From assembly GCA_903813345.2 (NCBI GenBank), contig CAIIXF020000010.1, positions 11,340,349 through 11,404,348 of the forward strand: a DNA stretch of 64,000 nucleotides, in the 5' to 3' direction. The notes under the pieces are model-generated. The model saw only the letters and a program-made list of their open reading frames with translations. It was not told the DNA's origin and made no database searches. Positions 1 to 64,000 of this stretch are shown here, in pieces. A program made the translations under genes and the position numbers. The first letter of the stretch is position 1. Each line of letters opens with the position of its first letter. The stretch comes from Owenia fusiformis. Its lineage: Eukaryota; Annelida; Polychaeta; Sabellida; Oweniidae.

Positions 1-3000
1 CAATTAAATGTGTTTGGATTAACAGGTGTTCAGATTTTTTCAACATGTAGGTCAATGAGTAAATTTGGGACTGAAAAAAGCGTTCAAATTGAGAGATTTT
101 CATATAAGAGAGGGGTTCAGAAATAAGTTTCACTGTAAATGCATCTTGGGAAGTCTTTATACTTGAGGGAGTCATGCTAATTCCTAAAACAAAGATGTCA
201 AAACATGGAACATTCGGGTCTAAAAGTCCACGCACTTGAATCTGTTCATTTGAGAGAGAAATATGTAAATCCATATACAGGTATGTTATTGCCTAGAGGA
301 TGATCTTCATCCGTTATTGCGAATCTGTTATATTGAAATCTATTAATAAATCCTCATTGATCATTTTGATCTCTATGGACTTGCAGCTCTTGCAGTGTGG
401 CCTTAATCTAGAAGATGATCTCCCTGTATAGCTTCCTGTCAATGTTATTCTAAATGATGAATATTTCTTATTTTCTCATTCAATCAATGCATCTCTTTTC
501 ATCGCTCTAGATATTACCTTGGTTCATTATAAATAGGCTAATATGCCGTGGTGATAAGTAGAGGAACCTGCTCCTCATAGCGATAATAAAAAATCAATTT
601 CGCTATTTGCCACCCACTTGTTGTTGTATTGATAACGTCTCTGTAAATTTCAGAACATAGAAATTTCTATAAGGCTCATTTCAGCAAGGTATGGTTCAGG
701 TAATAGCTGTTTTCAAATAATGCCACATTTTCAGATATTTCAGATTACCTCCAGGGCTCTCGCCAGGCTTTTAGACTGTGGCGCAGCACCACACTCTATT
801 TAGCTCCCTCCACACCCTATTGGCAAATCATGACTGTTTCCACAGTCTAAACTTGACTGAATATACAATAATAGCATGTAAAAAGGATAAAACATAACAT
901 AAATATGATTTATCCCGATTGAACGGTTATTCTGAAGATGTTAGCACTACACCCTAAATATTTCCTGGGGAGAGTCCTGACCTCATATCATAGAACTACG
1001 GGCAAAGCAAAAAGGATGATACTCCCATTTCCAACAAAATATTTAATAATAATAGTGTGCAGTAACGAATGGATATTAATAATGTAGCAATTTCCTTTTG
1101 ATTTTATGATAAAATGGGCTAGAAAGGTTATAGCAACTTTGGTAAATTATTTACAGCTAATATGATGACATCAAGGTAAAAAAGCAATCAAAAAAGGTGT
1201 TTTTAGTGTTTACTGGATCATGTGCTCACATTTGTAATTTTGACCCAAATTTTCAGTACTGTCACAGGGGTTTGACTAGAATTTCTCACAACAGGCTAAA
1301 TAAATGAAAACAACAGGCAAAACTAATGGAAATCATAAAGTTAACATGGAAAAGTTGAAAAGTCCCTCAAAAGAGCAGGCGATTTTGTGAAAACAATCAG
1401 TGAAAATCACTTGTTGCTTGCTGCTGAAGCCCCTGTGTCACACGCAAAGGATTTCAAAGAAAATGAGAAATTTTTTTTTCCGACCGATCAATTTTTGTGG
1501 GTAGATTTACTACAAAAAAAAATCGAGCACTGCTTGAAAATCTTTTAACATAATCAGAAAGCTAAAAGTCTTTCCAAGCGAATACACACTAAATCAAGCA
1601 TGAAATCCTTTATGTATTCCTCAGATTAATTTTTTAAAAGCTACATCAAACTTACATCATAGTTTTCGCTTCATCAGTTAATAGTGACACCATACATCTA
1701 AAGTGTGTGACGGTATATTTTGTCACTGTACATTGTCGATGGTTAGGCGTGTGTCACCTCATTTGATATATTCTGCATAATTCAATGTTATACCAACAAT
1801 CCACATTGTTAGTGACTAAAAATTTCAAAACATGTGTGATGGAATGATATATGAGTATAGGTTTATAAGTTAAACTTTATATTTGCTTTGAAGTATAGTT
1901 TAGTATCATTGTGCAATGCATAGCATTATCACACCGGAATAGCCTGACAACGGTAAAGTCATGATAAAACCCCATGAAATGAGAACCAAGTGATTAAACA
2001 GTTGAAGCGACATTTATGCCATTTGTAATATGGTATCTGACCTCACCGTTGTCAGGCTATTCCGGTGTGATTACGTTGTGGATGAACTGCATTGAACAAA
2101 TCATATCAACAATGTCAATGTTTATTATTAATCAGATAGCATCATAGCTGTTATGTTGCTTTTGCATGTAACTTGTAGTCTATTGTTATTTCATGATTTA
2201 TTATCCTTTTAAACCAACCAATCATTGTTAATTTTTGTTAACACATCCTGAAGTTGAACATATTGATGGCAAATATCTGGTTTCACTATACATTTACTTG
2301 TGTTGCATTTGACGAGTCTTCATATTATCCTTCTTATATGTATTAATAAATGGTGTAAAATCCGCTTTGATCCACTTTGAAAGTGAGATAACTCAGCTCT
2401 ACCCTGTCTGGTTTTGAAAACAAAAACATCTTTATTTTGTGTAAATTTTTCTCAATTAAAAATGATTTATGTCATCTAACAAGCAATGTTGCATGTACAT
2501 TCTGTGTATTCAAGTGAAAATTGCAAGAAACAAAAAATGAGAGCATCTGGTAAGAAACTTTCTGATCAGGCCTCGTATATGCCATCTTAATTCACATGGC
2601 TCCTGTCTGAAATCAGTGAAGACCAAGCATACGAACGAAGATGTATATACATGTAATATGCAACAGGGGTACTACTGCAGGCCATATTCTAGGTTCCATA
2701 TTAATTTGATAAGTTTCAAAGAACTTCATTTGTTATGAATGTGTGTCAAAAAGTTTTCCTCAAATAAAATATGCGCTATGATTTTTAGAAAATAAACATG
2801 ACAAGGAATGATACGAGTCAAAAATATGAGACAATTTTTTGTTTTAAGGTTGCTTGCTTTACTCCCTTTACCCATGCAACCAAGTTCTATAAACATATCC
2901 CCCATTGGCTAAGCATTGGTACTGCTGAGTAAACTCACAATATCATGAGGTCTTATTAGTATACCCCTGGGCCTGAAATGAAAACGAGGCACATGAAAAG

Positions 3001-3215
3001 TCACTGAATTACTATGTACTCCCAGTGCAACACTTTAAATTTGCTGCACCATTATTTCGCAAGAATGCCTCCCCGGGTTATCAGCGGCACTTAAGTATTC
3101 CCGAGTGCCTTCTCCCTTTAAAATGAAATTAGGAGCATGTAAAATTAACGTGTTATACTGTGCGCATCACAGTACATGTATCACTTATGCTTACAAAGAA
3201 TATTTTTATTTCCAG
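1..3215. other. PAM intron or upstream sequence, no gene seen
   Basis: AT-rich, no ORF of note. It should contain part of the intron leading to the exon at 3216; the preceding phase-0 exon was not found and is presumably outside the window. One short inverted-repeat element lies at 1929-2070. Confidence 0.6.
1929..2070. mobile_element. Harbinger-type MITE with TTA duplication
   Basis: A 142-bp unit bounded by perfect inverted repeats (TCACACCGGAATAGCCTGAC... and its complement, 26-27 bp), flanked on both sides by TTA (1926-1928 and 2071-2073). A 3-bp TTA/TWA duplication is typical of PIF/Harbinger elements. It has no coding capacity. Confidence 0.75.
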
Positions 3216-3273
3216 GATGATTATTATGTATGTACAAGTGTTCCTGTGCCATACACTGATGAGGAATATGTAG
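3216..3273 (+). CDS. PAM: PAM exon, PHM1 N-terminal strand (first exon in window)
   Basis: Follows a TTTCCAG acceptor and precedes a GTAGGT donor. Encodes [19 protein letters not shown], equivalent to the DTYFCMSMRLP strand of vertebrate PHM. It is 58 nt, the same length as the matching PHM2 exon. It begins in phase 0, so an upstream exon ending in a whole codon is required. Confidence 0.88.
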
Positions 3274-6200
3274 GTAGGTAGATTTCGTATTAGTTTAACA
3301 AGCATGTCATCTCCAGTTAATTCTTTTTATGTGTCCTGTCTTCTGACAGACCAATATATTCGTATTTTATTAGTATGGCACAATCAATAACATTTTCATT
3401 TCTCATCAAAACATCCATAAAAGTCTACGAAAGCCACGCTTCAGTTCTTATCAGTGTAATATTTGTAGAATTATCAGTAATTCTAATCTATATAGAGGCT
3501 GGCTATTTTTAGCCAATGTGGATTCATAGAATATAAATTTTAGACTCTTCTGAGTCTTTGATCTGAGCATATAATAAGTCACTCAGCAGATGTGGCCAAA
3601 TGAGGTTATGTTGCAAAATGTGATGGCAATATTAGGAGAAATATAATGTCAGATGCAATTTTTTTTAAACAATGCCAATGTTTCCCTAATACTATCCCAC
3701 CCTATGCAGACAGAGCCTGTGGGAAATATTGGGTGCGGAGCAAATGAGCGGAGGGTGCGGAGCTAACGGTCATTTTTTAATTTAAATTTGGGATATTTCT
3801 GAAACTAAGCCGTTTTGGGACTTCAAATATACCAAGATATGTGTATTTGACACCAAATATCAATACAATTGTGAAAATAGTAGCGCAATTCATTCTATAG
3901 CGATGCAGTGTGCCTTAAACCTTTCCCAGACCTATATATTTTGAAATTATCCTTTTAATACTGAGTCCCCAGCATTCATAAAAAATGGTGTTCAAGGTAC
4001 ACTATCTATACAACAGGAGGAGCTCCATAAACGTACCTCCGCACCCAATATTTAGAGGGGGCTCAGCGTTTTATTTAGTGTTACCAAAAAGTGTGTCCAA
4101 TGGACCCCACGGTAAAAAAAAATGGAGTCCAAACCAAAAAAAGTGGGTCCGAAAAATTAAAGGCCTGAAACTAATTAAAAATGAAAAAATTGGATAAAGC
4201 AAATTCAAGTACTCGTTTTTTTCTAAAGTAACACAAATGTAAGGCATTTTTGTCTTTTTTACCATGTAGTCTTATGGAGTGATTTTATATTTACTAAACT
4301 TACAACTACATAAACATATTTATTGTAACATTTCATAATGTTCATTATCATCATTGTCAATACATGAAGGATGTAATGATAATTCAATTTTTCCTCTTTT
4401 TATCTAAATCTGTTCAAATAATACCATACCTGCCAACCTACCGTATTTTTACGGGAATCTACCGTAAATTTTTCGTTTTTCCGTAAAAAAATGACAAACT
4501 ACCGTAAAAAAATACAATTTTTCCCCGTAAAAACGCCCGTAAAAAAATCTACCGTATTTTTTTCGTAATCTACCGTAAATTTTCTTTTTAAAAAACTCGT
4601 TTATTCCATTAGAACGGCCGTAAAATCTACCGTAAATTTTTAAAAATCTACCGTAAATTTTCGAAAATCTACCGTATTTCTGCTAAAATCAACAGTACCG
4701 TAAAATTTCCCGTTATTGTTGGGAAATGCTGGAAAATTGAAGTCTTCCTGTACTGTCCCTGTAATATTCCTTCACCAACCCGAATATAAATAGGTATCGG
4801 CAGGTCATGCTCATAACAGATTATTTTTGAAAGACAATTGATCTGTACGTATTTTCTATTTGTGCCAGACAAACACATTGATATCATTAGAGACTTGCGA
4901 GTGAACAAATCAATGTTTAATACCATATGATTCCAATGTTATATGAACATTATGTCTGTCCTTTCAATTCGTTAAAGTGATAGATCATCTAAGATGGTGA
5001 GTAAAAACGTGTAAAATCCATATTTTGTACTTCAGTAAATGTTTCATTCATGGTATTTCCAAACATCCTGATATCTAAAAAAACTGGTTAGAAGGTGACT
5101 AAAAGTGGAGATATGAATATTATGTTCGTATTTGAATCAATCTAGATTTATTGTAAAAGAGTTGTATTCATATACAATGTACTTGTATAAATGTACTTGT
5201 ACATTTTGCTGAAACATTAAAATCCAAAGTTGCTGTCAGTCCTTTGTAGGCATGGTAAATGAAGAATAAAAAGTGTTGAGTCTCTATTTATTCTTGAAAA
5301 TAGTATCTATTTTTTCTTGAAAATAATAGTTTCGTATAATTCTCAGGTGGTAGTTCTGCTTTACAAACTGTAATTATCAAAAGCACTCTTGCAGTAAAAT
5401 ATGTATTCACAATAACAACAACAATATGACCACGTAAACATTGTATTAATATAGAAAACCGCATTGTATAAAGGTTTAACTACCACATTTTTCAAAATCT
5501 ACCGAAAAATACCGCATTTTGGCAAATCTTCCGCAAAAGTACCAGTTTTTCAAAAAATTACCGTAAAAACTACTGCAATTTTCAAAATCTACCGTAAAAC
5601 TACCGCATTTTTTCAAAATCGTCCGCAAAAGTACCGTTTTTTTCAAAAAATTACCGTAAAAACTACCGCAATTTTCAAAATCTACCGCAAAACTACCGGT
5701 TTTTCAAAAAACTACCGTAAAAACTACCGCTTTTTTCAAAATCTACCGTAAAACTACCGCATTTTTCAGAATCTTTCGCAAAACTACCGTAAAAACTACC
5801 GCATTTTTTAAAATCTACCGTAAAACTACCGCATTTTTTCTAAATCTTCCGCAAAACTACCGCTTATTTCAAATTTCTACCGCAAAATTACACTCTTTTC
5901 AAAAATCTACCCCAAACCTCTGAAACTACAGTATTTTTTAAAAATCTACCGCAAAAACTACCGTATTTTTTAAATCTATCGCAAAAACTACCATTTATTA
6001 AAAAATCTACCGCAAAAACTACCTTCTTTTTCTAAAATCTACCGCAAAAACTACCGCAATTTTGTCGAAATTACCGCAAACACTACCGTATTTTGAAAAA
6101 TTCTACCGCAAAAATACAGCAATTTTAAAAAAATCTACCGCAAAATTTTGGTCTTAGGTTGGCAGGTATGAATACACATACATGTACTGTAGGTACATAC

Positions 6201-9200
6201 TAGCTCAGACAATTTTGTAATTTAGACCCTCTCTGGTGCATTCTGGCATATCTCGGCACAAAATTTCCAATAATAATATTTATAATACATAATTGATTAT
6301 AATTAATTTTTTTCTTAATTACTTTGTTTTTCAATGTTGCCCCTTGTTCCTCCTCACTCTGATGTAAATTAATAAACTCAATATTCCTTTCTGACACATT
6401 ATCAATCTCAATGAAATATAAAGATCAACATTCAATAGTTTGATATGTATTTTTGACTTGTATAATTTTATTTGTTTTCAAATGTTGCCCTTTGTGCTTT
6501 CTCACTATGATGTAAGATAATGCCAAAAAGATCAATTGTATTAATTAAACAGTTTGTTGTCAAGTTTATGTGTAGGCTAATTGTTAATAATAGTATCCAT
6601 TGAAAGATGGCAGGACAGTGATAAACACTGGCATGTAGCGATTATAGCGGTCCTGTCTTGGCTTATTGAATTGTTACGAAGTTACGTATGCGGTGCGGAA
6701 GTTAGAGAGCAAATGACCATCATTTCAATGTAATAGTTTATGCAGGAAAATTGAGATTAGGCCATTGGAGTATTTGTTTCATGCATTTGTAAAACGTTAC
6801 CCACTCATAGGTCATACTTATCGTTAAACCAATAACTCAAATATATGCCCTTGTACACCGATCACCTGTTGAAATTAATACAGGCCGATTTCAACAAATG
6901 TAAACGGCGATATATTTAAAATCGTATTCAAGCATGACCACGTCCCAACTTCTTTACAACTAAGCTATGACTCCAGTCTATTCAGTGTTGCGTATCGAAC
7001 CTTGTTTATTATAAAAATAGTGCAACAACAAGCAGAATTCACACATTTACCTTATACTCATTCTCAACTGAAGACATTGAATTTATCTCTTAGGTTTTAC
7101 ATTATAAATATCTTAACATGCAGAATACGAAAATAGAGGCTTAGGCCCAACTTTGTATGAATTTTATGAGAATAATCTGATTTTAGAGAAATGAAAAGAA
7201 AAATGTCCACACACTACACAAAATATTTATGGTTCCCCGGGAATACGTATATATGCTGCTTGTATATTAGAATCGTATTCCAGTTACAGAAAGAAGTACA
7301 TATCATGCTAAACTATATACAACAGTTATGCACTTGGAGGTTTTGGATACAGGGAATATCCCGAGGGATATATAATATGTCTTCCCTTGGTCCCTTCGGT
7401 CCCTCGGGAAGATGTATTGTATATCCCTCGGGATATTCCCTGTATCCAAAACCTCCAATTGCATAACCCCTATATATTGGCCAAGGGATAATCCCAATAT
7501 CCTGACTATAGGATAATATGTTTATCCCATACCAATCTTGGTCATCTGGTTCACATTGTTAAATCGTGGAAATATTTTAGAATATTCATGTCCAGTTTTG
7601 TTTTCTTGGCCGTGGGCGGATTTTCATGTTCTCTCAAATAATCCCATATTCATTTTCTCGAATTTTTTATTGATAAAGTGGATGCCCTTTCCCTTTTTTT
7701 AATTATCAAACAGACCCTGATTGTCTGTGTTTTCTCCATTGCCGTTTACAGTCATTCCGCGAACGTTACAAATTATGAACAAATATGCAAGCGGCGATTA
7801 TGACGTAGCGGGCAGATATACTACATCTGCCCGCTTGGAGCGGGACGTAAAGCTTTATCCAATGGTTGCAAGGAGGATATAGATCGAATATCACATGATG
7901 ATATATTTGATATGTGGATCAAGATATCATATTTTATCAAACAATTTACAAACCATCGAATATCACTTTTAAACTATCGAATCACGTTTGAATCACGTTG
8001 ACATCATTGCAAAATTAGGCTAAATATGCTGAGTCAAGACGTTAATTAGCCCAAGAAAGTTCATGGGTAACTTGAGAACTACAAAATACAACCAAATACT
8101 TTTCGAACGTACAATAGCAATATTTCTCACCCAACGTCTTCATAGTTTTAGGAACGTATTTTAAACGCATGATAGCCAAATATATCAAGATACTATATCT
8201 GCCTAAATGAAGTTATCTAGTGTTGACAAAGTTTTGAAATATATTTTATCCAGATCCATCAGAAATTAACTTAGCCAATACATTTGTTCATAAGAATTCT
8301 TTAACCTCGTTCCCAATACGTCCTCAGACAGACAAGAAATTGAAGTCACACCCGTTTGTTTGCGTGGCATATTTATACGTATACGCACTTTCTCTGATTA
8401 TTGTCAAACAAATACATTTCAGGAGAAGAACATAAAAAACAAATGCCTGAAACGAATGCCGAAACATAAATCCCAAGTGATTAAGTTTAGAATGTTTTAT
8501 TCTTTTACGATTTGATAAGAGACTGAGACTAAGAAATTAAATGCGATGAAATATTTTGACAACCTAATTTGTATACTGTTTTATTCTTAAAGTTCTATGC
8601 GATACCTTATTTTATCTGTTTCAAAATGTTTCATTTTATTTTGCCTATATAAAAGAGATTGAAGAAGATAAGATAAACTGTTCCGTAATATATATTGTGT
8701 TTTAATAACCTTTTTTAGAATCACAATGTAAAATAAATCTCCCGTTCCTGCCATTCTGGTAACGCCATACAATGGATGCAATTCAAAGTGAGAGAGAGAG
8801 ATCTATGAATATCAGAATGCGTCCATGCCATTAATTTGGCCAAATACATGGCATGAAACTGACGTAAGCTTAAGTAAGCTACGCCCCCCCCCCTTTCTCT
8901 GGTAAATTATGACTTTATTTTTCGGAGTAATGGGTTTCGGACAACTGGGTTTCGGGGAATTGGGTTTCGGACAACTGGGTTTCGGACAACTGGGTTTCGG
9001 ACAACTGGGGTGTCAATATATACGAATCGAATGTATTCTCGTGTGCATTACAATATCCCCATTGAAACATTTTTGGCCTGCAATGGACGTATAATGAATT
9101 AGAATATGAGGCCGTGTTATCATTCTAATGTAAAGTCATGGTATTTACTGTAGTATTGGGTTGCAAGTTAATATCAGATTCAATGCAAATTAATCATCTA

Positions 9201-12200
9201 ATATCAGATGCGCGATCAGTCCAATAATCTAATTTCAGGTCATCAGTTCGATATCTAGCACTTGTTCTAACGACACGGTATTACTAGACTATCATATTAT
9301 AAATACACACACATATAAAACAATCAAACTGGTACACGATAGAAGTACGACTGCTCTTTCAATTGAGTATAAATGTTGATAAACTTACCCGGAAGCCAAG
9401 ACATACACGTTTAGACGATGCTATTTTCAGTTCAGTGTAAGAGTAAATGCCCGGATATCGAGGCTTTTTCGTGTAAAGTTTTAACCAAGCATCTAAAATC
9501 GGGTTATATTGCGTGTAGAATTTATCGATATCAGGGCCGCTACATGCCAGTGGATAAAGGTTTTTTGCTACTGACCCATTAATCTCAAAGCAATGATGTT
9601 TTGGTTTTAGAGGTCAATCAAAATGGTGGCCGAATTACAGTAAGATAATTATCTCAGTGTTTCTCTGAAACACTGCTGATTATCTGCCTATTATACTTAG
9701 ATTTTGTCTTCACAAGGTAGGCCAATTTATATTCTTTCATTTGTACTACTGATTGAGTGTTCTAAGAGGTAAGATTTTTGGAAATTGCTGTAAAAATAAA
9801 GTGCGTCCAAGGGACTCTGGAGTTTTTTATTTTTCCGTCCAACATTATTTTTTGGGGTCCATCTAATGTAAGGACGGCGTTAAATAAAACGTAGGGGCTC
9901 ATATCTGAAGAACATTTCCGAATTTTTATAAAATCACACAGATACTGCCTGGCTTCCAAGATGCAAAAATAATTTGCATGGGTAGTGTATCTTGAACACA
10001 ATTTTTATGTCACCACCAAAAGTGGTGACATATTGTTATGGTCTCCGTTTTTTGCGACGGCGGTTGGTGGTTGGCGGTTGGTGGTTGGAGGTTGGTGGTT
10101 GGAGGTTGGCGTCCGGCGTCTGTAACAATTTCTTACAACTTCCTATAACTTAACAAATACTGTTTAGACTGACTTCAATTTTTTTCTAAATCAACTACAT
10201 GTTCTCAGAAGTTCAAATCTGACTTTAGATTTGACATTTGACCTTCAATGACCTTCTCAAGGTCAAAAAGGTCTTTTTTCAACTTGCTTCACATTGACTA
10301 AATTCTTTTTCAAAATCATCTACATGTTCTCAGAAATTCAAATCTGACTTTAGATTTGACTTTAGATTTGACATTTGACCTTCAAATCTGACTTTAGATT
10401 TGACATTTGACCTTCAATGACCTTCTCAAGGTCAAAAAAGGTCAAAAAGGTCTGTTTTCAACTTGCTTCAAATTGACTACATTTTTTTTTCAAAATCATC
10501 TACGTGTTCTCAGAAATTCAAATCTGACTTAAGATTTGACATTTGACCTTCTCAAGGTCAAAAAAGGTCAAAAAGGTCTGTTTTCAACTTGCTTCAAATT
10601 GACTAAAATTTTTTTTCAAAATCATCTATGTGTTCTCAGAAATTCAAATCTGACTTTAGATTTGACTTTAGATTTGACATTTGACCTTCAAATCTGACTT
10701 TAGATTTGACATTTGACCTTCAATGACCTTCTCAAGGTCAAAAAAGGTCAAAAAGGTCTGTTTTCAACTTGCTTCAAATTGACTAAATTTTTTTTTCAAA
10801 ATCATCTACGTGTTCTCAGAAATTCAAATCTGACTTAAGATTTGACATTTGACCTTCTCAAGGTCAAAAAAGGTCAAAAAGGTCTGTTTTCAACTTGCTT
10901 CAAATTGACTAAAAAAAATTTTCAAAATCATCTACGTGTTCTCAGAAATTTAAATCTGACTTTAGATTTGACTTAAGATTTGACATTTGACCTTCAATGA
11001 CCTTCTCAAAGTCAAAAAAGGTCAAAAAGGTCTTTTTTCAACTTGCTTCAAATTGACTAAATTTTTTTTTCAAAATCATCTACATGTTCTCAGAAATTCA
11101 AATCTGACTTTAGATTTGACATTTGACCTTCAATGACCTTCTCAAAGTCAAAAAAGGTCAAAAAGGTCTTTTTTCAACTTGCTTCAAATTGACTAAATTT
11201 TTTTTTCAAAATCATCTACATGTTCTCAGAAATTCAAATCTGACTTTAGATTTGACATTTGACCTCCAATGACCTTCTCAATGTAAAAAAAGGTCAAAAA
11301 GGTATTTTTTCATCTTGCTTCAAATTGACTAAATTTTTTTTTCAAAATCATCTACATGTTCTCAGAAATTCAAATATGACTTTAGATTTGACATTTGACC
11401 TTCAATGACCTTCTCAAGGTCAAAAAAGGTCAAAAAGGTCTTTTTTCAACTTGCTTCAAATTGACTAAATTTTTTTTTCAAAATCATCTACATGTTCTCA
11501 GAAATTCAAATCTGACTTTAGATTTGACATTTGACCTTCAATGACCTTCTCAATGTAAAAAAAGGTCAAAAAGGTATTTTTTCATCTTGCTTCAAATTGA
11601 CTAAATTTTTTTTTCAAAATCATCTACATGTTCTCAGAAATTCAAATCTGACTTTAGATTTGACTTTAGATTTGACATTTGACCTTCAAATCTGACTTTA
11701 GATTTGACATTTGACCTTTAATGACCTTCTCAAGGTCAAAAAAGGTCAAAAAGGTCTGTTTTCAACTTGCTTCAAATTGACCAAATTTTTTTTTTCAAAA
11801 TCATCTACATCTTTTCAGAAGTTCAAATTTGACTTTACAAGTTCTCAGAAGTTCAAATCTGACTTTAGATTTGACCTTCTCAAGGTCAAAAGGTATTTTC
11901 CAACTTGCTTTAAATTGACCAAATTGTTTTAGGTGGTGACATTTTGTCATGTTAATGCCTTGTTTATGAATGCTGGGGACGCAGTATTAAAAGGATAGTC
12001 TCAAAATATATAGGTCTGGGAAATGTTTAAGGCATACTGCGTCGCTATAAAATGAATTGCACTACTATTTTCACAATTTTATTGATATTTGGTGTCAAAT
12101 ACACATATCTTGGTATATTTGAAGTCCCAAAACGGCTTAGTTTCAGAAATATCCCAATTTTAAATTCAAAAATGACCGTTAGCTCCGCACCATCCGCTCA

Positions 12201-15200
12201 TTTGCGCCGCACCCAATATTTCCCACAGGCTCTGTCTGCATAGGGTGTATCCCAAGTTTATTATCTGAAAAACTAATCGAGGTATCTGATCAACTATGCA
12301 ATTGAAGATATATACGATTAAAGGATGTATATAACTATCAAGGGCTAAGAAAACAATTGATTTTTTTAAGAATATCATTGATTAGATTTTTTTTCATCAA
12401 TTAAATGCAATAAATACACTCTCGCTTTCTAATCAAATGTGAAAGTGCTCTTATAATAACGAATGTGAATGGCATGGTGCATGTTTCCATACCATCCAAC
12501 GCATATTGATGATGTCATACTTGTAGCCCGCTCTTGTGGTATTCCAATGTAATGTGACGTCATTTCCCTAACAACGATAGCTTTGGAGAAACCCCCAAAC
12601 TGGATTCCCCAAGTTATTTCACATTTATACAAAATTAACTCTACCTTGGGTATAATAAGTGTTCTATCATATTGCAATCGATTCCTCATACCAATACAAA
12701 TACATGATAATACAATACAATGTAATAGCGTTTAATGCTTTCAAGAAATGAGCCCAAAAATGGTTTAAATGTTATTGTAATTGATTTAATCGTTCCCTTA
12801 TTAATTTTACTGGGCGAAACATTAATGAAAACTGCTAAAAGTAGGGGTCATTGTAACAGCTCCCACTCCATCAATATGTTATTGATTTCTGTTTTCTTTA
12901 CATGGAATGAAAAATAAGTATCCACTTCAAATATGTAAGGAAAACACTTAAATAGTTGATACATCCTTTAAGCAAAGATGTCCAAGAATTGAAAAAAAGA
13001 TTTATATCAAAATGTGTTCAAATGCTGTTGTTTGAGGCTCAGGCCACTGGTGATATTGCGCATCATATGTTGTTGTTTTATTTTCAGTGAAGTTTGAAGC
13101 TCAGGCCACTGGTGATATCGCGCACCATATGTTGTTGTTTGGATGTGTAGATGGTCCAGCTTCCGATGAAGAACACTGGTAAGATTATAATATATTACTT
13201 TATTCCATGATGGTGAAATTCCCTGCAATCTGATTGGTGCACGTGACTTAAATATATTCTGTATTTACACGCACATTCTACTAAGCGTTGGATACAGAGT
13301 GAAAAAGACGTCAGCGTTGGGATACTGAACAAATATTTCACTCTATTGAGGTGAATACCTGTACATCTTTCACAAGTGATATTCCACGAACCCGAAGGGC
13401 AAGTGGAATATCACCTTGTGAAAGTGCTACAGGTATTCACCGAAAATAGAGTGAAATATTTGTTTTATTATATCACTGTCTATATAGCTAACGCTGACGT
13501 CATTTTCACTCTGTATTCAATGCTAAGTGGAAAGTGCGTGTAAATACAGGATATATTTAAGTCACATGGACCAATCAGATTGCAGGGAATTTCACCATCA
13601 TGGAATAAGGTCTAGTATCCCAACGCCCAAGATTTCCATCCAGGATATGACTATTACTGAAAAAAATCAATGGTGATCAGTTTACACCAACGCATGCTAA
13701 TATTTGCATTTTGCTAGAAATATCTGATTTAAATATCAGGAAATGATACGGTGATCATCACAATTTATAATAATATTAGGATAAAAAACACACATCTGTG
13801 AATATAAAAAGATCAATATGAAGCATGCACATTGTTTTCATGAACTATTAAAAAATTTAAAATCCAATATGGCAGACGAAAGTCGAAAAAACGTTTCGCT
13901 ACACTGCACTTCCAGCTGATGAAATTGAAGAAAAAAGAAAGAATATCAAACGTCTCGTATAATACAATAAAAAGCAAACAAGGCCATAAAGATTTTGAAG
14001 GAATATTGATGTAAAATATCTCTGAGGTGAGAAGGTTGATCTGCCCCAAGCCAAGGGACTTGATTTAGGCGAGTTTTATCTGATGCTAGCGTATCGTGAA
14101 ATACAACCTTCTCGGGAAGAATATTTTCTGTATTTCACTCGAATCATTGAATAACTTATAGTATATTCTGTTGAGTATTATCTGACTGAGGCAACATAGC
14201 AATAACCTCATTCCAAAGCGCAACATGGTGAAATTGTAGCCCACTATGACCCGCCACAAAAGCCTGCCACTATTGCCCAAGTCAATATAGTAGAATATAA
14301 GCATACTCTTTACTAATAGCCTGACTATAGCTACAGGCCTCCCAAGGTGGGGATAATATAATACCAGGCGAAAGTGCAACTTTAATGCTCTCAGCTTGTA
14401 TTCTCAATTCATTCCTATATTTTGTACTCATACTCATGCTTTTGTATGCCAGCTGGGGATAAGTTCTCCACTTGGTGCCAATCTGCATGGCAATTAGTTT
14501 TTTCAGTGCTAGGGAGATCACCAATAATTTATTTACACTTTATATTGGTTCAATTGGATGTTTTTTTTTGTAATAGAAACCATTAATTTGAAACTTATTT
14601 GGGGCTACTTAATTTGCCGGATTTGCTCAATTTCATATATTGGATTTTACAATCCGCCATCCTTCAAATTAAAGCGGTAGTCAAATAAAGTGTATCTACA
14701 GTATATACCATACATGTATAGGAGATAAATATGTGTGCTTCACTAAACTTGGTTACTTAATAATATCATTCATATATTTTCCAGGGAGTGTGGGCAGACA
14801 TGCAAAGGGGGATCTAATATTATGTTCGCATGGGCCAAAAATGCTGAACCTAAAGAACTTCCTAAAGGTACGAAATTATGAACCTTGGTCAACGATAAGT
14901 GAAACGCAAATTCACAATTTTGTTGGTTGATTATTTGTAAGCTATTGCAAATATAACATCAGTAAGTATCGATAATGATTCTGAAATGACTAAATGACTA
15001 TTTACAGTAGTTTAATTTCATTTCGAGAATAACCTTATTAAATGCTTGCCTGATTGGTTGCTCTTAAAGACCATTTTCAAAGCCTTTTGTATTATGTTCG
15101 GTAACATTCTGCTAACAAAACTGCAACGTATCCTAGCCAGAGTAAAGCAGTATTAAATTTAATTTCATTGTTCTGTTTCAGATGTGGGTTTCAAGATTGG

Positions 15201-18200
15201 AGGGCCCAATGGCGTAAAACATCTTGTTCTTCAGGTTCATTATGCTGCTAAGTTCAAAGGTAACGAACAAAGGAATAGATAAAATAAAAGAATGTCTTCA
15301 TGTAATGTTTACTATACTTTAATATTGTACTTGTACTGCATCAAGGTCTGAATTCCATGATTTTTTAGTATTTTTGATTTGACAAATATATAAAGTAAGA
15401 ATTAACCTTGTTTTGGTTAGTAACATACATAGTATCAGGTGGAAAAAACAACATAAAAATTATTAATTATTTAATATTTGCAATTTATTTTTGATTGCAG
15501 TTTGATTGTATTACATGTATTACTCATTATTTTTTCCAAATAATAAAAACAACCTGACTGAATCTGCACTTCATAGCTCCTTATTTATTTATATATTTCA
15601 GATGGCCAGGCAGGTGATCATTCAGGACTCACTCTTTCAGTCACTCCTCAGAGGTATGTACAGTGTACATATAGAGCTACTGATCAGTCACATAACACAT
15701 GGATGTCCTAAAAACACCAGGACTAATGTTGGCAATTATTAATTCTGCACCCATAATGTCTGAATCTTTCCATAATACACATATCTAAATGTCCAGTTAC
15801 TTTTGGGATACCCTGTAGTGTGCACGAGGGTACAGCTCAGTTTAGACTTAAAATAAAAGAATGATCTATCTCTATTATCCTTCAGTTCAACTTGTTAAAA
15901 ATACATGTAGGCAAAAATTGAAACCAAACCAGAAATAACATTTCACCGTGATCAAACCTACTTTAAAGCTAGCGAGTGCATTATACCAAATAAATAACAT
16001 TAACAATTTATAATTTTTCTTGTATAATATCAAAGTACTTCCTGTTTTTTTACAGACAAAAGTACATTGCTGGAATATTTGTACTGTGGTCAGGTTCATT
16101 CTCAGTGCCTGGCAACACACCTGGTAAGTTAATTATTGAATGATTTTCTATATAAAAAATTTTCTATTTTTTAAAAAAGAGAAAGATTGTTTTTTATGAC
16201 AATTTTTTTATGTGGTGTCTCCAACTTTTGTGTGGATGGTGTTTGGCTTCCGATGTTTGGCAGTTGGTGTTCAGTGTCTGTATCAAATGACAGGTGATGA
16301 CATTTTGCTATTTAATGCCTTGTAGGATTGTTTGAATTTATGACATTTGTCCATTCCATGATTGCATAAGCAAAAAACGATACAATTTGATATGACCTCA
16401 TCAGACAAATTATTTCTGTTAACAGTATCTCTTATATCCACTTTAACTACTTGGCTTTATTTGATTCATTTCAGTACACCATGTTGATATTTCCTGCAAG
16501 TTTGATGGTTCCCAAGACATTCATCCATTTGCCTTTAGACCTCATGCACATACTTTGGGTGAGTAAATATTGCTTTAAGGCTCATGCACCTACCTTAGAC
16601 TAACACTAACATTTGTGCAAAAGTTTCTACTGTCATACGATCGTATGGATAAATCAGAATATTCCTCATAAAGGGTTGAATTATATACATTTATTTCCTA
16701 TTTTTACCTTTTTAATGTGACACATAAATATTCAGTAATGTGACACATAAATATTCAGTAATGTGACACATAAATATTCAGTAATGTGACACATAAATAT
16801 TCAGTTAGGTGATTTGGGAAATGATGGTCCCATCATGAATTAAGAAAACTTAAGGCTGTTCCTTAATTCTTCCAATTGAATATCGTAATTGAAGTTGTAA
16901 TAAACTTTCCAGGTCAAGTAATCACAGGATACAAGGTAGAACCAGCTACAGGAGAGTGGGAGATGCTGGGTAAAGGTAACCCCCAGTGGCCACAGGTAAA
17001 TACAAAATGAGCAATTTTAGACTTCTTAGGTAATTCTGATAATAACAACCAATTATCACATTATTGTGTCACATTGATAACTTGTAAGCAGTTCAAATCA
17101 CTTCATATATAATGCATAAGGGAGATAACCGTATACATATAAAATATATACTGTATATATTTTACAGGCCTTCTATCCAATGGATGATGTGAAGACTATT
17201 CATCCTGGAGATGAGGTGGTAGGGAGATGTACATTTAACTCTACAGGGAGAGACAGACCAACATTTGTTGGGTAAGCCTCAGAGAAAACTTCCCCATTGT
17301 TTATAGCTATGTGTGCAAAGCTTTAAAAATTCAGTGTATGAACTATTGCATCATTTTATATCACTGCTTCTGAGATCTATATTACATTGAGAAGGGATTC
17401 AATGCAAACTTCACCATAACCATAACTCACACAATAACAACCTAGAACTTCAGTAGGTATGGAATACTTGTGCATAATCATTTTAATCTGTAATTCCAGT
17501 GCAACTCACAATGATGAGATGTGTAACTTTTACATGATGTATTACACTGATGCTGAGAAAGGATCTGCTTTCTATTCTTGTGGGGAGAACAATCTCCCAG
17601 ATTTGGTAAAGAAAATCCCAGATGGTAATGACACCCCTTTGCCACCCAACCCTTTGTTAGATGAACAGGCAACTGGACATCATCACCATGGAGGAATGGC
17701 AGGAGAGAAGGACAATGGAGTAGATGCAACAGAAAATGATAAAAATATTAAAAAGTTAGACATCCTAATGCCAGGAATAGTCCCACCAATGGTAAGGAGA
17801 GTGTGTAGTTGATTACCATATTAACTCCACATTAAGTAGTGCATAACATTGAAATTTTTACAGCGACAGGTGCCAAGATTTGAGGTTTTGGGCATGCTTG
17901 GTAATTTGCAGGGAGGTCATTTTGAATTTCAACGGTGCACACTGTTGAGGATCACAGGTGCTCTCTTTTATGCCAAATTTATTCTTTGTTTTCCAGGATG
18001 ATTATTATGTATGTACCAGTATTCCAGTACCATACACTGATGAAGAATATGTAGGTAGGTAGATATTCAAAGTTACTTACCTTACTTAGATAAAATTAAA
18101 AGAAAGGAATACTCAGAGTCTTATCACTAATCAAAAAATGAAGAATCAAGGAGATTATTCCATACCATTTTCTTAATAATAGCTAAATTATGAAGTATAT

Positions 18201-21200
18201 GTACATGAAGTATATGTGCATGAAGTATATGTACATGAATTATATGTATATGAAGTATATGTACACAACCAATATAATTCGGCGCCGATTCAGAATTCGA
18301 AAAAATTTGGTGCTGTTCCGGCACAGTTTCGGCACCATTCGGACACCGAAACCTTTCGACACCAAAATTTGGCACCGGACTAGTCAGTCCATTTGGTGCC
18401 GAGACGGCACCGAAATGGCGTCGAAAATCAGATTGCATTTTGGGGGTGTACAAGAAGTATATGTATATGTACTTCAAAGTGTGTTCCTTCTGTTGAGACT
18501 TAAACTTGCCTGCCTCATATCTGTTCTTGTTTATTTCAGTTAAGTTTGAGGCTCAGGCTACTGGGGATATTGCACATCACATGTTGCTATTTGGATGTGA
18601 TGCCCCAGCCTCAAGTCAAGAACACTGGTAAGATATATAAAATATATAAAAATACAATTTTGAAAAAATCAAATAGCAATTTGTCTTCTGCTCTAAGATG
18701 GTACATTTAAATAGAAACAGTAAAAAGCACAAATGGAGTAAATGTGAAAATCAAGAACACAAACCACTACTAGAAATCATATAAACCAGTACTCAATGAA
18801 TATATAAAATGTTCATTATTTAAGACGCACCTGGTTATGGTGATGGCAAACTTTTTTTTAGACAATACATAACCTGTAGGTTGTAGGTACATGTACTTCA
18901 ATTAGTGAACACCTGCTTTTTCAGGGAATGCGGGAACACATGTAAAGGAGAATCCAAGATCATGTTTGCATGGGCTAGAAATGCCGCTCCAAAGGAACTC
19001 CCAAAAGGTATACCATGAATTAGACAAATGATAAATGGCCAATGACTCTGTTAAGGAGGCACCCATATTTGTGCATAATGTCAAATTTTGGTCACAATTG
19101 ACAGGCCTTCTACCTTACGACAATACATCAGTGAAGAACATTTGAGAACATATGAGACATGAACTGTAGCAGTTTTATCTGACATTCATTAGGTATTTGA
19201 TTGGATTTGCTACACCTTGGTGTTGCTGTTATCTAATTTTTGAATCCTCGGTATAAATTACTATATGGCATTACATTTCATTTTTGTAATCTCTGTTTCA
19301 GATGTGGGTTTTAGAATTGGAGGCTCTAGTGGAGTGAAGCATCTTGTCCTGCAAGTTCACTATGCTTCCAAGTTCAAAGGTAATGGAAATAGAAATCTTT
19401 CATGGTAGATATTGAAGTTAAAAGAAAGAAGAGGAAGCTTACTTTTACAACAGAGATAATCAGAGGGAAATCTAACCTTGATGCCATTTTCAATAGATTC
19501 CTTTTTTATAGAATTATTTATTCAAAATATATATAAGTTACAAAATACATTTACATATAATATAATAGAATTCGATAGATTCCTTGATTTCAAATTACTT
19601 CTTACTTTTATAATATTTTGTAGTTGTTTGAATTATCAAGAAATGGACTCTAGACAAAATATATCTTAATTTATTGAATATAACCTTGTATGGAATTGAT
19701 TTCTGGCTAAACTACACATACCTTATAGGGATATGGCTGTAATATAACAGTGCATGTGGACTCGAGCAGAGTTAAATATGATTTTATTTTTAGGCAATAA
19801 AGATTCCTCTGCAGGTATTATATGTAGTCTAGTGAAATGCCTTTATTAAAAATAATTATTATTATTTTATAGTATAGTCTAACATTTTCTCAGTTCTTTA
19901 ATTTGCACAAAACACAGAGAGACCTTTAAATTACTAGAGTTGAAGGAAGTGACCTTCAGTTCATGTAATCAAGAGTACAAGACCCACCTATAACTCCTGT
20001 CTTGTTCTTGTTGTTGATCTCTTAATACTGCAGCACCCAACCTTTTGATTGAATTTGTAATTTAAGTTGAAAGTGATACGTATTTTGGTGTTGTGTTTTG
20101 TCAAAGATTTAACCTGGGTGTGGTACGTAAATGTTCAAATAAATTTGCAAATCCTTTTATAAATTGTACGAAATTGTAGACAAGCTGATGAATTTCAAAT
20201 TACAATTCAAAGTCTGTGTCGAGTGTGCAGAGACTTTATGGATAACAACTTGTTCATTTGTAATCAATATTTCACACCTGGTCTTAATAACACACCCTGG
20301 ATTTAGAAGTCTTTGCTTCCCTCATTATACTACAACAGAAGACTATAACCTTCTTCTTAAGTAGTTTAAACCAATAGTTTGAAGAGCTATGGTAAAAATT
20401 GCAATGTGCATCAGATCTATGTATCTTTGTTTATTTCAAGGTTTAACTTTGAGGTACAGTTTATGGAGACAAGATGCACACCCCAAAGTTTACCATAGCA
20501 CTTAGTGTAATGTTAAATAGTCTTGTATTAACATTCTCACTTCTGATTTATTTTCGAATCAACATATCAATCAACATATATATTACATCCATTAAAGTAC
20601 AGTAAAACCTGTAAATAGTAAGCCCAATACATGTTTAACAGTTATCCTTAGTATCATTAAATACACAGGTTTTACTGTATCTGAAGTGTTCAAAATAGGA
20701 AACATATTGTACAAGCGTTTTATGTTGGCACTGCCCCATAAAGGTGCAGTTTTTGACGAATCAGAAGGAATGGAAGTACAGTGAATCCTGTTAAGTGGAA
20801 CACCTCTAGAAGTGGAAAATCTTTGCTAGTTGAACACTTTTCAGAGTCCCAAACAAACTGACTTGTGTTAAATGAACCTATATGTAGAACACCTCCCAAG
20901 TGGAACACTTTAGAGGTACCAACGGTGTTCCATTTAGACAGGTTTTACTGTAGCTTGGAAGTGAAAGTCTTAATACAGGACAATAGTAGAACATGCTGCA
21001 TGTTAAGAGGGTGGTGTATTGCATGTAATAATTCACTTCAAGTATGTTATATATTGCAGTAAAATAGAATTATGTAAAAAATCTCTTAAATTGTAAAATA
21101 CTATTTCAAGCTCTCAATTCTAGTATTTTAGCAGTTTAATGAATAGAACTAAACACTAATTTACCATATTTGGTATATTACAGAAGGACGGGCTGGTGAT

Positions 21201-24200
21201 CGCTCAGGATTCACTCTCTCTGTCACTCCTCAGAGGTATGTGAAGTATATGTAGCATAAAGCAATGTATTGTTTAATGCTAATATTGTGTGCTGTTTTAT
21301 AAGGTTCTTAACCAAATCAAATTCAATGTTTTGTAATCTATAATCCAGATTGTGGGCACTAATTATTAACTCAGTCGTGAGATGAGGCAACCATAACAAC
21401 ATATTATTACATAATTGTAAAATAATTTTTTGACATCTTTTTTTTGTTTGTTGAATAACTGGAAAATGAGTTGGTTCTGGGTTGATAGTGCAATTAGGAT
21501 TTTTATCGTACCTAAAAAAGGTACAATTCTGTCATCAGCTTGACGGGCGCGTGGTGGATTGGCGGCTAAGGCGGCGTCTCACTTTCTTGTAATCAAGATT
21601 CCGGGAAAACCATTTGACAGATTTACTTCAAATTTTCACACATGTTACATGGTAAGAAGTTCTAGAGCTGCTTATTTTCTTGGCAGCCATCTTGCATTCT
21701 GGCGGCCAAATTGGAAGTTTTTAGATCCTGTCATCACAATTCCAGGAAACTATGAAAAGGATTTATTTCAAAGTTTCACACATGTTATATGGTAAGAAGT
21801 TCTTGAACTGATTAATTTTTCGGCAGCCATTTTGCATTCTGGCAGCCATTTTGGAACTTTTTAGATACATTTCGTAATCGCGATTCCAGGAAAACCACTT
21901 AACGGATTTACTTCAAATTTTTACACATGTTTCTGGGTCATCAAGCCCACACTGCTATGTTTTAGGTACAATATTGTTCACCCTGTACCTTGTTAATTTT
22001 ATTTTGAGTACTGTAAAAATGTGTGTTACAAGAATGCATTTACATTATTTTGTATAAGTTTAAGTTTCAGCTGTCTACAAAAAGTATCAAAATTAGTACT
22101 ATTTAATTTTGCTTTATTTCAGGCAGAAATACCTTGCTGGAATTTATTTATTATTGGCGTATATGTTCTCTGTTCCTGGAAACACCCCAGGTGAGATATT
22201 TCTTTATTTCATCAAAGTTTGTTTTCATGAAAATAATTTAACTACATTTTTACCTATTTTAGAAAAGTATAAATGGACATGAAACATTTTAGATAATCAG
22301 CTTAACGATAATAATGGATCTTGAATGTTATTCTGTATAACACATCTTTTTTATTTCAGTTTACCATGTTGATATGTCCTGCAGATTCAAAGGCACGCAG
22401 GATATACATCCATTTGCTTTTAGGCCCCATGCACATACATTGGGTGAGTAGAACCATTTTGTTTTTGCCCCAGAATCATTTGTTTTTATGCTTCATGATC
22501 AAAGATCAAAGTAGAATATCTATACCTTTAGGCCTAATGATTAAATCTTGGGAAAGTAGAAACATTTGGCTCAGGCTCTTAAAGTTAGGCCTCACATAAA
22601 AAATTTATGTATTTCAGGTCGCGTCATCTCTGGATACAAAATTGACCCAAAAACAAGAGAGTGGGATATGCTGGGTAAAGGAAACCCTCAGTGGCCCCAG
22701 GTAATAACTGATGAAATGATATACTGAAAATTCTGTTCATTTGTTTGGTTAGTAAAGTTAGGAAGACATCATATAATTTGGTGTTGTAGTCGTTAAAGGG
22801 AATGGAAGGTAAAATGTAAAATCTTGGGAGCGTTCTTTTCAAAAGTCGTCAAAAAAGAACGGACATATCTAAAGGTAAAGATGTCCAAATATATTAGCCA
22901 AGTAACCTTTAGAATTTACTGATTAGTCTTTTAGACTGTCTGACATTTTGAAAAGAAGGCATGAAATTCTGCCATTTTTGAATCAATTTTGTTGGTTAAT
23001 ATTAAAATCAGGCTGTATTGATGGCTATATAAGGTAGATGAAATAAACACTACACAAACTAGTACTGCTATTTTACAGGCCTTCTATCCCATGGATGGGG
23101 TGAAGACCATACATCCTGGAGATGATGTCGTAGGGAGATGTACATTTAACTCTACAGGGAGAAGCAGAGCTACAAATGTGGGGTTAGTATTCTCAGTATA
23201 TTCCTTTAGCCTTTAATACTTGTGTTGAGATCTAGAAATATATATAAATGTATATCTTGATAAATATTTTGTTACTCCAGTACAATTTCTATTTCCAGTC
23301 TATTTCTAGAAATATGTAGAAATGTGTATCTTGATAAATATTTTGTTACTCCAGTACAGTGTACCCATATTTACATACAGTATGACATGATAAATGTATG
23401 GTTCAAAATACATTTGTTACTCCAGTGCAGTGTACCCATATTTACATACAGTATGACATGATAAATGTATGGTTCAAAATACATTTGTTACTCCAGTGCA
23501 GTGTACCCATATTTACATACAGTATGACATGATAAATGTATGGTTCAAAATACATTTGTTACTCCAGTGCAGTAGTGCATGAAAATATAGTGAACATTAT
23601 TTAATCTGTGATTCCAGTGCAACTCACAATGATGAGATGTGTAACTTTTACATGATGTATTACACTGATGCTGAGAAAGGGTCTGCTTTCTTTGAGTGTT
23701 TTGGCAATAATCTCCCAGATCTAGTGAAACAGATCCCAGATGGTAATGACACCCCTCTGCCACCCAACCCTCTGCTAGATGAACAGGCAACTGGACATCA
23801 TCACCATGGAGGAATGGCAGGAGAGAAGGACAATGAAGTAGATGCTATACCTAAACCTACCAAAACAGTGACAAACTTAGGTAGGGCTATACATGGGGAA
23901 AGTGTTGGTGGTGGTAGTTTGGATGATTATGATTATAATGGTAATTTCATAGATGAGATTGTTCCACGTTCGAAGCGCTATCAAAGTCGCTACTATGACG
24001 ATTATAGCAACAACAACAATGATGATTACTATGACAGTAGTGTGGCGAATCAACGTTTCAGAAATCGTCATCCATATAATGATTATGATGAGGGCAACAA
24101 GAAAGATTGGGGCTGGAATAGTGGCCAGGGGAATAACCAGAGGAACAACCAGGAAAATAGGGGAAGCCAACAGCCATCTTACAGGGGCAGGGGAAAACTT

Positions 24201-27200
24201 AACACCTTCAACAACAATTATAATCAAAATCCAGCTGACCAAAGGACATTTTTACAACGTCCTAAATACATCCATTCAGCTTTTGACAATTCTAACACAA
24301 GACAACAGTCTAATATTCTACCTCAAGATTTGTCTAACCAACGTGGCACTGGGTCTTCTTTTTCTCAGCATGATTCTCTTAGTGGATCTAATACTGGACC
24401 TGGCACTAATTCTAACCAAGCTGTTAGTACTAATTTAAATGATGGTGAAGGCACTAATTCTGACTTTCATCCTGGTGGTGTTTCTCTTCCTAATGACGGA
24501 GATGGTCATATATCTGATTCATCTCATACTAAACATGTCTCTCCTGAAGCTCAAGTGGAAAGTAAGACTTAATTCGAATCTTGGTGTTGTCTCATTGTCA
24601 CCATGGTGATAAATCTAATCCTATGTTTGTGTCCATAGTAATGTTTTGTGTTCATATTAGTTACTTCCTGTTTATTGTCATTAGAGCTAAATTTCATGTT
24701 ATTTTTTCATTTGCATGTGTATTTTCTCCCCAGTGTGTTTTTGTTTGGTCATTTTGTTTTTGTTCAACTATTCTGTGTCTGTCTATTCATTTATGTTATC
24801 ACTTGCATGTTTGGGCTTGAACTGATTATATTCATATCATAAATGACATAGGTTATATCAGTTTGATATTAATTTTATCCACTAAATCATACCATGAATT
24901 GAGGCTTTAGACCTTTTTATTATTAATCCGAAACATATTGTATGTGACGCCTTAGAAACCATTTCCATTACCATCCCTCACATAATAAAGTTGATTGAAC
25001 ACTGTATGTTAAAGGTTGCATGGATGTGTTTAGAATAGTTTTTACCACTTTCCTTTTTCTTTTATTATTGGGTACATAACCATTATATATTAAATCATAC
25101 CCTGGTGAATGTTAGCTCACTGTCCGTTTATTATAAAGTATTACAGTAAATGCCCCATTGGGTTTATTTTTGATGTTTTTAGTTGCCTGAAATATAGTTA
25201 ATACATGCATTAGTGCATCACATAGAGTTGAAGTCTGTCGTTGATACTCCGAGAACATTTATATTGACCATATAACAGTGTAGACTGAATGTAGATTTGG
25301 TTTAATAATTGAAATACTTAGTTTAAAAGAAAGAATTATGTTTGAGTATCACAAAAATTGATATAATTCAATGCAACAAAAATATGTTTAAATATAATGA
25401 AGCAATTTTGTAAAATAGTCTCTGAAAATATCTTGATTCTGCATTCATGTTAACTGGTAAAATTCTGATTTCATTTTCAGATATTGAGCTTGTGAATGAG
25501 TGGCCAATTCTTACAGAACAAGATAATGTATTCCTCGGCCAAGTGTCAGCTGTGGCCACTGACTCCAAGTCAAATGTCTATGTATTCCATAGAGGTCACC
25601 ATGTTTGGAATCCTACGTAAGTATCTTCATACAGGCTTAACTTGTCCCTTTTCTCACTTTGCCAATTGTTAAAATTCCTTTAGTGCCAGGTTGATCCGAG
25701 AAAAATTCTAATGAGATTTGTGATTTCTTGTTTAAAATTTCCACATAATACTGTATGTGTCAATATGTAAAATGAATTCAGCAATTAGAGTAACACATTT
25801 TTTGCACTTTCCTCTTATTGGACCAAAAATATGATTACTAGTTAATTGTGTTTTGGGTAATGGTGTTTTGTATAATTTAAATGGCAGAAATAAAGTGCAC
25901 AAAATGTTATAAGTCGATTTATAAATATGGTTCTGACGCTTCCTGCATATAGTCCTAGTAAAATGGTATGTATCCCATAGTTAAAAACCAATTCATCTGA
26001 TTCTTAATTGTCTGAAATCTTACTTTATTTCAGTGCATTTGATGTAGAGAATAGATACACCAGGATCAGCGAAGGACCTATCAAAGAGGCTGCCATCCTT
26101 GTGTTTAACCCTGAAGGCAAACTGATCAAGAAATGGGGAGAAGACACGTATGTTGATTTTGCCAATTTCCCCCTTAATTCGCCCATTTGAGTAAAATGTT
26201 GCGACAAGTTAATTTCATTTCAAAACTGTGTAATTAGAAAATTTAAAAATCTTCAAAACATACATAAATTGGATTGGTGGACCCCAAATTACAATTTCAA
26301 ATGGTGTTTATTTCAGGTTTTACATGCCACATGGTATTACAATAGATAAAGATGATAATGTCTGGGTGACGGATGTTGCCATGCATCAGGTAATAAAATA
26401 CACCATTAATTACAGTTTAGTCCTTGCTAGTTCATTATTTTAAGGCTGCATCTGGGTTTGAATAAATTTTTTAGAGTTGTCAATAAATGAAAACGACATT
26501 TTAGACATCAAAAAATGTACTTGTATATGGAAGTTCAGGATCCAAGTTTTCTGAACTGAAAAAGTCTTAACCCTCAATGGTTATTGGCCAAAAATACAAG
26601 AAATGTATTTATGATCTCCTAGGTGATGAAGTTTGATGCTGGAAAGACAGATATTCCCTCTATTTTATTGGGTGAAAAATTCAACCCTAATTCACATAAT
26701 GGACTTCACTTCTGCAAGCCAACGGATGTTGCTGTGCTAAGTTCTGGAGAATTTTATGTTGCTGACGGGTAAGGCACCATGATTGCATATATTTTGATAA
26801 AATGTTTATTGCCGTATACCAGATGACTAGATCAGTCCCACATTGATTACAACTATGCTCTCTATTCATGAGGTTTAAAAGTATAAATCCAAATAAATGT
26901 GTAGTGTCATAGACTAAAAATTATAAAAGTTAATAATTATGTATCTTTTACTGAATTAATTTTTTGTTCATTAATGTGTTTCAGTGTAATGTAATTGTAA
27001 TGTAAGGTATGTTGAATGGAAAATACAAGTTGATTTGTACTGATTTGATCAGAAAGTTCAGAGGAGAAATCTTTTAAACAACACCTATGTACATTTATAT
27101 ATTAAACAATATCTTTCCAGGTACTGTCATCACAGGGTTCTAAAATTTGCAGCAGATGGAAAAGTCCTCAAAGAATGGGGAGAAATTACTCCCGAACTTA

Positions 27201-30200
27201 TCAGTAAGTTATACAACACTATTCCATTAACAGGTTATTAGTCAGAGTGGCTATGTGCTGTTAAAAAAATAAATGTGTATAACTTGTTATTATGGCTGAA
27301 GAAAATAATATCCATTAAAAGGCCATTCCGATACTCGTAGCGTCTCTCTCTGTTGCATCCAGAAGGATAGAGATGGAGAGGGTGTGGCTTACCACGATGT
27401 TATCCCTTCAGAATTTTATTAATTTCTTTTCATAAGAATATGTATTTACATATGTTTTTACGATAACACATAGTCCAGTTCATTCCACTTGTCTATGAAC
27501 TTAAGTTGCACAGTAGCACCATTTATTTTTATTTAGCTTGAAAATTGTAATGAGAATTTACTTTTTTCAGTTTCAATACTTTCTCATTTACTAGTATTAA
27601 TGTCCCAATGTTTATGAATTTGAATCTATTGGTAAATCTTCACTTCGCTTAAGGTAAAGATTGAAACCATAATTACAACACATTTCCTGAAATTATATTT
27701 ATTGAACTGTAATGACTTTAGTACGAATGAAATATCCCATAGTCTTGTGGTTTTGGATTGTCATAATGAATGTTTTGTAGATGAGTCATTTAATTAGACA
27801 CTGTTTCTTTGTGATCATATCATTGTTTTTGATCGATGCTTGGTACTTCCTTTCTAAGCTTATGGCTGGTTGTTTAAATATTCCCCTATTTTATAAATCA
27901 TTCATGGGACTTAATAGAAAACAGCATTGACTATAAGATATGTACAGGGTATCCATAAAGTCTCTGTACCTGTTACAGGGTATCCATAAAGTCTCTGTAC
28001 CTGTTACAGGGTATCCATAAAGTCTCTACTTCACATAGACTTTGTATTGTAATTGTAGAGACACCCTGTATTTCTATTCCAATTTTAATGCGACTATGTA
28101 CACACCATTTTAAATGATGATATTGAATAAGAAAAACAGTTGTTAAAATATCATCGGAAACATTGAATAGATTCCTTCACTTCACAAGGTTACGTTGGTG
28201 CAATTATGTAGATGCACCAAATTTTACTGAGTTCTGCTTCAAGGCATATGTGTTAATAATACTGAGACACATTATAGTAGAGCTATTAGGTTAATGTATT
28301 CTTGTTGTCTGTTGTAGAGGGACAACCGGTGGTGGATGGTAATTTTATGTTTATTGTTGTCACTTCCCAATAATTACTTCCCTCATTTCGTAGTGGTCAG
28401 AGAATTTCCTTAACTCCAAATCATAAATGAGTCAATTTGCCATACTAGTGTCCTATTCAAATTTTTTGAATCATCACTACTTGCCATGCCTGCATGCCCC
28501 TACTGTCTGTCTAGAAAACAAAAATGTTAGACTAATTATTGAAAGTTGGTAGCCATCTTTTTAAATAGCAAACACGTGCCACTCATGTTTTCCTTACTTT
28601 TTCACCAAAAATTTAGATAGAGAATTTATTGAAGGTTGAAATGCAGAAATGTTCAAATTCATTAGAACCAAGAAGGAGGCGTCTGCTTTTGTTTTTTGGC
28701 CTGATAATGAAAGGATTATCCTGAATAAAGTTACAACTATAAGTCAATTAGAAAATAGGCATGGTGTGGAATTATAAGAGCAAAATCTTTCATCTCTCGT
28801 CTCTTAGCCCTCCACATGACATACACCAGCCAATGATATTCTTCTTAAAGATAATAACAGTTTCGCATTTGATGTGTGTTCTTTACAAATATTTATGTGA
28901 TCAGAGATAGCCTTGATTTTGAAATCAGAAACAGAATTTAGTTTTTCCTATAACATATCTTTCAAGCTTGAATATGGAAAGTTACTTCTGGGCTATAGGA
29001 TAAAACATAAATGGGAGGATTTATAGATCAACATGAAATTCTCTGACCACACCGAATGAACTGTTGCTAGTTTCACAATGGTTACAACACTCATAATTAT
29101 AATACATGCATATGCAAATGGATAATATTTTTGTAAGAAAGGGACCTTGGGAAATGGTTCTTGTTAAATTAATCAATAATTCATTTTTGTCCAAAGTACC
29201 AAATGTGGTTTTGGGATAACACTTGTTAAATTAATCAATCATTCATTTTTGTCCAAAGTACCAAATGTGGTTTTGGGATAACACTTGTTAAATTAATCAA
29301 TCATTCATTTTTGTCCAAAGTACCAAATGTGGTTTTGGGATAACATTTTCATATATTTTAAGTTGCAAGTCAGAAATAATATCTTTTAAACTGAAGTCTG
29401 CCTCATTTGTGAACCTTGAGACAGTGAACATGTATATATATTTTCCTAGTTACAGCCTCATATTAAGTACACACGTGCACATTATAATCAGTTAATATAC
29501 ACTGTTGTGGTATAGAGGATATTGTTTACATTATAAGTGCACACCTTTTTGGATGGCTATTTCCCCATATGGCATACCCCCCCCCCCTAGTTACAATTCA
29601 ATTAGAGATTCATGTATTTGTCTATCATTGGAAAGTCATGCATGAGTTGTCATTTGTAAGTTTGATATATTTTGTATGGTAAAAATAATTGTGTTATTTA
29701 AGTGTTTTATGTGATATATAATCTTGATGTTGTAGCATACTGTAGTACAAACACTACACTGTCATGTGTTATTCCATGATGGATGTTACACCCTCTTTTT
29801 CAACTTTGTGTGTATAAATAGGCAATGGACAGATTGTTTCAAAGCAAAATATTTTCTGATATTTAAACACCCACATGTTATTTAATACAATTCAACACTG
29901 CTATCTTTCTTACTTGGTTATGTACATTCAAGATTGATTAATTCTATTTTATCTATATTTGTATTGATATCTTTGCGTGTGTTATATTCTTGTTTTGATA
30001 TTTCAGAGAATGGCTTTCCACCCCCCTACCACTTCAGTATTCCCCACAGTCTGTCTGTCAAGGAAAACTCAGATGGGACAGGGGAACTTTTTGTTGCTGA
30101 TAGGGAAAATGGCCGGATACAAGTGTTTGATTTAAATGGAAATTTCACAAGACAAATCCACCCTGATGAGTTTGGTGGAAGGGTGTATGCACTGGAGTAC

Positions 30201-32181
30201 TGTCCACATAATGGTGAGAACTCTAGATTGTATTGCATATGTTGAACGGCTTCCGATTCTGGGTGAAATTAAGCTAAATATAACAAAATGCTGATCTCTG
30301 ATTTGTCACTCAAGTCACTGTTCCCCAACTAGGTACTTTGATGTGACGCAACAAAATAGAGGAACCACCTAGGTTTCAGTTTGGTTTCTACAAGAAGCTG
30401 CAATTCATATTATTAAGTCATTTGCTTTTGTAACATTGTAGAAAGTCTAGAATATTACCAAAATTACTTTTTGAACTGAAATGAACTTTTTGCAGGTGTA
30501 GAACTAGAGCATAACATCTACTTTTATATATTCTCTATTTTGCAGGTGGTATTCTGTTTGCAGTTAATGGTCCAAACTATTTTGGGACCACAAACCCACA
30601 GGGACTCACCATCAAACCAAAAGATGGCAGTTTAATTAATACTTGGACTCCAAGAGATGAAGTAAGTTTTTGATGAACATTTTCAAAATGACAATGGGAA
30701 GGGACTTAATTTTTGTGGCTTTAAATCAGTAAAAGATTTTGGTAATTTGCCTTGCATAAAATTGTAATACTTATCAGAGACATATAAACATATAAACTAA
30801 CGATCAGAATAATGGTTATTGTTTATAGGGGTTTCACAAGCCTCATGACATCACAATCAGCAATGCTGGGGATGCTCTATATGTGGCAGAGATAGGACCA
30901 AACAAGGTCTGGAAGTTTAAAGTTACTACAATTACTAAAAAAGTAATTGAAGGTGAGCATGGATATCTATATAATCACACAACTATGTAGGTAGATGTAC
31001 ATGGCGTAGAGTGAAAGAAAAAAGCAACTTGAAATAGCAACCATTTTTAAGTCACCCCACAAGTGGTGACATATTCTTATCGTCATTTTTTGTGGATGGC
31101 GGTTGATGCTTGGAGTTCGGCAAGATCTATAACAAATGGCATCTGTAACAAATGGCAGGTGGAAATATTTTGCATGTTGATGCTTTGTTTGTGACTAGTG
31201 TCTGGCATCAGTAGTTGGCATATGTAACAATTGTTACAGATGTGTAACCATTTGCAATAACTTTCCAATTTGGCATATTTTGTCATACCCTGTCAATAAA
31301 ATATGACTCCATATTATGACATGAAATATAAAACATGAAACCACATTATGACATGAAATATAAGATATGACACCATATTATGACATGAAATATGAAATAT
31401 AACACCATGTATATTTTCAGAGCCCAATGTCAATGTAGAAACAAATGAGGAAGCTACATCAGTTAAGAAGGGGGGTGTGGAGCACCTGATGAACCCTGAC
31501 AACAAGGGAGGCGAAGACAACCAAAAACCTAACAGTGGAGTTCTTTTGAATGAGATATCCCACATCAGCGAGTCAGTCGCCACAGAGGATGACTCTTCAG
31601 AACCCGAGGGTCCTCCAAGCTTTGATGCTTCCCTTATAATTGGGGCTCTACTTATTGTGCCAATCTTAGTTATCATGGTTGTTGTACTTATAATCAGGTT
31701 AAAAAATAGTGGTGAGTCAACATTAAGTTTTTATTTGAATCCACATGTGATATATTAAGTCTGTTGAGCAATATCAAAAATGTTACTACAAAAATGTTTA
31801 ATGCAATTACAGTTTAATAGTTGATAATTTGAGGATCTTTAGGAAAATATTATGCCAAAATGTCCCTTATTTAATAATTCACAATAAACCATGTGTCATT
31901 TGTTCTTGTTCAAGAATGTTTTATGTTTATGTAAAATTTACTTCATAAACAAAAACCTGTAAATGGTATAAATAATATTATTTTATCATTATATGTATCT
32001 GTTTACAGGTAAACTGTCATGTTTATCAGGCTACACAAAAAATAGACGGGAAGTGTTTAGTTTTGGTGGACTAATTAGAAGTCATAAAGGATTTGAGAGA
32101 CTCTCTGCAGAAGACCAAGAGCTAGAACACTTAAGTGACTCAGATATAGATGAATATAGTGCAACGATACAAAAAGCTTAA
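3216..32181 (+). CDS. PAM: Peptidylglycine alpha-amidating monooxygenase with two PHM domains, one PAL domain, a membrane anchor and a tail (5'-partial, 30 exons)
   Basis: PAM makes C-terminally amidated neuropeptides in the secretory pathway. PHM hydroxylates the terminal glycine (copper, ascorbate, O2) and PAL cleaves the product. Thirty exons with GT/AG borders and matching phases join into 4098 nt, exactly 1366 codons including the stop, which supports a single transcript. Order: PHM1 (10 exons, 331 codons), PHM2, Asn/Asp-rich linker, PAL, transmembrane helix, acidic tail. Both PHM copies keep the copper ligands (HHMLLFG, QVHY, HAHTLG, DEMCN). PAL keeps MPHG, IPHS, KPHD, an Arg in HRG and the Tyr of DGYC. 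The start codon, signal peptide and first PHM residues lie upstream of the window. Vertebrate PAM has one PHM; I recall several PHM copies in the Lymnaea (snail) enzyme. Exon coordinates were read by eye and each border should be checked against cDNA. Confidence 0.95.
3699..4150 (+). repeat. Dispersed repeat, + copy of an inverted pair
   Basis: Matches the reverse complement of 9780-12247 over several hundred bases, from the CACCCTATGCAGACAGAGCC end through the TATGAATGCTGG-like junction and on to a GGACCCCA stretch. The partner is interrupted by a 1.96-kb insertion. Fragmentary reading frames in both copies are degraded, and the repeat class is unknown. Confidence 0.7.
4425..6170. mobile_element. 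1.75-kb element of degenerate CTACCGTAAAA repeats with 16-bp terminal inverted repeats
   Basis: Perfect 16-bp inverted ends (CATACCTGCCAACCTA at 4425-4440 and its complement at 6155-6170) enclose two blocks of short degenerate repeats. The left block is mostly CTACCGTAAA and runs to about 4690. The right block is mostly CTACCGCAAAACTACCG and runs from about 5495. A 0.8-kb non-repetitive middle separates them. No transposase frame is visible, so it is probably a non-autonomous DNA transposon. Target duplications could not be identified. Confidence 0.6.
7325..7467. repeat. 143-bp near-perfect palindrome
   Basis: Two arms of about 61 bp (GTTATGCACTTGGAGG... and ...CCTCCAATTGCATAAC) with a loop of about 20 bp. 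The arms contain AATATCCCGAGGGATAT. It could form a long hairpin in intronic RNA or a DNA cruciform. Confidence 0.85.
8931..9009 (+). repeat. 15-bp minisatellite, about 5 copies
   Basis: GGGTTTCGGACAACT repeated head to tail, with one GGGGAATT variant; within the large PAM intron. Confidence 0.9.
9780..12247 (-). repeat. Dispersed repeat, - copy of the inverted pair, split by an insertion
   Basis: Reverse-complement partner of 3699-4150. Its two halves (about 9780-10007 and 11965-12247) join smoothly if 10008-11964 is removed, showing that the insertion came later. Confidence 0.7.
10008..11964. mobile_element. GTCACC-type element carrying about 11 units of a 135-180-bp tandem repeat
   Basis: Starts TGTCACCACCAAAAGTGGTG and ends near GGTGGTGACATTTTGTCATG plus TTAATGCCTTGTT, with TA on both sides. 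The interior is a tandem array built from CAACTTGCTTCAAATTGAC, CAAAATCATCTACATGTTC, AAATCTGACTTTAGATTTGA and GACCTTCTCAAGGTC blocks, with unit length varying by an internal duplication. It has no coding capacity. Shorter relatives are at 16209, 31051, 48617 and 50430. Confidence 0.75.
12248..13030. other. PAM intron, nothing recognised
   Basis: AT-rich intronic DNA with only chance ORFs and no repeat or signal recognised. Confidence 0.5.
13031..13078 (+). pseudogene. Partial duplicate of the PHM1 CuA exon in the upstream intron
   Basis: 48 nt matching 13093-13140 with three differences, all at third codon positions. It lacks a splice acceptor of its own and the exon's 3' half, so it cannot be spliced in. 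Confidence 0.8.
13088..13178 (+). CDS. PAM: PAM exon, PHM1 CuA site (HHMLLFG)
   Basis: Acceptor TTTTCAG and donor GTAAGA. Encodes [19 protein letters not shown] and ends in GPASDEEHW. The His pair is the first two CuA ligands. It is 91 nt against 88 in PHM2, because PHM1 has one extra residue after GC. A 48-nt near copy of part of this exon lies just upstream. Confidence 0.92.
13200..13608. mobile_element. 409-bp foldback MITE
   Basis: The two ends (TTATTCCATGATGGTGAAAT and its complement) continue as an imperfect inverted repeat over the whole element, converging on a short centre near 13400. It begins 21 bp after the donor of the PHM1 CuA exon and has no coding capacity. Confidence 0.85.
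14785..14867 (+). CDS. PAM: PAM exon, PHM1
   Basis: Encodes [20 protein letters not shown] and then EPKELPK, matching the FCDEGTCTDKANILYAWARNAPP stretch type of PHM with its paired cysteines. 83 nt, as in PHM2; split Trp codon upstream and split Asp codon downstream. Confidence 0.92.
15182..15259 (+). CDS. PAM: PAM exon, PHM1 third CuA ligand (QVHY)
   Basis: Encodes [20 protein letters not shown] and then YAAKFK. The His of QVHY is the third CuA ligand. 78 nt, identical in length to the PHM2 exon. Confidence 0.93.
15602..15653 (+). CDS. PAM: PAM exon, PHM1
   Basis: Encodes [17 protein letters not shown] plus a split Arg codon. Matches the CSGVSVHLTRVPQP region of PHM. 52 nt in both copies. 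Confidence 0.9.
16056..16123 (+). CDS. PAM: PAM exon, PHM1
   Basis: Encodes [20 protein letters not shown] and then TP. Corresponds to the LIAGMYLMMSVDTVIPPGE strand. 68 nt in both copies. Confidence 0.92.
16209..16322 (+). mobile_element. Short GTCACC-family copy
   Basis: TGTGGTGTCTCCAACTTTTG, then the GTGGATGGTGTTTGGC and TGGTGTTCAGTGTCTGT blocks, ending GATGACATTTTGC and TTTAATGCCTTGT, as in the 10008 element but without the internal array. Confidence 0.6.
16475..16558 (+). CDS. PAM: PAM exon, PHM1 CuB site (HAHTLG)
   Basis: Encodes [20 protein letters not shown] and then FRPHAHTLG. The two His of HAH are CuB ligands, and the Arg before them is the substrate-carboxylate Arg of the family. 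84 nt in both copies. Confidence 0.94.
16714..16805 (+). repeat. 23-bp minisatellite, 4 perfect copies
   Basis: AATGTGACACATAAATATTC plus AGT repeated four times exactly in a PHM1 intron. Confidence 0.95.
16913..16995 (+). CDS. PAM: PAM exon, PHM1
   Basis: Encodes [20 protein letters not shown] and then GNPQWPQ. Matches VVSGYRV and IGRQNPQLPQ of PHM. 83 nt in both copies. Confidence 0.93.
17168..17271 (+). CDS. PAM: PAM exon, PHM1
   Basis: Encodes [20 protein letters not shown] and then [15 protein letters not shown]. It contains an N-S-T glycosylation sequon and a conserved Cys. 104 nt in both copies. Confidence 0.93.
17500..17791 (+). CDS. PAM: PAM exon, PHM1 C-terminus plus PHM1-PHM2 linker
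   Basis: Encodes [20 protein letters not shown]; the Met of DEM is the last CuB ligand, and the Asn and Tyr after it are substrate contacts. A His-rich GHHHHGGM stretch follows, then a short linker with a KK pair, then [12 protein letters not shown], which is already the N-terminal strand of the next PHM (compare LDIRMPGV in vertebrate PHM). The exon therefore fuses the two domains in frame and ends in phase 0. Confidence 0.93.
17997..18054 (+). CDS. PAM: PAM exon, PHM2 N-terminal strand
   Basis: Encodes [19 protein letters not shown], almost identical to the PHM1 exon at 3216, with the same 58-nt length and the same TTCCAG and GTAGGT borders. Confidence 0.93.
18190..18264 (+). repeat. 15-bp minisatellite, 5 copies
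   Basis: TGAAGTATATGTACA-type units in the short intron before the PHM2 CuA exon. A GGCACCGAAA-rich, partly self-complementary stretch follows at about 18280-18430. Confidence 0.8.
18540..18627 (+). CDS. PAM: PAM exon, PHM2 CuA site
   Basis: Encodes [20 protein letters not shown] and then APASSQEHW. The His pair binds CuA. Only 485 bp of intron separate it from the previous exon. Confidence 0.95.
18925..19007 (+). CDS. PAM: PAM exon, PHM2
   Basis: Encodes [20 protein letters not shown] and then APKELPK; 83 nt. Confidence 0.94.
19302..19379 (+). CDS. PAM: PAM exon, PHM2 third CuA ligand
   Basis: Encodes [20 protein letters not shown] and then YASKFK; contains the CuA His in QVHY. Confidence 0.94.
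20598..20679. mobile_element. Pogo-like MITE, 82 bp
   Basis: Inverted ends TACAGTAAAACCTGT and ACAGGTTTTACTGTA, with TA at the outer edge. Confidence 0.65.
20778..20952. mobile_element. Pogo-like MITE, 175 bp
   Basis: Starts TACAGTGAATCCTGTTAAGT and ends GACAGGTTTTACTGTA. It has internal GTGGAACACCTC and AAGTGGAACACTTT repeats. Confidence 0.7.
21184..21235 (+). CDS. PAM: PAM exon, PHM2
   Basis: Encodes [17 protein letters not shown] plus a split Arg; acceptor ATTACAG, donor GTATGT; 52 nt. Confidence 0.92.
21500..21990 (+). repeat. Dispersed repeat with about 2.7 tandem units of 137 bp
   Basis: Contains AGGTACAATTCTGTCATCAG at the left, a GC-rich GGCGCGTGGTGGATTGGCGG tract, then tandem blocks around TTTACTTCAAATTTTCACAC, CATGTTACATGGTAAGAAGT and CAGCCATTTTGCATTCTGG, and GGTACAATATTG at the right. 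Noncoding. Confidence 0.65.
22123..22190 (+). CDS. PAM: PAM exon, PHM2
   Basis: Encodes [20 protein letters not shown] and then TP; 68 nt. Confidence 0.93.
22360..22443 (+). CDS. PAM: PAM exon, PHM2 CuB site
   Basis: Encodes [20 protein letters not shown] and then FRPHAHTLG; both CuB His ligands and the substrate Arg are present. Confidence 0.95.
22618..22700 (+). CDS. PAM: PAM exon, PHM2
   Basis: Encodes [20 protein letters not shown] and then GNPQWPQ; 83 nt. Confidence 0.94.
23079..23182 (+). CDS. PAM: PAM exon, PHM2
   Basis: Encodes [20 protein letters not shown] and then [15 protein letters not shown]; keeps the N-S-T sequon. The donor GTTAGT is slightly weaker than in PHM1. Confidence 0.93.
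23359..23571 (+). repeat. 71-bp tandem repeat, 3 copies
   Basis: GTGTACCCATATTTACATAC-led units, near identical, in the intron before the large linker exon. A shorter related duplication of GATAAATATTTTGTTACTCC precedes it. Confidence 0.95.
23618..24561 (+). CDS. PAM: PAM exon, PHM2 C-terminus plus long Asn/Asp-rich linker with furin-type site
   Basis: A 944-nt exon. It starts with [20 protein letters not shown] (CuB Met) and the same GHHHHGGM stretch as the PHM1 exon. About 230 low-complexity residues follow, rich in Asn, Asp, Tyr, Gly, Gln and Ser. R-S-K-R at 23967-23978 fits the furin/prohormone convertase consensus and would separate soluble PHM2 from PAL. Vertebrate PAM also places its regulated cleavage linker here, though the sequence is unrelated. 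The donor is GTAAGA after a split Asn codon. Confidence 0.93.
25481..25616 (+). CDS. PAM: PAM exon, PAL domain start
   Basis: Encodes [20 protein letters not shown] and then [22 protein letters not shown]. The HRG Arg is the family's catalytic-site Arg; the PAL beta-propeller begins here. Confidence 0.94.
26034..26147 (+). CDS. PAM: PAM exon, PAL
   Basis: Encodes [20 protein letters not shown] and then [17 protein letters not shown]; matches the F/I-x-EDTILVIDP propeller blade of PAL. Confidence 0.93.
26317..26389 (+). CDS. PAM: PAM exon, PAL first zinc ligand (MPHG)
   Basis: Encodes [20 protein letters not shown] and then AMHQ. The His of MPHG is the first zinc ligand. Confidence 0.94.
26623..26768 (+). 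CDS. PAM: PAM exon, PAL
   Basis: Encodes [20 protein letters not shown], then [10 protein letters not shown] and FYVADG; HFC-PTDVAV is a PAL signature. Confidence 0.94.
27121..27203 (+). CDS. PAM: PAM exon, PAL catalytic Tyr
   Basis: Encodes [20 protein letters not shown] and then EITPELI. The Tyr of GYC corresponds to the catalytic-site Tyr of PAL. It ends with a split codon that can join either the 28318 microexon or the 30007 exon. Confidence 0.92.
27943..28070. repeat. 31-bp tandem repeat with mariner-like end sequence
   Basis: Three copies of TACAGGGTATCCATAAAGTC plus TCTGTACCTGT, followed by an inverted GTAGAGACACCCTGTA at 28055-28070. The sequence resembles mariner terminal repeats; probably an amplified element end. 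Confidence 0.6.
28318..28338 (+). CDS. PAM: Candidate cassette microexon of PAM (7 codons)
   Basis: Within the 2.8-kb intron, a pyrimidine-rich TTGTAG acceptor and a GTAATT donor flank 21 nt. Their phase fits both neighbours exactly and would insert KGQPVVD between ELI and ENGFPPPY. It adds seven codons without shifting the frame, in the loop before the IPHS zinc ligand, where vertebrate PAL has a variable Ser/Pro/Gly stretch. Chance cannot be excluded for so short an exon. Confidence 0.4.
29161..29346 (+). repeat. 62-bp tandem repeat, 3 copies
   Basis: TTGTTAAATTAATCAATCAT-led units with one or two mismatches, in a PAL intron. Confidence 0.93.
30007..30213 (+). CDS. PAM: PAM exon, PAL second zinc ligand (IPHS)
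   Basis: Encodes [20 protein letters not shown], then [18 protein letters not shown]. The His of IPHS is a zinc ligand, and ADRENGRIQ is a near-invariant PAL motif. Confidence 0.95.
30546..30661 (+). CDS. PAM: PAM exon, PAL
   Basis: Encodes [20 protein letters not shown] and then [18 protein letters not shown]; matches FLFAVNGKPYFGDQEP of PAL. Confidence 0.94.
30829..30952 (+). CDS. PAM: PAM exon, PAL third zinc ligand (KPHD)
   Basis: Encodes [20 protein letters not shown] and then [21 protein letters not shown]. The His of KPHD is the last zinc ligand. End of the PAL propeller. Confidence 0.94.
31051..31189 (+). mobile_element. Short GTCACC-family copy
   Basis: GTCACCCCACAAGTGGTGAC, then a CGTCATTTTTTGTGGATGGC block, ending GTTGATGCTTTGTT; in the intron before the transmembrane exon. 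Confidence 0.65.
31421..31711 (+). CDS. PAM: PAM exon, stalk and transmembrane helix
   Basis: An acidic, Asn/Ser-rich stalk of about 70 residues is followed by a hydrophobic run ([20 protein letters not shown]) and a basic RLK stop-transfer, giving a type I membrane anchor with the catalytic domains in the lumen. Confidence 0.92.
32009..32181 (+). CDS. PAM: PAM last coding exon, cytoplasmic tail and stop
   Basis: Begins after GTTTACAG and encodes a 57-residue tail containing [20 protein letters not shown] and then [18 protein letters not shown], followed by TAA. Its acidic Ser-Asp cluster resembles the trafficking and phosphorylation segment of the vertebrate PAM tail. Confidence 0.92.
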
Positions 32182-33195
32182 TGTTGAGTTATTCAAAAAA
32201 TATGAAGCAGTTTGGTTAAATGTACAATTATATAGGACTTTTTCAAGAAATTGAGTGATGAATATGCAAAGAACTAAAAGATATCTGAATAGTGATCTCG
32301 CCAGCATTTAAGCAGTTGGATGAACTCCACCTTGTATTAAGTTGAAGGTCTACTTACTGCATGTTGGTAATTTGGAAAATCATAATAATGTTAAGGAAAT
32401 ATGTGAAATTTAAATTTCCTTTCAGTTGAGAAAATTCATACCATGATAATTGAGCTGTGAAGATTGATACTTTTAATTAAGATTTGAAGATTGATACTTC
32501 ATAATTAATAATACAACTATATGACTTGATGTTACAAGGAATTGTGAATAATACGATGATATAGGCTAATAATAGATTATAAGACAAATTGTACTTTTTC
32601 TGGAAAAGAGGGTTAGGACATTCAATTATCTTTTTCTGGTTATGGTATGGTTATAGTACAAACACTGTATGCAGTAAATAATGCAAAATCATGCATTTGC
32701 AAAATAATTGTAAATATAGAAATTTTTAGTCATTGCCCACCTATCACCATATGCATATTTATGCAGCTTACTCCAATAGCTCAGTCAGGGGGTCAATACA
32801 ATTTTAGTCATGTTTTTGATGAAAAGGTGCAAAATAGAAATTTAAAGTGCTATTTTGCCAGTGATGTATAAAAATATATGAATTGTGTATTGTCATATAA
32901 TACTTATAAGTGATCCCACCATTTAACTTTTAAAAAAGCTGAAGTAATATTACTTAAAAGTCAAATGATCTTGTTATTAAAGCTGGTATATTTACAGTTA
33001 TGTAATCGATATGTACATGTAAGCAGTGAGTGTGTGATTAAAAGTATATTTATTTATTGTAAAAAGGTGATATATATTTTTGGAAGTATATGTACAGAAT
33101 GAATAAGTATGGTAGGTAAATAGTTATACTATATGTACATTGAAATTAAAAGGTAAACATTATGATGTATCCCTGATAAAGAGTGTAAAAGTGTG
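32182..33195 (+). other. Probable PAM 3' untranslated region (end not determined)
   Basis: AT-rich sequence directly after the PAM stop with no coding signal. The polyadenylation site could not be fixed: clear AATAAA hexamers were noted only further on (about 34060 and near 35180-35200), so the UTR may be long. A pogo-like repeat begins at 33196. Confidence 0.4.
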
Positions 33196-33355
33196 TACAG
33201 TAAAACCCGTCAAAGTGGACACCTTTGGTACCTCTAAAAACCGTTGCACTTGAGAGGTATTCCATTTATAGGGGTTCATTTAACATTAAGTTGATCTTGG
33301 CCCTCTAAAAAATGTTCCATTTTTAGATGTGTTCCACTTTACAGGTTTCACTGTA
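33196..33355. mobile_element. Pogo-like MITE, 160 bp
   Basis: Starts TACAGTAAAACCCGTCAAAG and ends ACAGGTTTCACTGTA. Same family as 20598 and 20778, sharing the GGTACCTCTAAA and GTTCCACTT blocks. Confidence 0.7.
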
Positions 33356-36300
33356 TTTAGACATATGAGTATAATATTTAGAGATGTTAGTATAATATTT
33401 AGAATTATTAGTATATTAGTGGATAGATTATAGAGATTAAACTGCTGCAAACTTCCCAAAAGACCTCAAGAAACTCTTTGGGTTTCTGTCAGTAGAATTA
33501 GATATCCAGTTATCACTATTGTTTTGCTTAAAACATAATTCAAACATGATCATGCTCTATTTGGATTTCTCATCCAATCAGATTGCAGCATAGTCATTTT
33601 CTAATTTTTGATAGATGCATGACAGTTTGTTATGGAATCTGCCCCTGGAATCTGCATTGTGATGTGACATCACATCAAGGGCTCTGTGGATGACAATGCA
33701 ATGCTCATAAGTTTTAAGTCCTTGTATGACAAAATCTGCATGGGTCCTTTATATTTACTGAATGTAATTGGATTTTAAACTCTGCATTACATTTCTGTGT
33801 CACTTGTTTGCAGCAGTGTAAAGTAGGTTATTTGTTGAGTCAATGTGTGTGCAATATGTGGAGATTAAGATCATACAATAGCATTGATGCTATATCATTT
33901 AGGTGAACATGATACTCTGGGGGATGTGTACATATACCACCTATCCAAGGGAAAATATTGAACAACACAAAGTTAAGTCTATTTTCATTTCCAAGGGTCA
34001 TCATGTATTTTATTATGCACCTTTCCATATACAGTATACAAAAATACTGGTTGGCTAGGGAATAAATCAGATTTTAGTATTTCCAATATTTCCCACCTCC
34101 AGGTGCATAATAAACAACTTGGAAGAAAATTGGAAACTGAAAGTGAAGTCACTCATAAAAGTCAGTTTTCATATTTGCAATTTGATCGGTCAGCTGCTGG
34201 TGAATTTTGAGTAAGCCTTGCAAAAGGTTACTGGATCTCCCTCTAACCTCACCTCTTATGAAGAATGTGTATGGTGGATTGGGAGATCACAAGATCTACA
34301 GTACAGTTAAATAACTCCAAATGCGTTTTACACTCTTGTTTACTCTTGATCATGTCTTTATACCTAGGTAACTTTACATACTTAGGGCATAAAAGTGACA
34401 TCATTCATTACTATGAAATGGGTTTGCATAAGACGTATGTATGTAGGCTAGACCTTTCTTTACTCCATCCAAGGTTAGACTATGTTATTTGTTTTGCCAA
34501 AGGTGGATCTTAAAATGTATAGGGACAGATCGTTATTGGTTCTTGTATACTGAAATATTCTAGGCTTTGGACCTAGAAAGAGGATAGGACAGAAAAATTA
34601 TTATACAGGCCCAATTGTTTTTTCCAGAATAAATTCTGATCTAGTTTCAAAAATTATCGTTTCCAAAATCTCGCATTCAGCCCCAAAGCTAAAGGTTATA
34701 TATATATGTTCATTGATAAATTGATTGATGTAAATAACTCAATTTTTTCTCAAAAGAGGGTGCAGGTAGTCAGTTATAGCATTCCCCAAATGCAGGAATC
34801 GCTCCATCACGTCCTATATATAGATTGGAGGAATCACTCCCAATGGAGAGTGAACTTTATAGATGAAAATGGGAGATTGAATATATTTTCTTTTTGTACA
34901 TAGCGGGTCTAAAAATATATTAAAACATATATCATATGAAACGAAATTGTATATTGATAACATATGTAGCATATGGCCTGGTATATTTAAAATATTCCAT
35001 TTATCAAGTTTTATTTAGTAAATGCCTATTACTAGTTTTAATTAAAGCTTTAATGCTAGGTACATTCCTATATTGTATTGTTTCATCTCTATTATGTAAT
35101 GCTGCTATTATTTGTAGGGTATGAAACACAATTGTTTGTTTTGTAAACATTCAAATCTAAGTTTTATTGATTTGATTAATAAATTGTAAAATAAAATAAA
35201 TAAATGAAAGGAAATTATAAAGAAATACAATGCTTTAATTTCTAAGTTGTGTGTAGTAAAACTTACAGAGTAGTCCCAAGTTAGGAAAGAATTTAAACAG
35301 TGAATAAATCTCGTTTACCCCTCCACCTCCCTAGTATTCCTCTAATGCAGATAAGAGATATATATTCGGGATGGGGTAGAGGCCTAATGCAAGTCTATTT
35401 CATGATTCATAATTATTTGTGTCTGACACGATTGATACAGTTTTATGCAGATAGAATATTTACGGGACAAAGTTTGTTTTCATGAAATATTCTGAAAACA
35501 TATAACGGTGAAGAAATAAGCACAAATACGTATATAGATTACTGGCAATGCGAAAACTACCTACTCATTTCACTAATTGCTACTCATTTTTAGGGTTTTA
35601 AAATTAAAGTAATAAAAAGAAACCTGCATGGGGCTACAAGAAACCCAGTAGATTGTCACATCGCCAGTATGAGAGAAGATAAAACGATCTGTTTTAAATG
35701 CTTCAAACCTCCAGAAATCTCTTGTAAAATGATAACACATCGAAACATCATGAACTTTCAGATATATTCTTCCAATAGATGTATGTGTTTCCTTATTTGC
35801 CATTTCCCGCATAAAGTAAACTGTTTGAATGGCAATTATGAATGAAAGTAGGTAAACATGAGAACTTTGTTTAATCATCGTAGATTAAATAATTGCGATA
35901 AAATGGTTAATGAAAAGGACAAAGCAGTGCATTATGGTATCATAAAAAAATATTTGGGCTCAACTTTCCTAAAGACACAGTATCATAATGCTTTTGCTAT
36001 GGAAAATGTTTTATCAAAGGTAGAGGTCATAACAACCCGACATCTCATCAATCACACCAATGATCATAGTATACACTGATTACTTGGTCGGATTTCCAGT
36101 ACTATAGAGAACACAAGAAAGATAGATGTGGGCGATCAATAGATGGCATGTACCGTACATCTAATTACTAGCCTTACACCATGCCATGTCGTCGGCATGC
36201 CGCCCGAATTTCGTGGTCAAATCGAACGCTTTTCGTGGTCACCGCGGGCGCGTCACGAGTGCGCTTCAAGCTCATCGCGGGGTAATTTCGTATGTACCAC

Positions 36301-36860
36301 GGAGTTGGTTCATTCGCGTAGCTTTCGCTCACCATTCGTTCCACGGACGCCACATTATATTTTCACGTAGTTACATTGTAAGTGTATGAAATTCCATTTA
36401 CTTACCCGATGGGCAAATGGTAAATCAGGTTTAAAACCATTATCTTTCAACGTACAATTACACGATCTTTCATTCCCAGTTCATTCCCAGTTCCCGATAA
36501 ACATCTGATGAATGAAGATGTATGCTTTCCATGTACATCACATTTTATTATACAATTGATAAGACTCTCTAAATAAGTCGCCCTAGACGGAAACAAATAA
36601 TTTAACAAAGCGTTTTTCGAAATTCTTTTTAAATCATCTGTTCCCATTTAACCGCAGCACAGTATAAATGCACATTTTTATTGGATAGTGAATTTAATCA
36701 ATGCGATGAATTTACGTGAAATTTACAGTCTGGTGCAGTATGTGAACAATCCCAGTAATCATTGTTGGAAATGCCTCTTATTAGCGTATCTAACGCAGCT
36801 AGCCTGGCGCATTACAGTACATAGTACAAGTGTCATTTCTGGCGAGAGGTCTTCATATAT
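33356..36860. other. Intergenic stretch, no supported gene
   Basis: AT-rich with only short chance ORFs. About 36185-36335 is a small CpG-dense island in an otherwise AT-rich region; no promoter elements or exon were recognised there. Confidence 0.5.
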
Positions 36861-38394
36861 AGTGGTGTATGTTTTATGTTCATGGTATGTAAATTGGAAG
36901 AGTTGTAAATTCGTTGTCTTTAGTAGCGTTTCTGCTTTATCGGAGTTTGCGGTATTTTCGTTTATAAAAATGGTATTGGTTTGGATGTGTGTAGTGTGAG
37001 TTTGTGGTGGGATCCCTGTTTGTCAAAGGTTTGGGTGTTTCGTCTTGTGTTTGAGCTTAGTGTTGATTTGTGTGACAGTGTGTAGTGGTGGTAGTATATA
37101 TTATTGTTAATATGTTTACTTGACAGGGGATCTGTTTTCCCGTGTCGGGTTGTATTTTGGTTTTATCGAAGTTTTGCAGTATTTTGGTTTGTAAATTTCG
37201 TGTATGTTTGGCGGCGTTTGTGGTATGTATGTGGTAGAAAAGTTGTTTTTCCATGAATTGGGTGTATAGTGTCATGTCTGAGGTTTACTTTGGTGTGTGT
37301 GTTATGGTAATAGCATCTCTTGTTGTTGAGATATTAACTTGATTTTGGAGGCTGTCTTCCCGTGATTTCATTATGTTTTGATTATCCCGTGTTTGTGATT
37401 TGTCGGGATCGTATGCGTATTGATTAATTGCATCAAGTTGTGGTCAGTTTGTTTGTTCGAATTTGTTTTGTTTGTTTGGTTTGTTTTTTACCCTTTATGG
37501 TTAGGTGTTTTTTATGTCAGTAGTGTGTGCGTTGGGGGAGTTGTTAGCTTGTTCGCAATTGTTTGTATTTTGGTTTTATCGGAGTTTTGTAGTATTTCGG
37601 TTTGTAAATTTCTTGTTTTATTTGTTTTGTGTGGCGTTTTTATATGTAAGTGGTAGATAAGTTGTTTTGCAACAGTTTGGGTGTGTAGTGTCATGTCTGA
37701 GGTTCATTTTGGTGTGTGTGTTATGGTAGTAGCATCTCTTGTTGTTGAGATATTAACTTGATTTTGGAGGCTGTCTTCCCGTGATTTCATTATGTTTTGA
37801 TTATCCCGTGTTTGTGTTTTGTCGGGATCGTGTATGCGTATTGATTAATTGCATCAAGTTGTTGTCAATTTGTTTGTTTGGTTTGTTGTTTACCCTTATG
37901 GTTAGGTGTTTTTTATTTTGATAGTGTGTGCTTTGGGGGAGTTGTTAGCTCGCTCGCGATTGGTTACGGTATTTTGGTTTTATCGGAGTTTTGTGGTATT
38001 TTGGTTTGTAAATTTCGTGTTTGTTTTGTGGCTTTTTTTGGTATGTAAGTGGTAGGTAAGTTGTTTTTCAACGGCTTGGGTGTGTAGTGTCATGTCTAAG
38101 CTTTATTTCGATGTATATGTTGTGGTCGTAGCATCTCTTGTTATTGAGGTATTAACTTGTTTCTGGGGGCTGTCTTACCGTGTTTTCAATTTGCTGATTG
38201 TCCCGTGTTTGTGTTTTGTCGGGATGGTGTATGCGTTTTGGTGAATTGTAGATCACGATTTTGTCGGTTTGTTTGTTAAAATTTGTTTCGTTTGTTTTGT
38301 TTGTTGATATGAGTTTTATATGATGTACGGGTAATGTGTTTGATAGTCTGTTGTATATGTTTGTGTTTTACATGTACTTCCATTGTTTTTTTAA

Positions 38395-39045
38395 GAATGG
38401 GCTGTTTCTAAATAGGGTTCCCGGTTGGGGAAACCTGGTTTGGTTGGTTGTTTGTGAGTAAATGCGTTGTTTTTTAAAATATGAATTGGAGTGAGTGTTT
38501 ATCTCCATAAGGTTATAAAGTGTATATATTTTTGTATTGCCGGGTCGGCAGAAAGATTGTTGAATATTCGGGACGCTGATAAGAAATGTTCGAAACACCA
38601 AGTGTGGTAAGATGGTACAGCCCTTCTACTACAAAATGTGTCCGATCGTTTTTGAGATGAAATATACTTGGTATTTGTCCATAAGCTGAGCAATGTGACA
38701 TACGAGGGTTGATCATAAAGTTCTCATAATATCTCTCTAATTTCTTTATTTTTCAATATTTTCCTATGAAATTTTCACAGAATGTGCAGCATGGAATGGT
38801 TTATTAATCCAGCTAACAATATTTAGAATAACGGAAACATTGAATGAGAAATGGTTGCCATAGTAACTTTAAATCAAGTTTTTTTATTTTTGGAAATGGT
38901 GACTTAGACAATGTCTTGAGACATCACCTGTATTAAACACGCACATGTCATGCAATCTGTGTTTATGGTGAGAGGTCTCAGTCGGGGGGCCTGGCAGGCA
39001 AGGTCTTGTAGCTAAGCTTCCCCTAACCACCGTCAGTACTCATGT
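38395..39045 (-). repeat. Copy 1 of a long direct repeat (possible Penelope-type pseudo-LTR)
   Basis: Shares with 41165-41685 the blocks GAAACACCAAGT, TTGTCCATAAGCTGAGC, GACTTAGACAATGTCTTGAG, CACATGTCATGCAATCTGTG and TAGCTAAGCTTCCCCTAACC, in the same order and orientation. A mariner-like end (TACGAGGGTTGATCATAAAG, 38701) is inserted in this copy. Confidence 0.7.
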
Positions 39046-39181
39046 GATGGGTAGTGTATATTTGGTAGATCCTAGGGTAATGACATTGGTGTGTTATTCC
39101 ATATCTTCGTTCACGTAGAGAGAGGCCGGACATCCCGATCCTGTAGCGGATCTTCTCCCTTATATGTTGGTCATTATAAGG

Positions 39182-39232
39182 GCCCAAGATGTTTCGAACT
39201 CATGGGGGTATCCCATGATTGTTCTTCCTCAG
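39182..39232 (-). ncRNA. Hammerhead-like core motif, unproven
   Basis: Read on the - strand: CTGAGGA, then a long hairpin (GAAC..TCATGGG pairing with CCCATGA..GTTC), then CGAAAC. This is the CUGANGA / stem II / GAAA order of a hammerhead core, but with an extra A after the first box. Stems I and III were not established. Confidence 0.3.
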
Positions 39233-40600
39233 CGGCCGAATGAATGTTGTATGTGATTTATTGTGATTTTATTGTGAATGATAATGCTGTTTTATTTCTA
39301 TCATTCTGTTGTATTTTAATAGGTTTCCCGTATTCGTTTTTAGCGGGAGGGGGGTGGTTGTTTATGCGTATTGGTTTATTGCATAAAGGCGTGGTCAGTT
39401 TATTGATGAATTTTAGTTTGGTTTGGTTTGTGGTTAAGCCATATGGTCATGTATGTTATATGTTGATATTGTGTGTATTTAAAGGGTTGTTGGCTTGTTC
39501 GTGTTTGGTTGTATTTTGTGGCATTTTGTGGTGTTTTCAATTTGTTGAGTTGGTGTGCGTTTGGCGGTGTCTGTGGTGGGTTGAGGGTAGGTAAATTACA
39601 TTTTGGTGGTTCAGGTGGTAAGTTTACTGTTTCAGCTTTCCGTTGGTATATGTGATATGTTGCTAGCATATCTTGTTGTTAAGATATTAACTTGAATGTA
39701 GGGTTTAATGGCCCGTATTTTAAATATTTTGGTTTTCATATATTTGTGTTTTATCGGGAGGGTGTATGTGTATTGGTTAATTGCATCGGGGTATGGTCGG
39801 TTCAATGTTGAAATTGGATCTGGTTGTTTTGTTCATTGTTTCAGCTTCATGGTCAGGTATATGTTATGTTCATATTGTGTGTATTAGAAGAGTTGTTGAC
39901 TTTTTCGTGTTTGGTCGTGTTTTGGTGTTTTCGGCATTTTGCGGTATTTTCGATTTGTTGAGTTGGTTTGAGTTTGGTGGTGACTAGGATGGGTCTATGG
40001 TAGGTAAATTGTCTTTTGATGGTTCAGGTGGCTTGTGTAATGTTTTAGCTTTCCGTTGGTGTGTGCATTATGTTCGTGGCATATCTCGTTGTTGAGATAT
40101 TAACTTGAATGTAGGGTTTGATGGCCCGTATTTCAAATATTTTGATTTTCTCATGTTTGTGTTTTATCGGGAGGGTGTATGCGTATTAGTTGTTGAAATT
40201 TTAATTTGGTTGTTTTGTTCATTGTGTCAGCTTCATGGCCAGGTATATGTAATGTTCATATTGTGTGTATTAGAAGGGTTGTAAACTTTTCCGTGTTTGG
40301 ACGTGTTTTGGTGTTTTCGGCATTTTGCGGTATTTTCGATTCTTTAAGTTGGTTTGAGTTTGGCGGTGTTTAGGGTAGGTCTATGATAGGTAAATCGTTT
40401 TTCTGTTGGTTCAAGCGGCTTGTTTAATGTTTTTGCTTCCTGTTGGTGTGTGTATTATGTTCGTGGTATATCTTGTTGTTGAGATATTAACTTGAATGTA
40501 GGATTTAATCGTCCGTATTTCAAATATTTTGATTTTCCCATATTTGTGTTGTATCGGGAGGGTGATGCTTATTGGTTGATTGTGTCTGTTTGTGGTTGGT

Positions 40601-40860
40601 TTATTGTTTAAGTCTGGTTTGGTTGTGTTGTTTTTTCGTTGTAGAGAACGGGTGTTTCGTTCTACTCGTTGTATGAAATGAGTATTTTAATCTAAGTTTT
40701 CTGGTAAAACTTAGAATGTCAGTCGGGAGTTCCCGCTCTAGTGTTTTTAAGTTTGGGGTGGGAATAAACTTGAGTCCCTTAGAGAGAACAAAGTGTTCTG
40801 CTTCTGACGGTGTGTAATCCGACAAGTTAACAACGAGCTTAGTTTTCGCTGCTTTGGTTT
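40601..40860 (-). pseudogene. Fragment of a reverse-transcriptase-type retroelement protein (Penelope-like, N-terminal segment)
   Basis: The - strand frame reads VVNLSDYTPSEAEHF, then LSKGLKFIPTP, then DILSFTRKLRLKYSF. The NLS-x-SKGL-F-PTP phrase is one I associate with the N-terminal part of Penelope-like and similar RT proteins in invertebrates. The frame then runs into low-complexity AC-rich sequence with no RT or GIY-YIG motifs. The family assignment is from memory. Confidence 0.5.
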
Positions 40861-41164
40861 TGTGTGTTTTATGAGTGTTTGAAAGGATGTATTGTTTTTT
40901 GGGCTTTGTAAAGTTTGTTGTTGCGTTTCCTAGCCATATTAGTAGTTAGGTTGATTCTTAGTTGTCAGTGGTACGTGTTATATGTGTATCAGTGGCCAAT
41001 TATGTATCTAGGTCACTGTAATTATGTGTGTATCAGGTATGTTCCTGAATTAAGTGTGGTTATGGGAGTAGTGATTAAGAAGACAATAGGAAGATTCCCT
41101 TGTTAGAATGTATATTTTGAAGTGTTGGTTTCGTGTTGGTTGTTATGAAGTAATTGTTTATATT

Positions 41165-41685
41165 TTGGTTTGGAAAGTGTTTTCCAGTCGGGGTATTATT
41201 TGGTTGGTTGTTTATGAGTAAATGCGTATTGTTTTAATTTGCGAATTGGAGTTTGTGTGTGTCTCCAAACTGTTGTGAGGTGTGTATGTTTTTTGTTGCC
41301 AGGTCGGCAAGATTGTTACATGTTTGGCACGCTGCTAAGGAAAGTTCGAAACACCAAGTATGGTAAGATGGTGCAGCCCCTCCTGTACGAAAATGTGTAT
41401 GATCTTTAATGAAATATACAAGGTAGTTGTCCATAAGCTGAGCGATGGGACCTAGCCCGAAGGTTTGGTACGCAGGTTATTCACTTATTATGGGTTTATC
41501 CTTATGGCTAATGGAGACGGCCCTAATATCATATTTTTGGGAGTGGTGACTTAGACAATGTCTTGAGACATCACCTGTATTAAACACGCACATGTCATGC
41601 AATCTGTGTTTATGGTGAGAGGATTGGGTCGGGGGGCCTGGCAGACAAGGTCTAGTAGCTAAGCTTCCCCTAACCAGGTGCATAT
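41165..41685 (-). repeat. Copy 2 of the long direct repeat
   Basis: Direct-repeat partner of 38395-39045, about 2.7 kb away. It ends where a mariner-like element is inserted. On the - strand it would precede the RT-protein fragment, as a 5' pseudo-LTR would. Confidence 0.7.
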
Positions 41686-42753
41686 ACGAGGGTTGTCCCA
41701 GAAGTAATGCACTATATGCTCTAACTTTCTTTAATATTCTTCAATTCAGCTGAAATTTTGTGTATACAACAATTGAAGTTTTATCTATTATATCCTGAAG
41801 TTTCAGCATCCAACATTAATATTAAGTCTTAATATGGTTGCTATAACAACATGGGGGTAGGGGTGGGCGGGGCAGGTATAATTTTTTCTAATTGTGAAAA
41901 GATCTAAAGTGTTATTTTATTAATATTTCTTTCCTTTAAATGGTCAAAATGTTTGGGAAATTGTTAAATTTATTCAGCATGATGTTACCCAAGTACGAAT
42001 AATGACATTTAGCACTGTGATTTCATAATACCACATTTCAATAGTCAAGAATTCAAATACAGTCACAGTCAAGAAATTGCAAAAATGGCTGCAATTCTCA
42101 CCTGATAACAGAAGGCCTTGCGTTTGGTGGCCTAATTTCATACTTCAATTGGACTCACAGCCATTCAAAACAATGCTATCATGAAGAAAGTATATAAGGA
42201 GTATATACCAGATAGAACTTCAATTATGGGGTGGCAGAAGAGATTTAAAAGAGACGACTTGACCCTGTATGACAACTCCAAACATGGGAGGCAAAAACTC
42301 CACAAGTCACAGTGGAAGAAATTGCCGAGAGTGTTTGACTTGACAGGCATCAAAAGAACATAACATGCAAAGGGCAATATTTTGAGAAAATGTGAAATGG
42401 GACACTGCAATATACATCCATTAAATCTAGGATGTGCTCATAGTAATTTAGTATCTTAAAATGTATTTTTGAGCATACTTCTTATAGCTACACCAAATGG
42501 TATTTGTTGATTAATCATTTCATATTTTCAATTTTTTATTCCTTTTGACGAGACTGTATAGCCTGCCCCGCCCTACCCAAACTCAGCGACTTGATTTTAT
42601 TATAACATCAATATAGTTTTATCAGTCAACATGAATTTTTTTTAGAATAATCAAAATGTCTCTAAGGAACATTTACTGAAAATTTCATGGAAAAATATCA
42701 ATTATTGATAAAGTTAGAGCATATAGTGCATTACTTCTGGGACAACCCTCGTA
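41685..42753 (+). mobile_element. Mariner-like element, 1069 bp, 44-bp terminal inverted repeats, decayed transposase
   Basis: Perfect 44-bp inverted ends beginning TACGAGGGTTGTCCCAGAAG, flanked by TA on both sides (41683-41684, 42754-42755). Inside, only a helix-turn-helix-like piece survives on the + strand at about 42181-42363 (KKVYKEYIPDRTSIMGWQKR and then KHGR). No catalytic DDD/E domain was found. The perfect ends with a wrecked gene imply non-autonomous mobilisation or a recent end-to-end transfer. Confidence 0.85.
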
Positions 42754-42929
42754 TAGGCCTACAATATCTAATTTAATTTTAATAACATTTACAAAAATAA
42801 TACTGAAAAAAGAAAAGATTATTTAACGCATTGGATATTTTTGCTTTTAGAATTGATTTGACGTTAATCCCTATTTAATGATCAGATCTTGAAGTTTGGA
42901 GCATAGCTACAATAGTATACAGCAATTTT

Positions 42930-45900
42930 GATTTACACACCCCAAAAACATGGATTAGTCATTAACTTTTGCATTGATTTCGAAAAAGTATTGAGATTTG
43001 TAGTAATTCATGACATTATGTTCCCGGGTAGTTTAATAAAATACTTGACAGAACTCAATAGAACATGGCGGATGCTTTACAGGGGAACTAGTTCGCCATG
43101 CACATCCCGGGATGCACATACAGTAGCGTTGTATGATATTGTACAAGTTCTGTAAAGTAGCCTACAATCAGTGCACCTTTGTCCAGTGGATAATATATTA
43201 CATGTTTGCATATTGATTTCGAAAAAGTATTGAGATTTGTAGTAATTCATGACATTCAGATCCCGGGTAGTTTAACAAAATACTTGAAAGAACTCAACAG
43301 AACATGGCGGATGCTTTACAGGGGAACCAGTTCGCCATGCACATCCCGGGATGCACATACAGTAGCGTTGTATGATATTGTACAAGTTCTGTAAAGTAGG
43401 CTACAATATTTACAGTGCACCTTTGTCCAGTAGATAATATATTACATGTTTGCATATTGATTTCGAAAAAGTATTGAGATTTGTAGTAATTCATGGCATT
43501 CAGTTCCTTGGTAGTTTAACAAAATACTTGAAAGAACTCAACAGAACATGGCAGATGCTTTACAGGGGAACCAGTTCGCAATGCACATCCCGGGATGCAC
43601 ATACAGTAGCGTTGTATGATATTGTACAAGTTCTGTAAAGTAGCCTACAATATTTACAGCGCACCTTTGTCCAGCGGATACTATATTACATTTTTTGCAT
43701 CGATTTCGGAAAAGTATTGAGATTTGTAGTAATTTAGAATTTTCAACTCCTGGGCAGTTAAAATACTGAATGGAACAGGGCAGATGCTAATAGGGGAACC
43801 AGTTCGCCATGCGCATACAGTGGCGTTGTATGTTTTATTGACAAATACATAATATTTTATGATTTGTTTGCAATGATTTCCGGAAAGTATACTCCTAATA
43901 CTGAAAAACAACATGCTTGCCTTGTGTACTGAGCTTCATTGCCAAGACTGATTTCAGGAAAAACAAAACTAATAAAAAACGGTGAAAGAACTGCTCACGG
44001 ACAACTTCTAGATTAGATGATTGACGTTAAACGAATATGTACCAGTATTATTTGCAGAAATTGCTCGAATAGAATTCAGACTATTGAAAGGGAATTAAAT
44101 TCAATTAATAATAAGATCAAGCAGTACAGATCGCAGGAATATCAATCATGATGGAATCTTAAATACATGTTCGTCTTAATATTGTCTATAGAGCAAATGT
44201 TAACAAGTCTGCAAATCAAGGTATCTCCCTTACAAATAAAATGCATTCACCAAAAATATAATTACTTTTCGATATCTTTTTTACAGCATATCTTAACTAT
44301 AAGTGTTTATATGTGAACTGAACAGTCATCAACTTCCTGATATTAAATTAAATTGGTTCACTTCAATCAAATTACTTTCGATTATATTTAGCAAATAAAA
44401 CGTTTATCGATTTTGCGAGGGTCGTTTTAAATTTACCTAGATGAAAGTGAAGCGAGGTAGGACTTCCCATAATGCCATTATCAAAGGTTCAAATACTAAC
44501 TTGCTGATTGGAGTAAAATCAACATGAGCATTACCTCATGTGTTTATAATCTAAATATAGACATTGAAAGATTGTGCGCTATTGGTCAAAATTACCGACA
44601 TAAACATTCAATTCGGTTTCAGAAAAGTATTGAAAAGTAATTCATGACATTCAGTTCCCGAGCAGTTTCACAAAATAAATCTATGAAATATCTCAATAGA
44701 ACAGAGCAGATGCTCACAGGGGAACCAGTTCGCCATGCACATACAGTGGCGTTGTATGACACACTGTATTGACAAGTACATAATATTTTATATGTTTGCA
44801 TTGATTTCAGAAAAGAATTGAGATTTGTTGTAATTCATTCAAAATAAATCTATGAAATAACTCAATGGAACAGGGCAGATGCTCACAGGGGAACCAGTTC
44901 GCCATGCACATAATGACATTCAATTTCAAAGCAGTTATACAAACAAATCTATGAAATAACTCAATTGAACAGGGCGGACGCTTGATACATTGATTTCGGG
45001 GAATCATTGAGATCATTTGTAGTAGTTCATGACATTCAGTTCCCGGGCAGTTTCACAAATAAATCTATGAAATAACTCAATTGAACAGGGCGGACGCTTA
45101 CAGGGGAACCAGTTCGCCATGTACATACAATGACGTTGTATGATTCACCACTACTGTATTGGCAGTTTCACAAAATAAATATGCCTACATGAAATAACTC
45201 AATTGAACAGGGCGGACGCTTGATATATTGATTTCTGGGAAGTATTGAGATTTGTAGTATTTCAGTTCCCGGTCAATTTCACTAATGAATCAATGAAATA
45301 ATTCAATTGAACAGAGCGGATGCTTACAGGGGAACCAGTTCGCCATGCACATACAGTGACGTTGTGTAATACACTGTATTGACAAGAACATATATTTTTG
45401 CATTGGTTTCGGAAAAGTATTGAGACTGTAGAAATTCATGACATTCAATTCCAATGGCAGTTTTACCATAGGCTTTCAATTAGAAATAAATCTATGAAAT
45501 AACTCAATTGAAGAGGGCGGACGCTTGATACATTGATTTCGGGGAATCATTGAGATCATTTGTAGTAGTTCATGACATTCAGTTCCCGGTCAGTTTCACA
45601 AATAAATTTATGAAATAACTCAATTGAACAGGGCGGATGCTTACAGGGGAACCAGTTCGCCATGTACATACAATGACGTTGTATGATACACCACTACTGT
45701 ATTGGCAGTTTCACAAAATAAATATGCCTACATGAAATAACTCAATTGAACAGGGCGGACGCTTGATACATTGATTTCTGGGAAGTATTGAGATTTGTAG
45801 TATTTCAGTTCCCGGTCAATTTCACTAATGAATCAATGAAATAAGTCAATTGAACAGAGCGGATGCTTACAGGGGAACCAGTTCGCCATGCACATACAGT

Positions 45901-46370
45901 GGCGTTGTGTAATACACTGTATTGGCAAGAACATATATTTTTGCATTGGTTTCGGAAAGGTATTGAGACTGTAGAAATTCATGACATTCAATTCCAATGG
46001 CAGTTTTACCATAGGCTTTCAATTAGAAATAAATCTATGAAATAACTCAATTGAACAGGGTGGACGCGTGATACATTGATTTCGGGGAGGTATTGAGATT
46101 TGTAGTATAATCCATGACATTCAGTTCCCGGGCAGTTTCTCAAGTAAATCTATGAAATAACTCAATTGAACAGGGCGGATACTTACAGGGGAACCAGTTT
46201 GCCATGCACATACAGTGGCATTGTATGATACACTGTATTGACAAGTACATACTATTTTATATGTTTGCATTGGTTTCGGAAAAGTATTGAGACCGAGTTA
46301 TTCACGACATTCAATTCCCAGGCAGTTTTACAAATAAATCTATGAAATAACTCAAGACATTTTTACAGAT
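42930..46370 (+). repeat. Satellite of about 245-bp units with higher-order structure
   Basis: Units contain TTGATTTCGGAAAAGTATTG, TAATTCATGACATTCAGTTC, AACTCAATTGAACAGGGCGG, AGGGGAACCAGTTCGCCATG and CATACAGTGGCGTTGTATGA. The first three units (from about 42955, 43206, 43450) are nearly identical, and a 0.5-kb unique gap lies near 43930-44600. Later units are shuffled, and a 543-bp higher-order unit repeats (44985 and 45528 starts). Short frames inside the units are repeat-borne, not genes. Confidence 0.9.
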
Positions 46371-48616
46371 TTAAATCAAATTAATAACAGTTAACTGTCT
46401 GTCGAATTTAAAGGTTCGCTTATGTTTGCAAGCAACGCATTTGTGTAATGCAATGATTCGATATCCTTTTAAGATAAACAGAAATATACGAAAATATGAA
46501 TTTTTTCACTTCAAACATTATGTTTAAGTCCACATAATAATGAAATAGCCTAATCCCCTTCTTGTTCAGTGGGACTTTGATTTCAGCCCTGAATATACCA
46601 GTCCCCGTGTCATACTACAAATAGCATTAAACGTTAATACAATGTTCAGTATTTAAAACAACTGAAACAAGGCTTCTGGTTTTCATAATATTTTCATTTT
46701 AGACATGTTTGAGTATTTTTAAGGTTTAAAACAAACCATTATTATTATGGAGCTATCACACTTATGACATATGTGCTCATCGTTCGACAACGTGTGAATA
46801 CTTTGCTGGGGCAGACAGCGGGACACAGCATGTATACACGATGGGCAAAACAAATCGTTTAACAACAAGATATATCCAGTCACACCAATTAAAACAATTA
46901 ATTAAAAATGTATGCCCGAAATAACCACTCAGTGGCGAAAGGTGAGCCCATATAGCGAATGTGACACTGTGACAGCTATTTTTTGTTATTGATTTTAAAA
47001 TACCTGTCCCACATTAATTGAGCCTGCATGCTCCATCATATATAATTTTAAGCAACTACAATATTTAACCCCGGTCCATGGTTAAAACATTTGATGTCTC
47101 AGTCACCGTTTGATATCTAATCTGCTAAATATTATTCTTTTTACAGGTTCTTTCTATGAATGGAATGCTTGAGACATGACGGACATATGAATTTTGGGGT
47201 TATACATGGACACATGCGAGGAAGGCACAACGTAAAGAAGGACGGGGGTCTTCACTCAAGGAAAGGTGTAAAACCCATCATGTGATTCAGCAGAAACAGT
47301 TCAGATATAATTTAGAACTAAGGTTGCATTCATGAATTCAGTTGCCGGCTGGTGGTTTAACCTACTTTTTATCAGTGGTAAACTCAATTACTTATAATGG
47401 CATGTACTACTCGTGAGTTAAATGAGGAGTTTAATTCATCTGCCGGATGCCGGCTGGTGGTTAAACCTAGTTTTTAAGCCATTCTAAACATAAATGAAGG
47501 AATAGTGACAGTTACTATTCATATTTAAATGATTTGGACATGAATTAGCCTGGTTGGTGAATCTGTCAGCCGTCAGTTGAATTGGCGAATGCTACCTCGA
47601 CGCCCAACAATGCGTTTATACCCGGGTGTTTATACTTCATCTTATGCATGCAGTTTCTTGTTTTATTGTTAACACTTAAAAGTTAATAATTAAGGGTTTA
47701 ATGTATCTTCCAGGTATTCATAAATAGTTGGCGCAGGTCCGTTGACGGTGATGATGACAATTTTGATGACGAGCTCTACATTCATTTCGAATAATTATTT
47801 TTTAGATAGGCATTTTGCGTACTTTATTTAAGTTTATACATTTTTAATTTATTAGAGCTAGCATTCTGATTTATCAGAGCCATGCACTAGATTGCTTGAA
47901 AGAGAGAGTCTTCATATTCCCAAAATAGTAAAGGCTGTTCATTTCACGATGTTAAGCTAGCTTTACATTTCCTTTGCTTGGTTTTATAAGAAGGTTAAGT
48001 TACACGTTTTTAAAAGAACTTGTACCCGAGCGTGTACTATTTCGTTCCCGGGGGATACTGTTCCACTCTCATATTCACCTGGGATTGTTTTCCGTATGTC
48101 TTTATACTCAATCGACCAAGTAAACAGTTCAAATGGGAGAAATAGTTATCTAAAGAACCACGTTCTTTTTTAAGAAACGTGTGTCTTAACCCTATTATCA
48201 CCTTAGCAGACGGGGACAAACTCTTGCAAAAATACATATAGATTATTAAAGCACGATTATAGATATTTAGTTAAGCTAATTACTTTCTGTGCTTCTTTAA
48301 TCAATGACGTTTTCAACGGTTTATTGTGTTGCTTTGTTGTTAAAATATATTTTTGATATTTGACCTATAGTTGCTTTCCAAAATTCTTGTTTTCATTTCT
48401 TGTGACAGTTATTTTTTCATACCTGTGTGCATGGCTTATATACCTGCATGTAGCATGATGATTGACCAGGAATAATCTGATCGGGATAGACGTCCATGAT
48501 TATAACAGAGGCGTATTAAGTCAAATGAAAAATTATCAATATGCCTCTGATTATTATGAAACTGTATATTGGATATAAGACTCCTCGTATACCCATGGGA
48601 GGATGAAAGTGTTATT
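46371..48616. other. Intergenic stretch, no supported gene
   Basis: AT-rich. A repeated GCCGGCTGGTGGTTTAACC / GCCGGCTGGTGGTTAAACC pair near 47345 and 47450 suggests a decayed repeat. Nothing else recognised. Confidence 0.5.
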
Positions 48617-49140
48617 ATGCCACCACTAGAATTATATATATATAGTCTCCGACTTTTTGTGGACGGTGCTCGATTGTTTGTGTTCGGAGTTCGGTGGTTG
48701 GTATTTTAAAAGCTGGTCTGAACGGTCATTATTCATGATTCCCACAATTTGACATCTTTGATCAGTAACTATACAAAACAAATACTAATTAATTGTCTGG
48801 AGCACGGCGATCTCTTTCCGGCACAAACAGGATATTTTGATTTTTAAAAATTGTTTGATAAACAAATATAATATTTTTTCTTCATCGGCTGCAAATATGC
48901 ATTTAGGAGGGTGGAGGGCTATTACCAAGGGGAGTAACTTTTGACAGTTTTGGCAAAACAATCATGCGAAAGGTAATCAGAATGGTGAAAAATGCATGAT
49001 TTGAAAGGAATATAGGCCGGGGGGGGGGGGGGGGGCAACCGCTCCCAAAGTTTCTTCAAATTGACCAAAAAATGTACAAGTTCTCAGAAGGAGATCAAAC
49101 TTTTTTAACTTGCTTCAAATTGATCAGGGAAAATTTAAAT
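48617..49140 (+). mobile_element. Decayed GTCACC-family copy with poly-G tract
   Basis: Begins GCCACCACTAGAATT with a GTCTCCGACTTTTTGTGGAC block. After unrelated sequence it reaches a 16-bp or longer G run near 49020-49036, then TTCTCAGAAG and AACTTGCTTCAAATTGA, as in the 10008 array. Confidence 0.55.
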
Positions 49141-50429
49141 TATCAGTTCCAACTGGACATTGTACATGTACATGTACGATGCATTCCACTCTCTGACCAG
49201 ATAATGATTCAATTTCTCAATTTTCCAATTAAAAATAGGAAAAGCTTGCATCATATTGATCCTCAGACGCTCTTCCCGCCAGCAAAAGTCGTGAGTTATT
49301 TTAATACACTGGAGGGGCGTAGGCAGCCTTCAGTCAGTCAGGTTACCCAGGGGGGGGGGGGGGCGATCTTGGCATAAGCAAGGCAAAAACAAATTTTTCG
49401 AAGATTAGTTTTGAGTTTTACAAAAATTGATGCAACTGCCTTCAAAATTGAGCTAGACGCTTTCAATAAAGAGCATTTTAAAGCTATTTTCTTCTTCTAT
49501 CCAATGGTTCTATTTTCATTGGTTATCGGGGTCGCACCCCTCCCCATGGTTACGCCTTTGCATAGTACTGAACACAATAAAGTGCAGGAATGGATCTTAG
49601 AATACAGTTGCATTTTAAATAATAAGAATAAGAAAATTGAGGATAATTAGTTACGATGGTCTCGGCCTACATTAAAGGCGCAATATGATATCAATTTGAA
49701 ATTAAAAACAGTATAATGCCTCCACCTGTTTAATTTTCTGGGGATACAATGCAATGGGGAAATGAAGTTAATTCTCCCTTTCGCGATTCGCTCTTTGAAT
49801 CAGAACGTTCGCAAATACAATATATACTGAAAAAGCACTCAAAAAGGACAAAATTTGATTGGTTTATATTTTCTCACTATGCATTTCGTGTAGCTATTTG
49901 CGTGACCCGAAAGTTCTAAATCAAACTAATTACTAATTATTGTTTTTACACCCGCACGCTAAATAAAACAATGACAACATCGGAAGTATTCTTCTTTATC
50001 ATTGCTTTAATAGTCTCACTCTGTATACCGAGTTTTTAATCAATAAAAGATTGTACAATGAACAACAAAATTCGGAAACGAGTACTGTAGATTTGCTTTC
50101 GGACCACTGAACAGAGTGACCTAGATAATAGCGACGCTTCTTCTTTGGTCTACTGCTTCTTTTCGTCATAGCTTGATTGAACTTTATCAGAAATCTCGAA
50201 ACTTGATTACACTTGCTTTCAAAATATTTGCTCTTTCCAAATATCATGGAGTTGATTGCAATTATGTTCTATGAAAAATCAAACTGCTATCAAAAGGCTT
50301 ATTATTATATGGGTTAAAAGTTTTTTAGGATTATCAATACCATGCAAGTTTCCTTGGTTCCCATGATACTACAAGACGACACTACAAGTATAACCATAAT
50401 AATCATTAATCAAAGTACTATTGATCTGC

Positions 50430-50537
50430 CTGTGTGATAACATTTTGTTGCAGATGCCGAACGCCGAACACCAACCGCCAAGCATCGTTCACAAAAAAAG
50501 TTGGAGACAAATGTCTCTACTTGTGGTGGTGACATAG
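50430..50537 (-). mobile_element. Short GTCACC-family copy, reverse orientation
   Basis: Reads on the - strand as CTATGTCACCACCACAAGTA, a GTCTCCAACTTTTTTTGTG block, GGCGGTTGGTGTTCGGCG, then GCAACAAAATGTTATCAC. Confidence 0.65.
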
Positions 50538-50829
50538 ATATAAGACCCCAAACCCATTCCAAACAGTTCCTAGATCTATAATGGAGATAAAACCTTAGTT
50601 GAATATTCAAATTGAACCAGTAAAACAGATGTAAATTAAGTTCCCTTCTTGAAGTTTCACAAGATCATGAAGCCTGAACAGTTGATTTCACTCTTTATCA
50701 AAAGTCATGGATGATTGCTGTTGGATAGGAATGAAATGAATAAAAAAAACTAGCCTATTGAATGAATGTCTGTGCGAATGGTATCAAATAATTTAGAATT
50801 CTCAAAGTTGCTTTTCCACTTACTTAGTA

Positions 50830-51420
50830 ACCTATGGCGGATCCGGGGGGGGGGCATGGGGCCAGCCCCCCCCCCCCCCTAAGTTGGGACCAGAAAAAAG
50901 AAAAATTGGGCTCAAAAAATTTTGGGCCAAAAAAGGCCTTCAGGCACCAAAAAGTGGGCCTTTTTGGTCATTACTAGGCATTCTAAGGTCTTATTTTTTT
51001 AATTTCAGGCCAAATTTTGAAGAAAATGGGCCTAAAGTTTTCAAAATTTGGGCCCACTTTTCGGTTTTAGGGGCCCAAAATTATTTTCCGCGCAATCGCG
51101 GAAGTTTTTTTCTAAGTTTTTTTCACTGGTAACTCACTTTAATCCATAATCACATATCAATACAGGCTCATTTCCTCTGGCCACCATACCATTTGCGTAA
51201 TTCTGATTTTGATATTATTGCAATGCACATAAAGCACATAAAGCATAGTTCTATGCATGTGAGGAATCTACATGCATAGTTCATTTGATAGAGGGAAGGG
51301 GTGGCGTAAACAATTTCTGACTGCCAAGTAATAGAAACGGATCAGGCCCAAGGGGGGGGGGGTAAAACCACACCCCCTTGAAGAAAAGTTTCTGACGGGG
51401 CTGAGCCCCCCCTCGGCAAA
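50830..51420. repeat. Poly-G/poly-C dispersed repeat fragments
   Basis: CTATGGCGGATCCGGGGGGG, a run of Cs, then a body rich in GGGCC motifs (AATTTTGGGCC, GGCCTTTTTGG), and a second G-run/C-run pair at 51350-51412. Noncoding. Confidence 0.55.
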
Positions 51421-52936
51421 AGCAGATTATGAATAATGTAGCCAGTCCATGTTAGTTTCTCGGAGATATCTTTGAAGAATTCCCAACTTATCAAGACAGA
51501 TAACAATATTAAATGTAGATGGCAAAATAAACGCGTAAAATAAACCCATCATGCATGTGACTTGTCAACGAAATAAAAACAAAGAAACAAACATAAAAAC
51601 CTATGCTCATTAATTAAGGGGAAAATCAGATTTAGCAAGCAAACTCCGAGACTTAACAAGAATTTTTGAATATTTTTTGCTTATATCATTCCGATCCTTG
51701 TCATGTTTATTTTTAAAAATTTGAAAGGAATAATTGATCGGTTAGTTGTCACTTGTACATTTTGCTTGCAATTTGTCACCCCTATTAAAAGATCTGGTTC
51801 TGCCTTTATCAGTCAAATTTCATAGTTGTCAAATAAAAAATCCCCTTGGCAAGAAGGCCGCAGCTTATACTTTAAAGAAAGTAGTCGGTCCATGATAGTG
51901 TCTGGGAGTTGTCTCTGAAGAATTCTCAACATATCAAGATACGGCTGATAATATAAAATGTAGATGGCAAAATAAAACGGCATGCCCCTCTAAACATATG
52001 CTCATTAATTAATATGGTTACAAGCAAAAAAGGATATAAAAAGGATATAAAAGGGATATATAAAAGGATTTAAATGGTTGCAACGCATTATCTATTTTAA
52101 CAGAAATCGAGATAGTAACTCATGCAACAAAACGGAAAATGGTTTAGAAAATAAATCAATGAGATCAACGTTATACAATGATGGAAACAAATCAGATAGT
52201 AAAAAATCTTATTCTAATTTAATTCCTAAATCAAGTCTCAACCCTCCAGACACTGGTGACATTTGAACGCATTTTATCTATTAGTAATTTAAATTAGAAT
52301 TCAAATTAGACTTTATCTAATTTAAACAATCAAATCAAATCAAAAGTAAAACATGCAAACAGGTATAACTGCTTATTTGATCTAATATCCGAGGAAATGT
52401 GCGTCCGGGGTGTGTGACGCTTATTACCAGTCCTACATCGCCGCTGAACACCCTGAAAAGAAATCTGCTTATGATAAGTTATTCTTTTTATACCATGGTC
52501 AGGGCAATATCTCAGTATTCAATAGCAAGTGATAAATCATATATTTAGGATATGGATGATATTGGGATTAGAGGGATGATATGGATATCAACCCGGGTAT
52601 TTTAAAAAATTTCATTTTTCAAAAACAAATTTTTTAATTTTTTCAAACATTTTCTCTCATTCAAAAGAGGATTTTAGATATATTTTGCTCTTGATCATGG
52701 TATAAGGTCGTTATTCACCTGTCGGGATGATATTGAGAATATCCCTCGGATGATATCAATATTTCCCTCTGTCACTGCGTTCCCTCGGGATATATTCATA
52801 TCATGTGATATTCCCCATATGAAATCCCTCCTGGTGATTAACTTCTTTGTATATACTTTCAACTAAAACAACGAAACAGAAACACAATGCATGCCAAACA
52901 TTATCTATTGTTATATTATGGTTATTTCATAGTTTG
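51421..52936. other. Flank of the Polinton-type element, no gene
   Basis: AT-rich. Around 52550-52830 there is a weakly palindromic region with ATCCCTCGG and CCCTCGGGATAT motifs like those in the 7325 palindrome. No coding signal. Confidence 0.5.
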
Positions 52937-52942
52937 CACTTG
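52937..52942. repeat. Left target-site duplication CACTTG
   Basis: Identical to 60154-60159 and directly abuts the left terminus. Confidence 0.88.
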
Positions 52943-54543
52943 AGTAGTAATAGTCCGAGTAAATGATAATGCAATTTTAGGCACCAAATCAGGCACGAAC
53001 TTTGACCCCAGACGATTACCGAACGTTACGCCTACGTACGCCTACGCCTTACCCACGGGGCTGCATGGAGACTGGAGACTGGAACCTACAGTTTAGTGAC
53101 GTCTTTCATGGTTCCGTCCTATAGGACCCGATGATGAAATCTGATGAAATATGGGATTCCCCAACGTTTCTCGATCGTACCCCAACGTAATACGGGATTC
53201 CCAAACGTTTCCCGAACGTTTGACTTCCGTGGATGACTGATTGGTCGCTTGACTTCCGGAGTGAGGTCAGTGTGAATTTTCTCGGATGAGAAGCTCTGCT
53301 TGGTCAAATACGAATGATACAGTTTCGTAAAAGTAAAACGACTCTCGAACGTTTAGACGATATCAAAACGTCTTTTTGACGTCAGTGTTCCGTGGATGAT
53401 TGATACTCTCCGATCGTTCAGTTGACTTTCGGAGACAATTGATAAGATAATAAAACCAAATGACAAATGATTTATCTGTTACCTATTTCCTCTATAAAAA
53501 GTGACTATATAGCCTAGATTATAAAATACAAAATGGATAGAGGTTTGGCACTCATTACAATGAATATGGAAATAGATAGAAACGTTGTTACTACATATTT
53601 GTTCTTTGTTTGCCTAGTCTCAAACGTATTCTCCGACGCCGGGTGAAGAGATTTCCTACACCCCCACAGTTCCAACGCCCCCATCCCTGGTCATATAGGA
53701 CCTACTGGTATAATGTTCAACGTTTCTCGAACGTATTCTCCAATGCTGGATGAAATACAGGATTTCCTACACCCCCACACTTCCGTAACCCCGACAAACT
53801 ATGGACTTTACTTTCTACATTCCAAAATTAGGCAATGGAACAAAGTCGTAAAGCATGCAAAATTCTCTGTCATTTTTAAAGACATAATAGAATACTTTTG
53901 CTTTGATTTTGAATAGGCAAAACGTTTGTAATGCGTTTCAGAGTATTCGCTTCGTCATGTATTCTCTAAACTATTGATGTATAAGCTAGCTAAACACATA
54001 AACTATTTGATCATTCTTGGCGTATATCTGAAGATTAATTACCCAAATATAACTATTTAGGTTCCAGTTCTCAGTTCAAAATCATTAAAATAAGTATATA
54101 GTCTCACAACAACGGGACAATAATGTGTTAAAGTTCTGAAGAAATCTGATATTTTACAAAAACAAAGAATCCTTAACCAAGTGGCGAGATTCATGTAAAA
54201 AAGAATCAAGACAATTCTTTCACATATGACTACTTTAAGATGTATTGTTGTTTAGACTCGATAAAATGGAAGATACTTACTTAAATTTTACAAGCAATAG
54301 TCAGCGTTTCTATGGATTGAAAATCCCTATAGTGAAATGGATATATGTACATTAAATGACACGGGAAATTACAGCAAACATTAAAAAATATAGTTCTTCG
54401 TATGTACACTACATGCTCGGATTTTTTTGTTTTTCTTAGCGTAGTATGGGAAATACCATCACAACAGGAAATCCGGAGGTCAAAGCAACCCACATTAACA
54501 TAATACGACAGCCTACGTCACTCAATGTCTATCCTGGCTGTTT
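52943..54543 (+). repeat. Left terminal inverted repeat, 1601 bp
   Basis: Reverse-complement match to 58339-60153, ending inside at CCTACGTCACTC and ATCCTGGCTGTTT. It has many internal sub-repeats built on AACGTTTCTCGAACGTATTC and on TCCGTGGATGA. It lacks a segment of about 70 bp and an outer duplication of about 170 bp that are present in the right copy. Confidence 0.9.
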
Positions 54544-54587
54544 TGCCCATCCAGACAATGCTTTCACAGAGTTAACTTCCGCAATGA

Positions 54588-54595
54588 TATAAATA
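54588..54595 (+). promoter_or_regulatory. TATA-like box upstream of the small basic-protein gene
   Basis: TATAAATA 126 bp before the ATG, just inside the left inverted repeat. It is the best promoter candidate for this gene. Confidence 0.5.
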
Positions 54596-54720
54596 GATGT
54601 CAGTGTGATTAAGTACAGAAAGTTAAAAATTCGATTCCTCAATATAATATTATATATAAGGCTGATAATAGTTTCAACGCATTTCTTCACCGTTCACATT
54701 ACTAGAGACATCACAGGACC

Positions 54721-55095
54721 ATGAAGCTGGTACCCTATGTAGACAACGCGGAAAAGTGGCACAGGTTAATCAAAGCAGCCAGAGAGAATAGACTGTCGAC
54801 GCAAGTAGGCTTCGGAAAAAATCGTGCGAGCTACGTACCTGTCAGCGCAATCAAAGAACCCGTTCGGGTGGTATCTCCGATGCAAGCAGTTGTTGACAGA
54901 GCTAAAGCCCAAATAGAGCATCAAAAGAAGAAGGTGGAAGAAAATGATCCCTATCATACTAAGGTGTACAAACTTAAGAAACCGCGTAAAGATGCTGTTT
55001 CCAAAGCAGTGTTTAAGAAGAAAAACATTAGAAAAACCAGATTGGACTTGTATAGACCACCAGGTATCCCTGCGAGAGGGAGGAAAATGAAATAG
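54721..55095 (+). CDS. Small basic protein of the Polinton-type element, function unknown (124 aa)
   Basis: An intact frame with start context ACCATGA, a TATA-like box upstream and AATAAA at 55134, so it looks expressed and unspliced. The protein is Lys/Arg-rich. A helical N-terminal third (NAEKWHRLIKAARENRL) is followed by a likely coiled or helical stretch (AVVDRAKAQIEHQKKKVEEN). The tail is strongly basic (KLKKPRKD, FKKKNIRKTRLDLYR) and ends PPGIPARGRKMK. There are no cysteines, signal peptide or membrane segment. The charge pattern would suit a DNA-binding core or condensing protein, but that is inference. I do not recognise a family. It faces the ATPase gene, 299 bp apart. Confidence 0.8.
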   Translation: MKLVPYVDNAEKWHRLIKAARENRLSTQVGFGKNRASYVPVSAIKEPVRVVSPMQAVVDRAKAQIEHQKKKVEENDPYHTKVYKLKKPRKDAVSKAVFKKKNIRKTRLDLYRPPGIPARGRKMK

Positions 55096-55133
55096 GACTG
55101 ATATAATTGTCATTTTTCTATTTTGAATTAGGC

Positions 55134-55139
55134 AATAAA
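55134..55139 (+). terminator. Polyadenylation signal AATAAA for the small basic-protein gene
   Basis: AATAAA 39 bp after the stop codon on the same strand. Confidence 0.6.
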
Positions 55140-55330
55140 ACAGTGATAAATGTATATTTTTCTAGTTTTGTTATTATAAGAAACATTCATTATATCATAA
55201 TAAATAACTTTCTTACATATAAGGGAGAATTTGCTTGTAACATAGCATTGTGGAAGGGAGTGTATATCCAATACTTCAGAGGTAGCACGCTATAATTCTA
55301 AAAGAGGGTAGATTAATTTTAACAAAAACA

Positions 55331-55340
55331 TTTATTTATT
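55331..55340 (-). terminator. Polyadenylation signals for the ATPase gene
   Basis: Overlapping TTTATT on the + strand is AATAAA on the - strand, about 55 bp beyond the ATPase stop. The two convergent genes thus end in the same short spacer. Confidence 0.6.
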
Positions 55341-55394
55341 TATTTACTAATACTCGTACAATGTGTTTCTTTTAGATCCAGTCTGCTGGGTATA

Positions 55395-57080
55395 TCATCG
55401 ATTGTCCTCATTTCTCTCGCTATCAGATTCATCTTCGCTCGTAGAATGTTTTTCATTATCTGATTGTTGTTGTTGTTCATCACTGGACTCTTCACTTGTA
55501 GATTCATCATCAGCGAACAATTCTCCAGCCAAATATGAATATTTGTTTAGTGTTTTCTTGACTGCTCTTGATTGAGTCATGCCTTTCGCCAATAGTGCCT
55601 CCACTTCATCCATAATATCACGATGAACTTCACTGTACCTTAACCCCAGTATATATGACAGAAGCTCTCCATAGTGTTTCAAGAATAGCTGTCTGGCACC
55701 AAACACAGATTTCTGTCTGACTCTTTCAACCGCTTTTTTGGATGACATTCCTCTTTCTTTATACTTCTCGACCAGTTCATCCCAATCATCTTGTAGCTCA
55801 TCGATTACTTTATCTTTAATGCGATTCAAAGTTACATTATCCTTCAAGTCTTCAGTATGGAAATCACATCTCATGACATCGTTTTCATCACTTTCCCTCA
55901 ATTCGGGACAATGCCTTCTGTGTTCCCTCACGTCGAGTGGTGACAACATCACTACACCACAATCCGTACAATGAGGGGTAGACATTGTCGTGGCAGGTAT
56001 GTTAGGTTGATTGTTCATCGTGTAACCAATACTTGGATTCATTGTGTTGTACATGGTTGGATTCGCCATATAGTACATCCTCGGATCAGGATTCATCTTT
56101 GATTCTGCAGCGATGGGTGTTGTACTGTAGTTTGCTCGGTTGATTTTATCGAATGGTTCTTGATTTAAATTTACGCCTCTTCTTATATCCACGCTATTAC
56201 ACGGTATTGTGCTATATATTGGTGTTTGGTCCTCTTTGCCGTGAGAATAAAGTGCCGAAGATACGCCTATTGGTTGTTCAATAGTAGCTGCAGCAACATC
56301 GTACAATCTCATATTTTCGGGAGTTTCTTGTTTCAGATCTACCAGTAGATATCCATATGGGTGTTGAGTAGCCTTTTCGTAAGCATCCAATAATTTCTTA
56401 GAATTTCCAGGATACATCTGATGGGCTAATACGGCCACCTGTTGGCGATCCCTAGGATTTTTATACAACACTATGTAGTGGCAGTTTAGGCTCATAGTTC
56501 TGCTTTCACGACCATGATGAAATAGATTCTGCATCAGACAGATGACACTCAAATTTCTATGGTGAGAACCCTTAGTGTAGAGCTCAGAGATTCGCTTATC
56601 TTTAGTCATATCAGCCATTAGATCGTCGAAAATGATTAGATTTCTAACATTGACATCCAGGAAACTTTGGTCACCCAATGACTCTGGAATTCCCATGATA
56701 AATTCTATATTTTGAAAGCGGGTCTTTATTTCGACGTACATGGGCTGCCACTGTCCGAAGCACCAAATTATCCGTTGTGGGGGAGGGGTTATCTTTTTCT
56801 CCATATTTTCTATGAGTTCTCTGACATAGGTAGACTTGCCCGAACCTGTTGGACCAACCACCATCATCGTAAAGGGATGGTGAAGCATCTTTGTCCTATC
56901 ACCATTGCATGGGTTAGCTGCCGAGTTTGTCATTGAATAAAATCCCCCATGATGCCGTTCGCAAGATGGCGCCATGATACGTTTTTTAGGTCCATGATCT
57001 ATTCTCTTATGACGATACATGCTGGTTGCATGACTGAATGTCTTCCCACACTCGCATGAATAGGAAGAACTATGAGGCAT
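55395..57080 (-). CDS. Packaging-type (A32/FtsK-HerA-like) ATPase with zinc fingers, Polinton type (561 aa)
   Basis: An intact single-exon gene. Residues 9-29 form a C2H2-type finger (C9, C11, H24, H29). The ATPase core spans about 65-260, with Walker A GPTGSGKST (76-84), a WCFGQWQP strand (106-113), Walker B NLIIFDDLM (147-155) and a sensor-like GSHHRNLSVICLMQNLFHHG (171-190). A second C2H2-like finger (C371, C374, H387, H390 or C391) follows a Met/Asn/Pro-rich spacer. The C-terminal 140 residues are helical, ending in an acidic Ser/Glu-rich tail. In relatives this ATPase pumps the genome into the capsid. The core is typical of invertebrate Polinton/adintovirus ATPases; the two fingers and the acidic tail are extra. 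The first ATG directly precedes the finger. Confidence 0.9.
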   Translation of the reverse strand: MPHSSSYSCECGKTFSHATSMYRHKRIDHGPKKRIMAPSCERHHGGFYSMTNSAANPCNGDRTKMLHHPFTMMVVGPTGSGKSTYVRELIENMEKKITPPPQRIIWCFGQWQPMYVEIKTRFQNIEFIMGIPESLGDQSFLDVNVRNLIIFDDLMADMTKDKRISELYTKGSHHRNLSVICLMQNLFHHGRESRTMSLNCHYIVLYKNPRDRQQVAVLAHQMYPGNSKKLLDAYEKATQHPYGYLLVDLKQETPENMRLYDVAAATIEQPIGVSSALYSHGKEDQTPIYSTIPCNSVDIRRGVNLNQEPFDKINRANYSTTPIAAESKMNPDPRMYYMANPTMYNTMNPSIGYTMNNQPNIPATTMSTPHCTDCGVVMLSPLDVREHRRHCPELRESDENDVMRCDFHTEDLKDNVTLNRIKDKVIDELQDDWDELVEKYKERGMSSKKAVERVRQKSVFGARQLFLKHYGELLSYILGLRYSEVHRDIMDEVEALLAKGMTQSRAVKKTLNKYSYLAGELFADDESTSEESSDEQQQQSDNEKHSTSEDESDSERNEDNR

Positions 57081-57181
57081 GTTGACTTCTCTATTACTAA
57101 TAGTTAAATGCTAATATTTTCAAAGTATCACTATTAAATAACATCAATTTGGTGAACATCTCTGAATATGTAGCACACATA

Positions 57182-57775
57182 GTGAACATGCTACTGACCA
57201 TAAGTGAACATGCTACTGACCATAAGTGAACATGCTACTGAACATTAGTGAACATGCTACTGAACATTAGTGCACAATAGTGAGCATACTAGTGAATAAT
57301 AGTGAACATGCTACTAAACAATAGTGAACATGCTTCCGAACATTAGTGAACATGCTACTGAACAATGGTGAACATGCTACTGAATAAAAGTGGACATGCT
57401 ACTGAACATTAGTGAACATGCTACTGAACAATAGTGAACATGCTACTGAACAATAGTGAACATGCTATTAAACAATAGTGAACATGCTATTGAACATAAG
57501 TGAACATGCTACTGAACATTAGTGAACATGCTACTGAACAATGGTGAACATGCTACTAAACAATAGTGAACATGCTACTGAACATTAGTGAACATGCTAC
57601 TGATCAATGGTGAATATGCTACTGAATAATAGTGGGCATGCTACTGAACAATAGTGAACATGCTACTGAATAATAGTGAACATGTTACTGAACAATGGTG
57701 AACATGCTATAGAATAATAGTGGACATGCTACTGAACAATAGTGAACATGCTATTGTACAATAGTGAACATGCTA
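57182..57775. repeat. 22-bp tandem array, about 27 units, inside the Polinton-type element
   Basis: TGAACATGCTACTGAACAAT plus AG units with small variants. The array begins about 100 bp upstream of the ATPase start codon and is unique to the element's interior. Confidence 0.93.
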
Positions 57776-57779
57776 GTTC

Positions 57780-58320
57780 AAAATTAGAAATACAATTGAA
57801 AATTTTTGAAAGGGTAAAAAGTTTGCTGTGCAAAAATGAAGTGTTCTGACATCTTATGGTCTTAAGATCGACTAAAGATGCTGAAATAAGTGAAAATGAA
57901 ACAATAAAATTGAAAATATTTGCAAGGGTAAAAATTTTATTATACAAAAATGAAGTGTGTTGACATCGTATAGTATTCATATGGGTTAAGGATGCTGAAA
58001 TAAGTGAAAAATGAAAAGTAAAATTGAAACTTTTTGCAATGGTAAAAAATTATGATACAAAAATGAAGTGTATGGACATCTTATAGTCTTTATATGGGTT
58101 AAGGATGCTGAAATAAATGAAAAATATAATTGAAAATCTTTTCAAAGGTAAAATATTTGTTGGTCACATATGTAGTGCGCTGACATCATAAAGTCTATAT
58201 ATGGACTAAATATGCTGAAATAAGTGAAAAATGAAATGTAAAATTGAAAATGTTTGCAAGGGTAAAAAATTGTTAAAACAAAATGAAGTATTCTCATATC
58301 GTAAAATATGTACAGGCAAA
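57780..58320. repeat. 104-119-bp tandem repeat, 4-5 units, inside the Polinton-type element
   Basis: Units contain AAATTGAAAATTTTTG-type, GGGTAAAAA, AAATGAAGTGT and TGCTGAAATAAGTGAAAAAT blocks. It fills the space between the 22-bp array and the right inverted repeat. Confidence 0.85.
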
Positions 58321-58338
58321 ACTATTTATCTAACCCGT

Positions 58339-60153
58339 AAACAGCCAGGATAGACATTGAGTGACGTAGGCTGTCGTATTATGTTTACGAGGGTTACTTT
58401 GACCTCTGGATTTCCAGTTGTGATGGTATTCCCCGTACTACGCTAAGAAAAACAAAAGACGAATATTTAGTGTATACATGTACACGTAGAACTATCTATA
58501 TTTTCAATATCTTGCTGTCATTTCCCGTGTCGTTTAATGTAGAAATATCCATTTCACTTTAGGGATTTCACTGCATTTCACGTAGAAACGCTGACTTTTG
58601 CTTGTAGAAGTTTAGTAAGTATCTTCCATTTTGTCGAGACTTAACAACAATACATCTTAAAGTAGTCATCTGTGAAAGAATTGTCTCGCCACTTCCTTAA
58701 AAATTCTTTATTTTTTTTATAAAATGTCTTTTTTAGAACTTTATGACACATTGTTGCCCCTTAGTTGTAAGAATATACTTATTTTAACGATTTTGTTGAC
58801 TGACTTAACTGAGAACTGGGCAATAAATAGTTACATTTGAGTAATTAATCTTAAAATATATGTCAAAAATGATCAAATAGTTCATGTTGGTTTAGAGAAT
58901 ACATGAGGAATCGAATACTCTGAAACGCATTTCAAACGTTTTGCCTATTCAAAATCAAAGCAAAAGTATTCTATTATGTCTTTAAAAATGACAGAGAATT
59001 TTGCATGCCTAGCTTTACGACTTTGTTCCATTGCCTAATTTTGGAATGTAGAAAGTAAAGTCCATAGTTTGTCGGGGTTACGGAAGTGTGGGGGTGTAGG
59101 AAATCTCGTATTTCATCCAGCATTGGAGAATACGTTCGAGAAACGTTGAACATTATCATCCAGTAGGTCCTATATGACCAGGGATGGGGGCGTTGGAACT
59201 GTGGGGGTGTAGGAAATCTCTTCACCCGGCGTCGGAGAATACGTTTGAGAAACGTTGGTAGGATGTTGATATGTGACATACAGATTTCTTGCTGTGATGG
59301 TATTCCCATACTAGGCAAACAAAGAACAAATATGTAGTAACAACGTTTCTATCTATTTCCATATTCATTGTAATGAGTGCCAAACCTCTATCCATTTTGT
59401 ATTTTATAATCTAGGCTATATAGTCACTTTTTATAGAGGAAATAGGTAACAGATAAATCATTTGTCATTTGGTTTTATTATCTTATCAATTGTCTCCGAA
59501 AGTCAACCGAACGATCGGAGAGTATCAATCATCCACGGAACACTGACGTCAAAAAGACGTTTGGATATCGTCTAAACGTTCGAGAATCGTTTTACTTTTA
59601 CGAAACTGTATCCTTCGTATTTGACCAAGCAGAGCTTCTCATCCGAGAAAATTCACACTGACCTCACTCCGGAAGTCAAGCGACCAATCAGTCATCCACG
59701 GAAGTCAAACGTTCGGGAAACGTTTGGGAATCCCGTATTACGTTGGGGTACGATCGAGAAACGTTGGGGAATCCCATATTTCATCAGATTTCATCATCGG
59801 GTCCTATAGGACGGAACCATGAAAGACGTCACTAAACTGTAGGTTCCAGTCTCCAGTCTCCATGCGGCCCCGTGAGTAAGGCGTAGGCGTACGTAGGCGT
59901 AACGTTCGGTAATCGTCTGGGGTCAAAGTTCGTGCCTGCTTTGGTGCCTAAAATTGCATTATCATTTACCCGTTGGGAAATCCCATATTTCATCATCAGG
60001 AAATGTTGAGGAGTGATCCAACCAGTCAGATTACAGTCATCCATGGAGGTTAAACTCTGACGTCACTAAACGTTCGGCAATCGTCTGGGGTCAAAGTTCG
60101 TGCCTGATTTGGTGCCTAAAATTGCATTATCATTTACTCGGACTATTACTACT
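58339..60153 (-). repeat. Right terminal inverted repeat, 1815 bp
   Basis: Partner of 52943-54543. The stretch 59621-59809 and its left counterpart 53119-53307 encode the same 62 residues in one frame, so identity is very high there. The outer end has a partial duplication: ATTGCATTATCATTTAC with its preceding GGGGTCAAAGTTCGTGCCTG block occurs at about 59918-59972 and again at 60071-60140. Confidence 0.9.
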
Positions 60154-60159
60154 CACTTG
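60154..60159. repeat. Right target-site duplication CACTTG
   Basis: Identical to 52937-52942 and directly abuts the right terminus. Confidence 0.88.
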
Positions 60160-62060
60160 TATTCAGCAACTGTGTTTCTCAAACCAAATATGGGATAAAC
60201 CTTTTTAGGGTTATCACGTCAGACTTAACACGTCGCTTGAGGCAAGATGCATAAACTATATAATTCCACGGCTATAACTTGAAGAACGCCATTGTTGTGT
60301 CTGTACCCCTTTAGGATGGGCCGTATATTGTTCTTGTGTGTATCCTACCCACGGGAACCTACAAAACAGAAAAATATATAATTACATTATCAAAAGGGGA
60401 AGTCCCGTCTATATAAATCCGTATATTGAAGTCGTTGAAACATCCCCATATTCTGATATTTGCAACAAAAGAATGGTAAACCAAAGTCAGTAGTAGTTGT
60501 ACCTTATGCATGAATTGTAGCTTTTGGGAAAGATGATAAAACGCAAAATATAATTTAAATACTTGGTGAAGTCAGGCATTCATGATCTAACAAGAAATTT
60601 AGGGAAGGCGTTGATTATAATTAAACGTAAAAGCAAAAGTTGACCATTGCATCTCGGTGGTTATCATGACAAATGAATGTTCATTCGAAGACTTCATTTT
60701 GCAAATTTGACCCAAAATCACACGAAAAATGGTCAGAATTATGAAAAACTGCATGATTTTGAAAGAGTTTTTGGCCAGGGGGGGGGTTGCCTAAAATAAG
60801 TGAAACTTTGAGAACCCACGGGAGTACATGTAATTACTCACTGTAGAAGTTAAATGCACGCGAGGAAATGTTTTTTTATTTGTGATACTCCCTAGATTTG
60901 CTTGTTGTGAATCAATAGAGTAAGAACGATACGTTTTGGATGTAAATAATATTAAAAGTTATTGAATGATTTGAAGTGCAATACAGGATATATTCTGCTC
61001 GAGAAATTCCGTATTGGAACGAGACGAAGTCGAGTGCCAATACAGAATATCGAGACAGAATATCATAATGTAGTTATTAAATTCACACGTTTGGTGTATT
61101 TGATATTGCCGAAATTATGTACAAGGGGTCTGTTGCAATTTCACAATTTCAAGCTGTAATCGGCCCTTGTGCCCGGGAGTAGAAATAAACTATATCTATG
61201 ACAACATATTTCATGTCACTAAATTTAAACCCCTTATTTATGGAAAATACTTTACATTGTTCTTACTATGGATGTTATATAGGATTTAATTCGAATTTGA
61301 AATCCGGAATTTTTAGTACTTTAAAAAGATGTTGTGTACGTAGAAACAGAGAGGCTAGCTACATGTACACGTATTTTAGAGAACTTGTACGTGAACCCTG
61401 TCCCTCCCTCAATTTATTTTTTTTACCATCGGGAAGCCATCGTTCCGAGCTAAACCATGGTGTTATTTATTAAGAATTCCGACGACAAATTGCAGAATTA
61501 TAGACCGATTAATGCAATTTCTCAAATGGCTTGTTTAGAGCCAGAAAAGTGGATTCAGACTGCAACATGGTTGCTATATTGCTCTGGGTTTCGTCAGAGC
61601 CGACCGCCCGTGTATGATGTAGTATTGAAGGCCGGAGTGCAACTAGAGCACGGGTATTTAAAATGTATTCCCAACCTCCCAAAAAGTTAATTCATCAAAA
61701 CTACTCCGGGACTGTACACACGCGCACGAAACTACTGTAAGAAGAATAGGCGTAACATTCCTGTCGACTTATTAATAAACGTAACTTTTAAAGAAAAATT
61801 AAATCACCGAAAAGCGTATACAACTGCTTCAAATGTTTGTACATGTGTGCCACTGGACCAATGTGAAATTGAATGATCCGTAATCACTTTAATTGTATTT
61901 TATTTAGACGAATCAAATATTCATTGAAACTGAGAAAAACGCAACACTAGAATCTTGTCTGAAAGTTGAGTTAATATAGTCTCTACTACATATGTAAATG
62001 AAAAATAATGTAGGTTTAGTTTAATTAATATGCGTATGCAATCGTTGAGCGAAGGCAACA
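60160..62060. other. Intergenic stretch with one dispersed repeat copy
   Basis: About 60665-60830 (AATGGTCAGAATTATGAAAA, a G run, then TGAAACTTTGAGAA) matches the 48945-49060 region. The rest is unrecognised. Confidence 0.5.
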
Positions 62061-62235
62061 CTGGCGTTAAGCTATGTAAGCACGAACGGTTCGCGGGTTA
62101 AGTCCTGTCGCAAAGCAAGGTAAACGCGAGGTAGTCACACACGCGAAGCGACCGCGCCGCTCAAGTAAAACAAGGGTATCGCACTCGCACGGCAAAGGAG
62201 TGTACGGCGGACGGCAAAGTGACACTTTCGTTAAT
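62061..62235. other. Short CpG-dense island
   Basis: Rich in CG dinucleotides (TTCGCGGG, ACGCGAGG, GCGACCGCGCCGC, GTACGGCGGACGGC) within AT-rich DNA. It could be a promoter or first-exon region of a gene outside the window, or a repeat. No TATA or ORF was recognised. Confidence 0.35.
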
Positions 62236-64000
62236 AGATGAACTGTAACTAATCGTTTTTCATACAGGAACTTAGATATTCAAGTAGCGTAGGTGCCGCT
62301 TTGAATGCAAGGGGATGAAATGGTCCCATAATTCATTCTGATTTAGCAGAGTCCCTCTTTACATAACCCTCGAGAGAAATCTTTAATGGACTCTACAGGC
62401 TGTGGGTCCCACACTGCCGTAATTATCGAGTTACGTTTTAACAAATGCCTGGGTCGTATACTAGAATCTAGCATAGCGGAAAACGCAAATGTCAACTTCT
62501 TTTGAAGAACGTAAATATAGATAAAAACCAAAGTTAAGTATCTACACCATGAATGCAGAGTTCAATACTTGTTTATACAAAAGTGATTACTTAACCCTGT
62601 CATCGACAGTGGGCAGTTGGATTAAATCACGGGGTTCTCTCTAAATCCTATGATTGAATATTTCTATTATTAATTTTGCTCACTGTCTTTTAATTATTGG
62701 CAAATGCAAATGCTGCCACACGCAGCTGGACGATAGGGAACATAAGTGACTGACGCTGCGCTTTATAAGGGCTGGAGGTACCGATTAATTAACTTTTCAA
62801 TGGACTTATTGGCAGATATTAATATCTTAAGATGACTTCTGATTTAATCTCTTTTAATTTCATATTCTTATAGCGATCCATCACGCTTAAGTCTGGACTT
62901 ATGTTCCTCGTGACATGTGTAATTACAATGTTGCTAATTTGTTCTAATGCTATGACACCTTAGAATAGGTCTGGCACTGATTCTATAGAAACCGAATGAT
63001 ATAACAATATTTAGTGGTTTCAGTAAATATCTTAAAAGTCCAAGAATTGATTAGCCTATTGACTTCTGCTTCGTTTCTTACTTTTTGAATTCTATGGTTT
63101 ATTTGTAATATCACCAGGCTGTTTCAATTATCAAAATGTCACTCCATCTCAATCAGGACTCCCTAGCCAGTAAAACAAATATATCGCAATTAATTATGGT
63201 ATAATTTTTTTCTATATCAAATAAATAGTGAACTCGTATTTATGAAATTGCGTAATTAATGGTGACTGTAGCTCCTCATTATCGCTGGAAGTTAATTTTG
63301 TCATTTCTCTTCGTCACCTATAATAGAGCTCAAAAATTGATTGCCATCTTCAATCAATTTTAATTTTTGTTTCAATTCATTTGTTTATCCTAAACACATG
63401 GGATCTACTCGTTTATTAGGATTAGGATTTTCTGGAATATGTGCTCTAAGAATCCTCAGCTGACAGATGCATCATCAGGGGCCAAGTTAGTTAACATAAA
63501 ACTTAATTTCGGTGTGCCGATAACTGGTAAAGTGGCGTTCAAGTAAAATTGATTGCTTCAGGATAATTATATAAAACTAATTATTTTTATTGACGGACTT
63601 GTTAAAAAAGAGTGACGTTCGTATATTGAGAGTCAAATTGGGGAAACTTCTAGAGATTTAGATCATAATCATCGTGTTATTGTTTTATCATCGATTTGTA
63701 GGCTGGTACGGTGTCATGGGCAAATCGTTTCGAAATTATTCACGTCTTCAAACTGATGTCATGGTCGAAAACCTCTCAAATTATGTAAAAATTAATACCG
63801 ATCCCTACTCAAATTATGCAAAGCTTTTTACTGATGTCATGCGTTAGACCTCAAAAATCATACAGATCTTCATATTGGTATCACGGTCATTGGTCTAAAA
63901 CCACTCAAATTCTGTACCTTGCACGCAGAGTCTAGTTATAAAAGACGGAGCTCTCCTTTAAGAAGTGAAGTCAAACGAATGCAAAGGGTAAAAATTCTGT
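62236..64000. other. Intergenic stretch, nothing recognised
   Basis: AT-rich, no ORF or repeat of note apart from a loose repetition of CAAATTATG and ACTGATGTCATG near 63760-63840. Confidence 0.5.

Follow-up and report, generated by a model that had tools for sequence, protein, structure and literature searches.

Structure and gene content of the element

The analysed window is a 64,000-nt stretch of the genome of the annelid Owenia fusiformis. It contains a miniature element ("mini") of 7,211 bp (52943-60153) that is flanked by CACTTG duplications and carries the identical 20 bases, inverted, at both termini. Its features are as follows:

52937..52942, no strand: target-site duplication CACTTG, left
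52943..54543, + strand: left terminal inverted repeat, 1,601 bp
52943..53103, + strand: terminal module, 161 bp, matching an end of an 18.6-kb Polinton at 98% identity
54159..54308, + strand: weak relic of the 110-aa left-end gene of the 18.6-kb Polinton, within the left repeat
54721..55095, + strand: gene 1, basic protein, 124 aa
55395..57080, - strand: gene 2, Pox_A32-type packaging ATPase, 561 aa
57177..57775, no strand: 22-bp tandem array, beginning about 99 bp upstream of the ATPase start
57780..58289, no strand: 114-bp tandem array, in the interval from the 22-bp array to the right inverted repeat
58339..60153, - strand: right terminal inverted repeat, 1,815 bp
60154..60159, no strand: target-site duplication CACTTG, right

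The duplications, the two inverted repeats and the two intact genes reported by a first-pass annotation of the window were all confirmed, the genes as open reading frames (ORFs) in convergent (tail-to-tail) orientation. Both tandem arrays are absent from that annotation. The arms of the element pair at about 99% over 663 nt in their outer part and at about 85% over 962 aligned columns in their inner part. The right arm contains an additional partial terminal segment (59901-59969 is 97% alike to 60069-60137). By eye, TATAAATA at 54588..54595 (+), 5' of gene 1, is presumably a TATA-box-like motif, and the AATAAA motifs 3' of gene 1 (55134..55139, +) and 3' of gene 2 (55331..55336, -) are taken to be polyadenylation-type signals.

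For a survey of the gene content, 17 proteins from two Polintons of the same genome served as tblastn queries (E up to 1e-3). Matches in the window are limited to gene 1, the ATPase and the weak left-end gene relic, the latter with 43% amino acid identity over 51 residues (E 0.001) and, at the same place, 74% identity over 149 columns at the DNA level. Two PolB-type queries gave no match in the window and 20 further mini loci. In the minis, none was obtained at this threshold with two integrase (RVE) queries, with the capsid-like and minor-protein queries of both Polintons, or with the protease query, which came from the 18.6-kb element only. Recognisable replication, integration and shell genes of its own are thus missing from the mini.

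Copies and families in the host genome

At least 21 mini copies, spread over 12 contigs and all with the same gene pair, are found in the O. fusiformis genome. They fall into three families, A (14 copies), B (4) and C (3). Family-A repeats have no blastn match of ≥80 nt to the B or C loci, and both genes are 78-82% identical between families; among complete family-A copies, protein identity is 96-100%. Gene 1 is complete in 19 of the 21 copies and gene 2 in 12, being broken or altered in the other nine. For 15 copies, including the one in the window, the ends were paired by a script that did not use flank identity as a criterion. These copies are 5.5-8.1 kb long, and in every one the 6-bp duplication is perfect and differs from all others. 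Elements of this kind have therefore inserted repeatedly, each time with a 6-bp duplication. The first-pass annotation had proposed a minimal lineage and called for a search for further copies with the same two genes; the 21 copies in three diverged families bear this out and speak against a single internal-deletion copy.

The arms found are about 560-690 bp long in family B and about 80-290 bp in family C, and long inverted repeats are not general among the mini families. The tail-to-tail gene order, by contrast, is common to A, B and C and absent from both full-length elements.

Shared ends with an 18.6-kb Polinton

The terminal 18-mer of the window element has 19 exact matches in 498 Mb, compared with none for the reversed control. 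It is found solely in seven complete minis (14 matches), at one end of an eighth mini, in the 18.6-kb Polinton (2) and in an 8.7-kb rearranged derivative of the latter (2); an IMG/VR scan for it returned no locus. The assignment of the termini to Polintons, made earlier from the window alone, is upheld by the identical termini of the 18.6-kb element. This Polinton is flanked on each side by TATATC. It encodes an integrase (rve, chromodomain), a gene-1 homologue and a 220-aa ATPase of its own, together with capsid-like, protease-like and PolB-type ORFs. Its inverted repeats measure about 206 bp, compared with 1.6-1.8 kb in the window mini.

The label of the capsid-like ORF is our assumption from gene order and size. 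This ORF has no Pfam match and no PDB sequence match, and a profile of the two capsid-like proteins likewise matched no PDB sequence. IMG/VR scans with the capsid and the integrase of a Polinton returned no locus. PF03175 has 11 matches in the genome, none of them at either Polinton read. The PolB-type ORF (1,244 aa) has no Pfam polymerase match. Its match to a relative from Escarpia stops near residue 1,130 of 1,397, and the polymerase match of that relative (1111-1203) lies mostly beyond the shared region. At the right end of the 18.6-kb element, about 4.3 kb are devoid of ORFs ≥90 aa. The sole full-length element found with these ends may thus be inactive.

The 8.7-kb element is assembled from pieces of the 18.6-kb Polinton, the long ones 97-99% identical and one (601 columns) 95%. 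It has no intact integrase and no match to the capsid or protease, yet it is flanked by a perfect 6-bp duplication, which points to mobilisation in trans.

Within family A, two end types occur on one interior, namely the end module of the 18.6-kb Polinton and a second end. All 12 matches of the second 18-mer lie within six minis, and its exact sequence is in no full-length element. In the window, the module is followed at position 53104 by TTTCATGGTTCCG..., the sequence that follows the other family-A end type. An end swap within family A is indicated.

Origin and features of the two genes

Both full-length Polintons read have a homologue of gene 1 immediately in front of their capsid-like gene; gene 1 is 59% identical to its counterpart in the 18.6-kb element. 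The earlier description as a basic protein holds, but the protein is no longer anonymous. As a single query it gave no match in a protein search, and five gene-1 homologues gave three, two of them from O. fusiformis. Its AlphaFold model has low confidence, with a mean pLDDT of 59.

Gene 2 matches Pfam PF04665 above the curated cut-off (E 3.5e-11) and Adeno_IVa2 just below threshold (20.8 bits, cut-off 21). The top five PDB matches of its model are the B204 genome-packaging NTPases of STIV and STIV2. The PF04665 and structure matches corroborate the earlier identification as a packaging ATPase, and we infer a packaging role. The A32-type core with Walker motifs is preceded by a C2H2-like finger, the first cysteines of which are one residue apart and which matches Pfam zf-C2H2 only at E 0.58. 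A second conserved Cys/His motif is also present, and the C-terminal region is helical and acidic. An IMG/VR scan for relatives of the ATPase returned no locus.

The mini ATPase is only 37% identical to that of the 18.6-kb Polinton. In the ATPase tree, families A, B and C are grouped (support 93), joined by the ATPase that a different full-length Polinton in this genome encodes (99) and next by locus L032 (100). At L032, of the 47% ATPase family, the ATPase was the sole match when the 17 proteins were compared with 11.5 kb (right side excluded). The mini ATPase does not derive from the Polinton whose ends the mini carries, and the element is thus a mosaic. The first-pass view of a satellite-like or minimal Polinton lineage is largely upheld, with the correction that the ATPase comes from another lineage than the ends. 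An internal deletion of the 18.6-kb Polinton was considered and rejected, given the 37% and 59% identities of ATPase and gene 1 and the opposite relative orientation of the two genes.

In all 16 mini copies tested, a tandem array is located upstream of the ATPase start with its nearest end 77-134 bp away; at random window points, an array ends 60-160 bp upstream in about 5% of cases. The array sequence differs between families. In adenovirus, repeats lie between the inverted terminal repeat and the first gene, and IVa2 is an ATPase of the packaging complex (PMC5033970). The mini resembles this system in the position of the array and in the ATPase, and differs from it in that the array sequence varies by family.

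The finger-like N-terminus and the constant array position would also suit a protein that is mainly a DNA-binding regulator or a helper-interference factor and does not package the satellite. We regard this as unlikely, though deserving some weight: the core retains Walker motifs, the closest solved structures are genome-packaging NTPases, gene 1 is likewise of virion type, and no array was found upstream of the ATPase in L003, a finger-bearing relic from another animal.

Selection on the two genes

Between families, dN/dS is 0.28, 0.30 and 0.31 for gene 2 and 0.16, 0.38 and 0.16 for gene 1, with a chi-square p of at most 3.7e-4 in each of the six comparisons. Between families, both genes thus show purifying selection, in line with the selection on retained genes suggested by the first-pass annotation. 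It is weaker within families: the values for genes 2 and 1 are 0.37 and 0.43 in family A, 0.36 and 0.28 in family B, and 0.56 and 1.03, based on few changes, in family C. Since the tail-to-tail order is common to the three families and missing in the full-length elements, selection after the reduction is the simplest view; part of the signal could predate it if the families were reduced separately.

The minis could instead be ordinary non-autonomous deletion derivatives, with the two genes as young, unselected passengers of internal deletions. The damaged or altered gene 2 in nine copies and the family-C ratios fit this reading, the open frames of the near-identical family-A copies could reflect youth, and the 8.7-kb element is a genuine rearranged derivative of a full-length element in the same genome. 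We nevertheless hold it to be rather improbable, as three families with unmatched repeats retain both genes at between-family ratios of 0.16-0.38 and the ATPase differs from that of the Polinton supplying the ends.

A probable satellite-like lineage of Polintons

The shared ends and the retention of only packaging-motor and virion-type genes make the minis look like satellites. The window element probably belongs to a mosaic lineage of non-autonomous, satellite-like Polinton derivatives that is mobilised in trans. The 18.6-kb Polinton, or an active sister, would supply the PolB and integrase acting on the shared ends as well as the capsid, and the satellite would contribute a packaging ATPase of its own plus the protein whose gene adjoins that of the capsid. 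Both genes may be kept by selection because they help to get the short genome packed inside helper particles or because they put the helper at a disadvantage; packaging or helper interference would then be the selected function. The long inverted repeats and the convergent arrangement of ATPase and gene 1 may have originated in a copy-back type rearrangement, of which the 8.7-kb derivative would be a fresh example. The ATPase, together with its upstream repeats, would have been acquired from a different Polinton lineage, and some family-A copies would have exchanged their ends for those of the present 18.6-kb Polinton.

A more specific and tentative possibility is that this eukaryotic transposon-virus satellite steals packaging: the finger-bearing ATPase might read its own array and divert helper capsids to the short genome, and the satellite might change helpers by taking up their terminal modules. 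The array lies between inverted repeat and first gene, a position like that of the repeats in the packaging domain of adenovirus.

A split Polinton, in which the mini provides an ATPase and gene 1 missing from another segment, would agree with the packaging or virion type of both genes and with ends common to a larger element, but it is very improbable. For the two Polintons read a bipartite genome was rejected, since each encodes its own ATPase and gene-1 homologue. A chance combination of unrelated repeats, or an artefact of the assembly, has nothing in its favour except that tandem arrays are hard to assemble and can practically be dismissed, given the recurrence of the gene pair at 21 loci across 12 contigs, duplications that differ wherever ends were paired, and, against chance, 15 perfect duplications in 15 copies and the 19-to-0 result of the 18-mer.

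Comparison with known systems

The satellite-like minis share with Polintons/Mavericks (polintoviruses) the 6-bp duplications, the inverted repeats and an A32/FtsK-type packaging ATPase, and they combine a capsid-block gene with the ends of a full-size Polinton. Unlike autonomous members, they gave no match to PolB, integrase, protease and capsid queries. The paired minis (5.5-8.1 kb) are also shorter than the 15-20 kb given for Polintons in PMC4028283. The same paper reports nine Polintons without a capsid gene that also lack the protease and ATPase; the loss pattern of the minis is the opposite, the ATPase being kept. Among the open-access papers listed for non-autonomous, miniature or satellite Polintons, such a two-gene element is named in no title or opening of an abstract.

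Deletion derivatives and MITE-like non-autonomous DNA transposons are mobilised in trans via shared ends. In contrast to these, the minis carry two protein genes under purifying selection, one of them from a lineage other than that of the ends. Phage satellites of the PICI/SaPI type have few genes and their own packaging factor and rely on a related larger virus; the likeness is functional only, as the minis reside in an animal and the integrase would be that of the helper. Virophages and Polinton-like viruses acting as hyperparasites live as satellites on the margin of the Polinton world. Virophages encode their own capsid genes, a trait for which the minis gave no match with the two Polinton capsid-like proteins as the only queries.

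These elements bear on the question of whether the Polintons of animals continue to form virions, as a two-gene lineage under selection with Polinton ends would be difficult to account for if packaging had no role in nature. The minis and the 18.6-kb Polinton offer a candidate pair of helper and satellite that can be tested in an animal. End swapping is a possible means of helper change, and the 8.7-kb derivative shows how such elements can arise by a copy-back type of event.

A two-gene element of a satellite-type lineage

The satellite-like or minimal lineage proposed in the first-pass annotation for a two-gene element in the window is real, and the finding is stronger than could be foreseen from sequence alone. 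The element and its relatives (minis) form a multi-copy, selected and mosaic satellite-type Polinton lineage. A helper lineage in the same genome is plausible; the packaging and helper roles are putative. The CACTTG duplications, the inverted repeats of 1,601 and 1,815 bp and the two intact genes noted at the outset all agree with the coordinates and open reading frames (ORFs):

52943-60153, mini-element of 7,211 bp between the CACTTG copies
52937-52942 and 60154-60159, target-site duplication CACTTG on both flanks
54721-55095, + strand, gene 1, basic protein of 124 aa
55395-57080, - strand, gene 2, A32-type ATPase of 561 aa

The genes lie tail to tail between the arms, followed by a 22-bp array and then a 114-bp array. 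Arm-to-arm identity is ~99% in the outer part and ~85% in the inner part, suggesting that homogenisation acts more frequently on the ends than on the inner arms. By eye, a TATA-like box lies ahead of gene 1 (54588-54595), and an AATAAA motif is present 3' of the stop in both genes. Elsewhere in the window, a strong skew unlike the remaining sequence is found over 6 kb at 36000-42000 (GC skew 0.25 to 0.38, AT skew ~-0.3).

Copies and insertion sites in the host genome

The host genome (G000; 498,259,871 bases, 525 contigs) was searched with gene 2, and matches were found in at least 121 stretches (78 of 268 candidates scored). In G000 coordinates the window spans C10:11340349-11404348. Further copies with the same two-gene content, as sought after the first reading, are present at 20 other loci with a gene 2 identity of at least 75%. 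Together with the element in the window they fall into three families: A (14 copies, including that in the window), B (four copies: L023, L024, L025, L031) and C (three copies: L026, L027, L028). Gene 1, entire or partial, is located near gene 2 at all 20 other loci. Among the 21 copies, gene 1 is complete in 19 and gene 2 in 12 (six A, three B, three C). When 17 proteins of two full-length Polintons were compared with the 21 copies (tblastn), matches were restricted to gene 1, the ATPase and the genes h110 and h220. The left-end gene h110 is a weak relic in nine of the 14 family A copies (tblastn), and the 220-aa gene h220 is found, interrupted, in three of the four family B copies, with ~80% identity in the main stretches to that of an 18.6-kb Polinton. 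Arms of ~560-690 bp were found in two copies of family B and of ~80-290 bp in two copies of family C; long inverted repeats are no general feature of minis. Telomere-like TTAGGG repeats occur within the inverted repeats of L023 and L024 (family B).

Ends were paired by a script joining AGTAGT starts to ACTACT ends 4.5-9.4 kb apart, with at least 14 of the inner 20 bases agreeing. Pairs were obtained at 16 of 24 loci scanned, namely 15 minis (5,547-8,123 bp) and an 8.7-kb element, L036. All 16 have identical 6-bp flanks, and no two loci share the same duplication. The script gave no pair at the minis L020, L022, L023, L025, L030 and L031, nor at L032 (a further ATPase locus) and L033 (a second full-length Polinton), which are not minis. 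The ends of L023, read by eye, have ATCTCC on each side; the end pairs of L020 and L030 are 9.4 and 12.9 kb apart, one end of each lying outside the fetched stretch. A 422-aa ORF at L019 (243-1511), perhaps a host or transposon gene that was interrupted, terminates within the beginning of the mini-element. Related ATPase genes also occur in pairs, ~9.7 kb apart (C2:31065286 and C2:31074941) and ~2.5 kb apart (C10:22418275 and C10:22420803), possibly as tandem or nested Polintons.

Gene 2 and selection on both genes

The gene 2 product is a packaging-type ATPase. It matches Pfam PF04665 (Pox_A32) above the cut-off (E 3.5e-11), and the Walker A lysine and Walker B Asp-Asp are among the invariant columns of 26 aligned relatives. 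Its AlphaFold model has a mean pLDDT of 67, with high values in the ATPase core and C-terminal helices; the top five PDB matches are the B204 genome-packaging NTPases of STIV and STIV2 (best E 6.9e-7; TM-scores of 0.58-0.62 when normalised to target length and 0.24-0.25 to query length). A search of ~5.8 billion proteins yielded 443 relatives among 7,998 scored candidates. Among 120 listed of these, the best show 34-38% identity across most of the length, and the organisms named are all bivalves except for one entry named after a Solemya gill symbiont. Animal-type Polinton genes were also observed on contigs of tubeworm and mussel symbiont MAGs (L001, L002 (QGON01) and L003 (JACCHT01)), which are probably host contamination; the Solemya-named protein P0034 looks to be of the same origin.

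dN/dS was calculated after Nei-Gojobori as means over pairs, using the 12 complete copies of gene 2 and 18 of the 19 complete copies of gene 1 (L030 excluded). Between families it is 0.28, 0.30 and 0.31 for gene 2 and 0.16, 0.38 and 0.16 for gene 1, with chi-square p ≤3.7e-4 in all six comparisons, where p is a guide only as these are means of related pairs. Within families, where changes are few, the values for gene 2 and gene 1 are 0.37 and 0.43 (A), 0.36 and 0.28 (B), and 0.56 and 1.03 (C). Both genes match between family A and the B and C loci at 78-82% identity (blastn); the family A inverted repeats have no blastn match of ≥80 nt at the seven B and C loci. Because the tail-to-tail order is common to all three families, selection is most simply viewed as having acted on elements that were already reduced.

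Full-length relatives and origin of the two-gene plan

The ends, first read as Polinton termini, are indeed shared with a full-length Polinton. The terminal 18-mer AGTAGTAATAGTCCGAGT occurs 19 times in G000 (reversed control, 0): in seven complete minis, at one end of L022, and as a pair each in the 18.6-kb Polinton and L036. The element in the window and the 18.6-kb Polinton are identical over their first 60 bp; across the first 161 columns, identity is 98%.

C2:18845524-18864097, 18.6-kb Polinton, read as two halves (L034, L035), TATATC on each side
its ORFs 1-5 in order: 110, 300, 220 and 149 aa, gene-1 homologue (123 aa)
its following ORFs: 443 aa, 147 aa, integrase (357 aa), ATPase (220 aa), 113 and 108 aa
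its 1,244-aa ORF, on the opposite strand to the others
L033, full-length Polinton, all on one strand: PolB-type ORF, ATPase, integrase, 138 aa, gene 1, capsid-like ORF
C12:17302752-17311452, 8.7-kb element L036, duplication TTCGTC

The inverted repeats of the 18.6-kb Polinton span only ~206 bp. Its integrase (rve) and ATPase (Pox_A32) score above the Pfam cut-offs; the 147-aa ORF matches the adenovirus endoprotease below threshold (15.3 bits, cut-off 21.3). Aligned over 1,103 columns, the 1,244-aa ORF shares 36% identity with a protein encoded on the Escarpia-associated contig L002, and that protein matches DNA_pol_B_2 above the cut-off. Since the ORF itself has no Pfam polymerase match and the alignment ends before most of the L002 polymerase stretch, this copy may carry an interrupted polymerase gene. 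The 443-aa ORF, presumably capsid-like by gene order and size, is 35% identical to its L002 counterpart. No Pfam match was obtained for either ORF, and no PDB match for a profile built from both.

Gene 1 is encoded directly ahead of the capsid-like gene in both L034 and L033, its query (P0001) being 59% and 44% identical to the respective homologues (tblastn). In both Polintons, the ATPase gene and gene 1 share a strand with other genes intervening. Their tail-to-tail arrangement in minis thus requires at least one inversion besides deletion.

A possible route to this plan can be seen in L036. It is assembled from parts of the 18.6-kb Polinton: the left end, a piece from an integrase remnant to the ATPase and h108 (the 108-aa ORF), a stretch with a 99-aa ORF similar by eye to the PolB end of L002, and an inverted piece running from gene 1 to the end. 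ATPase and gene 1 are convergent, as in minis. The long pieces are 97-99% identical to the 18.6-kb Polinton, one of 601 columns 95%, and the inverted repeats (1,241 bp) are 99.7% identical. In L036 we see what looks like a fresh copy-back rearrangement affecting a linear replicon. The L036 integrase is not intact, and capsid-like and protease-like queries found no match in the element (tblastn). As it nevertheless carries its own duplication, trans-mobilisation happens in this genome.

Direct descent of the minis from L036 was rejected by the tree of ATPase cores, in which families A, B and C form one group (support 93), joined by the ATPase of L033 (99) and then L032 (100), far from that of the 18.6-kb Polinton.

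Exchange of ends in family A

Family A interiors are bounded by the Polinton-type module at both ends in seven copies and at one end in one copy; six copies have a second end type, AGTAGTATAGTGTGCGTA. All 12 matches of the exact second end in G000 are the two ends of these six minis, none belonging to a full-length element (reversed control, 0). TTTCATGGTTCCG directly follows AGTAGTATAGTGTGCGTA in all four copies read, and in the window it begins at element position 162, immediately past the Polinton-type module. The tree of interiors interleaves the end types, type-2 L016 and L018 grouping with type-1 L029 (support 98) and type-2 L015 and L021 with each other elsewhere (support 99). Within the shared repeat, the end-type junctions fall at different places (near positions 17, 100, 131 or 67, 274, 86). 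A single exchange with later deletions and recombination fits, as do several exchanges; more than one exchange seems likelier.

Tandem arrays upstream of ATPase genes

All 16 minis tested (of 21) have a tandem array upstream of the ATPase gene, the nearest one ending 77-134 bp before the start; ~5% of random window points have an array ending 60-160 bp upstream. Arrays are also found at L032 (113 bp) and L033 (106 bp). Fourteen further ATPase loci of G000 (L037-L050) were scanned, distances being taken where the ATPase start is fixed (all except L038, L041 and L047-L049). Arrays lie upstream at L050 (119 bp, TGTTCAC units), L046 (77 bp), L042, L043 and L044 (75-111 bp, CCG-rich), L037 (152 bp, CCT) and L045 (135 bp, AGG); at two loci with no finger found, L039 and L040, the nearest is 350 bp upstream. 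No such array was found at the fingerless ATPases of L034, L001 and L002, nor, contrary to the pattern, at the finger-bearing relic L003 (mussel-associated contig). The array might, speculatively, act as a packaging or control signal, an idea that draws on the packaging domain of adenovirus as outlined in PMC5033970. The units of the arrays ~100 bp upstream of finger-bearing ATPase genes are family-specific (L033, L050, L046, L032 and the mini families).
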